Shown in pieces: positions 1-64,000 of a stretch of 64,000 nucleotides of DNA (position 1 is the stretch's first letter; each line of letters opens with the position of its first letter). Both the position numbers and the translations under genes were made by a program. The notes under the pieces are model-generated. The model saw only the letters and a list, made by a program, of their open reading frames with translations, was not told the DNA's origin and made no database searches. This stretch comes from Paracoccaceae bacterium (GTDB taxonomy: Bacteria; Pseudomonadota; Alphaproteobacteria; Rhodobacterales; Rhodobacteraceae): contig JAFGTV010000006.1 of assembly GCA_016938875.1 (NCBI GenBank), positions 1 to 64,000 of the forward strand, written 5' to 3'.

Positions 1-78
1 CCCGCCACCGAGACCCCCGGACGCCAAAATCAAAGGCAAAATAAGAACAACGCCAAATACCCCAATCACCTTATCCAC
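1..78 (-). CDS. N-terminus of a small hypothetical membrane protein (cut by window edge)
   Basis: A GTG codon at 76-78 opens a reading frame that runs off the left edge. It is preceded by a strong Shine-Dalgarno-like GGGGGTGA about 5 nt upstream. The 26 visible residues begin MDKVIGVFGVVLILPLIL and continue into a glycine-rich stretch, so an N-terminal membrane segment or signal sequence is likely. The ribosome site lies only a few bases after the msrQ stop, so it is probably the next gene of the msrPQ operon. The family is not recognisable from this fragment. Confidence 0.5.
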   Translation of the reverse strand, partial: MDKVIGVFGVVLILPLILASGGLGGG

Positions 79-90
79 AGACTCACCCCC

Positions 91-699
91 TCAGGCGGTC
101 CGGCGAACCCGGATCAGGGGCAGCCGCAGCGCCAAAAGGACCAGAATCGCCGCCAGGTACAGCACCGGTTCGATCTGCCAGCCCTTGACCAGCATCACGA
201 AGTGTACCGCCCCCAGCGGCACAGCCAGATAGACCAGCCGGTGCAGTCGTCGCCACCGCACCGGACCCAGGCGACGCACCGCCCAGCCGTTCGAGGTCAC
301 CGCCAACGGCAGCAACAGCACGAACGCCGCCATGCCGATGGTGATATAGGGCCGCTTGATGATGTCGGCGCGGATCAACTGCCACGATTGCAGGTCCAGC
401 CCCAGCCAGACCCCCAGGTGCAGGGCGATATGAAAGAACGCCACCAACCCCAGCGCCCGGCGATAGCGTATCAGGTTCACCCCCGACAGCCGCCTGAGCG
501 GTGTGATCGCCAGCCCGGCCAGCAGAAATTGCAGTCCTGTCAGGCCCAACCGATGTTCCAACGCCTTGATCGGCTCGACCCCCAGGCCACCAGTCAGCCC
601 GAGCCAAAAGAACCAGGCCGCAGGCGCCATACCCAGCAGGTAGACCGGCCAGACCGGCACATGGCGCAGCGCCCCGTTGATCCGACCGGCCAGCCCCAT
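91..699 (-). CDS. msrQ: MsrQ, heme-binding membrane subunit of the MsrPQ methionine sulfoxide reductase
   Basis: This 202-residue polytopic membrane protein belongs to the MsrQ/YedZ (ferric reductase-like) family. It passes electrons from the inner membrane to periplasmic MsrP. Several hydrophobic segments are visible. Candidate heme-ligand histidines sit in FHIALHLGVW and RRLHRLVYLAVPLGAVHF, as in the family. The length is close to that of the E. coli protein (about 210 residues). The ATG shares its A with the msrP stop (TGATG), so the two are translationally coupled. An in-frame TTG one codon upstream could also be read, but the ATG fits better. Assignment is secure from sequence and from the msrP neighbour. 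Confidence 0.93.
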   Translation of the reverse strand: MGLAGRINGALRHVPVWPVYLLGMAPAAWFFWLGLTGGLGVEPIKALEHRLGLTGLQFLLAGLAITPLRRLSGVNLIRYRRALGLVAFFHIALHLGVWLGLDLQSWQLIRADIIKRPYITIGMAAFVLLLPLAVTSNGWAVRRLGPVRWRRLHRLVYLAVPLGAVHFVMLVKGWQIEPVLYLAAILVLLALRLPLIRVRRTA

Positions 700-1610
700 C
701 AAAAGAACTTTGCCAGATCCATCCCGGCGTAGAGCTGCGAGACCTCTTCTGCGTAACCGTTGAACATCAGCGTCGGTTCCCGCCCGGCAAAGAGGCCGCC
801 GCCGATCCGCCGCTCGGTGGCCTGCGACCAGCGCGGATGATCCACCTGTGGGTTCACGTTGGAATAGAACCCGTATTCACGCGGATTGGTCTGGTTCCAG
901 GTTGCGGGCGGCTGGGTATCGGTCAGGGTGATGCGCACCACCGATTTGATCGACTTGAACCCGTATTTCCACGGCACCACCAGCCGCAGCGGTGCGCCGT
1001 TCTGGTTCGGCAAGGGTTTGTCATAAAGGCCGGTCGCCATGATCGTCAGCGGGTGCATCGCCTCGTCCAGGCGCAGTCCTTCGACATAGGGCCAGTCCAG
1101 GATCGGGCTGCGCTGGCCGGGCATTTCAGCGGGGCGATGCAGGGTCTGAAAGGCGACGTATTTCGCACCGGGCTGCACGCCCACGCGGGTCAGCAGATCG
1201 GCCAGCTCGAACCCCTGCCAGGGGATGACCATCGACCAGGCCTCGACGCAGCGAAACCGGTAGAGGCGTTCCTCGATCGTGACGCCGGACAGGATGTCAG
1301 CCAGGTCATAGCTGCCGGGTTTGTCCACCAGGCCGTTGATCTCGACCGTCCAGGGGTCGGTCACCATCTGGCCCGCGTTGCGCCTGGGGTCCTCTTTGCC
1401 GGTGCCGAATTCATAGTAGTTGTTATAGCTGGTGATCTCGTCCCAGCTATTGGGGGTCAGGTCGTCCGCCCCGGTTGCCGCGCGCCCCTGCCCCGCGATG
1501 CCGCCCAGCGCCAGCGCGCCGGCCCCGGCCATGATCTGCCGGCGGTTCAGATAGGCCGCCCTGGGGGTCACGTCCGACCAGCAAAGTGAGTTGCGCCAGC
1601 GCCCTGCCAT
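699..1610 (-). CDS. msrP: MsrP, periplasmic molybdoenzyme reducing methionine sulfoxide in proteins
   Basis: This 303-residue protein is the catalytic subunit of MsrPQ, which repairs oxidised methionines in cell-envelope proteins using a molybdopterin cofactor. A twin-arginine export signal is visible near residues 22-45 ([17 protein letters not shown] followed by an A-rich cleavage region). The molybdenum-ligating cysteine is in [14 protein letters not shown]. The sulfite-oxidase-type fold continues to the end, with the motif [19 protein letters not shown] (20 residues or fewer). The ATG at 1610 was chosen because AAGGGATC precedes it and the family N-terminus [16 protein letters not shown] begins there. 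A frame extending further upstream has no ribosome site. An inverted repeat sits 21 bp upstream of this start. Confidence 0.95.
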
Positions 1611-1630
1611 GAAGATCCCTTTCGATGCCA

Positions 1631-1653
1631 TGCTTGGGAACATGTCCCAAGCA
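1631..1653. repeat. 9-bp perfect inverted repeat upstream of msrP (candidate operator or leader hairpin)
   Basis: The arms TGCTTGGGA (1631-1639) and TCCCAAGCA (1645-1653) are exact reverse complements separated by 5 nt. The element lies 21 bp before the msrP start codon and 26 bp after the end of the upstream glutamate-synthase-like gene. Neither strand shows a U-tract after it, so an intrinsic terminator is less likely than a regulator site or a leader stem-loop. Confidence 0.55.
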
Positions 1654-1678
1654 CACCGCACGACAAGGCCAACGCAAC

Positions 1679-3178
1679 TCACCTCACGATCTTGTTGGCC
1701 TCATAGCTGCGGGGATAGACCTCGTGCATGGATTTGGTGGTGCCGTCGGGCAGCACCAGGCGCACGTGGCGGCGGCGCATCTGGCGCGGCTCGGCGACGC
1801 CCACCGAATGGGCGACGGTCTCCATCTCGGAAATGACAGAGCGGGCATAGCGCGCGACGCGGACATATTTGCTCTCCACCACCAGGCCCTTTTGCAGGTG
1901 TGGGTCGTGGGTGGTGATGCCGGTGGGGCAGGTGTTGCGGTTGCACTTCAGCGCCTGGATACAGCCCAGCGCAAACATGAAGCCGCGCGCAGAAGCTACG
2001 AAATCCGCCCCCGCCGCGATCGCCCAGGCCACATCGCCGGGATTGACCAGCTTGCCCGCCGCGATCAGCCGGATCCGGTCGTGCAGCCCGTTGATGTCGC
2101 GCAGGTCCGACACCATCAACAACGCCTCGCGGATCGGCAGGCCCACCAGGTCGATCAGCGGCATCGGGGCCGCCCCGGTGCCGCCCTCGCCACCATCAAT
2201 GGTGATGAAATCCGGGGCGGACTCGGCACCGCGCTCGCGGATCAGGCGGAACAGATCCTCGAACGGCTCAGGCCCGCCCACCACCACCTTGAAGCCGACC
2301 GGTTTTCCCGTCACCTCGCGCACATGGGCGATCATGTCCAGCATGTCGCCCCAATCGTCCACCTCGGCATGGCGATTGGGGGAATAGCTGTCCTGGCCCA
2401 GCGGGATGCCACGGATCGCCGCGATCTCGGGGTTGATCTTGGCGGCGGGCAGGATGCCGCCCTTTCCCGGCTTGGCCCCTTGGCTCAGCTTGATCTCGAA
2501 CATGCGGACCTGGGGATGGGCGGCCATGGCGCGCAGCCGTTCGTCCGACAGCTTTCCCTCGGCGTCGCGCACCCCGTATTTCGCGGTGCCGATCTGATAG
2601 ACCAGGTCGCACCCCCCCTCCAGGTGATAGGGCGACAGCCCCCCCTCGCCGGTGTTCAGCCATATCCCCGCCTCGGCGGCCCCGCGCGACAGCGCCTGAA
2701 CGGCCGGCTTGGAAATCGCGCCATAGCTCATCCCCGAGATGTTGAAGATCGAGGGCGCCACATAGGGGTGTCGGGCATAGGGGCCGATCAACATTGGTTC
2801 GGTCGTGGCGAACTGTTCCTCTAGCGGGGGAAAGGCCGCGTTCACAAAGATCGGCGTGCCCGGAATGCTGAGATTTCGGGTCGACCCGAAGGCCACCGTG
2901 TTGCTCAGCCCCGCACCGGCGCGCGCGACCCAGTCCCGCTGGGCGCGGTTGAACGGCATCTCTTCGCGGTCCATGGCAAAGAAGTATTGGCGAAAGAACT
3001 CGCCCAAGGTCGTAAACAGGTGCCGAAACCGCCCGATGACCGGATAATTACGCCGGATCGCGTCGCCCGTCTGGCTGCGGTCGATGATGAACAGGACCGC
3101 TGTCACCAACAGCACCAACCCCAGAAACAGCGCGAATGCGCCAGCCAGCACTTGCAATGCGTAATAGGCCCAGCCCAT
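1679..3178 (-). CDS. Membrane-anchored FMN-binding glutamate synthase family protein
   Basis: The protein has 499 residues and contains the FMN/Fe-S synthase domain of glutamate synthase (GltB central domain, Glu_synthase family). It has no glutamine amidotransferase domain. Residues about 4-32 form a hydrophobic membrane anchor ([16 protein letters not shown]...). The glycine-rich FMN region [11 protein letters not shown] and the cysteine cluster [10 protein letters not shown] typical of the 3Fe-4S site are both present. Proteins of this stand-alone type have no firmly established substrate, so glutamate synthesis should not be assumed. The ATG at 3178 has GGGGGT just upstream, and the longer upstream frame is low-complexity and unlikely. 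It is transcribed toward msrPQ with a 68-bp gap that holds an inverted repeat. Confidence 0.85.
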
Positions 3179-3302
3179 GCTACCCCCGTTCGTATTCGTA
3201 TGTCGTGGACCCCGGTCAGGGCGACCGCAGCGTGCAAAATCACAGTGCGCGGACGGGAACCGTGATACAACCCTTTGAAAAGGGACAACCAGGGAGGATC
3301 TC

Positions 3303-3746
3303 ATGAGGACTTTTTTTGCCGCCGCCGCTTTGGCCGTCGCCGCGACCTGCGCCAACGCCGAGGGCCCCGTGACCTATACCGTCGAGCAAAGCTTTGACGA
3401 TGTGGTGTTCGGATTGGAAAACGCCGTTCTGGGCCAGGGCCTGGTGATCGACAGCGTCAGCCATACCGGCGAAATGCTGGAACGCACCAAGGACGCGGTC
3501 GGGTCGGACGTGACGATCTTTACCCGGGCCGACATTTTCAGCTTTTGCTCGGCGTCGCTGTCGCGCAAGGTGATGGAGGCCGATCCGATGAACGTGCAGT
3601 TCTGTCCCTATGACATCTTCGTGCTGCAATTTCCCGATAAGCCTGACGAGACGGTGATCGGCTATCGCCAGATGCCCGATGGCGCGATGAAAGAGGTCGA
3701 GGCGTTGCTCGACACCATCGCGCGCGAGGCCGCGGGACTGGATTGA
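3303..3746 (+). CDS. Secreted DUF302 domain protein
   Basis: This 147-residue protein starts with a typical signal peptide (MRTFFAAAALAVAATCANA, cleavage after about residue 19). The rest is a DUF302-type domain, recognisable from the central segment ADIFSFCSASLSRKVMEADP and the FCPYDIFV motif. Two cysteines (in FSFCSAS and QFCPYD) could form a disulfide or a metal site. A strong GGGAGG site lies 6-7 nt before the ATG. The gene is divergent from the glutamate-synthase-like gene, with 124 bp between them for promoters. Biochemical function of DUF302 is unknown. Confidence 0.85.
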   Translation: MRTFFAAAALAVAATCANAEGPVTYTVEQSFDDVVFGLENAVLGQGLVIDSVSHTGEMLERTKDAVGSDVTIFTRADIFSFCSASLSRKVMEADPMNVQFCPYDIFVLQFPDKPDETVIGYRQMPDGAMKEVEALLDTIAREAAGLD

Positions 3747-3804
3747 GCCCTTTTTGGTTCACGGATTTTCACGGGTCATAAACCCATCTTGATATGACTT
3801 TGCG

Positions 3805-3827
3805 CCGCGCCCCGGCTTAGGGCGCGG
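3805..3827. other. GC-rich hairpin between DUF302 and fasciclin genes
   Basis: The 8-bp stem CCGCGCCC / GGGCGCGG (3805-3812 and 3820-3827) encloses a 7-nt loop. It lies about 60 bp after the DUF302 stop and 115 bp before the fasciclin start. No U-tract follows on either strand. It may be a U-less terminator for the DUF302 transcript or a leader structure. Confidence 0.35.
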
Positions 3828-3941
3828 TGGCCGCTCGTCAAACGCCGTTGGCGGAAATCCTCCCACATCCAAACGCAACTCTCTCGCGTAGGACAGGTTA
3901 GCCCAATCACGGGTTAACTGATTGCTCAAGGGAGACTTCTT

Positions 3942-4430
3942 ATGTTCCGCAGAACGTTCCTGTCGCTGACCGCGGCCACCATGCTGTCCACCCCGGCGCT
4001 GGCTGGCAGCCACTCCATGGACATTGTCGACACTGCCATCGGCGCAGGGGACTTCACCACGCTGGTCGCCGCCGTTCAGGCTGCGGGCCTGGTCGATACG
4101 CTCAAGGGGGACGGCCCGTTCACCGTCTTTGCCCCCACCGATGCCGCCTTTGCCGCGCTGCCCGAAGGCACGGTCGAAGAGCTGCTCAAGCCCGAGAACA
4201 AGGACAAGCTGACCGCGATCCTGACCTACCACGTGGTACCGGGCAAGGTGATGTCGGGTGATCTGACCGATGGGATGATGGCCGCGACCGTCGAAGGGTC
4301 CGAGGTCACCATCGGCACCATGGGCGGCGTGACCGTCGACGGCGCCAACGTGACCACCGCCGATATCGAGGCCTCGAACGGCGTGATCCACGTCATCGAC
4401 GCGGTGATCCTGCCCAAGGACTCGATGTAA
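3942..4430 (+). CDS. Secreted fasciclin (FAS1) domain protein
   Basis: This 162-residue protein has an N-terminal signal peptide (about residues 1-22, ending STPALA) and a single FAS1/beta-Ig-H3 domain. The domain shows the FAS1 hallmarks [17 protein letters not shown] and [10 protein letters not shown] and ends in the conserved [16 protein letters not shown]1 domains act in adhesion or matrix interactions at the cell surface, but the bacterial ligand is generally unknown. The ribosome site AGGGAG lies 8 nt before the ATG. A 153-bp segment is nearly duplicated in the next gene, so the pair arose by tandem duplication. Confidence 0.93.
4053..4205 (+). repeat. Copy A of a 153-bp in-frame duplicated fasciclin core
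   Basis: Aligned without gaps to 4626-4778 (offset 573 bp), I count 11 mismatches in 153 bp, about 93% identity. Nearly all are third-position changes, and only one amino acid differs (E to T). Sequence on both sides of this core diverges much more. Confidence 0.85.
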
Positions 4431-4505
4431 GCGTCACGGGCCAATGACCGACGACCGGGGGTGGGCACAGGCCCGCCCCCGACTTTTGCAAAACGGGAGA
4501 CGACA

Positions 4506-4997
4506 ATGAACCGACGCTTTGCCCTTCGCACCCTTGCCGCCGTCGGACTGGCCGGCGCGCTGACGGCCTGTGCACCGATGAAATCAGAGCCCGATATCGT
4601 GGATATCGCCGCCTCGAACGGAAACTTCACCACGTTGGTCGCCGCCGTTCAGGCCGCGGGCCTGGTCGATACGCTCAAGGGGGACGGTCCGTTCACCGTC
4701 TTTGCCCCCACCGATGCCGCCTTTGCCGCCCTGCCCGAAGGCACCGTGGAAACGCTGCTGAAACCCGAGAACAAGGATCAGCTGGTCAAGGTTCTGACCT
4801 ATCACGTCGTGCCGGGTGCCGTGACCTCGGATCAACTGGCGGGCAAGCGGTTGAACGTGGCCACCGTGCAGGGACAGACCGTCCATGTCGATGGCACCAA
4901 CGGTGTGCGCGTGAACAAGGCCCGCGTGACCAGCGCCGATATCATCGCCTCGAACGGCGTGATCCACGTGATCGACAAGGTGCTGCTGCCCAAGTAA
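4506..4997 (+). CDS. Fasciclin (FAS1) domain lipoprotein
   Basis: This 163-residue paralogue of the preceding gene carries a lipoprotein signal instead of a plain signal peptide. The N-terminus [19 protein letters not shown] is followed by TAC, a lipobox with acylation predicted at Cys22. The FAS1 domain is complete, ending [14 protein letters not shown]. The ATG at 4506 is preceded by GGGAG at 8 nt, so an in-frame upstream ATG is rejected. The first copy would be free in the periplasm or exported, and this one membrane-tethered. The pair is probably co-transcribed (75-bp gap) and is closed by the strong terminator at 5041-5062. Confidence 0.93.
4626..4778 (+). repeat. Copy B of the 153-bp duplicated fasciclin core
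   Basis: This is the partner of 4053-4205, in the same reading frame of the second fasciclin gene. The near-identity is limited to this window of the two genes. That pattern points to recent gene conversion or strong codon-level constraint rather than uniform divergence after duplication. Confidence 0.85.
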
Positions 4998-5040
4998 GGC
5001 TGGCGTGCGAACCGGCGGGCACCTGTGCCGCAAAAAGAAA

Positions 5041-5062
5041 CGCCCCGCGAAATCGCGGGGCG
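5041..5062. terminator. Bidirectional intrinsic terminator
   Basis: A perfect stem CGCCCCGCGA / TCGCGGGGCG (5041-5050, 5053-5062) is flanked by A-rich sequence on the left and by TTTCT on the right. Each strand therefore reads hairpin plus U-rich tail. It sits in the 91-bp gap between the rightward fasciclin pair and the leftward clpB gene and can end both transcripts. Confidence 0.88.
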
Positions 5063-5088
5063 TTTCTCAGATCTGCGGGGGGCGGCGC

Positions 5089-7704
5089 TTAGTGCAGCAC
5101 GGCATCCTCGGGCTTCGGGCGGTCCGAACCGGCCACCCGATCGCCGATGATCAACCCGTCGGCACCTGCACTGACCGTCACGCTGTCGCCATCCTTGATC
5201 TCGCCAGCCAACAGCGCTTCGGCCAGGTGGTCCTGCAGGCTGCGCTGGATCACCCGCTTCAGCGGACGGGCCCCGTAGACCGGGTCATACCCGGCATCGG
5301 CCAGCCACTTGCGCGCACCGTCGTCCAGCTCCAGCGCGATATTGCGCGCCGCCAGACGTTTTTGCAGCCGCTTGACCTGGATCGTCACGATCCCGTCCAT
5401 ATCGGCCCGCGTCAGCCGGTCGAAAATCACCGTCTCGTCCAGGCGGTTCAGGAACTCGGGCCGGAAATGGGCCCGCACCGCATCCATCACATCCCGCCGG
5501 GCGGTGCTGGCATCGGCATCCTCTGGCAACTGGCTCAGCGCCTGGCTGCCCAGGTTCGAGGTCAGCACGATCAGGGTCTGCTTGAAATCCACCGTGCGGC
5601 CCTGACCATCGGTCAGAACCCCGTCATCCAGCACCTGCAACAGCACGTTGAAGACATCCGGGTGGGCCTTTTCGACCTCGTCGAACAGGATCACCTGATA
5701 GGGACGCCGGCGCACGGCCTCGGTCAGAACGCCGCCCTCGTCATACCCGACATAGCCCGGAGGCGCACCGATCAGGCGGGCGACCGAATGCTTCTCCATG
5801 AACTCGGACATGTCGATGCGCACCATCGCGTTGTCATCGTCAAAGAGATACTCGGCCACGGCCTTGGTCAGCTCGGTCTTGCCGACGCCGGTGGGGCCAA
5901 GGAACAGGAAACTGCCCAGCGGCCGGTTTTCGTCATTCAGCCCGGCGCGCGCCCGGCGCACGGCATTGGCCACCGCCGCAACCGCCTGACGCTGTCCGAT
6001 CACGCGCTTGCCCAGTTCCTCTTCCATGCGCAAGAGCTTGTCGCGCTCGCCCTCCAGCATCTTCGAGGTGGGGATGCCGGTCCAGCGTTCGACCACCTGG
6101 GCGATCTGCTCGGGGCGCACCGCCTCTTCGACCATGACATCGTCATCCTGGCTTTCGGCCTCGGACAGCTTTTTCTCAAGCTGCGGGATCACGCCATAGG
6201 ACAGCTCGCCGGCCTTGGCCAGATCGCCCTCGCGCTTGGCGTGGTCCAGTTCGGCGCGGGCTTTGTCGAGTTGTTCCTTCAACTCGCGCGCGCCTTCCAG
6301 CTTGTCGCGCTCGGCCTGCCACTTGGCGGTCATCTCGGCCGATTTCTGCTGCAAATCGCCCAACTCTTTTTCCAGCTTGCCCAGCCGGTCGATCGAGGCC
6401 GCATCGTCCTCTTTCTTCAGCGCCTCGGCCTCGATCTGCTTTTGCAGGATCTCGCGGTCCAGCGCGTCCAATTCCTCGGGCTTGCTGTCGACCTCCATCC
6501 GCAGGCGGCTGGCGGCCTCATCCATCAGGTCGATGGCCTTGTCGGGCAGGAACCGGTCGGTGATATAGCGATGGCTCAGCGTTGCCGCCGCCACCAGGGC
6601 CGCGTCGGAAATCCGCACACCGTGGTGCAGCTCATACTTTTCCTTGATGCCGCGCAGGATGGAAATCGTGTCCTCGACGGTCGGCTCCTCGACCATCACC
6701 GGCTGGAACCGGCGGGCAAGGGCGGCGTCCTTTTCCACATGCTTGCGGTATTCGTCCAGCGTGGTCGCCCCGATACAGTGCAACTCGCCGCGCGCCAGCG
6801 CGGGCTTGATCAGGTTGGCGGCATCCATTGCGCCCTCGGACTTGCCCGCGCCGACCAGCGTGTGCATCTCGTCGATGAACAGGATCACCTCGCCCGCGGC
6901 GGCGGTGATCTCGTTCAGGATCGCCTTGAGCCGCTCCTCGAATTCACCGCGGTATTTCGCACCGGCGATCAGCGCGCCCATGTCCAGCGCCATCAGGCGT
7001 TTGTTCTTCAGCGATTCCGGCACGTCACCGTTGACGATGCGCAAGGCAAGCCCCTCGGCGATCGCGGTCTTGCCCACGCCGGGTTCGCCGATCAGCACCG
7101 GGTTGTTCTTGGTCCGGCGCGACAGCACCTGCATGGCGCGGCGGATTTCCTCGTCGCGGCCGATGATCGGGTCGATCTTGCCCTCTTCGGCGGCCTCGGT
7201 CAGGTCGCGCGCGTATTTCTTCAGCGCGTCATACCCCTCTTCGGCGCTGGCGCTATCGGCGGTGCGCCCCTTGCGGATGTCATTGATCGCGGCGTTCAGG
7301 TTCTGGGCGGTCACGGCCCCTGCGTCCAGCGCATCCTTGGCCTTGGATTTCACCATGGCCAGCGCCATCAGGATTCGTTCCACAGGCACATAGGAATCGC
7401 CCGCCTTGGTGGCGATCTTCTCGGCCTCGTCCAGCACGCGACCGGTGGCCTGATCCAGATAGGTCTGACCCGCGTCGCCCGTCACCTTGGGCATCTTGGC
7501 CAGCGTCGCATCCAGCGCCTCGACCACGCGCTCGGGCGCGCCGCCCGCGCGTTTGATGAGGTTGGAGGCCATCCCCTCTTCGTCATCCATCAACGCCTTG
7601 AGCAGATGCTCGGGCGTCAGCCGCTGGTGGCTTTCGCGCATCGCGATGGTCTGGGCGGCTTGCAGGAAACCACGCGACCGTTCCGTGAACTTTTCCAGGT
7701 TCAT
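5089..7704 (-). CDS. clpB: ClpB, ATP-dependent protein disaggregase
   Basis: This 871-residue Hsp100 chaperone threads aggregated proteins through its hexameric ring in cooperation with DnaK. The domain order is complete: the Clp N-domain ([18 protein letters not shown]...), AAA1 with Walker [14 protein letters not shown], a long ClpB-type coiled-coil middle domain rich in E, K and L, and AAA2 with Walker [14 protein letters not shown] and the box [16 protein letters not shown]. The ATG at 7704 follows AAGGAG at 8 nt and matches the family N-terminus, so upstream in-frame ATGs are rejected. A heat-shock-like promoter is visible at 7783-7815. The length is normal for ClpB (about 860). Confidence 0.97.
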
Positions 7705-7782
7705 CGGTATTCTCCTTTTTCTTAAGCGCCCGTCCGTTGGAATGCCCGCCTCGCGGCGCACCCCGGCTTGCGGGCCTCTGCG

Positions 7783-7815
7783 AATAATGTGGGAGGCACG
7801 GTTTGACGTTGCAAG
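7783..7815 (-). promoter_or_regulatory. Candidate RpoH (sigma-32) heat-shock promoter for clpB
   Basis: On the minus strand, CTTGCAA (7815-7809) is followed after about 14-15 nt by CCCACATTA (7793-7785). This resembles the alphaproteobacterial RpoH pattern of CTTG at -35 and a C-rich CATNTA-like -10. It lies 80-110 bp before clpB, a classical heat-shock gene. The call is by eye and the -10 match is imperfect. Confidence 0.45.
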
Positions 7816-7898
7816 AGCGCAACAACGCTTTGTCACGCTGGACGCGGGCAGCCGGGCAGCCTAGGAATCACGGACCCCGATCCGCAGGAGACCCGCCC

Positions 7899-8618
7899 AT
7901 GTCCGATGACCGCCTGATTGTCGCCCTAGACGTGCCCGATGCCCATTCCGGGCTGGAACTGGCCACCCGGATCGGGGACGCGGTGTCGTTCTACAAGATC
8001 GGGCTTGGGATGCTGACGGGCGGCGGGCTGGCCCTGGCGCAGGAACTCAAGGACGAACAGGGCAAGCGGATCTTTCTGGACATGAAGCTGTTCGACATCG
8101 GCGCGACGGTCGAGGCCGCCGTGCGCGGGCTGGCGCGCTTCGATCTGGATTTCCTGACCGTGCACGGCGACCCCCACGTGGTGCGCGCCGCGCGCGAGGG
8201 CGCAGGCGGGTCGGATATGCAGATCCTGGCGGTGACGATCCTGACCTCGCTGGACCGGACAGATCTGGATGCCAGCCTGATCAAGCCCGGCAACATCCCC
8301 GATCTGGTGACCGAACGCGCCGCCCGCGCGCTGGAGGCCGGCGCCGACGGTGTCATCGCCAGCCCGCAAGAGGCCGCGATGATCCGCGCGCTGCCGCAGG
8401 CCGAGGGCAAGCTGATCGTGACCCCCGGCGTGCGCCCCGCGGGCGCCGATCTGGGCGACCAGAAACGGGTGGCCACCCCCGCCCAGGCGATTGCGGACGG
8501 CGCCGATCACGTGGTGGTGGGTCGCCCGGTCTGGCGCGCCGAAGATCCGCGCGCGGCGGCCCTGGCGATCCAGGCCGAATTGGCCTCGCCCCAGGCACAG
8601 CGGCCGAACCGGGGCTGA
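7899..8618 (+). CDS. pyrF: Orotidine 5'-phosphate decarboxylase
   Basis: This 239-residue enzyme converts OMP to UMP, the last step of de novo pyrimidine synthesis, in the cytosol. The catalytic loop FLDMKLFDIGATV carries the family D-x-K-x-x-D residues. The N-terminal DDRLIVALDVPDA, the phosphate-binding VTPGVRP segment and the C-terminal GADHVVVGRPV are all characteristic. The ATG at 7899 has CAGGAG at about 8 nt, so the earlier in-frame ATG is rejected. The gene is divergent from clpB. It converges with the NfeD gene with only 6 bp between stops. A small stem-loop (CTGAG/CTCAG) overlaps the stop codon. Confidence 0.96.
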   Translation: MSDDRLIVALDVPDAHSGLELATRIGDAVSFYKIGLGMLTGGGLALAQELKDEQGKRIFLDMKLFDIGATVEAAVRGLARFDLDFLTVHGDPHVVRAAREGAGGSDMQILAVTILTSLDRTDLDASLIKPGNIPDLVTERAARALEAGADGVIASPQEAAMIRALPQAEGKLIVTPGVRPAGADLGDQKRVATPAQAIADGADHVVVGRPVWRAEDPRAAALAIQAELASPQAQRPNRG

Positions 8619-8624
8619 GGCGGC

Positions 8625-8891
8625 TCAGTTCTCGTTGATGTCGCGGTCCCAGATCTTGACCTGACCCTTGCGCACGCCCAGTGCCGCGCGCAAGCCCAGC
8701 CAGGCGATCAGCGAAACCACCGCGAACCCCATGACCAGCCAGGGCCAGCCCACGCTCAGCCCCAGCCACAGTGCGGCCCCGACGACCGCCGCGCCAATGG
8801 CAAAGCCCAGGAACACAAAGGCCGGCGCCAGGATCTCAAGGATCGCCAGAACCGCGGCCCCGGCCAGCCAGACCCACCAGATCTCTGCCAT
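8625..8891 (-). CDS. NfeD-like membrane protein
   Basis: This short protein of 88 residues has three hydrophobic segments in the first 70 residues (AAVLAILEILAPAFVFLGF, AIGAAVVGAALWLGL, WLVMGFAVVSLIAWLGL) and a polar C-terminus. It corresponds to the short NfeD form that accompanies SPFH/stomatin genes. Its ATG shares one base with the SPFH stop (TGATG), so expression is coupled. In known pairs the NfeD protein is thought to work with the SPFH scaffold in membrane microdomains or membrane-protein quality control. The specific role here is inferred from that pairing. Confidence 0.85.
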   Translation of the reverse strand: MAEIWWVWLAGAAVLAILEILAPAFVFLGFAIGAAVVGAALWLGLSVGWPWLVMGFAVVSLIAWLGLRAALGVRKGQVKIWDRDINEN

Positions 8892-9766
8892 CAGCCCCGC
8901 CCCTTGAGCATCTTGAACGCATCGGCAAAGGCGTCCATCGCATGGGCGGGCACGATGATCGTCTGCTTGCCGGCCCCCTCGCCCACCTTGGTCAGCGCCT
9001 CGACCTGTTTCAGCGCGACCTGGTATTGCGCCGCCTCGATCCCGTGATCGGCGATCGCCTGGGCGACGACCTGGGTGGCATAGGCCTCTGCCTCGGCGGT
9101 GATGCGGCGGGCCTTGGCCGCCTGCTCGGCGGCGTAAAGCTCGGCATCGGCCTGCAACTCGACCGACCGCTTGGTGCCCTCGGCCTCGGTCACCTGGGCG
9201 CGGCGGGCGCGTTCGGCGTTCAACTGTTGCAGCATCGCCTCTCGGGTGGCGGCATCCAGGTTCACGTCCAGGATCTCGGCCCGCGTCACCTGGATCCCCC
9301 AATCGTCCACGGCATCCTCGACGCTGCCTTTTATTGTCGAAATCAGCTCTGAGCGGTTCGACTGCACCTGGTCCAGTTCCATCTTGCCGATCTCGGCCCG
9401 CACGATCCCGGCCACGGTGGTGGCAATCGCGGCATCCACGTCCCGGATCCGATAAACGGTCTTTTCCGGCTCGATGATGCGGTAAAAGACGCTGGTTTCC
9501 ACCTGCACCAACACGTTGTCAGCGGTGATCGCGTCCTGGCTGGCGGTTGGCAACTGGCGTTCCAGAACGGAAATCTTGTGGGCCACGCGGTCCAGGAACG
9601 GCACGATGAAGTTGATCCCCGGTCCCAGAACCGACCGCAGCCGCCCGAACCGTTCGACCACATGCTTTTCCGATTGCGGCACGATCCGCACGCCCAGAAT
9701 GACGCTGAGGATGATGAATGCCGCAAACAGCAGCAGCACCAGATTACCACCTACGAATTCTTCCAT
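8891..9766 (-). CDS. SPFH/band 7 (stomatin-like, paraslipin) membrane protein
   Basis: The protein has 291 residues. A single N-terminal membrane segment (about 8-28) is followed by an SPFH domain recognisable from RIVPQSEKHVVERFGR, DAITADNVLVQVE and the DWGIQVTRAEILDVNL stretch. A long alanine/glutamate-rich helix follows (about 185-245), typical of band 7 oligomerisation. It probably forms a membrane scaffold complex with the downstream NfeD protein, to which it is translationally coupled. It is not HflK/HflC, since there is no hfl partner or downstream hflC. Family assignment is firm, and cellular role is not defined by sequence. Confidence 0.92.
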   Translation of the reverse strand: MEEFVGGNLVLLLFAAFIILSVILGVRIVPQSEKHVVERFGRLRSVLGPGINFIVPFLDRVAHKISVLERQLPTASQDAITADNVLVQVETSVFYRIIEPEKTVYRIRDVDAAIATTVAGIVRAEIGKMELDQVQSNRSELISTIKGSVEDAVDDWGIQVTRAEILDVNLDAATREAMLQQLNAERARRAQVTEAEGTKRSVELQADAELYAAEQAAKARRITAEAEAYATQVVAQAIADHGIEAAQYQVALKQVEALTKVGEGAGKQTIIVPAHAMDAFADAFKMLKGRG

Positions 9767-9919
9767 ACGCCTGTTCCCGTCTCCGTTGACCCGCGATCCG
9801 ACTATGCCCGCCCCCGCCCGAACAAGGAAGCCCTTGCCCGTCCCGGCGTGCCGGGCGCATCATGGGGACGAATATGGCCCGAAATACGCTGTCATTGTGA
9901 CAGGGTCTGGATATCCGCG

Positions 9920-11173
9920 ATGCCCGCCCTTTGCCGCGATTGCCTGACCGTCTTTGAGGGCGGGGCGCGCTGCCCGTCCTGCGGGCGGCCACGGGTGATA
10001 TCGCATCCCGAACTGTTCGACCTGTCCATCGCCCACATGGATTGCGACGCGTTTTATGCGGCAGTGGAAAAACGCGACAACCCCGACCTGCGCGACAAGC
10101 CGGTGATCGTGGGCGGCGGGCGGCGCGGGGTCGTGTCCACGGCCTGTTATATCGCGCGGATCAAGGGGGTGCGCTCGGCCATGCCGATGTTCAAGGCGCT
10201 GGCGCTGTGCCCAGAGGCCGTCGTGGTCCGCCCCCGCCCCGAGGCCTATGCCGTGGCCTCGGGCGCGATCCGCGCGATGATGCTGGAGCTGACCCCCGCG
10301 ATCGAGCCGCTGTCGCTGGACGAGGCCTTCCTGGACCTGACCGGCACCGCGAAACTGCACGGCGCGCCCCCCGCCGTTCTGTTGGCCCGGCTGGTCAAGC
10401 GGATGGAGGACGAATTGGGCCTCTCGGGGTCCATCGGGTTGTCGCACAACAAGTTCCTGGCCAAGATCGCCTCGGACCTGGACAAGCCGCGCGGGTTTGC
10501 GGTGATCGGACAGGCCGAGACATCGGACTTTCTGGCCGACCGGCCCGTGCGCCTGATCTGGGGCGTCGGCGCGGCGGGTCAGGCGGCGCTGGAACGCGCC
10601 GGGATACGCAGCTTTGCCGACCTGCGGCGCTGGGACAAGGTTGACCTGCATGCCCGTTTCGGCGCTATGGGCGGGCGGCTGTGGCACCTGGCGCGCGGGC
10701 AGGACGCCCGCCCCGTGACCGCCAATGCGCCGGTCAAAAGCATCTCGAACGAAACCACCTTTGCCCAGGACATCTCGGATCCCGACATCCTGGACGGGCA
10801 CCTGTGGCGGCTGGCCGAAAAGGTCGCCGACCGGACCAAGGCCAAGGGCTGTGCGGGCCATGTCGTCGTGCTCAAGCTCAAGCGCGCGGATCACCGGCTG
10901 TTGACCCGCCGCCACGCGCTGGGTGACGCCACGCAGATCGCGGATCGGATCTATCGCACGGCGCGCGCGCTGTTGGACCAATCGGAGGAACGGGGGCCGC
11001 TCCGCCTGTTGGGGGTGGGGCTGGCCGACATCGTGCCGGCGGGGGGGGCCGATCTGTCCGGCGACCTGCTGGACCCCCAAGCCGCCGCGCGCACCCGCGC
11101 CGAACGGGCCAGCGACGCGATCCGCGCGCGTTTCGGACCCGAGGCGATCGTCAAGGGGCGCGCCCTGCGCTAG
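9920..11173 (+). CDS. dinB: DNA polymerase IV (Y-family) with N-terminal zinc-ribbon-like extension
   Basis: This 417-residue translesion polymerase shows the Y-family catalytic blocks MDCDAFYAAVEKRDNP and SLDEAFLDLTG and the fingers segment RRGVVSTACYIAR. A thumb/little-finger region follows, up to the end. The extra ~35 N-terminal residues hold two cysteine pairs (CRDC and CPSC, spaced about 10 residues), likely a zinc ribbon. This extension is seen in related Rhodobacterales proteins and is absent from E. coli DinB. The ATG at 9920 was chosen because family similarity starts there. Its ribosome site is weak, and the much longer upstream frame is antisense to the SPFH gene. No imuA/dnaE2 neighbours are present. 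Confidence 0.93.
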   Translation: MPALCRDCLTVFEGGARCPSCGRPRVISHPELFDLSIAHMDCDAFYAAVEKRDNPDLRDKPVIVGGGRRGVVSTACYIARIKGVRSAMPMFKALALCPEAVVVRPRPEAYAVASGAIRAMMLELTPAIEPLSLDEAFLDLTGTAKLHGAPPAVLLARLVKRMEDELGLSGSIGLSHNKFLAKIASDLDKPRGFAVIGQAETSDFLADRPVRLIWGVGAAGQAALERAGIRSFADLRRWDKVDLHARFGAMGGRLWHLARGQDARPVTANAPVKSISNETTFAQDISDPDILDGHLWRLAEKVADRTKAKGCAGHVVVLKLKRADHRLLTRRHALGDATQIADRIYRTARALLDQSEERGPLRLLGVGLADIVPAGGADLSGDLLDPQAAARTRAERASDAIRARFGPEAIVKGRALR

Positions 11174-11174
11174 C

Positions 11175-11194
11175 GGCCGCGCTATTCCGCGGCC
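11175..11194. terminator. Hairpin between convergent dinB and the amidohydrolase gene
   Basis: A 7-bp perfect stem GGCCGCG / CGCGGCC with a 6-nt loop starts right after the dinB stop and overlaps the stop of the opposite gene. There is no U-tract. Its placement between two convergent stops suggests a U-independent bidirectional terminator or transcript-end stabiliser. Confidence 0.5.
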
Positions 11195-12045
11195 AGCGAC
11201 ATTTCGCGGGGGCGGCCGATCTCGGCCAGGTCTGCGATCACCGACTGCATCAGCCGCCGGAAATCCGCGAATTGCGCATTTGGACGAATCGCGGCCTCGT
11301 CCATGTAGAGCGACCGGTCGATCTCGACCTGCACCGCGTGTTGGCGATGCGCCGGGCGGCCATAACACTTGGTGATATAGGCCCCGGCAAAGGGTGCGTT
11401 GCGCCCCACCCGCAACCCGGCGGAGCGAAAGGCGGCCTCGATCCGCTCGACGACCTCGGGCCCGGCAGAGGCGCCAAAGCGATCGCCCAGCACGACCTCG
11501 GGGCGCTGTTTGCCGCCCGTGGCGATGGTGTCGATGGCATCGCGCGGCATCGAATGACAGTCGATCAGGATCGACTCGCCGAACCCGGCCTGGGCCTCGT
11601 CCAACAGCCCCTGCAGGCAGGCGTGATAGGGCCGCCAATAGGTGTCGATGCGCGCCTCGGCCTCTGGCTGCGCGATCTTGCCGCGGTAGATCGCGCGCGC
11701 ATTGGCCACGACCCGTGGGATCACCCCCAGGCCCGCACTGATCCGCGGGTTGTGCGTGGCCGACCGGGCGCCCGCCACCAGGGCCGGGTCCAGTTCATCA
11801 GCGGCGCGATTCAGATCGATATAGGCGCGCGGCGCAATCGCCGCGATCAGCGGTGCGCCATGGGTGGGCGCGTCGGAAAACAGCATATCCACAAAGGCAT
11901 CCTCGGACGAGCGGATGGTATGCTCGTCCAGCACCGTCTGACGCAGAAACGCCCACGGATACTCGCGCCCGCTATGGGGCGAGGAAAAGACCACGCTGGT
12001 CGTTGACCGCTCTGGCCGGTATAGCCTGTAGGCATCGACTGGCAT
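11182..12045 (-). CDS. N-formylglutamate amidohydrolase family protein
   Basis: This 287-residue protein belongs to the FGase (HutG-type amidohydrolase) family. N-terminal VVFSSPHSGREYP, the acidic/metal region SSEDAFVDMLF, ILIDCHSMPR and the HAVQVEIDRSLYMDE segment are all diagnostic. The family hydrolyses N-formylglutamate to glutamate and formate in histidine breakdown or related N-acyl amino acids. There are no hut genes around it, so the exact substrate is open. It converges with dinB, with an 8-bp gap. A small palindrome (12082-12101) lies in its upstream region, which it shares with the rightward tRNA promoter. Confidence 0.85.
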   Translation of the reverse strand: MPVDAYRLYRPERSTTSVVFSSPHSGREYPWAFLRQTVLDEHTIRSSEDAFVDMLFSDAPTHGAPLIAAIAPRAYIDLNRAADELDPALVAGARSATHNPRISAGLGVIPRVVANARAIYRGKIAQPEAEARIDTYWRPYHACLQGLLDEAQAGFGESILIDCHSMPRDAIDTIATGGKQRPEVVLGDRFGASAGPEVVERIEAAFRSAGLRVGRNAPFAGAYITKCYGRPAHRQHAVQVEIDRSLYMDEAAIRPNAQFADFRRLMQSVIADLAEIGRPREMSLAAE

Positions 12046-12081
12046 CCGCCCTCCTTTTGCTATCGCTTATAACGGAATTTG

Positions 12082-12101
12082 AAGGGCTGCCAAAAGCCCT
12101 T
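12082..12101. repeat. Inverted repeat in the divergent region before tRNA-Val
   Basis: The arms AAGGGCT and AGCCCTT (12082-12088, 12095-12101) are perfect complements around a 6-nt spacer, with further TT/AA complementarity outside one mismatch. It touches the -35 hexamer of the rightward promoter and lies 37-56 bp before the leftward amidohydrolase start. It could be an operator for either direction. Confidence 0.45.
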
Positions 12102-12128
12102 GAACCATCTTACGACTCCTTTTATAGA
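12100..12128 (+). promoter_or_regulatory. Sigma-70-type promoter for tRNA-Val and probably rpmJ
   Basis: TTGAAC (12100-12105) and TATAGA (12123-12128) are separated by exactly 17 bp, a near-consensus housekeeping promoter. Transcription would start near 12135, about 57 bp before the tRNA. No other good promoter was seen before rpmJ, which follows the tRNA after 74 bp. Confidence 0.7.
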
Positions 12129-12191
12129 CCTGCGAACCGACGCGGGCCCGCCGCGTTCGTTTTGTTTCGGCTGGCGGGGGTGCAGAGGTCC

Positions 12192-12266
<75 letters not shown>

Positions 12267-12340
12267 CGGAATTTTCTGCCCCTCTGGGCAGGTAACGAAA
12301 CCCAATGGCGCGCGACGCGCCGCGAAATGAGGAGAAGACC

Positions 12341-12466
12341 ATGAAGGTCCGTAACTCGCTCCGCTCGCTCAAGCAGCGTCACCGCGATTGCCGCGTTGTC
12401 CGCCGCAAGGGACGCGTGTACGTCATCAACAAGACCCAGCGTCGGTTCAAAGCCCGCCAAGGCTAA
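12341..12466 (+). CDS. rpmJ: 50S ribosomal protein L36 (bL36), zinc-free form
   Basis: This 41-residue protein begins [17 protein letters not shown] and ends [13 protein letters not shown], the hallmark of the longer bL36 variant. It has only one cysteine, so the four-ligand zinc site of classical L36 is absent (the C-minus type that many alphaproteobacteria carry as their only copy). The GAGGAG ribosome site is 7 nt before the ATG. It is probably co-transcribed with the upstream tRNA-Val and is closed by a strong terminator 25 bp after the stop. Confidence 0.96.
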
Positions 12467-12490
12467 GATCCACCTGAGACAGAATTTCCA

Positions 12491-12527
12491 AAACCGCCCC
12501 GGCCCGCCGCCGGGGCGGTTTTGTTTT
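12491..12527 (+). terminator. Intrinsic terminator after rpmJ
   Basis: A 12-bp perfect stem AAACCGCCCCGG / CCGGGGCGGTTT (12491-12502, 12510-12521) with a 7-nt loop is followed by TGTTTT. This is a textbook rho-independent terminator, placed 25 bp downstream of the rpmJ stop. Confidence 0.93.
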
Positions 12528-12722
12528 GGCCGGACGGTTTCCGAAACGACAGCGACGTGTCAGCGCCCTGCGCCATGTCGGTCTGCAAGGGGCGCGACAT
12601 CACCCTGCGCACCGGGACGACCCCATCCCGCTGGTGTGCCGGACCGCGCGCACGCACGCCCTGCTCCGAATCGGGCCGGGGCAACGGTGAAATGCCCCCG
12701 CAGGGGCATCCACGCCCGTTCG

Positions 12723-13946
12723 CTAGTCGTAGCTGCGTTGATCGTCGATGACCTTGCCATCATTGGGCAGGCTGCCAGGCGCGACCAACTCGACCTTGCC
12801 TTTCAGCTTCAGCACCGCCGCGACGCTGGCCTCATAGGGGGCGGCGTCCGTGGCCTCGGTCTCGACCTGGACGGTCATGGTATCCATCTCGCCCGCGCGG
12901 CCAGCGATCACACGGGCCTTGGCCACCTCGGGATGGCGGGCGACCAGGTCGGCCACCTGTTCGGGGCGCACGAACATGCCCTTGATCTTGGTCGTCTGGT
13001 CGGCGCGGCCCATCCAGCCCTTGATTCGCATGTTGCTGCGCCCACACGGCGAGGCCCCCGGCAGAACCGCCGACATGTCCCCCGTGGCGAAGCGCACCAA
13101 CGGATAGTCGATGTTGAGCGCGGTTACCACGACCTCGCCCACCTCGCCCTCGGGGACGGGATCGCCGGTGCCGGGGCGCACGATCTCGACGATCACGCCC
13201 TCGTCCACGATCATCCCCTCCATCGCGGGGCTTTCATAGGCCACGTTGCCCAGATCAGCGGTCGCATAGCATTGCAGGCAGGCGATCCCACGATCCGCGT
13301 ATTCCTGCTGCAGCGACGGGAAGAGCGCGCCGCCCGACACCGCAGCGCGGGTGATGCGCGACAGGTCCAGCCCCATCTCATCCGCCTTGTCGAGGATGAC
13401 CTTGAGATAGTCGGGCGTCCCGGCATAGGCGGTCACGCCGATGTCATGGGCGGCACGGGCCTGCAACTCTGTCTGGCCGGTGCCCGCGGGCAGCACGGCG
13501 GCCCCCACGGCCCGCGCACCGCTTTCGAACATCATGCCCGCAGGGGTCAGATGATAGCCAAAGCAGTTTTGCACGATGTCGCCCGCACCGATCCCGCAGC
13601 CATGCAGGAACCGGCCCAGCCGCCACCAGTTGGCCGACACCCGGCCCGGTTCATAGATCGGGCCGGGCGACTGAAAGACATGATCGAACCCCGCAGGGGC
13701 GCGCGTGGTGAACCCGCCAAAGGGCGCATCGGCGGCCTGTGCCCCGGTCAGCCCGGATTTGCGCAGCACCGGCAGGCCGGCCAATGCCGCGCGCCCGGTG
13801 ATCGCGGCGGGGTCGACATCGGCCAAGGTCGCGCCATACCCCGGCAGCGCCTTGGCCGCCGCGATCAGCGCGGGCAGGCATTCCGCCAGCGAGGCGTCGC
13901 GTTCATCGGACGAGCGGGTTTCGAGGGCGTCGAAATGGGCGGTCAT
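12723..13946 (-). CDS. Phenylacetate-CoA ligase-like AMP-forming acyl-CoA ligase
   Basis: This 407-residue adenylate-forming enzyme resembles the PaaK family. It shows the ATP-site region FQSPGPIYEPG, the FGYHLTPAGMMFESG segment, the adenylate-binding QCYATADLGNVAYES, the hinge aspartate in VRFATGDMSA and the C-terminal lid GRADQTTKIKGMFV. It would activate an aryl or acyl acid to its CoA thioester. It is the last gene of the ABC importer operon, 52 bp after livF, so its substrate may be the imported acid. The ATG at 13946 has a purine-rich AGAGAGATG site and matches the family. An in-frame ATG 9 codons upstream is possible. The substrate is not predictable. Confidence 0.85.
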   Translation of the reverse strand: MTAHFDALETRSSDERDASLAECLPALIAAAKALPGYGATLADVDPAAITGRAALAGLPVLRKSGLTGAQAADAPFGGFTTRAPAGFDHVFQSPGPIYEPGRVSANWWRLGRFLHGCGIGAGDIVQNCFGYHLTPAGMMFESGARAVGAAVLPAGTGQTELQARAAHDIGVTAYAGTPDYLKVILDKADEMGLDLSRITRAAVSGGALFPSLQQEYADRGIACLQCYATADLGNVAYESPAMEGMIVDEGVIVEIVRPGTGDPVPEGEVGEVVVTALNIDYPLVRFATGDMSAVLPGASPCGRSNMRIKGWMGRADQTTKIKGMFVRPEQVADLVARHPEVAKARVIAGRAGEMDTMTVQVETEATDAAPYEASVAAVLKLKGKVELVAPGSLPNDGKVIDDQRSYD

Positions 13947-13998
13947 GGCATCTCTCTGGGGTCGCGTCGGCATTGCGGGGAAACGGGTGGCGTGCGCG

Positions 13999-14823
13999 TC
14001 AACTCAGCCAGCGCTTGCGGCGGCGATAGCTGCGCACGTCGCGGAACGATTTGCGTCCCTCGTCGGCCATGCCGAGGTAGAATTCCTTTACGTCGGGGTT
14101 CTCGCGCAGCGCGGCGGCGGGGCCATCCATCACGATGCGCCCGGATTCCAGGATATAGCCGTAATGGGCATAGCGCAGCGCCACGTTGGTGTTCTGCTCG
14201 GCCAACAGAAAGGTCACGCCCTCTTTCTCGTTCACGGATTTGACGATCTGAAAGATCTGTTCGACCAGTTGCGGCGCCAGTCCCATGCTGGGTTCGTCCA
14301 GCAAGATCATCTCGGGCCGGGACATCAGCGCGCGACCGATCGCGGTCATCTGCTGTTCACCGCCCGAGGTATAGCCGGCCTGGGATTTGCGCCGCTCTTT
14401 CAGCCGGGGGAAATAATCATAGACCATCTCCAGGTCGGCCAGGATCGCGCCCTTGCCCTCGGTGCGGGTATAGGCGCCGGTCAACAGGTTGTCCTCGACG
14501 GTCAGGTGTTCGAAACAGTGGCGCCCCTCCATCACCTGGATGACGCCCTTCTTGACCAGGTCGGCGGGGGGCAGATCCTGGATCCGCTCGCCGCGATACT
14601 GGATAGACCCCTTGGTAACCTCGCCCCGCTCAGAGCGCAGCAGGTTCGAGATCGCCTTGAGCGTGGTGGTCTTGCCCGCGCCATTGCCACCCAGCAGCGC
14701 GGTGATACCGCCCTTGGGCACGGCCAGCGAGACACCCTTCAGCACCAGGATGACGTGGTTGTAGATCACCTCGATATTGTTGACTTCGAGCAGCGTCTCT
14801 TCGGTGCGTCCGGCGTCCAGCAT
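13999..14823 (-). CDS. livF: LIV/HAAT-family ABC transporter ATP-binding protein (LivF type)
   Basis: This 274-residue ATPase of a branched-chain-amino-acid-type importer has Walker A GGNGAGKTTT, a Q-loop, a signature region read as TSGGEQQMTAIGRAL, Walker B MILLDEPSMGLAP and the switch histidine replaced by Q in LLAEQN, as is usual in LivF. The basic C-terminal tail (RSYRRRKRWLS) is a little longer than in E. coli LivF (237 residues). It follows livK after a strong hairpin and precedes the PaaK-like ligase. The gene symbol reflects family, not proven leucine transport. Confidence 0.9.
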   Translation of the reverse strand: MLDAGRTEETLLEVNNIEVIYNHVILVLKGVSLAVPKGGITALLGGNGAGKTTTLKAISNLLRSERGEVTKGSIQYRGERIQDLPPADLVKKGVIQVMEGRHCFEHLTVEDNLLTGAYTRTEGKGAILADLEMVYDYFPRLKERRKSQAGYTSGGEQQMTAIGRALMSRPEMILLDEPSMGLAPQLVEQIFQIVKSVNEKEGVTFLLAEQNTNVALRYAHYGYILESGRIVMDGPAAALRENPDVKEFYLGMADEGRKSFRDVRSYRRRKRWLS

Positions 14824-14846
14824 GGGGGCCTCTTCTCTTGGGGTGA

Positions 14847-14875
14847 TCCCGGCGCGGGGCGAACCCGCGCCGGGA
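14847..14875 (-). other. Strong 12-bp stem-loop between livK and livF
   Basis: TCCCGGCGCGGG (14847-14858) and CCCGCGCCGGGA (14864-14875) are exact reverse complements around a 5-nt loop. It starts 11 bp after the livK stop and ends 23 bp before the livF start. No U-tract follows in the direction of transcription. It is therefore more likely an mRNA-stabilising or attenuating element that raises binding-protein output over the downstream ATPase than a full terminator. Confidence 0.7.
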
Positions 14876-14886
14876 GCCTTGCGATG

Positions 14887-16167
14887 TTATTCGCAGCGCA
14901 GGCTGATGTTGTTCTCTTTGGCAAAGGCCATCGAGTCCTCTTCCACCAGCGGTGCGGTCACGTCACGATCCGGCGCGATGAAATCGGTCAGCGCGGTCCA
15001 TTTCTGCGCGGCCGCATCCCACTGCTGCACGATGCCCATGCCCGACCCACCGTGGTCGGAACAGGTCACGCCGAATTCCGGGCCGATGCCGGGGGCGCCC
15101 AGGGCCTCCATCTTGGCGGCGGTCATTTCCAGCGCCTCCATGCCGTCACGCATCATCGACGCGTCGATCTGCCCGACGCCGTGGATCTGCTGGGCGGTCT
15201 TGGCGGCCTCGACCGCCAGCATCGCCGCATACATGCCACGGGTATACAGAACCGATCCGACATTGCTGCCATCACCGGCGGCCTTGCCCGCATCCACGAC
15301 GTATTTGCGGATGTCGTCAAAGACCGGCAGTTCGCCGATACGGTTCATGTTCAGCGACTTGTAGCCATTGGCGGCCATGCCGGCGGGGATCACGTCATGT
15401 TCAGCACCGGCCCACCAGTTGCCGATGAAATTCTCCATCGGGAAGCGGATATTGGCGGCCTCCTGAATGGCGACCTGGTTCATCACGCCCCAGCCCCACA
15501 TGATCACGTAGTCGGGGCGTTCGCGGCGGATTTGCAGCCACTGGGATTTCTGCTCTTGGCCGGGGTGATCCACCGGGATCGTGTTCAGCGTAAAGCCGTG
15601 CTTCTTGGACAGATCTTCCAGGGTGCGGATCGGTTCCTTGCCATAGGCCGAGTTGTGATAAAGCAGCGTGATGTTCTTGCCGCTCAGATCGCCGCCATTC
15701 TCGTCCAGCAGATACTTGATCGCGACGGACGCCGCATCCCAGTAATTCGCGGGATAGTTGAACACCCACTCGAACACCTTGCCGTTGGCCGCCGAGGTAC
15801 GGCCATAGCCCATCGTGTGCAGCGGAATGCCATCGGCCGACACTTTGGGGATCAACTGATAGGTGATGCCGGTGGACAGCGGTTGATAGATCAACGCGCC
15901 CTCGCCCTTGGTCGCCTCATAGCATTCGACGCCTTTTTCGGTGTTATAGCCGGTCTCGCATTCGATGACCTTGGCCGGCACGCCGCCGATGCCGCCGTCA
16001 CGCTCGTTCATCAGGGTGAAGTAATCCTGATACCCGTCCGAGAACGGGATGCCGCCGGCCGCATAGGCGCCGGTGCGATAGCTGAGATCGGGGAACACCA
16101 GGTCCGCCAGGGCGGGGCCTGCCGCCATCAGGGCGCCAAGCGCCAGGGATGCCAGTTTCAGTTTCAT
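14887..16167 (-). CDS. livK: LIV/HAAT-type ABC transporter periplasmic substrate-binding protein
   Basis: This 426-residue type I periplasmic-binding protein starts with a signal peptide (MKLKLASLALGALMAAGPALA, cleavage near residue 22). The mature part shows the bilobal pattern of the Peripla_BP_6 family, including GGIGGVPAKVIECETG, ITLLYHNSAYGKEP and the C-terminal DVTAPLVEEDSMAF. At about 400 mature residues it is longer than LivJ/LivK (about 345), as in the subgroup linked to acyl-CoA ligases. The ribosome site GGAGG lies 9 nt before the ATG. Ligand unknown; the ligase genes in the operon favour an organic acid. Confidence 0.9.
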   Translation of the reverse strand: MKLKLASLALGALMAAGPALADLVFPDLSYRTGAYAAGGIPFSDGYQDYFTLMNERDGGIGGVPAKVIECETGYNTEKGVECYEATKGEGALIYQPLSTGITYQLIPKVSADGIPLHTMGYGRTSAANGKVFEWVFNYPANYWDAASVAIKYLLDENGGDLSGKNITLLYHNSAYGKEPIRTLEDLSKKHGFTLNTIPVDHPGQEQKSQWLQIRRERPDYVIMWGWGVMNQVAIQEAANIRFPMENFIGNWWAGAEHDVIPAGMAANGYKSLNMNRIGELPVFDDIRKYVVDAGKAAGDGSNVGSVLYTRGMYAAMLAVEAAKTAQQIHGVGQIDASMMRDGMEALEMTAAKMEALGAPGIGPEFGVTCSDHGGSGMGIVQQWDAAAQKWTALTDFIAPDRDVTAPLVEEDSMAFAKENNISLRCE

Positions 16168-16234
16168 GGGGTCTTTTCCTCCCAGTGGTTTAAGACGTGC
16201 CGGGTTGTCCCGGTCGGTTGTTTTGGCTGCCCCC

Positions 16235-17311
16235 CTAGTGCGGGAAGGGCCAGAGCCTGAGTTTTTCCTTTGCGACCCGCCAGAGCTGGGCCAGCCCGTG
16301 CGGTTCGGCGATCAGAAAGATGATGATCAGCGCACCCACGATCATCAGTTCCAGGTGCGCGGCCAGGTCGGTGGGCCAGCCCAACGCCCCCACCAGCACG
16401 TTCTTTAGCAAGACCGGCAAGAGCACCAGGAACGCCGCCCCCGCCAGGCTGCCAAAGATCGAGCCAAGCCCGCCGATGATCACCATGAACAGGATCAGAA
16501 ACGATTTCTGGATACCGAACGCCTCGCCCACCTCGACCGCGCCGAGATAGACCGAGAAGAACAGCGCCCCGGCGATACCCACAAAAAAGGACGACACCGC
16601 AAAGGCCGTCAGCTTGGCCTTCAGCGGGTTCACCCCGATGATCTCGGCGGCGATGTCCATATCGCGGATGGCCATCCAGGACCGCCCGATCGTGCCACGC
16701 GTCAGGTTGCGCGCGATCCAGGCCAGAACCACGACGAAGATCAGGCAAATCATGTATTTCGCCCATGCGTCGGTATTGGGGCCGGTCACGGGAATGCTGA
16801 GGATCGTACGCTCGGGCGCGCTGATCTGGCCCGAGGCGGAATAGTTGTAGAACCACGGAACCTTGTTGAAGAGCCAGACCAGAAAGAACTGCGCCGCCAG
16901 TGTCGCAACCGCCAGGTAGAACCCCTTGATCCGCAGGCTGGGCAGGCCGAACAAGACCCCCACCCCGGCCGTGATCAGCCCCGCGCCGATCACGTGAAAG
17001 ACGATATTCACGTCCGGAAAGGCGGTCATCAGCTTGTAGCAGGCATAGGCCCCCACCGCCATGAACCCGCCCGTGCCCAGGCTGACTTGTCCGCAATAGC
17101 CCGTCAGGATGTTCAGCCCGATCGCCGCGATCGCATAGATCAGGAACGGCACGAACACCGCATTGGCCCAGTAGTCGTTGATCACGAAGGGGATGATGCC
17201 AAAGGCCACCACCAGCACCGTGTAATACCGCACACGGTCGAACTTGATCGGAAAGGTTTGGCTGTCCTCGCCATAGGACGTTTTGAAGTCGCCCGCCTCA
17301 CGGTAGAACAT
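16235..17311 (-). CDS. livM: LIV/HAAT-type ABC transporter permease (LivM type)
   Basis: This 358-residue membrane protein has roughly 8-10 hydrophobic segments. The family motifs are GYCGQVSLGTGGFMAVGAYA in the first half and GRSWMAIRDMDIAAEIIG, the ATPase-coupling loop, in the second. Its start lies inside the end of the small ORF 17298-17564 (14-nt overlap). A very strong AGGAGGTGAT site sits within that ORF. A 67-bp gap with a 5-bp stem-loop (16200-16213) separates it from livK. It pairs with the LivH-type permease. Confidence 0.92.
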   Translation of the reverse strand: MFYREAGDFKTSYGEDSQTFPIKFDRVRYYTVLVVAFGIIPFVINDYWANAVFVPFLIYAIAAIGLNILTGYCGQVSLGTGGFMAVGAYACYKLMTAFPDVNIVFHVIGAGLITAGVGVLFGLPSLRIKGFYLAVATLAAQFFLVWLFNKVPWFYNYSASGQISAPERTILSIPVTGPNTDAWAKYMICLIFVVVLAWIARNLTRGTIGRSWMAIRDMDIAAEIIGVNPLKAKLTAFAVSSFFVGIAGALFFSVYLGAVEVGEAFGIQKSFLILFMVIIGGLGSIFGSLAGAAFLVLLPVLLKNVLVGALGWPTDLAAHLELMIVGALIIIFLIAEPHGLAQLWRVAKEKLRLWPFPH

Positions 17312-17564
17312 TCATCACCTCCTGCTTGCCGGACGATACGGCCTGTTTCTTGGAAACCGCGCGTGCCGGGACCGCCTGGCCCCCGTCCCGCGCAAGCTGC
17401 ATCCAGCTGAACACCCCGGCCAGAAAACCGCCAAAGGCCAACAGCGCATGAATGGCCGGCAGCCACCCCGCCTGGTTTGCCGAGGTCACGGCCAGCGCCC
17501 CAAAGGTCGCAAAGCCGGTCCAGCCGATCACGCAGGACACCGAACAAAGCTTGCGCATGCTCAC
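17298..17564 (-). CDS. Small membrane protein of unknown function inside the importer operon
   Basis: This 88-residue ORF sits between the two permease genes. GTG at 17564 overlaps the livH stop as GTGA; an ATG two codons on (17558) is the alternative. Its end overlaps the livM start by 14 nt. The N-terminal half has two hydrophobic stretches (SCVIGWTGFATFGALAV and AIHALLAFGGFLAGVFSW), and the C-terminal third is polar. Coupling at both ends argues that it is translated. I recognise no family. It may be an accessory subunit of the importer or only a translational bridge that delivers ribosomes to livM. Confidence 0.65.
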   Translation of the reverse strand: MSMRKLCSVSCVIGWTGFATFGALAVTSANQAGWLPAIHALLAFGGFLAGVFSWMQLARDGGQAVPARAVSKKQAVSSGKQEVMNVLP

Positions 17565-18556
17565 ACCCTCTCGATGATCTTTTCACCGAACAGGCCCTGC
17601 GGGCGGAACACCAGGAACACCAGCGCCAGCACATAGGCAAACCAGTTTTCCGTGGCCCCGCCCACCATCGGACCGATGGTGAATTCAAACAGCTTTTCGC
17701 CCACCCCGATGATCAGTCCGCCGACGATGGCGCCCGGGATCGAGGTGAACCCGCCCAGCATCAGCACCGGCAAGGCCTTGAGTGCGATCAGCGACAGGCT
17801 GAACTGCACCCCCGATTTCGTGCCCCACATGATGCCCGCGACCAGCGCCACGAACCCCGCGATGGACCACACCAGCACCCAGATGAACCGCAGGCTGATC
17901 CCCACCGACAAGGCCGCCTGGTGGTCATCGGCCACCGCGCGCAGCGCCCGGCCCTGCTTGGAATACTGCGAGAAGATCATCAACGAGATCACCAGCACCG
18001 CCGCGACCAATGCCGCCACGATATCCAGCTTGTCGACGAAAAACCCATAGAACCCGTCGCCGCCCAGCCAGGCGCTGTTGTCCTCGATCCAGACGCTGGC
18101 ACCCTGGGGCAGGCCCACGTCCATCGTCTTGATGTCAGAGCCCCACATGATGTCGCCCAGCCCCTCCAGGAAATAGGCCAGGCCAATGGTCGCCATGAAC
18201 AGGATGATCGGTTCCTGGTTGACCAGATGTTTGAGGATGAACCGCTCGATCAATATGGCCAGAACGATCATCACCCCGATGGTCAGCACGATCGCCACCG
18301 CCGCGGGCAGGTGCCAGCCGAAATGGGTCACCTCGGTGCCAAGGACGGCGTTGATCAGGTGGGCAAAGGGGATCTGCCCCTGTTGCAGCCCCACCAACGT
18401 CAGCGCGGCAAACAGCGCCAGAACCCCCTGGGCATAGTTGAAAATGCCCGACGCCTTGAAGATCAGCACGAAGCCCAGCGCGACCAGCGCATAAAGCACC
18501 CCCGCCATCAGCCCGTTGATCATCACCTCGACGGCATAAAGAAACTGATCAGTCAT
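17561..18556 (-). CDS. livH: LIV/HAAT-type ABC transporter permease (LivH type)
   Basis: This 331-residue inner-membrane permease has the N-terminal ALVALGFVLIFKASGIFNYA and GVLALFAAL segments characteristic of LivH. The coupling-loop region GRALRAVADDHQAALSVGI is also present, as is the C-terminal GGLIIGVGEKLFE. It forms the translocation pore with the LivM-type protein. Its start overlaps the end of livG by 8 nt, and its stop overlaps the small ORF start. The length is somewhat above E. coli LivH (308). Confidence 0.92.
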   Translation of the reverse strand: MTDQFLYAVEVMINGLMAGVLYALVALGFVLIFKASGIFNYAQGVLALFAALTLVGLQQGQIPFAHLINAVLGTEVTHFGWHLPAAVAIVLTIGVMIVLAILIERFILKHLVNQEPIILFMATIGLAYFLEGLGDIMWGSDIKTMDVGLPQGASVWIEDNSAWLGGDGFYGFFVDKLDIVAALVAAVLVISLMIFSQYSKQGRALRAVADDHQAALSVGISLRFIWVLVWSIAGFVALVAGIMWGTKSGVQFSLSLIALKALPVLMLGGFTSIPGAIVGGLIIGVGEKLFEFTIGPMVGGATENWFAYVLALVFLVFRPQGLFGEKIIERV

Positions 18557-19370
18557 GGCTTACCCCCAGATAGGCGTCGATCACGTCTTGGTTGGCGCGC
18601 ACCTCTTCGGGCGGGCCGTCGCCGATCTTTTTGCCGTAATCCATCACCACCACGCGGTCGGACAGGTCCATGACCACGCCCATGTCATGCTCGATCAGCA
18701 CGATGGTGGTGCCGAACTCGTCGTTCACATCGAGGATAAAGCGGGACATGTCCTCTTTCTCTTCGACGTTCATCCCCGCCATGGGCTCGTCCAGCAGCAA
18801 CAGCCGCGGCTCGGCCGCCAGAGCGCGGCCCAGTTCCACCCGCTTTTGCAGGCCATAGGGCAGCCGGCCGACGGGGGTCTTGCGGATATGCTGGATTTCC
18901 AGGAAATCGATGATCTTTTCCACCGCCGCACGGTGCTCGCTCTCCTCGCGCTCGGCCTTGCCCCACCATAGCGCCTGGGCCATCAGACCCGCGTTCATCC
19001 GGGTGATGCGACCGGTCATCATGTTGTCCAGCGTCGACATCCCCTGGAACAACGCGATGTTCTGAAAGGTCCGCGCGATCCCCTGTTGGGCCACCCGAAA
19101 GGGGCGCATTTGCGGGCGCTTGTGCCCCTCGAACCAGACCTCGCCCTCGGACGGGGTGTAAAACCCCGAGATGATGTTCAGCATCGAGGATTTGCCCGCG
19201 CCATTTGGGCCGATGATCGCGCGGATCTCGCCCTCGCGCACATCGAACGAGATATCCTTGATCGCCACTACGCCGCCGAAACGCAGCGTGATGTTTTTCA
19301 GCTCCATCAACACGCCGCCGATGGTGCGGCCATCCTCGGTCACATAGGGTTCATGGCTGACCATGTTCAT
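18549..19370 (-). CDS. livG: LIV/HAAT-family ABC transporter ATP-binding protein (LivG type)
   Basis: This 273-residue ATPase has Walker A GPNGAGKSSMLN, the Q-loop ARTFQNIALFQGMS, a diverged signature (LPYGLQKRVELGRAL), Walker B LLLLDEPMAGMNVEE and the switch histidine in LIEHDMGVVMDLS. The signature being YGLQ rather than LSGGQ is normal for LivG. The first ~20 residues before MELKNITLRFGG are an unusual hydrophilic extension, and an internal ATG (near residue 22) is an alternative start. The annotated ATG overlaps the preceding ligase stop (ATGA). It partners with LivF in an ATPase heterodimer. Confidence 0.92.
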   Translation of the reverse strand: MNMVSHEPYVTEDGRTIGGVLMELKNITLRFGGVVAIKDISFDVREGEIRAIIGPNGAGKSSMLNIISGFYTPSEGEVWFEGHKRPQMRPFRVAQQGIARTFQNIALFQGMSTLDNMMTGRITRMNAGLMAQALWWGKAEREESEHRAAVEKIIDFLEIQHIRKTPVGRLPYGLQKRVELGRALAAEPRLLLLDEPMAGMNVEEKEDMSRFILDVNDEFGTTIVLIEHDMGVVMDLSDRVVVMDYGKKIGDGPPEEVRANQDVIDAYLGVSHD

Positions 19371-21529
19371 GCCGCCACCTGCCGCTTGTGCTGGGGTTCC
19401 TGAACGGCGGCATCGCAGATTTTCAGCGTCGCCTTGATGCTGCCCTTGCGGCCGTCCTCATAGGTCACCTCGGTCTCGGTATAGACGCTGTCGGACCCGT
19501 CATAGAGCGCGGCCACCAGGTCGGCGAATTTCTCGGCGATGATGTTGCGGCGCACCTTGCGGGTGCGGGTCAATTCGCCGTCGTCGGCGTCCAGCTCCTT
19601 GTGCAGGACCAGAAAGCGGTGGATCTGGCAGCCCGACAGGATGGCATCCTCGGCCACGGATCGGTTCACCTCTTCGACATGGGCCTTGATCGTCTCCAAC
19701 ACGCGCGGATGGCCGGCCAGTTCCTGATAGCTGGCATAGGCGATATTGTTGCGTTCCGCCCAGTTGCCGACCGCTGTCAGGTCGATATTGATGAACGCCG
19801 TGCACATTTCGCGGTCGGCGCCGAACACCACGACCTCCAGGATGTCAGGATAGAATTTCAGCTTGTTCTCGACGTATTTGGGCGCGAACAGGCTGCCATC
19901 GGCCATTTTGCCAACGTCCTTGGCCCGGTCGATGATCCGCAGATGGCCGGTCCCCTCCTCAAAGAACCCGGCATCGCCGGTGGCCACCCACCCCTCGGGG
20001 TCCTTGGTCGAGGCGGTGCTTTCGGCGTTCTTGTAATATTCGACGAAGGTGCCGGGGCTGCGATAATAGACCTCGCCGTTCTCGGCGATCCTGACCTCGA
20101 CGCCGGGCGAGGGAACCCCCACCGTATCGGACCGCACCTGGCCGTCGGGCTGTTGGGTGATGAACACCGACGCCTCGGTCTGACCGTAAAGCTGTTTGAG
20201 GTTGATCCCGAGCGAGCGATAGAACTCGAAGATCTCGGGCCCGATCGCCTCGCCCGCGGTATAGGCCACGCGGATCCGCGACAGGCCCAACGTGTTCTTC
20301 AGCGCGCCGTAGACCAGCACATCGCCCATCCGATACTTGAAATAGTCCCGCAGCGGCTGGGGATAGATGTTCAGGATCGGATCGCGCGCCTTGAAATGCG
20401 CGCGCGTCGCGATCGGGTGGCGCAGCTTGACGAAAAACAGCCGGATGGCGTTTTCCACCAGCGTCTCGATGGCAAAGCCGATGCCCATCGCATAGCGATA
20501 GATCCCGCGGATCCGGCGGCGCAGCGTGGGTTTCGACTGCTTGTTGCGCAGCCGCGGCATGCCGTAGGTCTCTCCGGCGGTTTTGGCGAATTCCATGAAA
20601 TGGTGGAACAGCGCGTATTTCAGGTCGCCCGCATCCTCCATCCGGATCATCACGTTGGTCAGCATCGTCTCAAAGATGCGCGGCGGTGCGAAATAATAGG
20701 TCGGCCCGATCTCGCGCAGGTCGGTCATCATGGTTTCCGGGCTTTCGGGGCAGTTCACGCAGAAGCCAGCCACCATCGCCTGCCCGATCGAAAAGATGAA
20801 ATCGCCGACCCAGGCCATCGGCAGATAGGCCAGCACTTCCTCGTCCTGGCCCAGGTGGTCGAACGCCACCGACGCCTTGGCGGTTTCGATGATGTTGCGG
20901 TTGGACAGCACGGCGCCCTTGGGCTTGCCGGTCGTGCCGCTGGTGTACAGCATCACGCAGGTGCTGTCCCAGGTAAGCTCGGCGGTGCGCCGGTCCAGTT
21001 CGGGTTCCAGCCGGGCATGACCCGCGCGGCCCTCGGCCTCGATGTCATGCAGCCAGTTGAGATGGGTGTGGTCGTATTTCCGCATCCCCCGCTTGTCGTT
21101 GTAAAGGACATGCTCGATGCCGTGGACATGCTCCTGCACCTCGATGACCTTGTCGACCTGTTCCTGGTCGCCGCACACCACGAAGCGCGCGCCGCAATGC
21201 TCCAGCACATAGGCCATCTCCTCGGCCACCGCGTCCTGGTACAGCGGCACCGGGATCGCGCCGCACATCTGGGCCGCCACCATCGCCCAGTAATGGGCCG
21301 GGCGGTTGCGCCCGATGATGGCGACATACTCGCCCCGCTCGATCCCCAGCGCCAGCAGGCCCAGCGCCATCGCACGGATTTCATCATAGGCCTCGGCCCA
21401 GGTCCAACATTGCCAGATGCCGAATTCTTTTTCGCGATAGGCGGGCTTGGTGCCGTAGACCCTCACATTCCGGTTGAGATACGCAGGAATGGAACACAGT
21501 TCGCCCGTGGGCGCGCCTTGTGGTGTCAC
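19367..21529 (-). CDS. Long-chain acyl-CoA synthetase-like AMP-forming ligase
   Basis: This 720-residue adenylate-forming enzyme is the first gene of the importer operon. It shows the ATP-binding motif YTSGTTGKPKGAVLSN, the A4/A5 region KQLYGQTEASVF, the hinge aspartate in VATGDAGFFEEG and the lid IDRAKDVGK, matching FadD/FAA-type ligases. A 90-residue insertion-like basic stretch around residues 310-400 is also seen in this subgroup. GTG at 21529 was chosen because GGAGGA sits about 7 nt upstream and the family N-terminus TPQGAPTGELCSIPAYLNRN follows. The frame upstream lacks a ribosome site. Substrate unknown. Location with the transporter suggests coupled uptake and thioesterification. Confidence 0.87.
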   Translation of the reverse strand: MTPQGAPTGELCSIPAYLNRNVRVYGTKPAYREKEFGIWQCWTWAEAYDEIRAMALGLLALGIERGEYVAIIGRNRPAHYWAMVAAQMCGAIPVPLYQDAVAEEMAYVLEHCGARFVVCGDQEQVDKVIEVQEHVHGIEHVLYNDKRGMRKYDHTHLNWLHDIEAEGRAGHARLEPELDRRTAELTWDSTCVMLYTSGTTGKPKGAVLSNRNIIETAKASVAFDHLGQDEEVLAYLPMAWVGDFIFSIGQAMVAGFCVNCPESPETMMTDLREIGPTYYFAPPRIFETMLTNVMIRMEDAGDLKYALFHHFMEFAKTAGETYGMPRLRNKQSKPTLRRRIRGIYRYAMGIGFAIETLVENAIRLFFVKLRHPIATRAHFKARDPILNIYPQPLRDYFKYRMGDVLVYGALKNTLGLSRIRVAYTAGEAIGPEIFEFYRSLGINLKQLYGQTEASVFITQQPDGQVRSDTVGVPSPGVEVRIAENGEVYYRSPGTFVEYYKNAESTASTKDPEGWVATGDAGFFEEGTGHLRIIDRAKDVGKMADGSLFAPKYVENKLKFYPDILEVVVFGADREMCTAFINIDLTAVGNWAERNNIAYASYQELAGHPRVLETIKAHVEEVNRSVAEDAILSGCQIHRFLVLHKELDADDGELTRTRKVRRNIIAEKFADLVAALYDGSDSVYTETEVTYEDGRKGSIKATLKICDAAVQEPQHKRQVAA

Positions 21530-22015
21530 GTTTTTCCTCCCTCGCGCCTCGGCGCAGCACATCGCCCGCGTTCTTCGCGGATCTTGCATACGCTTTGGCG
21601 TGGCCAATTCTAGGTGGCCGTCATTTCCCCTGCGACGCCTGACAAATCCGTGGAGTCGGCCGGCGTCGCCCTGGTTTTCCTCATCGCGCCTGGGCTATTG
21701 CTGGCCGTTACGGCCTCCTCCGCGCCCAAGCGTCGCTTGAACATTTGCGCATGCCCCAGATGGGGTCAAGCAAAAGGTTTGCCTCGCCCCCAAAGGCCCG
21801 CCCGGCGCGGAGCCGCACCCGCCCCGTGCAGGGATCGCCAAAGCCATGCTGCGTATGCGGTTTGGCCGAATTGCGATTGAAAATCCAAGGCATGGCTGCC
21901 CAATCCATTAATCTCGGGCGCGGCGCGGCCCGGACACATCCCATGTCCCAGGTCCGCCCCTTGGCCCGGCGCGGGCTTTGTCCTAGACCTGTCTGCGACA
22001 GCGGAAAGGCAAACG
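21530..22015. other. 486-bp divergent intergenic region, no convincing gene
   Basis: This gap separates the leftward importer operon from the rightward saccharopine dehydrogenase genes and must hold both promoters. I see an odd palindrome CAAGCG-T-CGCTTG (21727-21739). I also see a small repeat CTGTC-TGC-GACAG (21989-22001) just before the ribosome site of the next gene. A rightward frame at 21614-21880 has a hydrophobic start but no ribosome site and an ordinary GC-rich composition, so it is not called. No clear -35/-10 pair was found. Confidence 0.5.
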
Positions 22016-23065
22016 ATGACACATCTTTGGGTGCGGGCCGAACAGCGGCAAAACGAGGAACGGGTGGGCCTGACCCCCGCTGGCGCAAAGGCGCTGATCG
22101 ACGCGGGGCTGCGCGTCAGCGTCGAGCAAAGCCATGTCCGCGCCATCCCCATTGACGGCTATGCCGCGGCGGGCTGTGAGATCGTGCCGGAAAATTCCTG
22201 GCCCGGCGCACCGGCCGACGCGATCATCTTCGGACTGAAGGAACTGCCCGAGGACGGCACCCCCCTGCCGCACCGCCACATCATGTTCGGCCACGCCTAC
22301 AAGGGGCAGCCCGCCGGGCGCGACCTGCTTAAACGGTTCAAGGCCGGGGGCGGGACACTTTTTGATCTGGAATACCTGGTCGATGCGAACGGGCGGCGCG
22401 TGGCGGCGTTCGGCTATTGGGCGGGCTATGCGGGTGCTGCGGTCAGCCTGCAATGCTGGGCCGCACAGGCGCGCGGCGGCATTGTCGGGCCGGTCGGGGT
22501 CTATGCCTGTTCGGACGATCTGCGCGCGGCCCTGACTGCCGATCTGGCCGGGCTGACACCGCCCCGCGCCATCGTCATCGGCGCGCTGGGGCGCGTGGGC
22601 ACCGGGGCGGCCGATCTATGCGCCGCCATGGGGGTCGAGATCACCAAATGGGACATGGCCGAAACCGCCCATGGTGGCCCCTTCCCCGAGATCCTGGCCC
22701 ATGAGATCTTTCTCAACTGCATCCTGGCCCGCCCGGGCACCCCCGTCTTTGTGCCCGCCACCGCGAAAGAGGCCCCGCGCCGGTTGCGCGTCATCGGCGA
22801 TATCGCCTGCGATCCGGCTTCGGATTTCTCGCCGATCAAGGTCTATGACCGGGTGACCGACTGGCAGACCCCGGCGCTGCGGGTCCATGAGGCGCCGGTG
22901 CTGGATGTGACCGCAATCGACAACCTGCCCTCGATGCTGCCGGTGGAATCGTCCCAGGACTACGCCGCGCAGCTATTGCCCTCGCTCCTGGGCCTGGGCG
23001 CGCTGGGGGCGGGCGTCTGGGGCCGGGCGCAGGCGGAATTCGACCACCACATTCAAACGATCTGA
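22016..23065 (+). CDS. Saccharopine dehydrogenase (LYS1/LKR-type) family protein
   Basis: This 349-residue protein resembles the alanine dehydrogenase/PNT-like LYS1 family: N-terminal LWVRAEQRQNEERVGLTP, then DAIIFGLKELPED, HIMFGHAYKGQ and the nucleotide-binding AIVIGALGRVGTGAADL. LYS1-type enzymes interconvert saccharopine with lysine and 2-oxoglutarate. In bacteria lacking the fungal pathway they are generally thought to act as lysine-ketoglutarate reductase in lysine breakdown. The next gene, 10 bp downstream, is the LYS9/SDH-like partner, so a two-enzyme lysine to aminoadipate-semialdehyde route is the best inference. Direction of the reaction is not decided by sequence. Confidence 0.88.
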   Translation: MTHLWVRAEQRQNEERVGLTPAGAKALIDAGLRVSVEQSHVRAIPIDGYAAAGCEIVPENSWPGAPADAIIFGLKELPEDGTPLPHRHIMFGHAYKGQPAGRDLLKRFKAGGGTLFDLEYLVDANGRRVAAFGYWAGYAGAAVSLQCWAAQARGGIVGPVGVYACSDDLRAALTADLAGLTPPRAIVIGALGRVGTGAADLCAAMGVEITKWDMAETAHGGPFPEILAHEIFLNCILARPGTPVFVPATAKEAPRRLRVIGDIACDPASDFSPIKVYDRVTDWQTPALRVHEAPVLDVTAIDNLPSMLPVESSQDYAAQLLPSLLGLGALGAGVWGRAQAEFDHHIQTI

Positions 23066-23075
23066 GGAGAGCGCG

Positions 23076-24215
23076 ATGACCATCCACTGGTGCGGCACCG
23101 GCCTGTCGGCCATTCCCGGCCTGAGACGCCTGATCGAGGCGGGTCAGCCCGTCACCGTCTGGAACCGCACGCTGGACAAGGCGCGCGCGGCGGTGGGCGA
23201 TCTGACCCAGGACATCCACAGCTTTGACATCGACGCGCTGGGGCAGGTGTTGCACGCGGGCGACGTGGTCGTGTCGATGCTGCCGGCGGACTGGCATGTG
23301 CCGCTGGCGGAACTGGCGATCGAAAAGGGCGCGCATTTCGTGTCCTCCAGCTATATCGCGCCGGAAATGCGCGCGCTGGACGCCAAGGCCCGCGCGGCGG
23401 GTGTCGCCCTGGTGAACGAGGTCGGCCTGGACCCCGGCATCGACCACCTGATGGCCCATTGGCTGATGGCCGATTACCGCGCCTCGGGCGTCCATGCGGC
23501 GGACAACGATTTCTCTTTTACCTCGTATTGCGGCGGCGTGCCGAAGATCACCAATGCGTTTCGGTATAAATTCAGTTGGTCCCCGCTGGGGGTGCTCAAG
23601 GCGCTGCGCTCGCCCTCGCGCTCGATCCGGGAATTCACCGAGTTGAACGTGGCCCGGCCTTGGGACGCGCTGGGCCGCTATGACGCGCCGCTGCCGCAAC
23701 CCGAAACATTCGAGGTTTATCCCAACCGCGATTCCCTGCCGTTCATGGCCGATTACGGGTTCGATCCGGCCTGGCGGGTGCGCAATTTCGTGCGCGGCAC
23801 CCTGCGCCTGAACGGCTGGGCCGAGGCCTGGGCCGACGTGTTCCAGGAAATCGAAAGCCTGACCGGCCCCGAGGGCGAGGCGCGACTAAAGGAAATGTCC
23901 GACCAGTTCTGGGCCGAGAATGCCTATGACGAGGGCGAGCCGGACCGTGTGGTGATGTGCGTCTCGTTGCATGTGCGCAATGCCGGGCGGACGGTCTATC
24001 ACAAGACCTACGTGATGGATGCCTGGGGCGACGCGCGCGGCACGGCGATGGCGCGGCTGGTGTCGGTCCCGGTGTCGCTGGCGGTCGAGGCGGTGCTGCT
24101 GCGCGAAATCCCAGCCGGCGTCAGCGCCGCCCCCAGCGATCCCAGGCTGGTGGCCCGCTGGATGGGCGAGGTCGACCGCCTGGCGCAACACCTGATGGTG
24201 GTCGACGAGGGGTAA
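23076..24215 (+). CDS. Saccharopine reductase-like (LYS9/SDH-type) dehydrogenase
   Basis: This 379-residue protein has an N-terminal NADP-binding fold (MTIHWCGTGLSAIPGLRR) and the SDH catalytic features FVSSSYIAPEMRALD and VNEVGLDPGIDHLMAHW. The DNDFSFTSYCGGVPK segment, seen in saccharopine dehydrogenases that form glutamate and aminoadipate semialdehyde, is also present. GAGGAG lies 7 nt before the ATG, 10 bp after the upstream stop, so the two form an operon. No aminoadipate semialdehyde dehydrogenase is visible in the window. The facing terminator downstream belongs to the opposite strand. Confidence 0.87.
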   Translation: MTIHWCGTGLSAIPGLRRLIEAGQPVTVWNRTLDKARAAVGDLTQDIHSFDIDALGQVLHAGDVVVSMLPADWHVPLAELAIEKGAHFVSSSYIAPEMRALDAKARAAGVALVNEVGLDPGIDHLMAHWLMADYRASGVHAADNDFSFTSYCGGVPKITNAFRYKFSWSPLGVLKALRSPSRSIREFTELNVARPWDALGRYDAPLPQPETFEVYPNRDSLPFMADYGFDPAWRVRNFVRGTLRLNGWAEAWADVFQEIESLTGPEGEARLKEMSDQFWAENAYDEGEPDRVVMCVSLHVRNAGRTVYHKTYVMDAWGDARGTAMARLVSVPVSLAVEAVLLREIPAGVSAAPSDPRLVARWMGEVDRLAQHLMVVDEG

Positions 24216-24296
24216 TCGCCCCCGCAGCCCGGGCAACCACCGCCCGGGTCGCCCCCGGTTGGCATCCGACGCGGCCCCGGGCCCCACCCTGGCCGC

Positions 24297-24327
24297 AAAA
24301 GAAAAGCGCGCCGCAACAGCGACGCGC
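24297..24327 (-). terminator. Intrinsic terminator for the leftward DUF3775 transcript
   Basis: Read on the minus strand, a 9-bp stem GCGCGTCGC / GCGGCGCGC (one G-U pair) with a TGTT loop is followed by TTTTCTTTT. It lies 52 bp after the DUF3775 stop and within the convergent gap behind the saccharopine gene. Confidence 0.88.
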
Positions 24328-24379
24328 CACCCTCGGGCATTCCGCGCACGGGCCCGTGCCCGCCGGGCGCCCCCCCATC

Positions 24380-24712
24380 CTAGCGGTCGAAAAAGTCCTC
24401 TTCGACCTCGGCCGGGTTGATGCCGATCGCCTCCAGCCCGGCCTCCAGATAGTCGGGAAACAGCGGCATGCCGACCAGGTAATCCTCGGTGGGAACGGTC
24501 GCCTCTGCCTTGGCGGTCTCGATCGCCTCTTCCAGATCGTCGGCATCGAAGGTTTCGCGCCCGATCCAGGTCAGCGCCACCAGGCTGGCCTTTTCGTCCT
24601 CGTTCATCGCCCCGATAAACGCCCGCAACTCGGGCTCTGCCAAGGCCTTTTCACGGGCCTGAAAGATGACTTGCACCACCTTGCGCGGGCTGATTTGCAG
24701 CAGCTCTTCCAT
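24380..24712 (-). CDS. DUF3775 domain protein
   Basis: This 110-residue acidic protein begins MEELLQISPRKVVQVIFQAR and contains MNEDEKASLVALTWIGRETF and YLVGMPLFPDYLEAGLEAIG, the conserved blocks of DUF3775. It has no signal peptide or membrane segment, so it is cytosolic. GGAGGAG is about 7 nt before the ATG at 24712, which excludes longer upstream starts. It stands alone between the sigma-E-linked operon (68 bp upstream, same strand) and a terminator, and it could receive read-through from that operon. Function unknown. Confidence 0.85.
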   Translation of the reverse strand: MEELLQISPRKVVQVIFQAREKALAEPELRAFIGAMNEDEKASLVALTWIGRETFDADDLEEAIETAKAEATVPTEDYLVGMPLFPDYLEAGLEAIGINPAEVEEDFFDR

Positions 24713-24780
24713 GTCGTTGTCTTCTCCTCCGAACGGGGGGCCAGTGTCGCCCGTGCCCGATCTTTGCACAAGGGGGCGCG

Positions 24781-25521
24781 TCACTTGTTCGGCGCGAATA
24801 TCCGGTAATAGGCCCAATCGGGCAGGAATTGCGACAGCCGGAACACCCACGAAAACAGCGTCGGGAAACTGCGCGCGAACCGATCGGTCATCATGTGCTC
24901 GACGATCTCATGGGCGGCGGCCTCGGGTTCCATGATGAAGGGCATGGAAAAGTCGTTCTTGTCGGTCAACCGGGTGCGGATAAAGCCCGGGTTCACCAGT
25001 TGAACCTTGACCCCGGTGCCGCGCAGATCGGCATACATGCTTTCGGCCAGCGACATCACCCCGGCCTTGGACGCGCAATAGCCGATGGCGCCGGGCAACC
25101 CGCGAAACCCCGACAGGCTGCCGGTGATCACGATATGGCCCCGGTCGCGGTCGACGAAACGCGGCACGACCTGCCCCAGAACCCGCGCGGCCCCGGTCAG
25201 GTTGATATCGCACATCGCCTCGACCTGCTCGGCGTCCCAGCCTTGGGCCGCTTGCGGCCAGTAGACACCGGCCAGAAACACCAGCCCGTCGATCTGCCCC
25301 ACCTGCTGGGCGGCCAGGCGCACCGCCGCCCCATCCGAAATATCCATCGGAACCACCGTGGCACGGCCGGGCAATGTGGCGGCCAGCTCTTCCAGCCGCT
25401 CTGCGCTGCGCGCGCTCAGCACCAGTTCGACGCCCAGCGCGCTCAGCCGTTCGGCCAGGGCGCGGCCCAACCCCTCGCTGGCGCCGACCAGCCAGTAGCG
25501 TTTGCCGATCCAATCCGTCAT
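24781..25521 (-). CDS. Short-chain dehydrogenase/reductase of the RpoE-linked operon
   Basis: This 246-residue classical SDR has the cofactor motif GASEGLGRA, the NNAG-equivalent FLAGVYW, catalytic Ser in ITGSLSG and catalytic YCASK. It is the last gene of the five-gene operon divergent from rpoE-chrR. Its ATG overlaps the DUF3833 stop as ATGA. The same gene family order is known next to rpoE-chrR in Rhodobacter sphaeroides (from memory, the RSP1087-1091 group). Substrate unknown; a lipid or fatty-acid role is inferred from the operon. Confidence 0.88.
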   Translation of the reverse strand: MTDWIGKRYWLVGASEGLGRALAERLSALGVELVLSARSAERLEELAATLPGRATVVPMDISDGAAVRLAAQQVGQIDGLVFLAGVYWPQAAQGWDAEQVEAMCDINLTGAARVLGQVVPRFVDRDRGHIVITGSLSGFRGLPGAIGYCASKAGVMSLAESMYADLRGTGVKVQLVNPGFIRTRLTDKNDFSMPFIMEPEAAAHEIVEHMMTDRFARSFPTLFSWVFRLSQFLPDWAYYRIFAPNK

Positions 25522-26081
25522 GCTGCCACCTTGGGGCGCATGGTGGCCACCAGTTCGGCCACGGGGATGCCGAATTTGCGGAACTGGCTGCGATTCATGA
25601 TCGCGCCGTTTTCCATCAGGTACATCCAGTCGGTCGCGTCCAGAACATGGCCGCCCGAATCCTCGGGCAGGCGGATGCGATAGCGCAGATGCACCCCCGA
25701 CCCCTTTTGCATGCCATGACCCGGCCCGACCAGATCGGGGGCCTCGGCGCGGATCGCCCCGTCATTGCCCAGGGTAAAGGTCCAGCAGCGGCTTTGGGTG
25801 GCGCCGCTGTCATAGCGAAACTCCTCGGTCATGGTGCCGGTATTGCCGTCCCACCGGGCCTCCATATCCGCGACAAAGCGCGAGGTGACCCGCCCCATCG
25901 GCCCGTAAACCACACCCTCGCACAGGATCGGACCATCCAGGTGTTTGCGCAGGTCGAACTGCGGGCCGGCGGTTGCGTAATCCTCGGCCTTCTGGGCCTG
26001 AAAGCCCAGGGTGCGGGATTTCAGCACCACCAGTCCCAGGGTCGCCAGCGCGCCCAGAACAAATGCCAGGATGGGTGTCAT
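25518..26081 (-). CDS. DUF3833 membrane-anchored protein
   Basis: This 187-residue protein of the DUF3833 family is recognisable from QFDLRKHLDGPILCEGVVYG, FRYDSGATQSRCWTF and the C-terminal DWMYLMENGAIMNRSQFRKF. An N-terminal hydrophobic helix (residues about 4-22) probably anchors it with the domain outside the cytoplasm. Unlike some relatives it has no lipobox cysteine. The fold resembles lipocalin-like barrels, hence a lipid-binding role is possible but unproven. Start and stop overlap its neighbours by 4 nt on both sides. Confidence 0.85.
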   Translation of the reverse strand: MTPILAFVLGALATLGLVVLKSRTLGFQAQKAEDYATAGPQFDLRKHLDGPILCEGVVYGPMGRVTSRFVADMEARWDGNTGTMTEEFRYDSGATQSRCWTFTLGNDGAIRAEAPDLVGPGHGMQKGSGVHLRYRIRLPEDSGGHVLDATDWMYLMENGAIMNRSQFRKFGIPVAELVATMRPKVAA

Positions 26082-27310
26082 CGGATTGCCTCCCGTGTCA
26101 GCGGCGTCGCGGCCAAAAGCGCGATCGCCATGAGTTTCAGCGCGCAGGGCACCAGCGCGTAAAGCACGCTGAGCATGACCAGCGCGGCCTGCGGATTGTC
26201 GCCCCCTGCCGTGAACCCGGACCGCTGCAACAGCGGCAAAAGGGTCACAGCGGCAAAGGCCAGGGTGAATTTCGAAACGAACGACCACAGCCCAAAGGCC
26301 TGGCCCGCATTCGGGGCCACATGGGCCATGCGCCCGGCAAAGATCGCCGGCAACAGCGTCATGTCCGCCCCAAGCGTCGCGCCCGATGCCAGACAGATCA
26401 CCGCAAAGGGCAGCGTATCCCCCGCCCCCAGCGTCGCGGCAAAACCAAAGGCGGCGATCGACAGAACCATCGCGCCCAGCAGCACCCGCTTTTCGCCCCA
26501 GACCTGCGCGGCCCGGCCCCATACCGGCGCAGAGGCCGCAGCGGACAGGAAAAACAGCAGCAAAAGCGGCCCCTCCCACCCCGGCGCGTCCAGACGGCTT
26601 TCGACGAAGAACAGGAAAAGCGTCGATGTCACCGCCACCGGCGTTGCATTAAGCAGCGCCAGCAGCAGCAGGCGGCGCGCGATCGGATCGGCCAGCACGA
26701 CGCGGAAACTGCCCGGCTCGGGGCGCGTCGGCAGCGCCCATTCCCGGCGCATCCCCAGAACCGCCAACACCGCCAGCCCCGCGAACCCCGCCGCAAACAG
26801 CGCAAAGGGCGATCCGCTGACCGACATCAGAACGGTCGGCGCCACCGCCGCCAGGCTGACCCCCAAAAGCGCCCCGGTTTCGCGCCAGGTGGCCAGGCGA
26901 ACATGACCGCCTGCCCCCATCCGCGCGGCCCGCGCCACGCCCTGGGCATAAAAGGTGATCGTCAGAAAGCTGAACCCGGTAAAGAGCCCCGTCAGCGTCA
27001 TCGCGAACCACAACAGCGGTGCGACAGGCGGCGTCACCGCAAAGAGCCCCAGCATCGAGACCGCCATCAACGCCGCACCCAGCCCCACCGCCAGTCCGCG
27101 CGCACGGCGCAGACGTTCCGACAGCCAGCCCAGCGCGGGATCCTGCACCACGTCGAACAGCCGCAACCCGAACAGCACGGCTCCCAACGCCGCCAGGCTG
27201 ACACCGTATTCATCCACGTAGAACTTGGGCGCGTGGATATAGATCGGCAGGCCGGCCGAGGCCAGCAATGCCGCAAACAGCGCATATCCGGGCAGGGGCG
27301 CTGCCGCCAT
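26078..27310 (-). CDS. MFS transporter of the RpoE-linked operon
   Basis: This 410-residue transporter has about 12 hydrophobic segments and resembles the MFS_2/GPH-like type, with the loop motif DVVQDPALGWLSERLRRAR after the second helix. The ATG at 27310 shares one base with the DUF1365 stop (TGATG), so it is preferred over any longer frame. Position between DUF1365 and DUF3833 genes matches the Rhodobacter singlet-oxygen operon. Its substrate is unknown. A lipid precursor or stress metabolite would fit the operon. Confidence 0.87.
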   Translation of the reverse strand: MAAAPLPGYALFAALLASAGLPIYIHAPKFYVDEYGVSLAALGAVLFGLRLFDVVQDPALGWLSERLRRARGLAVGLGAALMAVSMLGLFAVTPPVAPLLWFAMTLTGLFTGFSFLTITFYAQGVARAARMGAGGHVRLATWRETGALLGVSLAAVAPTVLMSVSGSPFALFAAGFAGLAVLAVLGMRREWALPTRPEPGSFRVVLADPIARRLLLLALLNATPVAVTSTLFLFFVESRLDAPGWEGPLLLLFFLSAAASAPVWGRAAQVWGEKRVLLGAMVLSIAAFGFAATLGAGDTLPFAVICLASGATLGADMTLLPAIFAGRMAHVAPNAGQAFGLWSFVSKFTLAFAAVTLLPLLQRSGFTAGGDNPQAALVMLSVLYALVPCALKLMAIALLAATPLTREAIR

Positions 27311-28071
27311 CAGGTCACCTCGTCGACCGGCGGCTCGGGACGGGGACGGTATTTCGCGCCCTTGAGAAACAGCCACAGCGCATGCCAGTGGATCAACGCA
27401 ACGACCCGGCGCGACCCGAACGGCCGACGCAGCAAGGCGCGCAGGATGGTCCAATTCGTCAGCCTGCGACGCGGGCCGGTCAGGGTGGCATAAAGCCCCT
27501 CTTCGCCATGGCTGAAATCAATCCAGACCCCCACCTTGTCGGGCCGGATGTCAAAGCGGAACCGATAGCCCCCCGCGATCGGCTGAAACGGCGAGACGTG
27601 AAAGATCTTGGTCGCGGTCATCAGGTCCGACGGCTCTATCGGGCGCTGGTCGGCGTGACGGCACAGATAGGAATGCCGATCCCCAAAGGTGTTGTTCACC
27701 TCGGCAATCACCACGCGCAGCGTGTCATCCTTGCCGTAACACAGCCAGAAACTGACCGGGTTGAACTCATGCCCCAGCACGCGCGGCAGGGTCAGCAACT
27801 CGATCCGGCCCTTGGCCGAATGCAGATCGTGGGCCGCCAACACCTCGCGCGCCCAGGTCACCCCCCGCCCCTGACCGCGTGGGCCGCCATGATCGCGGTC
27901 CAGCACCGACATGATATTGGTGTGATTGAACGAAAACAGCCGCGGCCGGCGCAACACCGGGGCCTCGGGGTTCAGCAGGACGTAATCGACCGTATAGCGG
28001 AACGTATGTTCCACCTTGCCGCGCCGGGCGTGATAGGTCGCGCCGCGCACATATTCTACATTTGCGGTCAT
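27310..28071 (-). CDS. DUF1365 family protein
   Basis: This 253-residue protein contains the DUF1365 hallmarks: ATYHARRGKVEHTFRYTVDY at the start, LPRVLGHEFNPVSFWLCYG and EVNNTFGDRHSY in the middle, and the KIFHVSPFQPIAGGYRFRFD block. Members nearly always sit next to a flavin amine-oxidase-like protein and often a cyclopropane fatty acid synthase, suggesting fatty-acid modification. Here the flavoprotein is directly upstream (ATGA overlap), but no cyclopropane synthase gene is in the operon. Biochemical activity is not established to my knowledge. Confidence 0.9.
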   Translation of the reverse strand: MTANVEYVRGATYHARRGKVEHTFRYTVDYVLLNPEAPVLRRPRLFSFNHTNIMSVLDRDHGGPRGQGRGVTWAREVLAAHDLHSAKGRIELLTLPRVLGHEFNPVSFWLCYGKDDTLRVVIAEVNNTFGDRHSYLCRHADQRPIEPSDLMTATKIFHVSPFQPIAGGYRFRFDIRPDKVGVWIDFSHGEEGLYATLTGPRRRLTNWTILRALLRRPFGSRRVVALIHWHALWLFLKGAKYRPRPEPPVDEVT

Positions 28072-29363
28072 GCCGCCACCGTTTCGGACTGGCGCCGTTT
28101 CATGGCCTCGACCACGTCCACCGCGCTGGACAGCCCGTCCTCATGGAAACCATTTTTCATCCAGGCCCCGCAGAACCAGGTGCGCTTGGCCCCGTTCATG
28201 TCCCGCAGCACGGCCTGCGCGTTCAGCGCGTTCAGGTCATAGACCGGGTGACGAAAGGTTGCCGTGTCATAGATCAAATACTCGCGGATCGGCCGCTGGG
28301 AGTTCAGCGTCACGAACATCGGATCGGCCTCGGGGATCGGTTGCAGCGAGTTCATCCAATAGGTCAGGTCGATCCGGTCGCTGTCCTTGCCGTGATCCTC
28401 GGTATAGACCCAGCTGGCCCAGGCGGCGCGGCGTTTGGGCATGATCGCGGTATCGGCGTGCAGAACGGCGGTGTTGGGCTGATAGCGCACGGCACCCAGG
28501 GCCGCGGCTTCCTCGGGCGTGGGGTCGGCCAGCAGCGCCAGCGTGTCGTCGGAATGGGTGGCAAAGACCACCTCGTCGAACTGTTCCCACGCGCCACCCT
28601 TGGCCTTAACCTCGACCCCGTCCGCGCCCCGGCGCACGGCGTCCACGGGGGTGCCGGTGCGGATCGCCACGCCGCGCCCCAGCAGCGCCTGTTCCAGCCG
28701 CCGGACATATTCGACCGAGCCGCCCTGAACCGTGTGCCACTGGTGCTGGCCCTTGTGGCTGAGCAATGCGTGGTTTTCGAAAAACCGGATCATCGCCTGC
28801 GCCGGGAAATCCAGGATGCCCTGGGTCGGCGTGGACCAGATCGCCCCTGACAGCGGCAACAGGTAACGGTCGCGGAACCAGTCGCCAGTGCCCAGCGCGG
28901 CCAGAAACTCGCCGATGGTCATCGCCGGATCGCGCGCCACCTTCAGGGCGTTTGCGTTGAACTTCATCACGTCGCGCAGCATGCCCAGGAATTTCGGGCT
29001 GAACGCGTTGGAGGGCTGCGCAAAGACCGATTTCAGATCCCGCAGCCCGTATTCGAAAGCGCCCCCGTTCAACGAGGCGCCAAAGCTCATGTCGGACTCG
29101 GCGATCGGCACGTCCAACTCGCGAAACAGCCGTGTCATGTGCGGATAGTTCACATAGTTGAACACGATGAACCCGGTATCGACCGGCTGATCCCCATTGC
29201 GACCCGCCATCACCGTGCGTGCATGCCCGCCAAGGCGCGGCTCGGCCTCGAACAGGGTGACGCGGTGATCGGTGCCCAGAAAATACGCGGCCCCCAGGCC
29301 CGAAATCCCCGCACCGATGACGGCGATGCGCCGGGGGGCGCCCGCTGCGGTCTCGAATGGCAT
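28068..29363 (-). CDS. FAD-dependent amine-oxidase-like oxidoreductase, first gene of the RpoE-linked operon
   Basis: This 431-residue flavoprotein has a Rossmann FAD-binding N-terminus (RIAVIGAGISGLGAAYFLG), the FEAEPRLGGHARTV ribose-binding segment, a VDTGFIVFNYVNYPHM block and C-terminal FCGAWMKNGFHEDGLSSA. It is related to protoporphyrinogen/amine oxidases and desaturases. Its closest known context is the sigma-E target next to rpoE-chrR in R. sphaeroides. There, members of this operon are linked to singlet-oxygen-induced fatty acid changes and ChrR turnover (established work, recalled without lookup). A promoter matching rpoE's own lies 60 bp upstream on this strand. The exact reaction is inferred, not visible. 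Confidence 0.88.
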   Translation of the reverse strand: MPFETAAGAPRRIAVIGAGISGLGAAYFLGTDHRVTLFEAEPRLGGHARTVMAGRNGDQPVDTGFIVFNYVNYPHMTRLFRELDVPIAESDMSFGASLNGGAFEYGLRDLKSVFAQPSNAFSPKFLGMLRDVMKFNANALKVARDPAMTIGEFLAALGTGDWFRDRYLLPLSGAIWSTPTQGILDFPAQAMIRFFENHALLSHKGQHQWHTVQGGSVEYVRRLEQALLGRGVAIRTGTPVDAVRRGADGVEVKAKGGAWEQFDEVVFATHSDDTLALLADPTPEEAAALGAVRYQPNTAVLHADTAIMPKRRAAWASWVYTEDHGKDSDRIDLTYWMNSLQPIPEADPMFVTLNSQRPIREYLIYDTATFRHPVYDLNALNAQAVLRDMNGAKRTWFCGAWMKNGFHEDGLSSAVDVVEAMKRRQSETVAA

Positions 29364-29422
29364 ATGGTCGTGCTCCTGATCTTGCTGCCCTTGGGATATG
29401 GCCTATCTGACCGCGCATATCC

Positions 29423-29451
29423 AGTTACGTGTGGCGCTGCGTTGCAGATCA
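29423..29451 (-). promoter_or_regulatory. Candidate RpoE (sigma-E) promoter for the leftward five-gene operon
   Basis: On the minus strand, TGATCT (29451-29446) is followed by exactly 18 bp and TAACT (29427-29423). The architecture equals that of the rightward promoter 15 bp away and resembles the R. sphaeroides sigma-E pattern (TGATC at -35, TA-rich -10). It lies 60-88 bp before the flavoprotein start. Confidence 0.7.
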
Positions 29452-29465
29452 ATTGAAATTTCCGG

Positions 29466-29494
29466 TGATCCGATCCGGCCCGGGCCGCGTATCA
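29466..29494 (+). promoter_or_regulatory. Candidate autoregulated RpoE (sigma-E) promoter for rpoE-chrR
   Basis: TGATCC (29466-29471) is followed by exactly 18 bp and TATCA (29490-29494). TGATCC is the -35 hexamer I recall for the R. sphaeroides singlet-oxygen sigma factor. The predicted transcript start is near 29500, leaving a leader of about 75-105 nt before rpoE. Confidence 0.72.
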
Positions 29495-29577
29495 CGATTA
29501 TGTTGACCGGAAATTGCGCCACACAGGAATCGGATGCGACCCCGCCGGGCATTCTCTATGCTACCGGGGATGCTCAA

Positions 29578-30153
29578 ATGTTTCCAACCGCCAGGGCAAA
29601 GGCCGTGACACAACATGCAACGTCCGACGCGCGCTGGGTGCGCCTGGTCGAGCGGGTCAAATCCGACAAGGATCAGGCCGCGTTCGCAGCGCTATTCGCC
29701 CATTTCGCACCGCGGGTTAAGGCGTTCTTGATGAAATCCGGGGCCGACGCGGCCCTTGCAGAGGAGTGCGCACAAGAGGTGATGGTGACGCTTTGGAACA
29801 AGGCGCATCTGTTCGACCCCGAGCGGGCCAGCGTGGCGACATGGGTGTTCACCATCGCGCGCAATCGCAGGATCGATGCGCTGCGCAAGCAGCGCCGCCC
29901 CGAGCCCGAGGAACTGACCTGGGGCCCGGAGCACGAACCAGAACAGTCCGAAACCATCGCCTTGCAACAGGAAAGCGAACAGTTGGGCCGGGCGCTGGCC
30001 GCCCTGCCCGAAAATCAGCGCATGCTGATCGAACGGGCCTATTTCGGCGATCTCAGCCACAGCGAAATCGCAGCCGAGACCGGACTGCCGCTGGGCACGA
30101 TCAAATCGCGGATACGGCTGGCCCTGGATCGGCTGCGCCACGAAATGAAGTGA
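29578..30153 (+). CDS. rpoE: RpoE, ECF sigma factor of the singlet-oxygen (ChrR-controlled) type
   Basis: This 191-residue ECF sigma factor has region 2 (FAALFAHFAPRVKAFLMKSG ... CAQEVMVTLWNKAHLFDP, ATWVFTIARNRRID) and region 4 (LPENQRMLIERAYFGDLSHS, GTIKSRIRLALDRLR). The partner immediately downstream is ChrR, which defines the group: in R. sphaeroides this sigma factor directs the response to singlet oxygen. The ATG at 29578 has GGGGA at 7 nt. A GTG at 29605 with AGGG at 8 nt is a nearly equal alternative and would give 182 residues. A promoter of its own recognition type precedes it, implying autoregulation. Confidence 0.92.
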   Translation: MFPTARAKAVTQHATSDARWVRLVERVKSDKDQAAFAALFAHFAPRVKAFLMKSGADAALAEECAQEVMVTLWNKAHLFDPERASVATWVFTIARNRRIDALRKQRRPEPEELTWGPEHEPEQSETIALQQESEQLGRALAALPENQRMLIERAYFGDLSHSEIAAETGLPLGTIKSRIRLALDRLRHEMK

Positions 30154-30155
30154 AT

Positions 30156-30812
30156 ATGACCATGACAAACATAAAGCACCACCTGACCGACGACCTGCTG
30201 ATGTCCTATGCCGCCGGCAACCTGCCCGAGGCGTTCAGCCTGGTCGTGGCCACCCATGTTTCGCTGTGCGACGAGTGCCGCGCGCGCCTGGCCAGCTATG
30301 AGGCCGTCGGCGGCGCCGTGCTGTACGAGGCACCGTGCTGTGCCATGTCCGAGGACAGCCTTGCCGCGACCCTGCTGCGGATCGCCGAGGCGCCGCAGGA
30401 TGCCGTCCCCGCCCGGGCCACTGGCGCGCCAGGCCTGTTTCCCCAACCGCTGCGCGACTATGTCGGCGGCGATCTGGATGCGGTGCAGTGGAAATCGGTC
30501 GGCGGCAAGGTGCGCCAGACGGTGCTGCCCACCTCGAAAGAGGCCAGTGTGCGTCTGCTGCATATTCCGGCGGGCACCGCGATCCCCGATCACGGCCATC
30601 ACGGGATGGAATTGACCCTGGTGCTACAAGGGGCGTTTCAGGACGAGGGCGAGCGGTTCGGCCGCGGCGATGTCGAGGTCGCCGGCGAGGATCTGGAACA
30701 CACCCCCGTTGCGACCCCCGGCGACGACTGCATCTGCCTGGCCGCAACCGATGCCCCGCTGAAGTTCAACGGGCTGATACCGCGCATGGCGCAACCCTTC
30801 CTGGGGATCTGA
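30156..30812 (+). CDS. chrR: ChrR, zinc-dependent anti-sigma factor with C-terminal cupin domain
   Basis: This 218-residue anti-sigma factor holds RpoE inactive until singlet oxygen is present. The N-terminal zinc-binding domain has histidines near the start (KHHLTDDLL) and the H-x3-C-x2-C motif in THVSLCDEC. The C-terminal cupin has H-x-H-x3-E in PDHGHHGMELTL and the later histidine in DLEHTP. These correspond one-to-one to the zinc ligands known for R. sphaeroides ChrR (His6, His31, Cys35, Cys38; His141, His143, Glu147, His177), so both metal sites look intact. It starts 2 nt after the rpoE stop; a second in-frame ATG at 30162 is possible. Confidence 0.95.
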   Translation: MTMTNIKHHLTDDLLMSYAAGNLPEAFSLVVATHVSLCDECRARLASYEAVGGAVLYEAPCCAMSEDSLAATLLRIAEAPQDAVPARATGAPGLFPQPLRDYVGGDLDAVQWKSVGGKVRQTVLPTSKEASVRLLHIPAGTAIPDHGHHGMELTLVLQGAFQDEGERFGRGDVEVAGEDLEHTPVATPGDDCICLAATDAPLKFNGLIPRMAQPFLGI

Positions 30813-30815
30813 GCC

Positions 30816-31985
30816 TCAGCCGCCCGGCTTGGTCAGGGGGACGACCTGTGCCTCATCCGGGCTGACCTCTTCGAAATCGAAATTGTCCAGCCGCGCGGCG
30901 CGTTTGCCCGCCCGCTCGGCGGCGCCGCCGATCCCCTCCAGGTCGGCGCGGGCCTGGCCGAAATGGGTGGTCAGTTTGTCCACCCGTTCGACCACCAGTT
31001 CCACATCGCGGTGCAACTGTTTCAGCGTCTTGCGGATCGCACCGGCCTGTTCGCGCATCCGCGCATCCTTCAGGATCGCGCGCATCGTGTTCAGCGTCGC
31101 CATGCAGGTGGTCGGCGAAACGATCCAGACCCGCGCATCGAACCCCTCGCGCACCAGTTCGGGGAAATTGGCGTGCAACTCGGCATAGACCGCCTCTGAG
31201 GGCAGGAACATCAGCGCGCCATCGGCGGTTTCCCCCTCCAGGATATACTTGTCCGAGATCGCCCGGATATGCGCCCGGACCGAGGTTTTCAGCATCTTCG
31301 CCGCCTCGTTCAACTCCCACTGGGTGTCGGCGCGGCGCAGGGCCTCATAGGCCTCCAGGGGGAATTTGCTGTCGATCACGATGGGGCCTGGCGGGTTGGG
31401 CAGGTGGATCAGGCAATCGGCCCGCTTACCGTTCGAGAGCGTGGCCTGCATCGTATAGCTGTCGCTGGGCAGCGCCTTTGACACGATGTCATTCAGCTGG
31501 ATTTCCCCAAAGGCACCGCGCGTCTGCTTGTTCGACAGGATGTCCTGCAATGACAGAACATCGCCCGACAATTTCTCGATATTGGCCTGGGCCTTGTCGA
31601 TGGTGGCCAGCCGCTGTTGCAGTTCCCCCAGCGACTGCGCCGTGCGCCGGGCAGAGCCGTGCAGGTTCTGGTTCATCTGTTCGCTGACATGCGAAAGGCG
31701 CTGTTCCATCAGGTTCAGCATATTGGCCTGGCTGGCGGCCTGCGCATCGGACACATGGGTCAGGCCCCCGGCCAACTGCTGTTGCCCGTCACCCAAGGCC
31801 TGCACCCGCTGGGCCAACTGGTTCATCTGGTAAATCAACGGCTCGGCCAGATCGGCCGACCGCCCGGACCGGCGCACCGCCACGATCAACAGCACAACGA
31901 TCACCAGGATCAGCACCCCCACCCCGCCGGCAGCCAGTACCAGCGGATCATTCCACGCATAGCTTTGTCCCGCGATCTGGATCAT
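30816..31985 (-). CDS. rmuC: RmuC-family DNA recombination protein
   Basis: This 389-residue protein has an N-terminal membrane segment (about residues 15-40, [20 protein letters not shown]). A predicted coiled-coil region up to residue about 150 follows, and then the conserved RmuC nuclease-like core ([41 protein letters not shown]). RmuC limits inversion at short inverted repeats in E. coli. The ATG at 31985 overlaps the mutL stop (ATGA), so longer starts are rejected. Coupling to a mismatch-repair gene suits a genome-stability role. It converges with chrR with 3 bp between stops. Confidence 0.93.
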
Positions 31986-33808
31986 GTGCGTCCAAACAGC
32001 CTTTCGATATCGCTCAGCTTCAGTTCGACATAGGTGGGTCGGCCATGGTTGCACTGGCCCGAATGGGGGGTTGCCTCCATCTCGCGCAACAGGGCGTTCA
32101 TCTCGTCCGCGCGCATCCGGCGGCCCGAGCGGATCGACCCATGACAGGCCACGCGCGACAGGATCGCCTCGATCCGCGCTTGCAGGGTCTGGCTGTCGCC
32201 CAGATCGGCCAGTTCATCCAGGATATCGCGCAGCATTGCGGCCGCGTTCACCTCGCCCAGCAGGGCGGGGGTTTCGCGCACCGCGATGGCACCGGGGCCA
32301 AAGGGTTCGATCCCCAGCCCCAGACGCGCCAGATCCTCGGCCACCTCCAGCAGGCGCGCGCAATCGCCCTGCGACAGCTCGACAATCTCGGGGATCAGCA
32401 AGGCCTGTGCGGCCACCCCGTTTTCCGCCATTTGGCGTTTCAGCCGCTCATAGACCAGCCGTTCATGGGCGGCATGCTGATCGACGATGACGATGCCGGT
32501 GTCGGTCTGGGCAATGATATAGTTTTCGTGCACCTGCGCCCGGGCCGCCCCCAGCGGCAGGTGGATCGCCTCTGGCGGTGCCTCGGCGGGTTCGAACCGG
32601 GCCGAGGGTTCGGCCAGACCCGCCCCCAGCGGCGCCTGGAGAGTATGGGCCGCCGACAGCACCCCGGGTGCCGGGCGGTCCATCTGATAGACGCGCGGGG
32701 CCATCGGTTCGGGCCGGATCGCACCCAGCGTTGCCCCCGCCACGGTGGTCGAGGCCCGGTGCCCCGCCTCGGCCAAGGCATGGCGCAGGGCCGACACGAT
32801 CAACCCGCGCGCCACACCCGGTTCACGAAACCGGACCTCGGCCTTGGCGGGGTGGACGTTCACATCGACCCGGTGCGGATCGCAGTCGATGAACAGCGCC
32901 GCCGCCGGATGCCGGTCCCGCGACAGGAAATCCATATAGGCCGCGCGCAACGCCCCGATCAGCAGCTTGTCCCGCACCGGGCGGCCATTGACGAACAGGT
33001 ATTGCGCCACGGCCGCGCCGCGCGAATAGGTCGGCAACGCGGCATAGCCGATCAGCGAGATTCCCTCGCGCTCGGCGTCGATGCGCAGGGCGTTCTCGGC
33101 AAACTCCGTCCCCAGCACCCGGGCCAGCCGCCCATGCAGCGCGTCGAACATGTCGCCGGTTTCGGCATCAGCGCGGAACGTCACCCGCCCCTCGCCGCCG
33201 CCCGACACATCGCGCAGGGTAAAGCCAACAAAGGGTTCCGCCATTGCCAGCCGTTTGACCACATCGCTGATGGCCTGTGCCTCGGCCCGGTCGGTGCGCA
33301 GGAATTTCAGCCGCGCGGGCGTGGCATAGAACAGATCGCGCAGCTCGACCACCGTGCCACGGCCCAGCGCGGCGGGGGTGACCGGGCCCATCTGTCCGCC
33401 GGACACCGCAATCCGCGCGCCCTCGCCCCCTTGGGCGCGGGTGGTGATCGTCAGCCGCCCGACAGCACCCAGCGAGGGCAGCGCCTCGCCCCGAAAGCCA
33501 AAGCTGTGGATGTTCAACAGATCCGTGCCGTCAATCTTGGAGGTCGCGTGCCGGGCCAGCGCCAGCGGCAGGTCCGCCGTCGGAATACCATGCCCGTCAT
33601 CGCTGACCCGGATCAGCGTCTTGCCGCCCTCGGCATAGGCCACCTCGATCCGGTGCGCGCCCGCGTCCAGCGCGTTTTCCACCAGCTCCTTGACCACCGA
33701 GGCCGGACGCTCGACCACCTCACCGGCGGCGATGCGGTTTATCGCGCCCTCGTCCAGTTGACGAATGCGGGGGGGGACCGCGCCTATGTTGGGGTTGGGC
33801 GAATGCAT
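31982..33808 (-). CDS. mutL: MutL, DNA mismatch repair protein with endonuclease motif
   Basis: This 608-residue GHKL ATPase has the N-terminal motifs [26 protein letters not shown] and HATSK, and [10 protein letters not shown]. The C-terminal dimerisation domain keeps the metal motif DQHA-x2-E-x4-E ([12 protein letters not shown]) and ends with [12 protein letters not shown] and [11 protein letters not shown], so it should be an endonuclease-type MutL. This is expected outside the MutH-containing gammaproteobacteria. It follows the M16 peptidase genes after 42 bp and is coupled to rmuC. No mutS is in the window. Confidence 0.97.
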
Positions 33809-33850
33809 ACCACAAGGGTTAGCATGCCCATCCCCGATTCGACCACTGGA

Positions 33851-35164
33851 TTAGTTGGTCGTCTCCAACCCCTGCGGACGGCCCACAACGACAAAATGCA
33901 GCGCCTCTGGCGTCAGCAATTCATGGGCGACACGGCGCACATCCTCCAGCGTCACGGCCATGATCTTGTCGTTGCGGGTGGCAATGTAATCGGGGCCCAG
34001 CCCCTCCATCTGCATCGAGATCATGATGCGCGCGATCGGCCCGTTGCCGTCGAAGCGCAGCGGATAGGCGCCGGTCAGATAGGTCTTGACCGCCTCCAGC
34101 TCCTTCTCGGTCACGCCCTCGTCGGCCATGCGCAGCCATTCGGCGCGGATCACCCCGATCGCCTCTGCGATACGCGCGTTGGCCGAGGCCACCTGCCCCA
34201 TCACCAGCGCGGCGTGATCCATCGGGTAGAGATAGGAATAAACGCCATAGGTCAGGCCCCGCTTGGCCCGCACCTCGTCCATCAGGCGCGAGTCGAAGCC
34301 CCCCGCACCCAGCACCTGGTTCATCACATAGGCGGCAAAGAAATCGGGATCGTCGCGCGCCATGCCGCGCTGGCCAAAGACCGCGACCGCCTGGGGCGTG
34401 TCAAAGGGCACAACCGTCACCCCCCCGCCCAACGTGTAATCGGCCGGGCCGGGCATCGGTGCACCGGTCGGGGGCAGATCCGCAAACAGGGTGTCCAGCA
34501 GGCCACCCAACTCTTCGGCGGTGATATCGCCCACCGCCGAGACGTAAAGCCGGTCACGCGCGATCACCCGGGCCTGCGCGGCCAGCAGGTCATCGCGGGT
34601 CAGGGCCGCAACCTGCTCTTCGGTGCCGCTGATCGGCAGGGCGTAGGGATGCGTGCCAAAGGCCATTTCACGGAATTTCTGGCTGGCAATCGCATTGGGA
34701 TCCTTGGCATCCGACCGGATGCCCGAGACGACCTGCCCGCGCACCCGCTCGATCGCATCCGGGTCGAACCGGGGCGCCACCAGCGCCTGACGCAGCAGCG
34801 CCACGGCCTGATCGCGGTTCTCGGTCAGCATCTTGGCCGACACCGACAGCGCATCCGAACTGACATCAAAGCCAAAGCTCGCAGCCAATCCATCGCGGGC
34901 CCGGGCAAAGGCGCGCGCATCCATGTCGCCCGCCCCTTCCTCAAGCAGCGCGGTCATCAGGTTGATCGCGCCCCGTCGGTCCGGCGCATCCAGACTGGCC
35001 CCGCCGCGAAACCGGATTTCCAGCGCGACGAACGGGATTTCATGGCTTTCGACCAGCCAGGCATCGACGCCGCCGGGCGAGGTCACTTGTTGAATATCCA
35101 CCGCCGCACGGGCCGGCAGCGCCAGCATCACCGCCAGCGCAAGGCTCAGGGCAAACCGGATCAT
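33851..35164 (-). CDS. M16 peptidase-like protein lacking the zinc motif (exported partner subunit)
   Basis: This 437-residue protein has a signal peptide (MIRFALSLALAVMLALPARA). The M16 fold follows, but the HxxEH zinc motif is missing: the equivalent region reads RRGAINLMTALLEEGAG. The conserved GGFDSRLMDEVRAKRGLTYG block of the regulatory half is present. It is coupled by ATGA to an upstream M16 protein with an intact HFLEH site. The pair therefore most likely forms a heterodimer like mitochondrial processing peptidase, with this gene the non-catalytic subunit. It acts in the periplasm if the signal is used. Confidence 0.88.
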   Translation of the reverse strand: MIRFALSLALAVMLALPARAAVDIQQVTSPGGVDAWLVESHEIPFVALEIRFRGGASLDAPDRRGAINLMTALLEEGAGDMDARAFARARDGLAASFGFDVSSDALSVSAKMLTENRDQAVALLRQALVAPRFDPDAIERVRGQVVSGIRSDAKDPNAIASQKFREMAFGTHPYALPISGTEEQVAALTRDDLLAAQARVIARDRLYVSAVGDITAEELGGLLDTLFADLPPTGAPMPGPADYTLGGGVTVVPFDTPQAVAVFGQRGMARDDPDFFAAYVMNQVLGAGGFDSRLMDEVRAKRGLTYGVYSYLYPMDHAALVMGQVASANARIAEAIGVIRAEWLRMADEGVTEKELEAVKTYLTGAYPLRFDGNGPIARIMISMQMEGLGPDYIATRNDKIMAVTLEDVRRVAHELLTPEALHFVVVGRPQGLETTN

Positions 35165-36507
35165 TGCGTAACCTCCACCACGTCGGCCTGGGGCCGCTCC
35201 AACCAGCCGGTTACCGCGTGATCGCGGTTCAGCACCATCCGCGCGGCGGCCATCACGTCCTGTGGGGTGACCGCCTGCAACACCTCGGGCCAGGCCTGTA
35301 CGTCGGCCACCGTCAGCCCCGAGGTCAACGCCTGGCCATAGCGACGGGCCAGACCCTGGATATTGTCGCGGGCATAGATTTCAGCGGCCCCCAGCTGCGC
35401 CTTGAGGCTGGCGAAAAGCACAGGGTCGACCCCGGTCTCCAGGAACGATTGCAGCGCGTCGTCCAACGCGGTTTCGACCCCTTGCAGCGTCACACCGGGG
35501 GCGGGCACGGCGACCACGCCAAAGGTGGTGTCGTCCAGCGACAGCCCGTCATAAAACGCAGACGTGTAAAGCGCCGTCTGGTTTTCGAATTGCAACTTTT
35601 CCCCCAGGAACGATGTCGCCCCCTCGCCCCCCAGCAGTTCGGCCAGATAGGTCAGCGCGGCGGCAGTTTCCTGTCCGCCGGGGTCGCGTTCCGGCGCCAG
35701 GTAGGTGCGCATCACATAGGGCTGCGCCACACGCGGATCGTCAAAGGTGAGGCGGCGTTCGGCCAGTTGCGGCGGCTCTTGCGGGCGGGCGCGCACCGGC
35801 AGATCGGCCGAGGGCGCCAGCACCCCGTAATATTGTTCGGCCAGATCGCGCACCCCGTCGGGGGTCACGTCGCCCGCCACCACCAGAACCGCATTATTGG
35901 GCGCGTAGTAGGTCCGGTAAAACGCCAGGGCATCGGCCTTGGACAGGGTCTGCATCTTGTGCTTCCACCCGATGATCGGGATGCCATAGGGATGGTTGAG
36001 ATACTGCGCCGCGCGGCTTTGCTCTGAGAAAAGCGCGCCTGCACTGTTCTCGGTGCGCTGGTTGCGCTCTTCGAGAATCACGTCGCGCTCGGTCTCGACA
36101 TCCTCGGGGGCCAGGCGCAGGTCGGCCATTCGGTCGGCCTCCAGCTTCATCATCAGGCCCAGGCGGTCGGCGGCGACGCGCTGGAAATAGGCGGTGTAAT
36201 CCCAAGAGGTAAACGCGTTGTCGGACCCGCCATTGGCCTGCACGATTTCCGACAGCTCACCCGGCCCGACCTCGTCGGTGCCTTTGAACATCAGGTGTTC
36301 CAGGAAATGCGCGATACCCGAATGGCCCGCAGGCTCGTCCGCGGCGCCAACGCGATACCAGACCATGTGAACGACAACCGGGGCGCGGTGATCCTCGATC
36401 ACGACGACCTGCATGCCGTTGTCCAGGGTGAAATCGGTCACCGTATCGGCGCGGGCGGGCAGCACCATCAAGGCCATCAAGGCCAGCGTATAGCGGATCA
36501 ACGGCAT
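35161..36507 (-). CDS. Exported M16-family zinc metallopeptidase (catalytic subunit)
   Basis: This 448-residue peptidase has a signal peptide (MPLIRYTLALMALMVLPARA) and the inverted zinc motif HFLEH in GHSGIAHFLEHLMFKG. The downstream glutamate is in ERDVILEER and the YAPNNAVLVVAGDV block is present. It belongs to the pitrilysin/processing peptidase group that degrades or trims peptides in the periplasm. I chose ATG 36507, which has GGAG at 6 nt; ATG 36513 and a TTG further up are in frame but too close to the ribosome site. It is coupled to the zinc-less partner. Confidence 0.9.
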   Translation of the reverse strand: MPLIRYTLALMALMVLPARADTVTDFTLDNGMQVVVIEDHRAPVVVHMVWYRVGAADEPAGHSGIAHFLEHLMFKGTDEVGPGELSEIVQANGGSDNAFTSWDYTAYFQRVAADRLGLMMKLEADRMADLRLAPEDVETERDVILEERNQRTENSAGALFSEQSRAAQYLNHPYGIPIIGWKHKMQTLSKADALAFYRTYYAPNNAVLVVAGDVTPDGVRDLAEQYYGVLAPSADLPVRARPQEPPQLAERRLTFDDPRVAQPYVMRTYLAPERDPGGQETAAALTYLAELLGGEGATSFLGEKLQFENQTALYTSAFYDGLSLDDTTFGVVAVPAPGVTLQGVETALDDALQSFLETGVDPVLFASLKAQLGAAEIYARDNIQGLARRYGQALTSGLTVADVQAWPEVLQAVTPQDVMAAARMVLNRDHAVTGWLERPQADVVEVTQ

Positions 36508-36594
36508 CGGCATCTCCAAATCGCGGCTGCGTCAGCGCACAAGCTACGCGATGGACAGACCTTTTCAACCGGGTGGCACAGAGATGTGAGGGGA

Positions 36595-37110
36595 CTAGCG
36601 GGTCTGTTCAGGCGGCGCGCCGACGTTGCGCACGCCCAACCGCCGCCAGCGTTCCAGTTCCGCGTATTGGTCCAGCGCCTGCGGGCCGTAGGCCTTGAAA
36701 TAGACGTTCACGTTGAACCAGCGTTCCAGCAGCCGGCCATCATGGGTGCGGCGGTATTCCAGGTCCTCGGCCGCCAGCGACTGCCGGATATCACTGGCCA
36801 CGCCAAAGCGGGTGACATGGGACATCAGCCCGTTGTCGCCGCGGGTCGCGCGCGACGGGTTGCCCCCCAATGCGATGATGGCGTCGGTTTCGGGCGTGGG
36901 ATCGGTGCGGCTGGCAGACCCCGGCGTGGGCTGGGGCAGCGCGGCAAAGTCGGCGGGCATTTCCAGCGGCTTGCCCGGCAGCACCGAGAATTCGTCCGGC
37001 GACCGGGTCTGGGACCGGATATTCATCAACTCGGGTTCCTTGTCCCGGCTGCACCCGGCCAAAAGCGCGGCCATCGCGGCCCCAAGAACCAAAATCCGCG
37101 CAGATCGCAT
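36595..37110 (-). CDS. DUF3035 lipoprotein
   Basis: This 171-residue protein has a lipoprotein signal with lipobox LLAGC (acylation at about Cys20). The mature part contains LMNIRSQTRSPDEFSVLPGK, the conserved opening of DUF3035, a family I associate with alphaproteobacteria. The second residue after the lipid cysteine is not Asp, so outer-membrane sorting is plausible. It lies immediately after lspA, the lipoprotein signal peptidase gene, and before two exported M16 peptidases. This makes an envelope role likely. Function unknown. Confidence 0.87.
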   Translation of the reverse strand: MRSARILVLGAAMAALLAGCSRDKEPELMNIRSQTRSPDEFSVLPGKPLEMPADFAALPQPTPGSASRTDPTPETDAIIALGGNPSRATRGDNGLMSHVTRFGVASDIRQSLAAEDLEYRRTHDGRLLERWFNVNVYFKAYGPQALDQYAELERWRRLGVRNVGAPPEQTR

Positions 37111-37163
37111 CCTCAGACTCCTCCGTCCCGTCCCGCCCTCTTTAGCGCAGCTTGGCGCGCGCG

Positions 37164-37634
37164 TCACGGGGTCTTATCGCGTCCGGTAAAGGCCACCAGA
37201 CCCAGTGCCCCGGCAAAGATCGCGATATCGGCCACGTTGAACGCATACGGGTTATCAATGCCGCAGCACGACATGTTCAGAAAATCCGCCACCGCACCGT
37301 AAATCACCCGGTCCAGCGCATTGCCCAACGCACCCCCGACCAACAATCCCGCCGACGCCAACGCCAGCCGGCCGTGCCGCCCCCGCGCCATCCAGATCAC
37401 CACGCCCGCCGAAATCGCCAGCGCGATAGCGATCAGGATCCAGCGCCCTGCCCCTGCCCCGTCCGAGAACAGGCCAAAGTTCACGCCCCGGTTCCACGCC
37501 ATGCGCAGGTTCAAATAGGGCGGCCAGACATCCAGCCACAGCCGATCCGCCAACCCCAGGATCCGCACCACGTAAACCTTGATGGCCTGGTCCAGCGCAA
37601 AGACCGCCAGCGCGATAATCCAAAGCAGGCGCAT
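37164..37634 (-). CDS. lspA: Lipoprotein signal peptidase (signal peptidase II)
   Basis: This 156-residue inner-membrane aspartyl protease has four hydrophobic segments. The conserved blocks are NRGVNFGLF and GGALGNALDRVIYGAVADFL, in which the two aspartates (in LDRV and ADFL) are the catalytic pair. It removes the signal peptide from prolipoproteins after diacylglycerol transfer. The next gene downstream encodes a lipoprotein, one of its own likely substrates. It lies 6 bp after the purH stop, so it is co-transcribed with it. Confidence 0.95.
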   Translation of the reverse strand: MRLLWIIALAVFALDQAIKVYVVRILGLADRLWLDVWPPYLNLRMAWNRGVNFGLFSDGAGAGRWILIAIALAISAGVVIWMARGRHGRLALASAGLLVGGALGNALDRVIYGAVADFLNMSCCGIDNPYAFNVADIAIFAGALGLVAFTGRDKTP

Positions 37635-37640
37635 GGCGCG

Positions 37641-39230
37641 TCAGTGCCGGAAATGGCGCATGCCCGAAAAGACCATCGCCAGCCCCGCCTCGTCGGCGGC
37701 CGCGATCACCTCGTCGTCACGCATCGACCCGCCGGGCTGAATGACCGCGGTGGCGCCCGCCTCGGCCGCGCTCAGCAACCCGTCGGCAAAGGGGAAGAAC
37801 GCATCAGAGGCAACGACCGACCCCTGGGTCAGCGGCGCATCCAGGCCCAGGACCTCGGCCATGTCCATCGACTTGCGCGCGGCGATGCGGGTGCTGTCGA
37901 CCCGGCTCATCTGGCCGGCACCGACGCCGACGGTCGCGCCATCCTTGACATAAACGATGGCGTTGGACTTGACGTGCTTGGCCACGGTCCAGGCGAACAG
38001 CAGATCGTCCAGTTCTGCCGCGGTGGGGGCGCGTTTGGTCACCACCTTCAGATCATCGCGCACGATGCGCCCGTTATCCTTGTCCTGCACCAGCATCCCG
38101 CCCGACACCTGCCGCACGGTCAGACCCGGCGCCGCCGGGTCGGCCAGCGCGCCAGTGGTCAGCAGGCGCAGGTTCTTTTTGGCAGCGAACACCGCACGGG
38201 CGGCGTCATCGGCGGACGGCGCGATCACGACTTCGGTGAAAATCTCGCAGATCGCGCGGGCGGTCGCCTCGTCCAGCGGCATGTTCAGCGCGATGATCCC
38301 GCCAAAGGCCGAGGTCCGGTCGCAATCAAAGGCCCGGCCATATGCCTCGGCCAGGGTGGCACCACGGGCCACACCGCAAGGGTTGGCATGCTTGATGATC
38401 GCACAGGCCGGGCCAGCCTCGGGCAGGAACTCGCTGACCAGTTCGAACGCGGCATCGGTGTCGTTGATGTTGTTATAGGACAGCTCTTTGCCCTGCCACT
38501 GTTTGGCAGTGGCAACCCCGGGCCGGTCGCTGCCATCCAGGTAAAAGGCGGCCTTTTGATGCGGGTTCTCGCCGTAGCGCAGCGTTTGCGCCAGCACCCC
38601 CGCAAAGACCCGGCGGCGCGGCGCAGGTTCGCCCAGCGCACCGGCCATCCAGGTCGACACCGCCGCGTCATAGGCCCCGGTGCGGGCATAGGCGATCTGC
38701 GCCAGCCGCTGACGGAACCCGTAAGAGGTCGCACCGTCATTGCCGTCCAATTCGGTCAGCAGGGCGGCGTAATCCTCGGTATCCACGACCACGCTGACAA
38801 AGGCATGGTTCTTGGCCGCCGCGCGGATCATCGCCGGGCCGCCGATGTCGATATTCTCGATGCAGTCGTCATAGGCAGCACCCTTGGCCACCGTCGCCTC
38901 GAACGGGTAAAGGTTGACCACCAGCAGGTCGATCGCGCCGATCCCGTGGGTGTCCATCGCGGCGACATGGGCGGGGTTGTCGCGCAGCGCCAGCAGGCCG
39001 CCATGCACCATCGGGTGCAACGTCTTGACCCGGCCATCCATCATCTCGGGGAAACCCGTCACCTCGGCCACGTCGATCACGTCCAACCCCGCCTCTCGCA
39101 GGGTGCCCGCCGTGCCCCCGGTGGACAGCAATTCCACCCCCCGCGCGGCCAGCGCCTGGCCCAGCTCGACCAGGCCGGTCTTGTCGGAAACGGAAAGCAG
39201 CGCGCGGCGCACGGGCACGAGATCGGTCAT
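37641..39230 (-). CDS. purH: Bifunctional AICAR transformylase / IMP cyclohydrolase
   Basis: This 529-residue enzyme catalyses the last two steps of IMP synthesis. The N-terminal cyclohydrolase (MGS-like) domain begins [20 protein letters not shown] with [16 protein letters not shown]. The transformylase domain shows [21 protein letters not shown] and [13 protein letters not shown], and the end contains [14 protein letters not shown] and [13 protein letters not shown]. The ATG at 39230 fits the family N-terminus, and the extended upstream frame is rejected. It sits between the heparinase-like gene and lspA, the standard Rhodobacterales order. Confidence 0.97.
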
Positions 39231-39250
39231 CGGGTCATCCTTCGGTCGTT

Positions 39251-40975
39251 TCAATCGGGCCGGGTCCAGCGCGGCATCCCGGACCCGTCTGCGTCCTCGT
39301 CCTCGAGGTCGCGCAGGGCGCGCGGGGTGTCCTGGGCCTTGGCCAGGGTCCATGTGATCAGGCTCGCATAATCCATCACGCGGGCAGAGAGAACGATTTG
39401 TTTCGTCGCGCGTGGCTTGAGCCGGCCTTTTTCCAGGTAAACACTGCGCTCCAGCCGCAAATCGGCCTCGGCGTTGTGGCGAAACACCCAGATCTCGCCG
39501 CTTTTCAGCGCCAGGGACACCGCCTGCCCGCCCATGTCCAGCGCGGCATCGACATCGGGGTGCAGATGGAACCGGATGGCAAAGCCGATGCCCTGCAACT
39601 TGACCCGGTCCATGGCCGTGTCGAACACCGCGCGCTCTTCGTCGGTAAAGGCCGCCAACGTATCCTCGCCCGACAGCGCGCGCCCGTCATAGGCCAACTG
39701 CAAGCGGCGCACATGGGTCAGCCCGTGGGTGCGCGCATAGCCATCGTGCCAGGCCGTCAGGACCTGGCCGCCGCGGTCGGTTTCATGCCGCACCTCGACG
39801 ATCTGCGGCGTCTCGACCAGCAGCGTACGCTCGGGCCCGCGCCGCGCCGGTCCCAGGCGCGAGGACGAAAACCCCTCGATCGCCAAGGTCGAATGGGATT
39901 GCGTGGCACGCCCGGCCCGGCGCCACTCTTCGCCGAAACTGGCGCCGGCACCGCAATTGACCACCAGCGGCCGCCGCCCCGAGGTCAACTCGAACGCCAA
40001 GGTCGAGGCATGCGCATTCTGAGACACCTGCACCGCGGGCGGCACGGCAGCATCGACGATCACGCTGGTGCGCCCCGACGACAGCCGCGCATAGCCCATC
40101 GTCAGTCCCGCCAACGGATGTGGCCGAATGCCCGAATCCGCCAAGGCCTGATCCAGTCGCCCCTCTTGCCCGCGGCCGCCACCGTGGAACCGCGCCAGCC
40201 CGCCATCGGCATGGCGCAGCGCGCGCAACGTCGGGGCGATCCGCGCGATCGCGCTGCGATGCCCCAGCCCCGGCGTTCTGCCTGCCCCCGTCAGCGCGGC
40301 CTCTGCCCAGGTCAGCAGGGTGAACACCTCCAGCAATTCTTCGGGGTTGCGGGTCGGAATCGCGCCCCCGGCGTCGATCTGGGCGTCACATTCCCGCTCT
40401 AGCGCGCGCAGGGCGGGGACCAGGTGGCGGTCCATCCCGGTCAGCGACAACCCCGCATAGATCAGCCCGGTCAGCGCCTCGAACCGCGGCAGGCCGGGAT
40501 GCGCGCTTTTCCAGCGGCGGGCCAGGAAATTCGTCTGCTGCGCAAGCGAGCGATAGATCGCCTCGGACCCGGCCTTGTGCTGGCCGTTGAGCAGCAGCAG
40601 CGCGTGGTGAATCCAGCGGATCAGGCGCCGCCCGGTCAGATCCGGCGTCCAGCCCGGCCCGCGCCCCTGGCCGAATTGGGCGATCCAGCCCAACGTCCAG
40701 TCCTGCGCCCGTCGCCGCGCGGGGCCATCGGCCGTGGCCGCCAGATCGTCCAGCCAGCCAAAGCCGTGCAACGCCTCGGCAAAGGCCCGGCTGGGCACCG
40801 GCAGATCCCAGATCGAGACATCCGGGGCCTCGACCAGATCACCGGCAAACAGGAAATTACCCGCGCAAAGTTGCCGCCCGCGGGCGAAACTGCCGATCGA
40901 GCGCGGCTCGGGCTGCCAGACCAGACCGGTCGCCGGGCGCGCAAGCGTGCTCAGCCGCGCCTGAAGGCGGTTCAT
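39251..40975 (-). CDS. Heparinase II/III-like protein
   Basis: This protein of about 574 residues has an N-terminal alpha-helical toroid region (LAGNFLFAG-like segment, [27 protein letters not shown]). The C-terminal heparinase II/III beta-sandwich domain follows, with [20 protein letters not shown] and [19 protein letters not shown]. Despite the name, members in Rhodobacterales have no proven polysaccharide lyase substrate, and there is no signal peptide. I prefer ATG 40975 (AGGGTGAGGTG just upstream); an in-frame ATG at 41026 lacks a ribosome site. It lies between rsmB and purH, a conserved neighbourhood that suggests a housekeeping envelope role. Confidence 0.85.
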
Positions 40976-41114
40976 CACCTCACCCTGCCGCGCGGGCCGG
41001 GGATCATTGTCCAAGGCGCCTGCCATGATCGGTTATCTGCTCTTTGGGCCTGTCTGCCTGCGCCGGGAGAGCATACCGGGCAGGGGCGCGGGTGTCACCG
41101 CTCAAAACCCGTGC

Positions 41115-42395
41115 TCAGGCCGATTTGCGCAACGTGGCAATATAGAAGCCATCCATGCCCCCGGTATCGGCCCAGAAATCCGGGCGCAGCCGCAGCCCGC
41201 CATTGGCCGCGATCCACCCAGGGATCACCCAATCCGCCTGGGGCGTCTCGACCGTCAGCCCGGGGTGGCGGCCAAGGGCGGCGTCGATCTGCGCCTCGCC
41301 CTCTTCGGGCAACAGCGAGCAGGTGCAATAAACCAGCCGCCCGCCGGGGGTCAGCAGCGCCAGCGCCCGGTCGATCAGCGCGGCCTGCATCGCGAAAAGC
41401 GGTTTGATCGTGGCCGCATCCTTGGCAAAGGGCAGGTCGGGATGGCGACGGATCGTGCCTGAGGCCGAACAGGGCGCATCCAGCAAGATCGCATCGAACG
41501 GCGCCGGGGCGACCCAGTCCAGCGCATCGGCCACCACCAGATCGGCGGACAACTCGGTGCGGGCCAGGTTTTCCTCGACCCGCGCCATGCGCGCGCCCGA
41601 AACGTCCAGCGCGGTGACGTTGGCCCCTGCGGCGGCCAGTTGAAGTGTCTTGCCCCCCGGCGCGGCGCACAGATCCAGCACCCGCTCGCCCGGTTCGGGG
41701 TCCAGCACCCGCGCTGGCAGGGCGGCAGCCGCGTCCTGCACCCACCACGTCCCCGCGTCATAGCCCGGCAAGGCCGAGACCTGCACCGATCCCGTCAGGC
41801 GCACCGACCCGGTTGGCAACGCAACCCCACCCACCGCTGCGGCCAGTGTCGCGGCATCGCCGTCGCGCGGCGTCAGGTCCAGCGGCGCACCGGCGGCATG
41901 GGCCGCCTCGATCGCGGTGACGGCAGCGCGCCCCCAGGCGCTGTCCAGCCGCCCGCGCAGCCAGCCCGGCAGGCGCTGCGGCGGCAGGGCGTCCCAGTCA
42001 GCGCGCGGCAAATCGGCAACCTTGCGCAGCACCGCGTTCACCAGACCGGCCATCGCCTGGGTCTTTTGCCCCGCGCGGGCCAGGCTGACGGCGGCATTGA
42101 CGACCCCGTGGGGGGCCGCCCCCTCCTCCAGCATCTCGACGGTGGCCAGCAGCAAAAGCGCGCGCACCGGCGGGGGCGGGGGGCGGCGCAGATGGGGTTT
42201 CAGCACCGCCTCGGCCCGGCCCAGGTGGCGCAGGGTGGACAGGGCCAGCCGCTGCGCGCGCGCGCGCTCGGCCGGGTCCAGATCGGCCAGCGGTCCCTCC
42301 TCGCCGGTCAACTCGGCGATCAGCCGGTGGTCCTCCAGCACTGCGCGCAGCAGCCTGTACGCCGCGCCACGTGCCCCGTCCTGTCCGTTTGCCAT
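41115..42395 (-). CDS. rsmB: RsmB, 16S rRNA cytosine-5 methyltransferase
   Basis: This 426-residue protein combines an N-terminal NusB-like RNA-binding domain (AAYRLLRAVLEDHRLIAEL, VVNAAVSLAR) with a SAM-dependent methyltransferase domain. The methyltransferase shows motif I VLDLCAAPGGKTLQLA, motif IV DAPCSASGTIRRHPD and motif VI LVYCTCSLLPEEGE, including both catalytic cysteines. It methylates C967 of 16S rRNA in E. coli. It begins the leftward run ending at rmuC. It is divergent from the DUF1674 gene, 72 bp away. Confidence 0.95.
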   Translation of the reverse strand: MANGQDGARGAAYRLLRAVLEDHRLIAELTGEEGPLADLDPAERARAQRLALSTLRHLGRAEAVLKPHLRRPPPPPVRALLLLATVEMLEEGAAPHGVVNAAVSLARAGQKTQAMAGLVNAVLRKVADLPRADWDALPPQRLPGWLRGRLDSAWGRAAVTAIEAAHAAGAPLDLTPRDGDAATLAAAVGGVALPTGSVRLTGSVQVSALPGYDAGTWWVQDAAAALPARVLDPEPGERVLDLCAAPGGKTLQLAAAGANVTALDVSGARMARVEENLARTELSADLVVADALDWVAPAPFDAILLDAPCSASGTIRRHPDLPFAKDAATIKPLFAMQAALIDRALALLTPGGRLVYCTCSLLPEEGEAQIDAALGRHPGLTVETPQADWVIPGWIAANGGLRLRPDFWADTGGMDGFYIATLRKSA

Positions 42396-42467
42396 TGCCG
42401 CGCCCCGCTTGTCACCTAGGCCGGCACGGGTATATCACCACAACCCAACCGGCAAGGAGTCCCGCGC

Positions 42468-42647
42468 ATGACCGACAGCCCCCGCAAAGACCTGCCCCCC
42501 GCCGCGATCCGCGCCCTGCAAGAGGCCGAAGAGCGCCGCCAAAAGGCAAAGGCGCTGGAACTGCCCCGCGAACTGGGCGGGCGCGATGGCCCGGAACCCG
42601 TGCGGTTCGGCGACTGGGAGAAGAAGGGAATCGCCGTCGATTTCTGA
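42468..42647 (+). CDS. DUF1674 (SdhAF4-like) small protein
   Basis: This 59-residue protein ends with the DUF1674 signature: GGRDGPEPVRFGDWEKKG then AVDF. It is otherwise a charged helix (PPAAIRALQEAEERRQKAKA). Eukaryotic relatives (Sdh8/SDHAF4) help flavinate or protect the succinate dehydrogenase flavoprotein subunit. A similar assembly role is plausible, but no sdh genes are in the window. AAGGAG lies 9 nt before the ATG. Its stop is 3 bp from the stop of the convergent next gene. Confidence 0.9.
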   Translation: MTDSPRKDLPPAAIRALQEAEERRQKAKALELPRELGGRDGPEPVRFGDWEKKGIAVDF

Positions 42648-42650
42648 CGC

Positions 42651-43010
42651 TCAGTCCAGCCGCAGGTCGGCCCGATCCCCCGCACCGCGGTCGCCGATAA
42701 ACCGCAAAACCCGGCCGCGCACCTGCACCAGGTGACAGTTCTGCCCCAGCTTTCTGGTCCCGAACGACATGTCGCGGCAAAAATAGCGCCCGTCCCATCG
42801 CCACGCCCCCGTGATGGGGCGGCCAAAGGCCTGACCGATGATTTCACCGCCCGGCGTCACGGCCAGGCTGACCCCCGTCCGCGTCAGGCTGCGGCCATCG
42901 ACGAGACCCAGAAAGCCAGAGCGGCTTTCGATGGTGTGAAACCCCTCTGCCCGCAGGGGGGTGGCGGCCAGCGCGATCAGCGCCGCAACCGCAAGCAAGA
43001 TGCGTGCCAT
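42651..43010 (-). CDS. Small exported protein of unknown function next to dapB
   Basis: This 119-residue protein has a signal peptide (MARILLAVAALIALAATPLRA). The compact mature domain contains FLGLVDGRSLTRTGVSLAVT, TGAWRWDGRYFCRDM and FIGDRGAGDRADLRL. Two cysteines (YFCRD, QNCHL) may form a disulfide. Similar Rhodobacterales proteins are sometimes labelled dihydrodipicolinate reductase, but this one has no Rossmann motif and is far too short. That label probably spread from its dapB neighbour. Its ribosome site is weak. It lies 88 bp downstream of dapB on the same strand. Confidence 0.75.
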   Translation of the reverse strand: MARILLAVAALIALAATPLRAEGFHTIESRSGFLGLVDGRSLTRTGVSLAVTPGGEIIGQAFGRPITGAWRWDGRYFCRDMSFGTRKLGQNCHLVQVRGRVLRFIGDRGAGDRADLRLD

Positions 43011-43077
43011 GGCGGGGCAACTCCGTGCGTTTCATGCGTGTCACACCGATGATCGCGCGGATGTCTTGCCAAGCGGT

Positions 43078-43095
43078 GAATCCGGGACCGGATTC
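43078..43095 (-). other. Stem-loop right after dapB
   Basis: GAATCCGG and CCGGATTC (43078-43085, 43088-43095) are perfect complements, starting 3 bp after the dapB stop. No U-tract follows. It may partly terminate or protect the 3' end of the dapB mRNA before the downstream exported-protein gene. Confidence 0.5.
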
Positions 43096-43098
43096 GCG

Positions 43099-43908
43099 TT
43101 ACAGACCCAGAACGTCCAGCATGTCGTACTCGCCGGGCTTGCGATCCTGACCCCACAGCGCGGCCCTCAGCGCGCCACGGGCAAAGATCGCCCGGTCCGT
43201 CGCGATGTGGCGCAGCACGACCCGCTCGCCCAGCCCGGCAAAGATCACGTCATGCTCGCCCACCACGTCGCCACCGCGAATCGCGGCAAAGCCGATGGCC
43301 CCGCGCCCGCGCTCGCCGGTTATCCCGTCGCGCCCGCGCTCGGCCACCTCGTCCAGCGCCACGCCGCGCCCCTCGGCCGCGGCCTGTCCCAGCATCAGCG
43401 CGGTGCCAGAGGGCGCATCGACCTTGTGCCGGTGATGCGCCTCGACCACTTCGATGTCGAATTCCTCGTCCAGGGCGGCGGCGACCTTGCGGGTCAACTG
43501 CACCAACAGGTTCACGCCCAGGCTCATGTTTCCGGCCCGCACGATGACGGCATGCCGGGCGGCGGCGCGCAGCCGCGACAGGTCGGCGTCGGTGAATCCG
43601 GTGGTGCCGATCACATGCACCGCGCGCGCCTGCGCGGTCAGGGTGGCGGTGGCGACCGTCGCCTCGGGCGTGGTGAAATCAATCACCGCCTGGGCCTGGG
43701 CGATCACGTCGATGGCGTCATCGGTGACATGCAGGCCGACACGCGGGCCGCCCATCGCCTCGCCCACATCCTGGCCGACCCAGGGGTGGCCCGGACGTTC
43801 CACACAGCCCAGCAAGCGGGCATGCTCGCTTTGCAGCACGGTATGGATCAGCATCTGGCCCATCCGGCCCGATGCGCCCATGATCACGATCCCCGGCAGG
43901 TTGCCCAT
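43099..43908 (-). CDS. dapB: 4-hydroxy-tetrahydrodipicolinate reductase
   Basis: This 269-residue enzyme of lysine and diaminopimelate synthesis has the cofactor motif [15 protein letters not shown], the linker VIGTTGFTD and the catalytic [25 protein letters not shown] lies 5-8 nt before the ATG at 43908, so the longer frame upstream is rejected. It is divergent from rbfA, with 90 bp between starts. The lysine-synthesis gene here contrasts with the putative lysine-degradation pair at 22-24 kb. Confidence 0.97.
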
Positions 43909-43998
43909 CACGCCCTCCTTGCGAAATTCCGCCCCGGTGTAGCCCAGTGTCCCGTCCTTGGCAAAGCCCCGCTTGGCAAAGCGCCACGCATCGCCTAG

Positions 43999-44406
43999 AT
44001 GCAGGGCATGGCACGTGCATCCCATCCTTCCCAGCGCCAGCTGCGCGTGGGCGAACTGATCCGCCGCACCCTGTCAGAGGTGCTGGCGCGCGGCGATATT
44101 CATGACCCCGAACTGAACGCCATGTCGATCACCGTGGGCGAGGTGCGCACCTCGCCCGATCTCAGGGTCGCGACGGCCTTTGTGCTGCCGCTGGGCGGAC
44201 ACGGGGCCGAGGCCGCGCTGAGCGGCCTGCGCCGCAACCGGCACGAACTGCGCCGGGCTGTGTCGAAAAAGCTGACGCTGAAATTCGCCCCCGACCTGCG
44301 GTTCGCCATCGACGAGACATTCGACCGGATGGACGAAACCCGCCGCCTGCTGTCGCAAGATGCCGTGCGCCGCGATCTCGCCGCACCCGACGAAGATGCG
44401 GATTAG
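43999..44406 (+). CDS. rbfA: RbfA, 30S ribosome-binding factor
   Basis: This protein of about 135 residues has the KH-type fold. It is recognised from [20 protein letters not shown], the [17 protein letters not shown] strand and the C-terminal [19 protein letters not shown]. It acts in 16S rRNA 5'-end maturation and cold adaptation. Two ATGs (43999 and 44008) are possible and neither has a good ribosome site. Family N-termini fit either. The next gene overlaps its end by 11 nt, and truB follows. This is a typical ribosome/tRNA-maturation cluster. Confidence 0.93.
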
Positions 44407-45142
44407 GGCGGCCCTTGCCGTCACGTTGATCGCCGCGCTGCTGATGCCGGGCGCGGCCCACGCCGCCTGCCGCGACATCGACCATGACGGGCGCGGCTAT
44501 ACGGTATGCAGCTTTGACCCCGCCACCAGCGACCTGCGGCTGTTCCGGCTTGATCCCGAGGGGCAGATCCTGGGCAGCTTTTCGCGGCTGAACGCGGTGC
44601 TGGCGGATCAGGGCAAGGCGCTGAGCTTTGCCATGAACGCGGGCATGTATCACCCCGACCGCGCGCCCGTGGGCCTGTATATCGAAAACGGCCAGCAACA
44701 GGCCCGCGCCGTGGCCAGTGCCGGGCCGGGCAATTTCGGGATGTTGCCCAACGGCATTTTGTGCCTGATGGACGACGCCGCGCGGGTGATCGAGACGCGC
44801 GCCTACCTGGCCGATCCGCCGGCCTGCCGCGACGCCACGCAATCGGGGCCGATGCTGGTGATCGGCGGCGCGCTGCACCCGCGGTTCCTGCCCGACAGCG
44901 CCTCGCGTCATATTCGCAACGGGGTCGGGGTGGATGCCACGGGCCAGGTGCATTTCGCGATCTCCGATCAACCGGTCAGCTTTCACGAATTCGCCCGGTT
45001 CTTTCGCGATGTGCTGAAGACACCGGACGCGCTGTACCTGGATGGCAAGATTTCGCGGCTTTACGCGCCCGCGCTGGGCCGGGCCGACCTGGGTCTGCCG
45101 ATGGGGCCGATGGTGGGCGCGGTGGTGGACACACCGCGTTGA
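44396..45142 (+). CDS. Exported phosphodiester glycosidase-like (NAGPA/DUF2233) protein
   Basis: This 248-residue protein has a signal peptide ([23 protein letters not shown]). The domain is of the phosphodiester-glycosidase family, with [46 protein letters not shown] and the [15 protein letters not shown] end block. The mammalian relative uncovers mannose-6-phosphate, and the bacterial substrate is unknown. The ATG at 44396 lies inside the rbfA end (11-nt overlap), implying co-expression with rbfA and truB. An upstream ATG is too far into rbfA to be likely. Confidence 0.85.
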
Positions 45143-45199
45143 CGCCGGGCGCATGCTTCGGTAGCAGGCGCATCTTGTCATGGGAACGGGAGCATTCAG

Positions 45200-46105
45200 G
45201 TGGGACGCAGCCGCAAGGGACGCGACATTTCAGGATGGCTGGTGGTGGACAAGCCTGCCGGCATCACCTCGAACGCGGTGGTGAACAAGGTGCGCTGGGC
45301 CCTTGGGGCGAAAAAGGCGGGCCATGCCGGCACGCTCGACCCCGAGGCCACGGGCGTTCTGGCCATCGCCCTGGGCGAGGCGACCAAGACCGTGCCCTAC
45401 ATCACCGACGCGCTGAAGGCCTATCGCTTTACCGTGCGGCTGGGCCAGGCGACCAATACCGACGATGCCGAGGGCGAGGTGATCGCCACCTCTGATCTGC
45501 GGCCCACGGATGCCGAGATCACCGCCGCGCTGGCCCGTTTTACCGGCGATATCGAACAGGTGCCGCCGCAGTTCTCCGCGGTCAAGATCGACGGCGAGCG
45601 GGCCTATGCCCGCGCCCGCGCCGGCGAAGAGATGGAGATCGCCGCCCGCCCCCTTTACGTCGACAGCCTGGAGCTGATCGCCCGCCCCGACCGCGACCAT
45701 GTCGAGCTGGAGATGGTCTGCGGCAAGGGCGGCTATGTCCGCTCGATCGCCCGCGACCTGGGACAGGCGCTGGGCTGTCTGGGTCATGTGGTGCGCCTGC
45801 GCCGGGTCTGGTCGGGCCCGTTCGACGCCGAGGACGGCATCGGCATGGAGTTGATCGAGGAATTGGCCCGGACGCCCGACCTGGACAGCTATCTGCGCCC
45901 GCTGGAAGAGGGGCTGGCCGACCTGCCCGAACTGCGCACCACCCAAGAGGGCGCCACGCGGCTGCGCAACGGCAATCCGGGGATCGTGCTGACCTCTGAC
46001 GCGGAATATGGCGACGAGGCCTGGGCCTCGCTGGATGGGCGGGCCGTGGCCGTGGGCATCTACAAGGCCGGCGAGTTGCACCCCAGCCGGGTATTCAACA
46101 CCTGA
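45200..46105 (+). CDS. truB: tRNA pseudouridine-55 synthase
   Basis: This 301-residue enzyme makes pseudouridine 55 in the tRNA T-arm. It shows [17 protein letters not shown] and the catalytic [16 protein letters not shown] with its aspartate. The [18 protein letters not shown] and [12 protein letters not shown] motifs are also present. The start is GTG at 45200 with GGGAG at about 8 nt. It is the last gene of the rbfA cluster. A 7-bp stem (CCGCGGT / ACCGCGG, 46107-46130) right after the stop may act as a U-less terminator. rpsO and pnp, frequent followers, are not here. Confidence 0.96.
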
Positions 46106-46248
46106 GCCGCGGTCAGACCGCACACCGCGGGCGCAGATCACCGGCTAAAGTGGTGGTGGATATGGCGTCATCAGGCATCTGGGCCGGACCGCACCGCGCG
46201 CCCATCCCGGCATCGGGCGCTGACAACAGGTCAGGCTGCCCGCCGCGG

Positions 46249-46437
46249 CTATCGTTGGCGGGCCAGTTCCAACGCTTCGGTCAGCACCTCGCGGTCGCCG
46301 ATATGATTGGCCAAGATCAGGATCAACTGGGCGTTCAGCGCCTGGCCCTGGGTTTCGCTCAGACCGCGATGGGCGGCCAGGAGCTCTGCGTAGAACCCGT
46401 CGTGATCGTCCAGGTTGGGCGTCGTGATCAGCGTCAT
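46249..46437 (-). CDS. DUF2783 small protein
   Basis: This 62-residue protein (MTLITTPNLDDHDGFYAELL ... ILILANHIGDREVLTEALEL) matches DUF2783. This family almost always follows a flavin-dependent aromatic hydroxylase-like gene. The ATG overlaps that gene's stop (ATGA). It is predicted all-helical and cytosolic with no cofactor motif. A chaperone or accessory role for the hydroxylase is a reasonable guess from the fixed linkage only. Confidence 0.87.
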   Translation of the reverse strand: MTLITTPNLDDHDGFYAELLAAHRGLSETQGQALNAQLILILANHIGDREVLTEALELARQR

Positions 46438-47984
46438 TCGCGTCCCTCCCACATCGCGCGCACGGCGGATGAGACCGTCCTGGCATCCGCCGTGATCCAA
46501 CGCGCGGCAACCACCTGATCGGGGCGCACCAGGTAAAGTGCCCCGGGGGCATCGCCCAGGAAACGCTCGCGCACCAGGGCGTTTACCTGCATCTCGACCA
46601 CCGGGAGATCCAGCCCGCCAGGCACGGCACAGTTCACCGCCAACAGCGCCGCGTCGGTGCCCAACCTGTTCAGCAGCCAGCCGTTGCCCTGCGGCACGTC
46701 CGGCACCACCGCGCCGGGGCGCGTGGCGGCCGGCAACATCGGATCGTCGGCGCCGGTGCTGGCATAGATGCACGGCGCCGACAGGCGGCCGGAATTGACC
46801 CAGCCGCGGGCAAATTCGGTCTTGCCCGCCAGCGCCAGCACCTGGTCGCGAAACAGCCGCTCCATCCCCGGCGAAGGTGTCATGAACCGGGTGGCGCGGG
46901 TCGAGTGGCGGATATCCTCGTCCGCGGCCGCTACCCGCTCGCGGTTATAGCTATCCAGCAGGCCGCGCGGTGCGCGTCCGGCCAGCACGGCGGCCAGTTT
47001 CCAGCCCAGGTTATCCACGTCCTGTAGCCCGCTATTGGCGCCGCGCGCGCCAAAGGGCGACACCACATGGGCGCTGTCACCCAGAAAGATCACCCGGTCA
47101 TGCACAAAATCGCGCAACCGGCGGCACTGGAAGGTATAGACCGAAACCCACTCCAACTCGAAATCGGGGCCTACGACCTTTTCGATGCGTGGGATCACGT
47201 TCTCGGGCTTTTTCTCTTCCTCGGGGTCGGCATCCCATCCCAGTTGCAAGTCGATGCGATAGATGTCGTCGGCCTGCCGATGCAGCAGCGCCGACTGGCC
47301 GTCATGAAAGGTCGGCTCGAACCAGAACCAGCGTTCGGCGGGGAAATCGGCCTTCATCTCGATATCCGCGATCAGGAAGCGTTCATCGAACCGCTCGCCC
47401 TCAAAATCCAGATCCATCATCGCCCGGATGGTCGAGCGCCCGCCATCGCAGGCCAGCACGAAATCGGCACTCAGCCCGTATTGGCCATCGGGGGTCCTGA
47501 TCGTGACATGCGCGCCGTCGCCGCTTTGGTCGATGCCGATCACCCGGTTGCGAAACCGCAGATCGACCAACGGATCGGCCAGGGCACGCTCGGCCAGGAA
47601 TTCCTCGATGTAGTATTGCTGAATGTTGATAAAGGGCGGCAGGTGCTGACCCGGCTCTGCCGCCAGGTCAAAGCTGAACACCTCGTCATCGCCATGACAG
47701 GTGCGGCCAACGCTCCAGGTTTCGCCCTTGTCCAGCACCTTGTCGGCAATGCCCAGCCGCGTGAACAATTCCAGGCTGCGCCGCGACCAGCAGATCGCGC
47801 GCGACCCCATGGCGACCACATCGTTGTCATCCAGCAGCACCGAGGGAACGCCACGCGTCGCCAGATCCAGCGCCATCGCCAGACCGACAGGCCCCGCGCC
47901 CACGATGATCACCTTGTGACGCGGCTCGGGTCCACTCAGGCCCGGGGGGGCGACATAGGGAAAGGGCTTATAGTCATAGGGCAT
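46434..47984 (-). CDS. FAD-dependent aromatic hydroxylase-like monooxygenase
   Basis: This 516-residue flavoprotein has the N-terminal dinucleotide motif VIIVGAGPVGLAMALDLATR, the DG motif ADFVLACDGGRSTIRAM and the GD motif RVIFLGDSAHVVSPFGARG. A C-terminal thioredoxin-like dimerisation domain follows. It belongs with MhpA/phenol hydroxylase-type class A monooxygenases. Its substrate is unknown, presumably a phenolic or acidic aromatic compound. The ATG at 47984 shares its A with the stop of the upstream small membrane gene (TGATG), and GGGAG is 8 nt before it. The unit is preceded by a palindromic operator and a divergent MarR gene, which probably controls it. Confidence 0.9.
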   Translation of the reverse strand: MPYDYKPFPYVAPPGLSGPEPRHKVIIVGAGPVGLAMALDLATRGVPSVLLDDNDVVAMGSRAICWSRRSLELFTRLGIADKVLDKGETWSVGRTCHGDDEVFSFDLAAEPGQHLPPFINIQQYYIEEFLAERALADPLVDLRFRNRVIGIDQSGDGAHVTIRTPDGQYGLSADFVLACDGGRSTIRAMMDLDFEGERFDERFLIADIEMKADFPAERWFWFEPTFHDGQSALLHRQADDIYRIDLQLGWDADPEEEKKPENVIPRIEKVVGPDFELEWVSVYTFQCRRLRDFVHDRVIFLGDSAHVVSPFGARGANSGLQDVDNLGWKLAAVLAGRAPRGLLDSYNRERVAAADEDIRHSTRATRFMTPSPGMERLFRDQVLALAGKTEFARGWVNSGRLSAPCIYASTGADDPMLPAATRPGAVVPDVPQGNGWLLNRLGTDAALLAVNCAVPGGLDLPVVEMQVNALVRERFLGDAPGALYLVRPDQVVAARWITADARTVSSAVRAMWEGRE

Positions 47985-48184
47985 CACTTGTGCTCCCGTC
48001 GCGACAATCCCCGGGCGCTGATCAGCGCCGTGCCGCCAAAGAAGAAACCTGCGACGCCCAATACCTCAACCGTGGCGGCCCCGTCCATGCCCCGCGCGAT
48101 CCCCGCGACCAGGACAAGCGCAAGGCCCGCAAGACTGAGACCCAGTCGCAACCGGAGTTCGCCCTTGCCGGGGCCATTCATCAT
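47984..48184 (-). CDS. Small two-helix membrane protein leading the monooxygenase operon
   Basis: This 66-residue protein has two hydrophobic stretches (LGLSLAGLALVLVAGIA and TVEVLGVAGFFFGGTALI) between basic ends. It is translated first in the operon; GGGAG precedes the ATG by about 8 nt. Its stop is fused to the monooxygenase start. No family is recognised. It could be a membrane anchor, uptake helper or sensor, or simply a leader ORF. Confidence 0.65.
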   Translation of the reverse strand: MMNGPGKGELRLRLGLSLAGLALVLVAGIARGMDGAATVEVLGVAGFFFGGTALISARGLSRREHK

Positions 48185-48211
48185 CGCATTCTCCCGAAGC
48201 GGTTTTTGTTG

Positions 48212-48233
48212 TTATCCGCCATTTGGCAGATAA
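48212..48233. promoter_or_regulatory. 22-bp palindromic operator, probably for the divergent MarR regulator
   Basis: The left arm TTATCcGCCA (48212-48221) and right arm TGGCaGATAA (48224-48233) are complementary at 9 of 10 positions around a central TT. It lies 28 bp before the leftward operon start and 142 bp before marR. The size, symmetry and location are typical of MarR-family operators. It overlaps where the leftward promoter should be. Confidence 0.75.
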
Positions 48234-48375
48234 CCTCTGCCACACGGCGGCAAGCTGCAACCGCTTTTTTGCCTTTGGACGATTGGGACCGCGTCGCTGC
48301 GCGGCGGTTTTTCCCATTGACCGCCCGGTCCGTGCCACAACAAATTGGGCCGTGACAGGGGCAAAGGGGACCACC

Positions 48376-48810
48376 ATGGACGGCGCACCGCGCGACAGCT
48401 TTGATCTGGAAGAGTTCCTGCCCTATCGGCTGTGCGTTGCGGCCAGTCGTGTCAGCCGCGAATTCGCGGACCGCTATCGTAGGGAATTCGGCATTTCCAT
48501 CGCGCAATGGCGGGTGTTGGCGCATCTGTCCCAGGCTGGCGCGGTCAGTGTGCGTGAAATCCACGCCTGCGTGGACATGGACAAATCCAAGGTTTCGCGC
48601 GCCGCCGCGCAGCTTCAGTCAGCCGGGCATATCACCAAGCGCGAGAACGCCCGCGACCGCCGCCTGGTCGAGCTGAGCCTGACCCCCTCGGGCCAGGACC
48701 TGCTGGCCCAACTGATCCCCATCGCGCAAACCTATCACCAGGAATTGCGCGCCCGGCTATCGGGAACCGACCGGGAACTGGCCCAGGCACTGATCCGGCT
48801 GGCCGACTGA
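48376..48810 (+). CDS. MarR-family transcriptional regulator
   Basis: This 144-residue winged-helix regulator has helices 2-4 in ISIAQWRVLAHLSQAGAVSV and VDMDKSKVSRAAAQLQSAGH, followed by the wing TKRENARDRRLVELSLT. The protein is cytosolic and probably a dimer. It is divergent from the small membrane protein/monooxygenase operon, with a palindrome between them, and is followed 83 bp later by a thiolase gene on its own strand. The ATG at 48376 has AGGGGA at about 6 nt; the frame extending upstream crosses the operator and is rejected. Members commonly release DNA upon binding aromatic acids or CoA esters. Confidence 0.92.
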   Translation: MDGAPRDSFDLEEFLPYRLCVAASRVSREFADRYRREFGISIAQWRVLAHLSQAGAVSVREIHACVDMDKSKVSRAAAQLQSAGHITKRENARDRRLVELSLTPSGQDLLAQLIPIAQTYHQELRARLSGTDRELAQALIRLAD

Positions 48811-48893
48811 CCCGACGCAACGTAACCCTGCCCGCCACTGCGCCGGGGCGCTAACACGGGCTGCGACGGCCCAACTCGCACAGGAGGATCCCC

Positions 48894-50069
48894 ATGACCG
48901 GCATCGTCATTCTGGGTGGCGCGCGCACCGCCATCGGCACCTTTGGCGGCGCACTTGCCCAAATCCCGCCGATCGAGCTGGGCACGATTGTCGCCCGCGC
49001 CGCCCTGGACCGCGCGGGCCTCAACGCCGCGCGGGTCGGCCATGTGGTTTACGGCCATGTCATCAACACCGAACCGCGCGACATGTACCTGTCCCGCGTG
49101 GCCGGGATGCAGGCCGGGGTGCCCGAAACCACGCCGGCGATGAACGTCAACCGCCTGTGCGGCTCCGGTGCGCAGGCGATCGTTTCAGTCGCCCAGGCCC
49201 TGATGCTAGGGGATGCCGATTTCGGCCTGGCCGGCGGCGCCGAATGCATGAGCCGCTCGCCTCATATCCTGTCGGCCGGGCGCTGGGGGCAAAAGATGGG
49301 CGATGTCGCCGCCGCCGACATGATGCTGGGCGCGCTCAGCTGTCCGTTCGGCACCGGGCATATGGGCGTCACCGCCGAGAATGTCGCCCAGGAACATGGC
49401 ATCAGCCGCGAGGCGCAGGATGCCTTTGCCCTGGAAAGCCAGGTCCGCGCCGCCCGCGCCATCGACGAGGGGCGGTTCGCGGACCAGATCGTTCCCGTCC
49501 CGGTGCGCATCAAACGCGAGATGGCAGAGTTCCGCGTGGACGAGCACCCCAAATCCACCACCGCCGCCGCGCTGGCCGGCCTGCGCCCGGCGTTCCAAAA
49601 GGGCGGCACGGTCACCGCGGGCAATGCCAGCGGGCTGAACGACGGGGCCGCGGCCCTGGTGCTGGCCCGGGAAGAGGCCGCCAGCGCCGCCGGGCTGCGC
49701 CCCCGCGCGCGGCTGACCGGCTATGCCCATGCCGGCGTGCGCCCCCAGGTGATGGGCATCGGCCCGATCCCGGCGGTCGAGAGCCTGTTGGCCAAGACCG
49801 GGCTGAGCATCCCGGATTTCGACGTGATCGAAAGCAACGAGGCCTTTGCCGCCCAGGCGTTGGCGGTCAGTACGGCGCTTGGAATGAAGCCCGCGCGGGT
49901 CAACCCCACCGGCGGCGCGATCGCGCTGGGCCACCCGGTCGGGGCGACGGGGGCGATCCTGACCGTCAAGGCGCTTTATGAATTGGAGCGGACGGGGGGC
50001 AAGCGGGCGCTGGTGACGATGTGCATCGGCGGAGGTCAAGGCATCGCGCTGGCGCTGGAACGTCTCTAG
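48894..50069 (+). CDS. Acetyl-CoA acetyltransferase / 3-ketoacyl-CoA thiolase
   Basis: This 391-residue thiolase keeps the catalytic residues: nucleophile Cys in [11 protein letters not shown], His in [15 protein letters not shown] and the second Cys in [10 protein letters not shown]. It either condenses two acetyl-CoA or cleaves beta-ketoacyl-CoA. No phaB or fadB neighbour decides which. Position behind MarR and opposite a monooxygenase operon suits the end of an aromatic degradation route. A consensus AGGAGG lies 6-7 nt before the ATG. It converges with pbpC. Confidence 0.92.
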
Positions 50070-50155
50070 CGGCCTGTCACATTCGGGGCCCCTGCGGGGC
50101 GGGGTGATATGCGGCTTTGGCGCGCGCGTTTGGGTATGGACACCCACAAGCAGGG

Positions 50156-52195
50156 TCAGGGGCGCACCCTGATCCGCGCCCGCGTGGCCCGCCCCGCCGC
50201 GTCGATCACCGACAGGGTGACGAACCCCGGACCGGCACCGCGCAGCATCGCATCGCGGGTGCGCAGCCCCGTGGCCAGCGGTGTGCCATCGGCCAGCACG
50301 GTAAAGGGCGGTGTGCCCCCCTCAAGCTTGAGCGCCAGCCCCTCCCCGAGCAGCGTCAGCTCTGCCCCATCGGGCGGAAAGTTCAGGTGCGGACCGCCCG
50401 TCGCGGGGGCCATCGCCCCGCCCCGCACAAACCGTCTGAGCGGTATCGGCAGCGCGGCATTGGGCGCGATCAGGGTGCCGGGCGGGGCGGGCGGTGGCGG
50501 GGCCGGGGTCGTCTTTAGCCGGGCAAAGGCCTCGAACAGCAGCGGCGCCGCCAGGTCGGCGCCAAAGGCACCGGGCACCGGCGTACCATCGGCCCGACCC
50601 AGCCAGACCGTGATCACATGCTCTGCATCGAACCCCACCGCCCAGGTGTCCCGGTGCCCGTAGGAGGTGCCGGTCTTGAACGCGATCCGTCGCTGGGGGG
50701 CCGTGGCCGGGGCGGGCACGCCGCGCAGGATATCGGCGACCTGCCAAGCGGCCTCGGGCGGCAGGACCGGGGCGGCGGGCATGGCGGGCACATCGCCCGC
50801 GCGCCAGTGCAGCGGCACCGCCCGGCCACCATTGGCCAGCGCCGCGTAAAGCCGGGTGAGATCCTCCAGCGTCAGGCCAAGCCCACCCAGCGCGATGGCC
50901 AGCCCCGGCGGGCCATCGGCCAGCGCCGGGGTCACGCCCGCGCGGCGCAGATGCGCGATCAGCCGGGCCGGACCCAGTGCCTCGGCCAGGGACACCGCGG
51001 GAATGTTGAGCGAGGCCTGAAGCGCCGCGCGCACCGCGATCGTGCCGCGATAGCGCCCGTCGAAATTCGAGGGCCGATAGGTGCCAAAGGCGGTCGGGCG
51101 ATCCTCGATCAGGGTTTCGGGATGGGCCAGCCCCTCGGCAAAGGCCAACCCGTAGACCAGCGGTTTCAACGTCGAGCCCGGAGAGCGCGGCGCGGCGGTC
51201 ATGTCGACATAGCCCAGCCGCGCGGTATCGGTGAAATCGGGGCTGCCGACATGGGCCAGGATTTCCCCGCTGCGGTGATCGGCCACCACCAACGCCACCG
51301 ACAGGTGCCGATCCTGGCCGCGCACGGCCTGGCGGGCCACCCCCTCGATCCGGGACTGAAGCTGGGCGTCCAGCGTCAGGCGGTGCAACGGGGTCAGCGG
51401 ATCGGCGGCCCGGGCGCGATCGGCCAGGTGGGGCGCCAGGGCCGGGAACGGGCGGCGCGCGGTGGGCACCGGCGCACGGCCGGCGGCCAGGGCATCCGCG
51501 GCCCCCAGCACCCCCGCCTCGACCATGCGCGCCAGAACCCGGTCGCGGGCGGCGCGCGCGGCGGCCGGGTCGCGGTCCGGGCGGCGCCGTTCGGGCGACT
51601 GCGGCAGGGCGATCAGCAACGCGGCCTCGGCCGGGGTCAGGCGGCGCGGGGATTTCCCGAACCACGCCAGCGCACCGGCACGCACCCCCTCTATGTTGCC
51701 ACCAAACGGAGCGCGATTGAGGTAGAGCGCCAGGATCCGACCCTTGTCCAGCCGCCGTTCCAGCGCCAACGCCACGCGCATCTGGCGCAGCTTGCCCGCC
51801 CAGCGCCCGGTGCCGCTCTCCTCCAGCAGGCGCGCGACCTGCATGCTGAGCGTCGAGCCGCCCGCGACCACATGGCCATGGCGCAGCGCCTGCCCCCCCG
51901 CGCGCAAGAGCGCCAGCGCGTCGATCCCCACATGCCGGTAGAACCGACGATCCTCATAGGCGATCAGCATCGCCAGATAGGCAGGGTCCACCGCGTCGGG
52001 GCTGGTGGCCAGCCGCCAGCGGCCATCGGCGACGGTGTAGGCCCGCAAAAGCGCACCGTCGCGGTCCAGCACCTCGACCGAGGTTTCGGCCATCAGCGGC
52101 GGCAGATCAGTCGCCGCAATCCAGCAATCGGCCCCGTCCCGCGCCGCGGCGGCCACAAAAAGCACCGCCGCCAGGATCAGCGGCAGCGCCCTCAT
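50156..52195 (-). CDS. pbpC: Penicillin-binding protein 1C
   Basis: This 679-residue class A PBP has an N-terminal membrane anchor and a GT51 glycosyltransferase domain (IAYEDRRFYRHVGIDALAL, GGSTLSMQVARLL, LALYLNRAPFGG). The transpeptidase carries SxxK in SPGSTLKPLVYGLAF and KTG in AFKTGTSYGHRD. The end carries the BiPBP_C beta domain typical of PbpC. The ATG overlaps the alpha-2-macroglobulin stop by 4 nt. This pairing is widespread and has been interpreted as wall repair by PbpC together with trapping of foreign proteases by the macroglobulin. Confidence 0.95.
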   Translation of the reverse strand: MRALPLILAAVLFVAAAARDGADCWIAATDLPPLMAETSVEVLDRDGALLRAYTVADGRWRLATSPDAVDPAYLAMLIAYEDRRFYRHVGIDALALLRAGGQALRHGHVVAGGSTLSMQVARLLEESGTGRWAGKLRQMRVALALERRLDKGRILALYLNRAPFGGNIEGVRAGALAWFGKSPRRLTPAEAALLIALPQSPERRRPDRDPAAARAARDRVLARMVEAGVLGAADALAAGRAPVPTARRPFPALAPHLADRARAADPLTPLHRLTLDAQLQSRIEGVARQAVRGQDRHLSVALVVADHRSGEILAHVGSPDFTDTARLGYVDMTAAPRSPGSTLKPLVYGLAFAEGLAHPETLIEDRPTAFGTYRPSNFDGRYRGTIAVRAALQASLNIPAVSLAEALGPARLIAHLRRAGVTPALADGPPGLAIALGGLGLTLEDLTRLYAALANGGRAVPLHWRAGDVPAMPAAPVLPPEAAWQVADILRGVPAPATAPQRRIAFKTGTSYGHRDTWAVGFDAEHVITVWLGRADGTPVPGAFGADLAAPLLFEAFARLKTTPAPPPPAPPGTLIAPNAALPIPLRRFVRGGAMAPATGGPHLNFPPDGAELTLLGEGLALKLEGGTPPFTVLADGTPLATGLRTRDAMLRGAGPGFVTLSVIDAAGRATRARIRVRP

Positions 52196-55100
52196 TCAAT
52201 GACACCGACCTGACCGCCATCGGTCCAGGCACGGCGGTCGGGACGATACATGTCCTCGACGCTGGCGGAGGGGTGGCGATAGCGGCCGGGGGCCGTGGCG
52301 CGCATAACATAGGCCAGCCGCAAAACCCCGTCCGACCGCCAGTCGACCGCAGCCAGAAAGCGGTCCTGGCGAAACTCGGCATGTTGGGTTTCGGCCGACA
52401 GCTCCAGCCAATCCAGCGCCCGGATATCGCCGCCACGCAGCAGGCTGGGATTGTCGATCTCGAACCCGGCGGGCAGCGGGTCGGACACCATCAGCCGGGC
52501 CTCGGACCGGGCAAAGGGCGTGACCTCGATCACCGTGACGATCCGGGTGCCCGTGCGCACCGCCTCCAGCGTCACCGCGTCGCCCTGCATGCTGTAGTGC
52601 CGGCGGGTGATCGCATAGCCGTTGCCCCCCGCCGGTTCGGGCCGATCCGGCACGCCAAAGCTGGTGACGGTCAGGGTCGCGGCGGCACCGCTGTCATTGC
52701 CCAGCACCGCCGCGCCCGCCCCCGCACGCAACAGCCGCACCAGCGGGCCGTCCAATGCTGCCCCGTTCAGGCTAAAGCCCGCCGCACCCGGACGGTCGAT
52801 CAGCGCGTGGGCGGCCAGCAGCGTCCACATCGCCTCTTGGGTCGAGCGGGGACCGCTGGGCGCCGCAACCTGGCGCACCAGCGTTTCGCGGTCTACTGCG
52901 GTGCTGCCCGCCTCGACCGCCAGGGCCAACAGACCCGCCGCGTCCCGCAGATCGGTGCCATAGTCAGCGCGCCAAACCGGCGGTTCCTCGGCGGCCATGC
53001 GGGCCGACATCAGCCGCGCCGCCCGCGCAAACAGCGCATCCGCCCGCACCGGATCCCCGTAAGAGGCCAACGCCGCCCCCAACTGACCCAGCGCCAGCGG
53101 CGTGGAGAAAGCATCCGCCTTTACATCAGCGTAGTAGCGCAGATCGCCCATCGCCGCCGCCCCTTCGCGGGCCAGCACCATCAACGCATAGGCCAGTGCC
53201 TGCCCGCCCTCGTCGAAATCGGGGGCGGTGTTGACCCGGTTGCGCAGGTTGTCCAGCGCAGCCCGAAACGCCGGTTGCGGCAGGTCGAACCCCTGGGCCT
53301 TGGCCCGGCTGAGGAAATCGGTGACATATGCGTCCAGCCAGAAATCCCCCGACCCCGCCGCCCACAACCCGAACGCCCCGTTCGAGGCCTGGTTGGCCAG
53401 CACCGCGGCAATCGTCCGATCCACGCGCGCGCGGGTTTCGTCCCGGCTGGCCAGCCCCATCGCCGCCGCAACCTGGTCAAGATAAAGCAGCGGCAGCGCG
53501 CGCGACGTAAGCTGTTCGGTGCAGCCATAGGGATAGCGATCCAGCACAGCCAACAGCCCCGGCGCATCCAGCCGCGCGATCGGTCCGATGGCCAGCGTGG
53601 CGCGCCCACTGCCGGGCACGAACCCGGCAAACAGCGCGTCATCGGCGGTAAACCGGTCGCCATCGGCCAGATCGAACCGGGTACGGCGCATCACCTCCGG
53701 GTCGTTCACCTGCACCGGCAGGCGCAAGGTCTTGCGCAGCACCTGGCCGTCGGGCGTGGTCAGGCTGACCGTGATCTCATGCAGCCCGACCGCCCCGGCA
53801 CGCAGCGGGATCGCCAGCGTGGCCTTGCCCCCCGCCACCAGATCAACCCCCGAGGGGATCGTCCCACGCGCCAGTGTCACGCCCGTCGCGCTGACATCCA
53901 GCCCCATGCGACCTGCGGGGCCCTTGGCATGGACGATCTCCAGCAACAGGCGGCTGTCATCGCCCGGCGCCAGAAAGCGCGGCAGGCTGGCATTCACCAC
54001 CACCGGGTCGCGCACCAGCACATCGCGCGTCGCCTGGCCGACGCCCGTGTCGGACCAGGCCACCGCCATCAGGCGCACCGTCCCGTTGAACGCAGGCATA
54101 TCCAGGGTCGCGCGGGCATAGCCATCGGCACCGACCTGAACCGGGCCGGTGAACAGCGCCACCAGGTCCTCGGTCGGGGGGGGCGCCTGCATCCGCAGAC
54201 CCGCCGCCGCATCCCCGCCAGAGCGCACCGCGCCCATCGCCCCGTTCATCCCGTCGATCAGGCGGCCATAGACATCGCGCAGCCCCATCCCCAGCCGCCG
54301 CTGGCCGAAGTAGTGCCCATCGGGATCGGGACTGGCAAAGCCGGTCAGGTTCAGAATCCCGAGATCGACCGCCGCGATGGTGGCATAGGCGGTTTCACCC
54401 GGCGCGATGCCCGTCACCCGCAACGCGATCTCCAGCGGCGCGCGCGGGGCGGCCTCGGGGGCCGTGTCGAAACTGGCCGACAGCCGGTGCGCGCCGGGAT
54501 CGACCGGCGCATAGGCCAGCCCTAGCGCCCGCGTGGGGTTCTGGCGCGCCTCTGTGGCCATCGGGCGGATCAGTGTCGCGGTGACATAGGCCCCCGCCCC
54601 CCAGGCGTCGGTCACCGGCAGGGTCACGGTATTCTCTCCCGCGACCAGGTCGACGGGTTTCATGTCGATCAGATGATTGGACATCACCGCGATCAGCGCC
54701 TTGCCCGCATGGCGCGGCACGATGCGCAGGGTCGCGGTCTGGCCCGGCACATAGGCGGGGCGATCCAGCGACAGCTCTAGCATATCGGGGGTCTGGCTGG
54801 CATCGGCGGGCGCATACCAGCCCGCGTTGAACGCGACCGAGGCAGCGGCATAGACGCCCTGTGTCCGCTCGACCACCACCTCATACCGGCCCCAGTCGAC
54901 CGGGGTGGCCAGCGCCAGCCGCCCGCCCGTCATCACCCCGGCGCCGCCCGACACGCGGCTGCGCGTCGTCACCGGCTCCCAGTTCCATGACCCGCCCATC
55001 TGATACCACTGATAGCGGGTCTCGACCCGGTTCAGGGTCCATTTCACCGACATCTCGGTCAGCGCGCCATCGGCCCCCAGGCCGATCACGTCGAACCCGG

Positions 55101-57627
55101 CCTCGGCCCCCTCGGGCACCACCCCGTCAAAGCGCGGCTTGATCCCGATCAGCGGCCCGTCGGGCGCCACCGCGCGGGTCAGGCTGCGCTCGACCGGGCG
55201 GCCCGACCCTTCGGACAGGCGCAGGGTGATCCGGGCCTCCAGCGGGGTGCCGGGCGCCTCGATCGGCGCAAAGGTCACGGGCACGCTGGCATGGCCGGTC
55301 TCATCGGTGCGCAGCCCCCCCTCGATCACGCTGAGTTGCGGGGACACGGCCGCGTCATGGCGGCCAAAGCGATAGCCGGGATAATCCGGCAGGCCATCGG
55401 CAGGGGCCAGGCGCACCTCTCCCTCGATCGGCAGATCGGCGCCCGGCGCCCCAAAGAGGTATCGCGCCGCAACCGACAGCATCGGCATATCCGACAGCCG
55501 CAGCGCCCCCTCGGGCAGGGTCAGGTCGAAATCAATACGCTCGGGCAGGAAATCCTCGACCAACAGCTTTTGGCTGGCCAGCGGCGGGGCCTCGGGATCG
55601 GCATAAAGCGCCAGTGTCCACGTGCCGCGCGGCGCGTTATCCACGATCGGCATTGCAAAGACATGGCCGCCCGCCACACCGCCCTGCGACACGGTGCGGG
55701 ACTGTTCCACCCCGTCGGGACGCACCAGGACCGCGGTCAGCGGCAGCGCCTGGATCGCCTGGGCCCGGGCATCGCGGACCAGGGCGGTGGCGTGCACCAC
55801 CTCGCCCGCGCGATAGGCGCCCCGGTCGGTGGTCAGGAACAGATCGATCGGCGGCGCCGGTTCGCGCCCGGCCACACCCCGGTCCGACAGGTCGAACTCC
55901 GGCTCGGTCAGCGACAGAAAGGCGATGTCGCTGTCGCCCTGCTGAACCGTGACCAGCGCGGGCGCGGCCCCGGCGGTGCCCCGCTTCAGGCCCGGCGCAA
56001 AGCGGGCATAGCCCTGTGCGTCGGTCACCGCGGTGCCCAGCACCCGGTTGGCCCGCGACAACAGCGTGACCGTCAGCCCCGCCCGGGCCTCGGCGCTGGC
56101 CAACGAGCGCACAAAGACATGTAACCCGTCGATCCCGCTCATCGTGGCAAGGCCCAGGTCGGACAGAACGAACCACTGGGTCGCCGCAGGCGTGGCGTAA
56201 CGATCCGTCCCCGGCACCACGGCCTGCAACGCATAGATCCCCGCCGGCAGCCCCGCGATGGCCGCATCCAGCGGCAGGCGGGTGGTCACGTCGCGGTTCA
56301 ACTCCATCCCCACGGTGGCGGTGCCGGTCCAGACCTCTTCGGCGACATCCTGGGCAAAGGCATCGTCCTGCCAGGGCGACAGCGGCCGGCCGAAATAATC
56401 GTCCTGGATGGCGCGCAGAAGGTTGCGATCCGACACCCGGCGCAGACGCAGCTCCAGCGTATCGGCATTGACGGTGACCACCGGCAGCGCGGCCTCGCCG
56501 GTTTTCGGCAGCACATAGGCCCGCCCCGGAAACCGCACCAGGGGGCTGCGGTCGCGGACATACTGGGTGATGGTCGCGGTGCGGGCCATCGCCTCGCCAC
56601 TGGCGGCGGGCAGTCCCTGCCGAAAGGTCAGCCGATAGCGCTGGCCATGGCTGACCCCTTCGACACACAGCTTGCGCCCCTCGGCCACGACGGCAAGTCC
56701 CGGCTCGGGCAGTTGCACAAAGGGGGTGTAATCCACCCCGGCGCGCACCAGCGGTTCGGAGAACTCGGCACAGATACGCGGCTGGGCGGCGTCACTCTCG
56801 ACATCGGTATCGACGATGCGAAAGCCGTATTTCCCAACCGCCTGGTCCAGCAGCCGCGCGGTGTCATCACGCGGGGTCAATTGCTGCGACAGGCGCAGGG
56901 CGGGGATCATGTCGCGCCCCCGGCCCTGCACCTCCAGGGCCTGCGCCAGGACCACCAGCGCCTGCGCCCGCGTGGCCCGCGCCACACCGCGCAGATAGCC
57001 GTTGATCGCCGCCGAAACCGCACGGGCCTGATAGCCGCGCCGTTCCCTTATGCTGTCGGGCCGCATCGCCAGGGCCAGCGTGCCGTATTCCACCCATAAC
57101 GCGCCACGATCGGCCAGCACCAGCGCCGATCCGGTCAGCCGCAGCGCCTCCTGCACCCGCCCCTCGGCGCGGGCCCGATTGGCCGCCGTCAGCAGATCGC
57201 CCTGCGTCCAACCGTTGACATAGTGGCGCTGACCCAGCGCCTCGGCCTCTTGGCGGGCGGCCTCTAGATCCCGTTGCCCCAGAAAGCCCAGATCCACCGC
57301 ACGCTGGCCCGCAGCGGCTAGAACCGCCGGATCGGTCGCCAGGACAACCGCCGACAAGGCCCCCTGATAGGGCACGGCCTCGCCCGCGCCGGCCTTGGGG
57401 AAACAACTGTTGGACCGCCCGTTGAAGGTGAACGCACGACAGTCGGGATCGCTCAGGCAGGCGCGGGCGCATCCGTCAAAGTCGACATCCAAAAGGGTGC
57501 GCAAATCGTTGCCCGGGAAATCCACATCGCGCGAAATGGCGATGCGCCGGTCCGGCACCGGGGAGGTCTGCGCAAGGATCGGCGCGGCGCACAGCAAAAG
57601 AACCACAAGGGCAACAAATCGGCGCAT
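52192..57627 (-). CDS. Alpha-2-macroglobulin family protein with N-terminal PAN-like domain and thioester
   Basis: This exported protein has 1811 residues. A signal peptide (MRRFVALVVLLLCAAPILAQ) is followed by a cysteine-rich PAN/apple-like domain around residues 30-90 (CARACLSDPDCRAFTFNG, SNSCFP). Macroglobulin MG repeats and a bait region follow in the middle. The thioester motif GCTEQ is intact with Cys1369, followed by the TED helices and the C-terminal domain. Bacterial A2Ms trap proteases by covalent thioester attachment in the periplasm. There is no lipobox, so it is soluble or loosely held, unlike E. coli YfhM. It is coupled to pbpC (ATGA). Confidence 0.95.
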   Translation of the reverse strand: MRRFVALVVLLLCAAPILAQTSPVPDRRIAISRDVDFPGNDLRTLLDVDFDGCARACLSDPDCRAFTFNGRSNSCFPKAGAGEAVPYQGALSAVVLATDPAVLAAAGQRAVDLGFLGQRDLEAARQEAEALGQRHYVNGWTQGDLLTAANRARAEGRVQEALRLTGSALVLADRGALWVEYGTLALAMRPDSIRERRGYQARAVSAAINGYLRGVARATRAQALVVLAQALEVQGRGRDMIPALRLSQQLTPRDDTARLLDQAVGKYGFRIVDTDVESDAAQPRICAEFSEPLVRAGVDYTPFVQLPEPGLAVVAEGRKLCVEGVSHGQRYRLTFRQGLPAASGEAMARTATITQYVRDRSPLVRFPGRAYVLPKTGEAALPVVTVNADTLELRLRRVSDRNLLRAIQDDYFGRPLSPWQDDAFAQDVAEEVWTGTATVGMELNRDVTTRLPLDAAIAGLPAGIYALQAVVPGTDRYATPAATQWFVLSDLGLATMSGIDGLHVFVRSLASAEARAGLTVTLLSRANRVLGTAVTDAQGYARFAPGLKRGTAGAAPALVTVQQGDSDIAFLSLTEPEFDLSDRGVAGREPAPPIDLFLTTDRGAYRAGEVVHATALVRDARAQAIQALPLTAVLVRPDGVEQSRTVSQGGVAGGHVFAMPIVDNAPRGTWTLALYADPEAPPLASQKLLVEDFLPERIDFDLTLPEGALRLSDMPMLSVAARYLFGAPGADLPIEGEVRLAPADGLPDYPGYRFGRHDAAVSPQLSVIEGGLRTDETGHASVPVTFAPIEAPGTPLEARITLRLSEGSGRPVERSLTRAVAPDGPLIGIKPRFDGVVPEGAEAGFDVIGLGADGALTEMSVKWTLNRVETRYQWYQMGGSWNWEPVTTRSRVSGGAGVMTGGRLALATPVDWGRYEVVVERTQGVYAAASVAFNAGWYAPADASQTPDMLELSLDRPAYVPGQTATLRIVPRHAGKALIAVMSNHLIDMKPVDLVAGENTVTLPVTDAWGAGAYVTATLIRPMATEARQNPTRALGLAYAPVDPGAHRLSASFDTAPEAAPRAPLEIALRVTGIAPGETAYATIAAVDLGILNLTGFASPDPDGHYFGQRRLGMGLRDVYGRLIDGMNGAMGAVRSGGDAAAGLRMQAPPPTEDLVALFTGPVQVGADGYARATLDMPAFNGTVRLMAVAWSDTGVGQATRDVLVRDPVVVNASLPRFLAPGDDSRLLLEIVHAKGPAGRMGLDVSATGVTLARGTIPSGVDLVAGGKATLAIPLRAGAVGLHEITVSLTTPDGQVLRKTLRLPVQVNDPEVMRRTRFDLADGDRFTADDALFAGFVPGSGRATLAIGPIARLDAPGLLAVLDRYPYGCTEQLTSRALPLLYLDQVAAAMGLASRDETRARVDRTIAAVLANQASNGAFGLWAAGSGDFWLDAYVTDFLSRAKAQGFDLPQPAFRAALDNLRNRVNTAPDFDEGGQALAYALMVLAREGAAAMGDLRYYADVKADAFSTPLALGQLGAALASYGDPVRADALFARAARLMSARMAAEEPPVWRADYGTDLRDAAGLLALAVEAGSTAVDRETLVRQVAAPSGPRSTQEAMWTLLAAHALIDRPGAAGFSLNGAALDGPLVRLLRAGAGAAVLGNDSGAAATLTVTSFGVPDRPEPAGGNGYAITRRHYSMQGDAVTLEAVRTGTRIVTVIEVTPFARSEARLMVSDPLPAGFEIDNPSLLRGGDIRALDWLELSAETQHAEFRQDRFLAAVDWRSDGVLRLAYVMRATAPGRYRHPSASVEDMYRPDRRAWTDGGQVGVIE

Positions 57628-57767
57628 CGAAATATCCTCCGGGCAAAGGGCTTGGGGAATGCTGGCACGGGGTCAACGCGATTGGCAAGGATTCCCCCGG
57701 CAGCGTTAATCGGCTGTTCACCCCGATCCTGAAGACTGTCCCAAATGGCCTGCCGTGGAGAATCCGC

Positions 57768-60356
57768 TTGGACATGACCGACAAACTTGCCGAGGAACGG
57801 CGCGCGCGCCTTGCCGCCGAGCGGTTGCTCGATCAGAAAAGCCGCGAGTTGTTCGAGGCCAACCGCCGCCTTGCCCAACATTCCCGCGCCCTGTCCGAAG
57901 AGATCGTGCAAACCCGCCAGACCGCAGAGGAACTGCGCGGTCGCAACACCGAGGTGCTGTCGGAACTGGCCGAGGTGTCCCAGGCCGCGACGGTCGCCCG
58001 CCAGCGGCTATGGGATTCGCTGGAAACCGTGCGGGACGGTTTCGCGCTGTTCGATGCCGAGGATCGGCTGGTCATCGCCAACCGCGCCTATTTGTCGGTG
58101 TTTGAGGGGCTGGATGCCGTCAGCCCCGGCGTGCGCTATGATGAAATTATCCGCCTGACGCTGGAAGAGGGGATCGTCGACACCAACGGTCAACCACCCC
58201 GCGCATGGATGGAGGAGATGCTGTCGCGCTGGCACATGGACCCCGTGCCCGCCAGGGTAATCCGGTTGTGGAACGGCACGTATATCAAGCTGCTGGACCG
58301 CCGCACCCCCTCGGGTGACATGGTCAGCCTGTCGATCGACATCACCGAAATGATGCGCATGTGGGCCTCGGTCGAGGCGATCCCGGACGGGTTCGTGCTT
58401 TATGATCACGAGGATCGGCTGGTGATGTGCAACGACCGATACCGCGAATTCTACGCCGAAAGCGCCGAGGTCCTTGTCCCCGGCACCCGGTTCGAGGACA
58501 TCCTGCGCCACGGCCTGGCGCGGGGCCTGTATTCGGACGCACGGGGCCGCGAAGAGGACTGGCTGAGCGAGCGGATGATCCGCCACCTCAGCCCCGAGGG
58601 GATGACCGAACAACAACTCGCCGATGGGCGCTGGCTGCGCATCCTGGAAAAGCGCACCCCCGATGGCGGGCTGGTCGGCCTGCGCGTCGACATCACCGAA
58701 CAAAAACGCCAGCAAGAGGCGCTGGAACGCGCCCGCGTCGCCGCCGAGGCCGCGAACCGCGCCAAATCCGCCTTCCTCGCCAACATGAGCCATGAGTTGC
58801 GCACCCCGATGAACGGCGTGGTCGGCATGGCGGAACTGATGTGCGAAACCGAGATGACCGAGGAACAGCGCCTGTACGCCCACACCATCCGCGAATCGGG
58901 CGAGGCATTGCTGAGCCTGCTCAACGATGTGCTGGATTACTCCAAGATCGAGGCCGACAAGCTCCAGCTGCACAGCGAACCGTTCGACCTGGAACGCACG
59001 ATCCACGAGATCGTCATGCTGTTGCAGGCCTCGGCGCGGGACAAGGCGCTGGATGTGCTGATCGACTATGACATGTTCCTGCCAACCCGGTTCAAGGGCG
59101 ATCGTGGCCGCGTCCGGCAAGTGTTGACCAACCTGATCGGCAACGCGGTGAAATTCACCGAAGAGGGTCACGTGCTGATCCGTGTCGTCGGGTTCGAGGA
59201 TCACGACGGCGCCGCCCGGCAGGTCCATATCACCGTCGAGGATACCGGGATCGGCATCGACCCCGCCATGCAGGACCACGTGTTCGGCGAGTTCAACCAG
59301 GTCGAGGATCAGCAAAACCGCAAGTTCGAGGGCACCGGGCTGGGCCTGGCGATCACCAAGCGGCTGGTCGGGCTGATGGGCGGCGAAATCTGGCTGGACT
59401 CCGAAAAGGGACAGGGCGCCAGTTTCGGCATCCGCCTGACCCTGCCCGTCGCCGAACAGGCCGATCCGATGCAACTGCCCGTGGCCACCGCCGCGCACCA
59501 CATCCTGGTGGTCGACGACCAAGAGGTGAACCGCACCATCCTGGAACGTCAGTTGTCCCAACTGGGCCTGGAGGTGGTCAGCCATTTCAGCGCCGAACCG
59601 GCCCTTGCCGACGCCCCGGCGGCCGACCTGGTGGTGACCGACCACCGCATGCCCGGCATGGACGGGCTGGCCTTTGCCCGCGCGCTGCGGACGCGGGGGT
59701 ATACCCGGCCCATCCTGATGCTGACCTCGAACCCGGCCCTCTTGCGCCATTCCGGCGACAGCGGCGAAAGCGGGCTGAACCTGGTGTTGCAAAAGCCCGT
59801 TCTGCGCCGCGCCCTTTATGAGGCGATCGCCACCCTTGCACCGCCGACGGCCAGCGCGGCGCAACACGACAGCCCCGCCCCGCCGCGCCGGATGCGCGTG
59901 CTCGCCGCCGAGGATAACCGCACCAACCGCCTGGTGCTGGAAAAGATGGTCGCGGGGCTGAATATCGACCTGCGCCATGCCAGTGACGGCCACGAGGCCG
60001 TTAACGCCTATCGCGCCGAGCGGCCCGACCTGATCTTGATGGATATCTCGATGCCCAGTTGCGACGGCAAGGCCGCAACCCGCGCCATCCGCGTGATCGA
60101 GGCTGAAACCGGCGTCCCTCCGGTCCCGGTGATCGCCCTGACCGCCCACGCCATGGATGGCGACGCCGAGGATATCCTGGCCGCCGGGCTGAACGCCTGC
60201 CTGACCAAACCGCTGAGCAAGGCAGCCCTGCTGGACAAGATCGAGACCTACCGCCCCAACGAATGCGCGCCAATCCAGACCACCGCCGAAACCCCCGTCC
60301 CCTTGCCCCCGACCGCCCGGCCAACGGCAAAGGCAACCGGGCGGCAGGCGATCTAG
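57768..60356 (+). CDS. Soluble hybrid histidine kinase with two PAS domains and two receivers
   Basis: This 862-residue protein has an N-terminal coiled coil (about 1-80) and two PAS-type domains (about 80-190 and 200-310). The kinase core follows: H-box FLANMSHELRTPMNGVVG, N-box NLIGNAVKFT, G1 DTGIGI, G2 GTGLGLAI. Receiver 1 carries ILVVDDQEVNR with phosphoacceptor DHRMPGMDG, and receiver 2 LAAEDNRTNR with DISMPSCDG; both keep acidic pocket, aspartate and lysine. No membrane segment or Hpt domain is seen, so the signal is cytosolic and the downstream partner is elsewhere. The start is TTG at 57768, because GGAG is 7 nt upstream; the ATG two codons later would be too far. It is divergent from the macroglobulin gene. 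Confidence 0.93.
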   Translation: MDMTDKLAEERRARLAAERLLDQKSRELFEANRRLAQHSRALSEEIVQTRQTAEELRGRNTEVLSELAEVSQAATVARQRLWDSLETVRDGFALFDAEDRLVIANRAYLSVFEGLDAVSPGVRYDEIIRLTLEEGIVDTNGQPPRAWMEEMLSRWHMDPVPARVIRLWNGTYIKLLDRRTPSGDMVSLSIDITEMMRMWASVEAIPDGFVLYDHEDRLVMCNDRYREFYAESAEVLVPGTRFEDILRHGLARGLYSDARGREEDWLSERMIRHLSPEGMTEQQLADGRWLRILEKRTPDGGLVGLRVDITEQKRQQEALERARVAAEAANRAKSAFLANMSHELRTPMNGVVGMAELMCETEMTEEQRLYAHTIRESGEALLSLLNDVLDYSKIEADKLQLHSEPFDLERTIHEIVMLLQASARDKALDVLIDYDMFLPTRFKGDRGRVRQVLTNLIGNAVKFTEEGHVLIRVVGFEDHDGAARQVHITVEDTGIGIDPAMQDHVFGEFNQVEDQQNRKFEGTGLGLAITKRLVGLMGGEIWLDSEKGQGASFGIRLTLPVAEQADPMQLPVATAAHHILVVDDQEVNRTILERQLSQLGLEVVSHFSAEPALADAPAADLVVTDHRMPGMDGLAFARALRTRGYTRPILMLTSNPALLRHSGDSGESGLNLVLQKPVLRRALYEAIATLAPPTASAAQHDSPAPPRRMRVLAAEDNRTNRLVLEKMVAGLNIDLRHASDGHEAVNAYRAERPDLILMDISMPSCDGKAATRAIRVIEAETGVPPVPVIALTAHAMDGDAEDILAAGLNACLTKPLSKAALLDKIETYRPNECAPIQTTAETPVPLPPTARPTAKATGRQAI

Positions 60357-60363
60357 ACCGGGC

Positions 60364-61140
60364 TTACCCCGCCTCGGCCGGGCGCACAAAAACCAGCCGG
60401 TCGCCTTGGGACAAATCGGGGCGGAAGCGATAGCCGCCGGTGTCGAAATCAGTCAGCCCCTCGGGGTCGGTCAGACGCCGCTCGACGATGAAACGGGCCA
60501 TCGCGCCGCGCGCCTTCTTGGCGTAAAAGCTGACGATTTTCGGCCCGCCCTGGCGATCCTCCATGAACACCGGGGTGATGACCCGCAGCGTCAGGGCCGC
60601 CGGATCGACCGCGCCGAAATATTCCTGGCTGGCACAGTTCACCAGCACATCGGTCCCGGCCGCGCGCCCCGCGTCGTTCAACGCGCGGGCCAGCCGATCG
60701 CCCCAATAGGCGTAAAGGGTGGCACCTTTTTCCGTCTTTAGCCGGCTGCCCATTTCCAACCGATAGGGCTGGATCCCATCCAGGGGCCGCAACACCCCGT
60801 AAAGGCCCGAGAGAATCCGCAGATGCCCCTGGGCAAAACGCATCTCGTCGGGGTCCAGCGTCGCGGCCTCAAGCCCGGCATAGGTGTCCCCGTCAAAGGC
60901 CAGCGCGGCGGGCTTGACCGCCTGCGGCGCCGGGTCGGCGGCAAAGGCGTCAAAGCGGTCGGCGTTCAGCCGGGCCAGCTTGTCGCTGATATGCATCAGC
61001 TTGGACAGCGCGTCGGGGCCAAGCCCGCGCGCCACCTCGGCCAGGTGCACGGCATCGTCCTGAAACACCGGTGCGGTCGGGCTGACCCCCTCGACCGGGT
61101 TCAGGTCCAGACGTTTCGCGGGCGAAATCACGACAAGCAT
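60364..61140 (-). CDS. yaaA: YaaA-family peroxide stress protein
   Basis: This 258-residue protein opens with MLVVISPAKRLDLNP and contains LMHISDKLARLNADRFDAF, RILSGLYGVLRPLDGIQPYR and VNCASQEYFGAVD, the conserved blocks of YaaA. E. coli YaaA lowers free iron during peroxide stress and has a DNA-binding fold. The stop is only 7 bp from the convergent kinase gene. It may share a transcript with recQ upstream (62-bp gap). No OxyR gene is nearby. Confidence 0.95.
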   Translation of the reverse strand: MLVVISPAKRLDLNPVEGVSPTAPVFQDDAVHLAEVARGLGPDALSKLMHISDKLARLNADRFDAFAADPAPQAVKPAALAFDGDTYAGLEAATLDPDEMRFAQGHLRILSGLYGVLRPLDGIQPYRLEMGSRLKTEKGATLYAYWGDRLARALNDAGRAAGTDVLVNCASQEYFGAVDPAALTLRVITPVFMEDRQGGPKIVSFYAKKARGAMARFIVERRLTDPEGLTDFDTGGYRFRPDLSQGDRLVFVRPAEAG

Positions 61141-61202
61141 GCGGTCCTCTTTCCTTTCGATGCGCGTCCGACAGATAGCAGAGCGCGCCGTGGCGTCCAG
61201 CC

Positions 61203-63242
61203 TCAGCCCTCGGCCAGCACATCCAGGAATGCGGTGCCGAACCGTTCCGCCCGCCGCTCGCCCATCAGCCGGGTCAGCGCGGACATGTCGCGCGGCCGCG
61301 TCTCGGCCAGTTTCGCGATCAACGAGGCCGAACAGCTCATCGGTTTGTCCTGCCCGGTCGCGCCACGCGCCAGGTCGGCCTGCACCTGCATCAGCCGATC
61401 ATAAATATCCCCCGCGCCCCGCCCCGCCAGCTTGCGCCGGACCGGGTGGGGCAGATCGGCCACAGCCCCGGTGATCACCCCCAGAAAGGCGGCGCCGTAA
61501 CGGTCCAGCTTGGTCGCGCCAACACCGCCGATCCGGGCCATCTGGTCCAGGGTTTCCGGCCGGGTCTCGGCCATCTCGATCAGGGTCTTGTCATTGAAGA
61601 TGATATAGGCGGGCACGCCGGCGGTCTCGGCCAGGGCGCGGCGCTTGGCCTTGAGCGCGGACAACAGCGGCGCATCCTCGTCCGAGACCAAGGCGCGCAC
61701 CGCCGGGCGCGCCGCCGCCGCGCGGATCGTGTCGCGGCGCAGCGCGATCGTCGCCTCGCCGCGCAGAATCGGGCGGGCGGCCTCGGTCATGCGCAGGGCG
61801 CCGTGGCGCTCGGGATCGGGGCGCACCAGGTCGCGCCCCATCATCTGACGAAACACCGCCTGCCAGCCACGGCGGTCGAACTCTCGCCCGACGCCAAAGG
61901 TCGGCAGGCCGTCATGGCCTCGGGCCTGAACCTTGTCGGTGGGATTGCCGGTCAGGATGTCGATCAGGTGGCCGGTGCCGAAATATTCACCCGTGCGCAG
62001 AATCGCCGACAGCGCCTTTCGGACGGCCTCGGTCGCGTCAAAGGTCTCGGGCGGCGTGTCGCACAGGTCGCAATGACCGCAGGGCGCGGCCTCTTCGCCG
62101 AAATAGCCCAGCAAGACCTGGCGGCGACACACCAGCGCCTCTGCCAGACCCAAAAGCGCGTTCAGCCGGGCGTGATCGGCGGCGCGGCGTTCGGGGGGGG
62201 CCAGCCCCTCGTCGATCTGAGATCGGCGCAGGCGGATATCCTCGGGGCCATAAAGCGTCAGCGTCTCGGCGGGGGCGCCGTCGCGCCCGGCCCGGCCGAT
62301 TTCCTGGTAATAGGCCTCGATCGACTTGGGCAGGTCGGCATGGGCGACCCAGCGGATGTCGGGTTTGTCGACCCCCATGCCAAAGGCCACGGTGGCCACC
62401 ACGATCAGCCCGTCGTCGCGCTGAAACCGTGTCTCGACCGCGCGCCGATCGGCCGGGTCCATGCCGCCGTGATAGGCACAGGCCGCGTGCCCGGCCTGAC
62501 CCAATGCGGCGGCCAGGGTTTCGGTCTTTGCCCGCGTGCCGCAATAGACGATGCCCGGCTGACCCTTTCGCGCGGCGGCGAATTGCAGGATCTGCTGGCG
62601 CGGACCATCCTTGGGGGAAAAGGCCAGGTGAATATTGGGCCGGTCAAAGCCGCGCAGGAACGTCGCCGGCTGCACCCCGTCGAACAGCCGTGCGACGATT
62701 TCCTCACGGGTTTCGGCATCCGCCGTGGCGGTAAAGGCCGCCAGCGGCACATCCAGCGCCCGGCGCAGATCGCCGATGCGCAGGTAATCGGGGCGAAAAT
62801 CGTGGCCCCATTGGCTGACGCAATGGGCCTCGTCCACGGCGATCAGGCCGACGCCGATGCGGCGCAGCATGTTCACCGTCCCCGCCGAGGCCAGCCGCTC
62901 GGGCGCCATGTACAGCAGTTTCAACCGACCCGCCTCTAGCGCGGCAAAGACCGCCTGGGTTTCGTCCTCGGTATTGCCAGAGGTCAGCGCACCGGCGGCA
63001 ACCCCGGCCTCGTGCAGGCCGCGCACCTGGTCGCGCATCAACGCGATCAGCGGCGAGATAACGACCGTCACCCCGTCGCGCACCAGCGCGGGCAGTTGGA
63101 AACACAGCGACTTGCCCCCGCCGGTGGGCATGATGGCCAGGGTGTTCTGCCCCTGGACCACGGCGGCGACGATCTCTTCCTGGCCGGGGCGGAAGGCGTC
63201 GAATCCGAAAACGGAGGCAAGAAGATCCTGGGCCGGGGACAT
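61203..63242 (-). CDS. recQ: RecQ, ATP-dependent 3'-5' DNA helicase
   Basis: This 679-residue helicase has the superfamily 2 motifs: Walker A AIMPTGGGKSLCFQLPAL, the DEAH box with aromatic-rich loop VDEAHCVSQWGHDFRPDY and motif VI QEIGRAGRDG. The zinc site (CGHCDLC) of the RQC domain and a C-terminal HRDC domain follow. It acts in recombination repair and replication-fork restart. The ATG at 63242 has AGGTG at about 5 nt, and the longer frame is rejected. Length is slightly above E. coli RecQ (about 610). Confidence 0.95.
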   Translation of the reverse strand: MSPAQDLLASVFGFDAFRPGQEEIVAAVVQGQNTLAIMPTGGGKSLCFQLPALVRDGVTVVISPLIALMRDQVRGLHEAGVAAGALTSGNTEDETQAVFAALEAGRLKLLYMAPERLASAGTVNMLRRIGVGLIAVDEAHCVSQWGHDFRPDYLRIGDLRRALDVPLAAFTATADAETREEIVARLFDGVQPATFLRGFDRPNIHLAFSPKDGPRQQILQFAAARKGQPGIVYCGTRAKTETLAAALGQAGHAACAYHGGMDPADRRAVETRFQRDDGLIVVATVAFGMGVDKPDIRWVAHADLPKSIEAYYQEIGRAGRDGAPAETLTLYGPEDIRLRRSQIDEGLAPPERRAADHARLNALLGLAEALVCRRQVLLGYFGEEAAPCGHCDLCDTPPETFDATEAVRKALSAILRTGEYFGTGHLIDILTGNPTDKVQARGHDGLPTFGVGREFDRRGWQAVFRQMMGRDLVRPDPERHGALRMTEAARPILRGEATIALRRDTIRAAAARPAVRALVSDEDAPLLSALKAKRRALAETAGVPAYIIFNDKTLIEMAETRPETLDQMARIGGVGATKLDRYGAAFLGVITGAVADLPHPVRRKLAGRGAGDIYDRLMQVQADLARGATGQDKPMSCSASLIAKLAETRPRDMSALTRLMGERRAERFGTAFLDVLAEG

Positions 63243-63318
63243 GACACCTGACAGGCTGGGGCGGTTGGGGGCTTTCGCGACACTCCCACAGCGCATTCAG
63301 CGGGACAAGGGTCGAAGG

Positions 63319-63606
63319 TCAGACAAACATATAGATGTTGTTGGCGATGACGATTCGCAGGGCATATATGCCCAGCAGAACGATCAGCGGCGCCAGATCC
63401 AGCCCCCCCGTATCGGGCAATAAGCGGCGGATCGGGGAATAGATCGGTTCCAGCAGACGGTTCAGCCCGTTCCAGACCTGTGCCACCAGCGGCTGATACA
63501 GGTTGAGCACCTGAAAGCTGATCAGCCAGCTCATGATGATCTGCACGATGATCACGAACCAGACCACGTCGAGGATCAACAGCAGGATCTGAAAGAGCGA
63601 AAGCAT
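63319..63606 (-). CDS. YggT family membrane protein
   Basis: This 95-residue protein has two hydrophobic regions, LFQILLLILDVVWFVIIVQII near the N-terminus and LDLAPLIVLLGIYALRIVIA near the end. They flank the conserved loop LNRLLEPIYSPIRRLLPDTG. The YggT family is linked to osmotic tolerance and to cell-division or membrane organisation in different bacteria, without a proven mechanism. The ATG at 63606 has GGGGTTCC upstream and fits the family length (about 95). It lies 76 bp upstream of recQ on the same strand and is divergent from the thioesterase gene. Confidence 0.92.
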   Translation of the reverse strand: MLSLFQILLLILDVVWFVIIVQIIMSWLISFQVLNLYQPLVAQVWNGLNRLLEPIYSPIRRLLPDTGGLDLAPLIVLLGIYALRIVIANNIYMFV

Positions 63607-63743
63607 GGCCGGAACCCCGTTGCGAAAAAAGACCCCTAACAGGTAGGCGCAGCGACGCGCGGGTGCAACCGCGTTTCCGCCGCGTTCCGCTTGACGCCGC
63701 GCGCAGACCGCGCAAGGGACGGACCGCGTCAAGGAGCCCGCCG

Positions 63744-64000
63744 ATGTATCCCTTTCTCAGACTGGCCAAGGAATTCTACATCCACCGCAAAGACCCCCCG
63801 CTGCCGTTGACCGGCACCCATGTGTCGCACCATGTTTGCTGGCCCTGGGATCTGGACCCGTGGATGGAGCTGAACAACGGCCGCACGCTGACGCTGCTGG
63901 ACCTGGGGCGGTTACCCCTGGCCAAACGGGTCGGCCTGATAGCCGCGCTGAAATCCCGGGGTTGGGGGCTGACCATGGCCGGGGTCAGCGTGCGCTATCG
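63744..64000 (+). CDS. Acyl-CoA thioesterase-like protein, N-terminal part (cut by window edge)
   Basis: The first 85 residues of a hotdog-fold thioesterase-like protein are present, beginning MYPFLRLAKEFYIHRKDPPL. The diagnostic segment is CWPWDLDPWMELNNGRTLT followed by LLDLGR, similar to the 4HBT-type proteins (THEM6-like) common in Rhodobacterales. AAGGAG lies about 9 nt before the ATG. The frame is open to the window end. It is divergent from yggT, with a 137-bp gap. Substrate unknown. Confidence 0.82.
   Translation, partial: MYPFLRLAKEFYIHRKDPPLPLTGTHVSHHVCWPWDLDPWMELNNGRTLTLLDLGRLPLAKRVGLIAALKSRGWGLTMAGVSVRY

Follow-up and report, generated by a model that had tools for sequence, protein, structure and literature searches.

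The region between rpoE and ufaD in a Rhodovulum bacterium is very probably the control region of an ECF11 (RpoE-ChrR) singlet-oxygen system, in which paired RpoE promoters provide both autoregulation and induction of the ufaD operon with no required spacing between them. The region lies in a 64,000-nucleotide stretch of contig JAFGTV010000006.1 (assembly GCA_016938875.1; hereafter, the window). Because this arrangement has been published for R. sphaeroides, the window adds a further example of it, and the main interpretation is supported as correct and as already known for the model species. What appears to be new, from comparison of upstream sequences, is a change of the ufaD promoter within Rhodovulum.

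Results

Two divergent RpoE-type promoters between rpoE and ufaD

Direct reading and a pattern search both recovered two divergent, exact matches to TGATCY-N16-CGTA within 29423-29494 (Table 1). One, with TGATCC, precedes rpoE; the other, with TGATCT, precedes ufaD and matches at all nine scored bases. The first-pass annotation had placed back-to-back promoters here, written as TGATCC-N18-TATCA toward rpoE and TGATCT-N18-TAACT toward the flavoprotein gene; these are the same boxes, TGATCC-N16-CGTA from 29466 to 29491 on the plus strand and TGATCT-N16-CGTA from 29451 down to 29426 on the minus strand, and the 14 bp between the −35 elements and the equal 18-bp spacers to the TA were also described correctly. 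Its identification of TGATCC as the −35 element of R. sphaeroides RpoE agrees with the published TGATCC-based motif, which reads TGATCC(N15)GCGTA in the excerpt available from PMC5036791 and TGATCC-N16-CGTA in that from PMC5507510. Since the CG before the TA, which the annotation had omitted, is part of the published motif, both sites are stronger than it had proposed.

Table 1. Features of the rpoE/ufaD region, in window coordinates.
Feature	Position	Strand	Remarks
RpoE-type promoter of rpoE-chrR	29466..29494	+	−35 TGATCC 29466-29471, −10 CGTA 29488-29491
RpoE-type promoter of ufaD operon	29423..29451	-	−35 TGATCT 29451-29446, −10 CGTA 29429-29426
Gap between both −35 hexamers	29452..29465	.	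14 bp; length not conserved in relatives
Second element before ufaD, window variant TGGATA-N16-CCATAT	29396..29423	-	from comparison of Rhodovulum upstream regions
rpoE, ECF sigma factor	29578..30153	+	start uncertain; alternative GTG at 29605
chrR, zinc anti-sigma factor with cupin domain	30156..30812	+	TIGR02451, PF12973, PDB 2z2s_B
ufaD homologue, flavin amine oxidoreductase, RSP_1091 counterpart	28068..29363	-	assigned from position and family
ufaO homologue, DUF1365, RSP_1090 counterpart	27310..28071	-	assigned by position; 4-bp overlap with ufaD
MFS transporter, RSP_1089 position	26078..27310	-	
DUF3833 protein, RSP_1088 position	25518..26081	-	
Short-chain dehydrogenase, RSP_1087 position	24781..25521	-	

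The window contains three exact matches to TGATCY-N16-CGTA, compared with a mean of 0.10 in shuffled sequence (0 of 100 shuffles reached three); the third, at 47172-47197, falls within a long open reading frame. Across the whole draft genome, TGATC-N17-CGTA was found 15 times and its backward-read control 0 times, and 8 of these 15 sites, lying within open frames longer than 150 codons on the same strand, are probably not promoters.

Several other genes of the genome also lie behind sites of this type. An rpoHII homologue, named by eye, follows an exact RpoE-type promoter (L076, G000:C49:136102), as does each of a pair of paralogous peptides some 48-56 residues long (L077, G000:C50:59069; L081, G000:C67:88293), which both begin MDIIGPLMLGTIGFVVAFAYINMRQTE and by eye resemble single-span membrane proteins. 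The gene after the L077 peptide resembles one for a SOUL-type haem-binding protein. A FolE2-like gene, again recognized by eye, lies downstream of a TGATCT-N16-CGTA site (L068, G000:C2:373113).

Gene content of the two operons

The product of rpoE had R. sphaeroides RpoE as its top PDB match (2q1z_A, E 2.2e-80; runner-up 2.8e-23), as expected for the ECF sigma factor of an ECF11 system. The adjacent ChrR carries the zinc-binding anti-sigma and cupin domains of such a system: it scored 220.7 bits against TIGR02451 (cut-off 124.5), also matched PF12973, and aligned with PDB 2z2s_B at an E value of 2.6e-75, so that the two proteins have their matches in the solved R. sphaeroides complex. By a count made by eye, the eight zinc-ligand residues named in the part of PMC6852236 available to us are identical in the ChrR alignment.

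Divergent from rpoE, five leftward genes with overlapping starts and stops follow the order ufaD-ufaO-MFS-DUF3833-SDR, which fits that of the RSP_1091-1087 operon. A DUF3775 gene (24380-24712, minus strand) lies 68 bp beyond these five genes on the same strand and may be a sixth member of the operon.

Conservation of the two promoters in syntenic regions

We collected regions upstream of UfaD homologues from relatives and from the family, together with those of the 80 best-ranking named genome records among the matches listed. We dropped duplicates and loci lacking a recognized forward rpoE (9 of 158, 11 of 238 and, in the hold-out set, 18 of 100, from which another 6 were discarded as duplicates), which left 275 unique regions. 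The rpoE-side promoter was exact in 268 of these and within one mismatch in 273, and only one region had none within two mismatches; its −35 element read TGATCC in 268 of 274. On the ufaD side, 253 of the 275 regions had an N16-CGTA site with at most two mismatches, compared with a frequency of 0.017 for the same regions shuffled by two-base blocks; the filter demanded CGTA on this side, so the constancy of that box is no evidence. The alignment across syntenic genomes that the first-pass annotation had proposed, naming absence of the two TGATC boxes as an outcome that would count against it, thus found both boxes conserved over the 275 unique regions. The sites, gene content, synteny and conservation of the window region are in this way demonstrated at the level of sequence.

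The two promoters nevertheless evolve differently, the rpoE side being nearly invariant and the ufaD side frequently degenerate or absent. Exact ufaD-side promoters made up 106 of the 253, and in 144 of the 253 the −35 element began with a dinucleotide other than TG (TCATCC in 78, TAATCC in 22, GCATCC in 22, and others), a deviation frequent in genera other than Rhodovulum. All but one of these deviant elements (143 of 144) fell in a single clade of 192 regions, in which the rpoE side remains TGATCC. When each region was labeled by the state of its ufaD-side site (TG, deviant, or none), the tree required 32 parsimony changes, compared with 103 on average over 200 shuffles; therefore, the deviation follows the tree. 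The deviant −35 element may set the operon at a weaker level than the autoregulated sigma gene.

The ufaD-side promoter in Rhodovulum

Among 16 Rhodovulum genomes, the window species included, the rpoE-side site was exact in all 16, but the ufaD-side motif was within one mismatch in only four (the window species, L016, L019 and L020). It was two mismatches off in L015, which retains only the −35 element, and three off in 11 genomes; L016 reads CCTA instead of CGTA. The 12 genomes with no site within one mismatch have TGGAC-N16-CCATAT in its place. In the general form TGGA[C/T]-N16/17-CCATAT, this second element was present before ufaD in 13 of 16 Rhodovulum, including the window species, and in 0 of 258 other regions and 0 of 500 shuffles; it begins 58-60 nt before the start codon of ufaD, immediately downstream of the position of the RpoE −10 box. 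Before rpoHII, 12 of 16 genomes carry an exact RpoE-type site and 15 of 16 carry one with at most one mismatch; only G004 departs from this. Because the rpoE and rpoHII sites, the other targets compared across the genus, are kept, the loss is located on the ufaD side. The deep branches of the Rhodovulum tree have weak support (22, 26, 38 and 53), too little for a count of independent losses.

Of the 16, the window species alone combines an exact ufaD-side RpoE site with the element. Because the ufaD-side site is beyond one mismatch in 12 of 16 genomes, its function cannot be derived from conservation at the genus level, and we considered that the leftward RpoE promoter of the window species might be a relic, with ufaD driven mainly by TGGATA-N16-CCATAT, much as the element presumably drives it in the 12 genomes lacking the RpoE site. 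Although the near-constant position of the element in 13 Rhodovulum, its absence from the 258 other regions and the partial decay of the RpoE site in L015 and L016 are consistent with this idea, in the window it is the RpoE site that is exact at the nine scored bases and the second element that is deviant (TGGAT, with spacing one longer), and we regard a relic as improbable. The second element could have the role of a basal promoter, and it is an RpoE promoter of ufaD that we favor in the window species.

To characterize the element, we compared it with aligned groES, clpB and hslV upstream regions from the 16 Rhodovulum genomes. The groES promoter of the window genome and several others, TTGACA-N15-CCTATCT, agrees in spacing with the element written as TGGACA-N15-CCATATC. 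RpoHI needs TTG in a promoter tested in the excerpted text of PMC3441632, and we did not adopt an RpoH identity for the element, which reads TGG at that position. A sigma70 reading, TGGACA-N18-TATCCA, is possible from the sequence; a simple sigma70 scan of window positions 29360-29620 returned no site at the thresholds used. Genome-wide, CTGGANA-N15-CCATAT gave 111 sites with at most two mismatches compared with 57 for a control, a pattern that the window's own element, having N16, cannot match; none of the 111 was exact, and no regulon of the element is evident.

Distance between the −35 elements

The first-pass annotation had described promoters of identical architecture with −35 elements 14 bp apart, and had proposed that the polymerases could compete or cooperate through these closely placed regions. 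Gaps between the −35 elements spanned 4 to 370 bp among the first 182 usable loci; in 71 hold-out loci the range was 4 to 136 bp, with one further value of 917. Neither a conserved distance nor a conserved helical phase was found. A unit that depends on spacing has in its favor that a 14-bp gap would bring two sigma region 4 sites close together. Moreover, 71 of the first 182 loci had gaps outside the main peak, and these gaps shared a phase at 10.5 bp (z 3.73, mean cos 0.313), with p values from simulations on the tree of 0 to 0.032 over 16 settings, or 0 to 0.133 for those runs whose main peak was similar. However, thinning the loci to 35 clusters lowered z to 1.32, a comparison of independent sister pairs, 37 of 91 being informative, yielded p 0.205, and the hold-out, for which the phasing test was fixed before new genera were fetched, went in the opposite direction (z −3.38 and mean cos −0.322 for 55 loci). 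Helical phasing, which had been prompted by the gap histogram, was thus unsupported by the sister pairs and contradicted by the hold-out, and we rejected it. Given the variable gap and the failed phasing test, a conserved interaction between the polymerases is unsupported, and neither the 14-bp unit nor cooperation was borne out; we consider a spacing-dependent unit very unlikely. Steric competition at the 14-bp gap is possible as a putative effect.

In 22 of 71 hold-out regions the −35 hexamers were 4-8 bp apart, a gap at which two polymerases could hardly bind simultaneously; this excess may derive from one clade.

That the TGATC boxes are functionless chance matches is practically untenable: one-mismatch sites are common, their number in the window not being significant (7 versus a shuffle mean of 3.75, reached by 8 of 100 shuffles), but exact sites are rare and the boxes recur in 273 and 253 of the 275 regions, the leftward one at 0.017 in shuffles.

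Discussion

In R. sphaeroides, rpoE-chrR (RSP_1092-1093) and RSP_1091-1087 are both RpoE-dependent and a feedback loop has been proposed, according to the portions available of PMC3818230 and PMC7380195. The window resembles this locus in gene families, gene order, neighborhood and an RpoE-type promoter before each operon, and differs from it in the additional element before ufaD. The proposal that divergent RpoE promoters combine autoregulation with operon induction therefore matches the published R. sphaeroides arrangement, with boxes conserved in syntenic genomes. UfaD and UfaO of R. sphaeroides synthesize furan fatty acids; under singlet oxygen, both are required if RpoE is to be fully activated and ChrR turned over. 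A core regulon shared across species was reportedly described by Dufour et al. in 2008 (J Mol Biol 383:713).

More distant systems are alike in part. In Shewanella oneidensis, rpoE2-chrR (SO_1986-1985) and the neighbor SO_1987 have RpoE2-dependent promoters (PMC4336711, in excerpt), likely a similar paired arrangement with the orientation taken from the locus numbers; the neighbor is, however, a Lon-domain gene and not ufaD. The RpoE-ChrR type pair of Pseudomonas syringae, PSPTO_1043-1042, has the same consensus, TGATCC-N16-CGTA, but the RSP_1091 and RSP_1090 homologues belong to an induced locus, PSPTO_1121-1114, other than that of the sigma gene (PMC5507510, in excerpt).

By analogy with R. 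sphaeroides, from which transcription by RpoE, the inducing signal, the enzyme functions and the feedback are carried over, inactivation of ChrR would free RpoE to bring RNA polymerase to the two divergent promoters. The rightward promoter would raise rpoE-chrR, which amounts to autoregulation, and the leftward promoter would raise ufaD-ufaO and three more genes; because full activation of RpoE and turnover of ChrR depend on UfaD and UfaO in R. sphaeroides, the leftward promoter would close a positive loop. Both promoters would act side by side without a required spacing. The paired promoters would thus make the supply of UfaD and UfaO rise with RpoE; R. sphaeroides requires both proteins to remove the inhibitor ChrR.

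For most Rhodovulum we suggest, with slightly less confidence than doubt, that ufaD-ufaO has come off direct RpoE control, its promoter replaced by an element that another factor, of sigma70 or RpoH type, would read, while the RpoE promoters of rpoE and rpoHII were kept; the window species, which has the two elements in tandem, would be an intermediate. Among the matches listed for divergent transcription and for losses in the family, consisting of titles and abstract openings with subscription papers mostly outside, no such promoter replacement was reported, and those listed for singlet oxygen, RpoE and ChrR, again with subscription papers mostly outside, did not mention Rhodovulum. If true, the positive feedback loop of the R. 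sphaeroides type would be opened in these species, or turned into a relay via RpoHII, and a genus seemingly without the RpoE promoter of one arm would offer a natural test of whether the positive loop matters in light stress.
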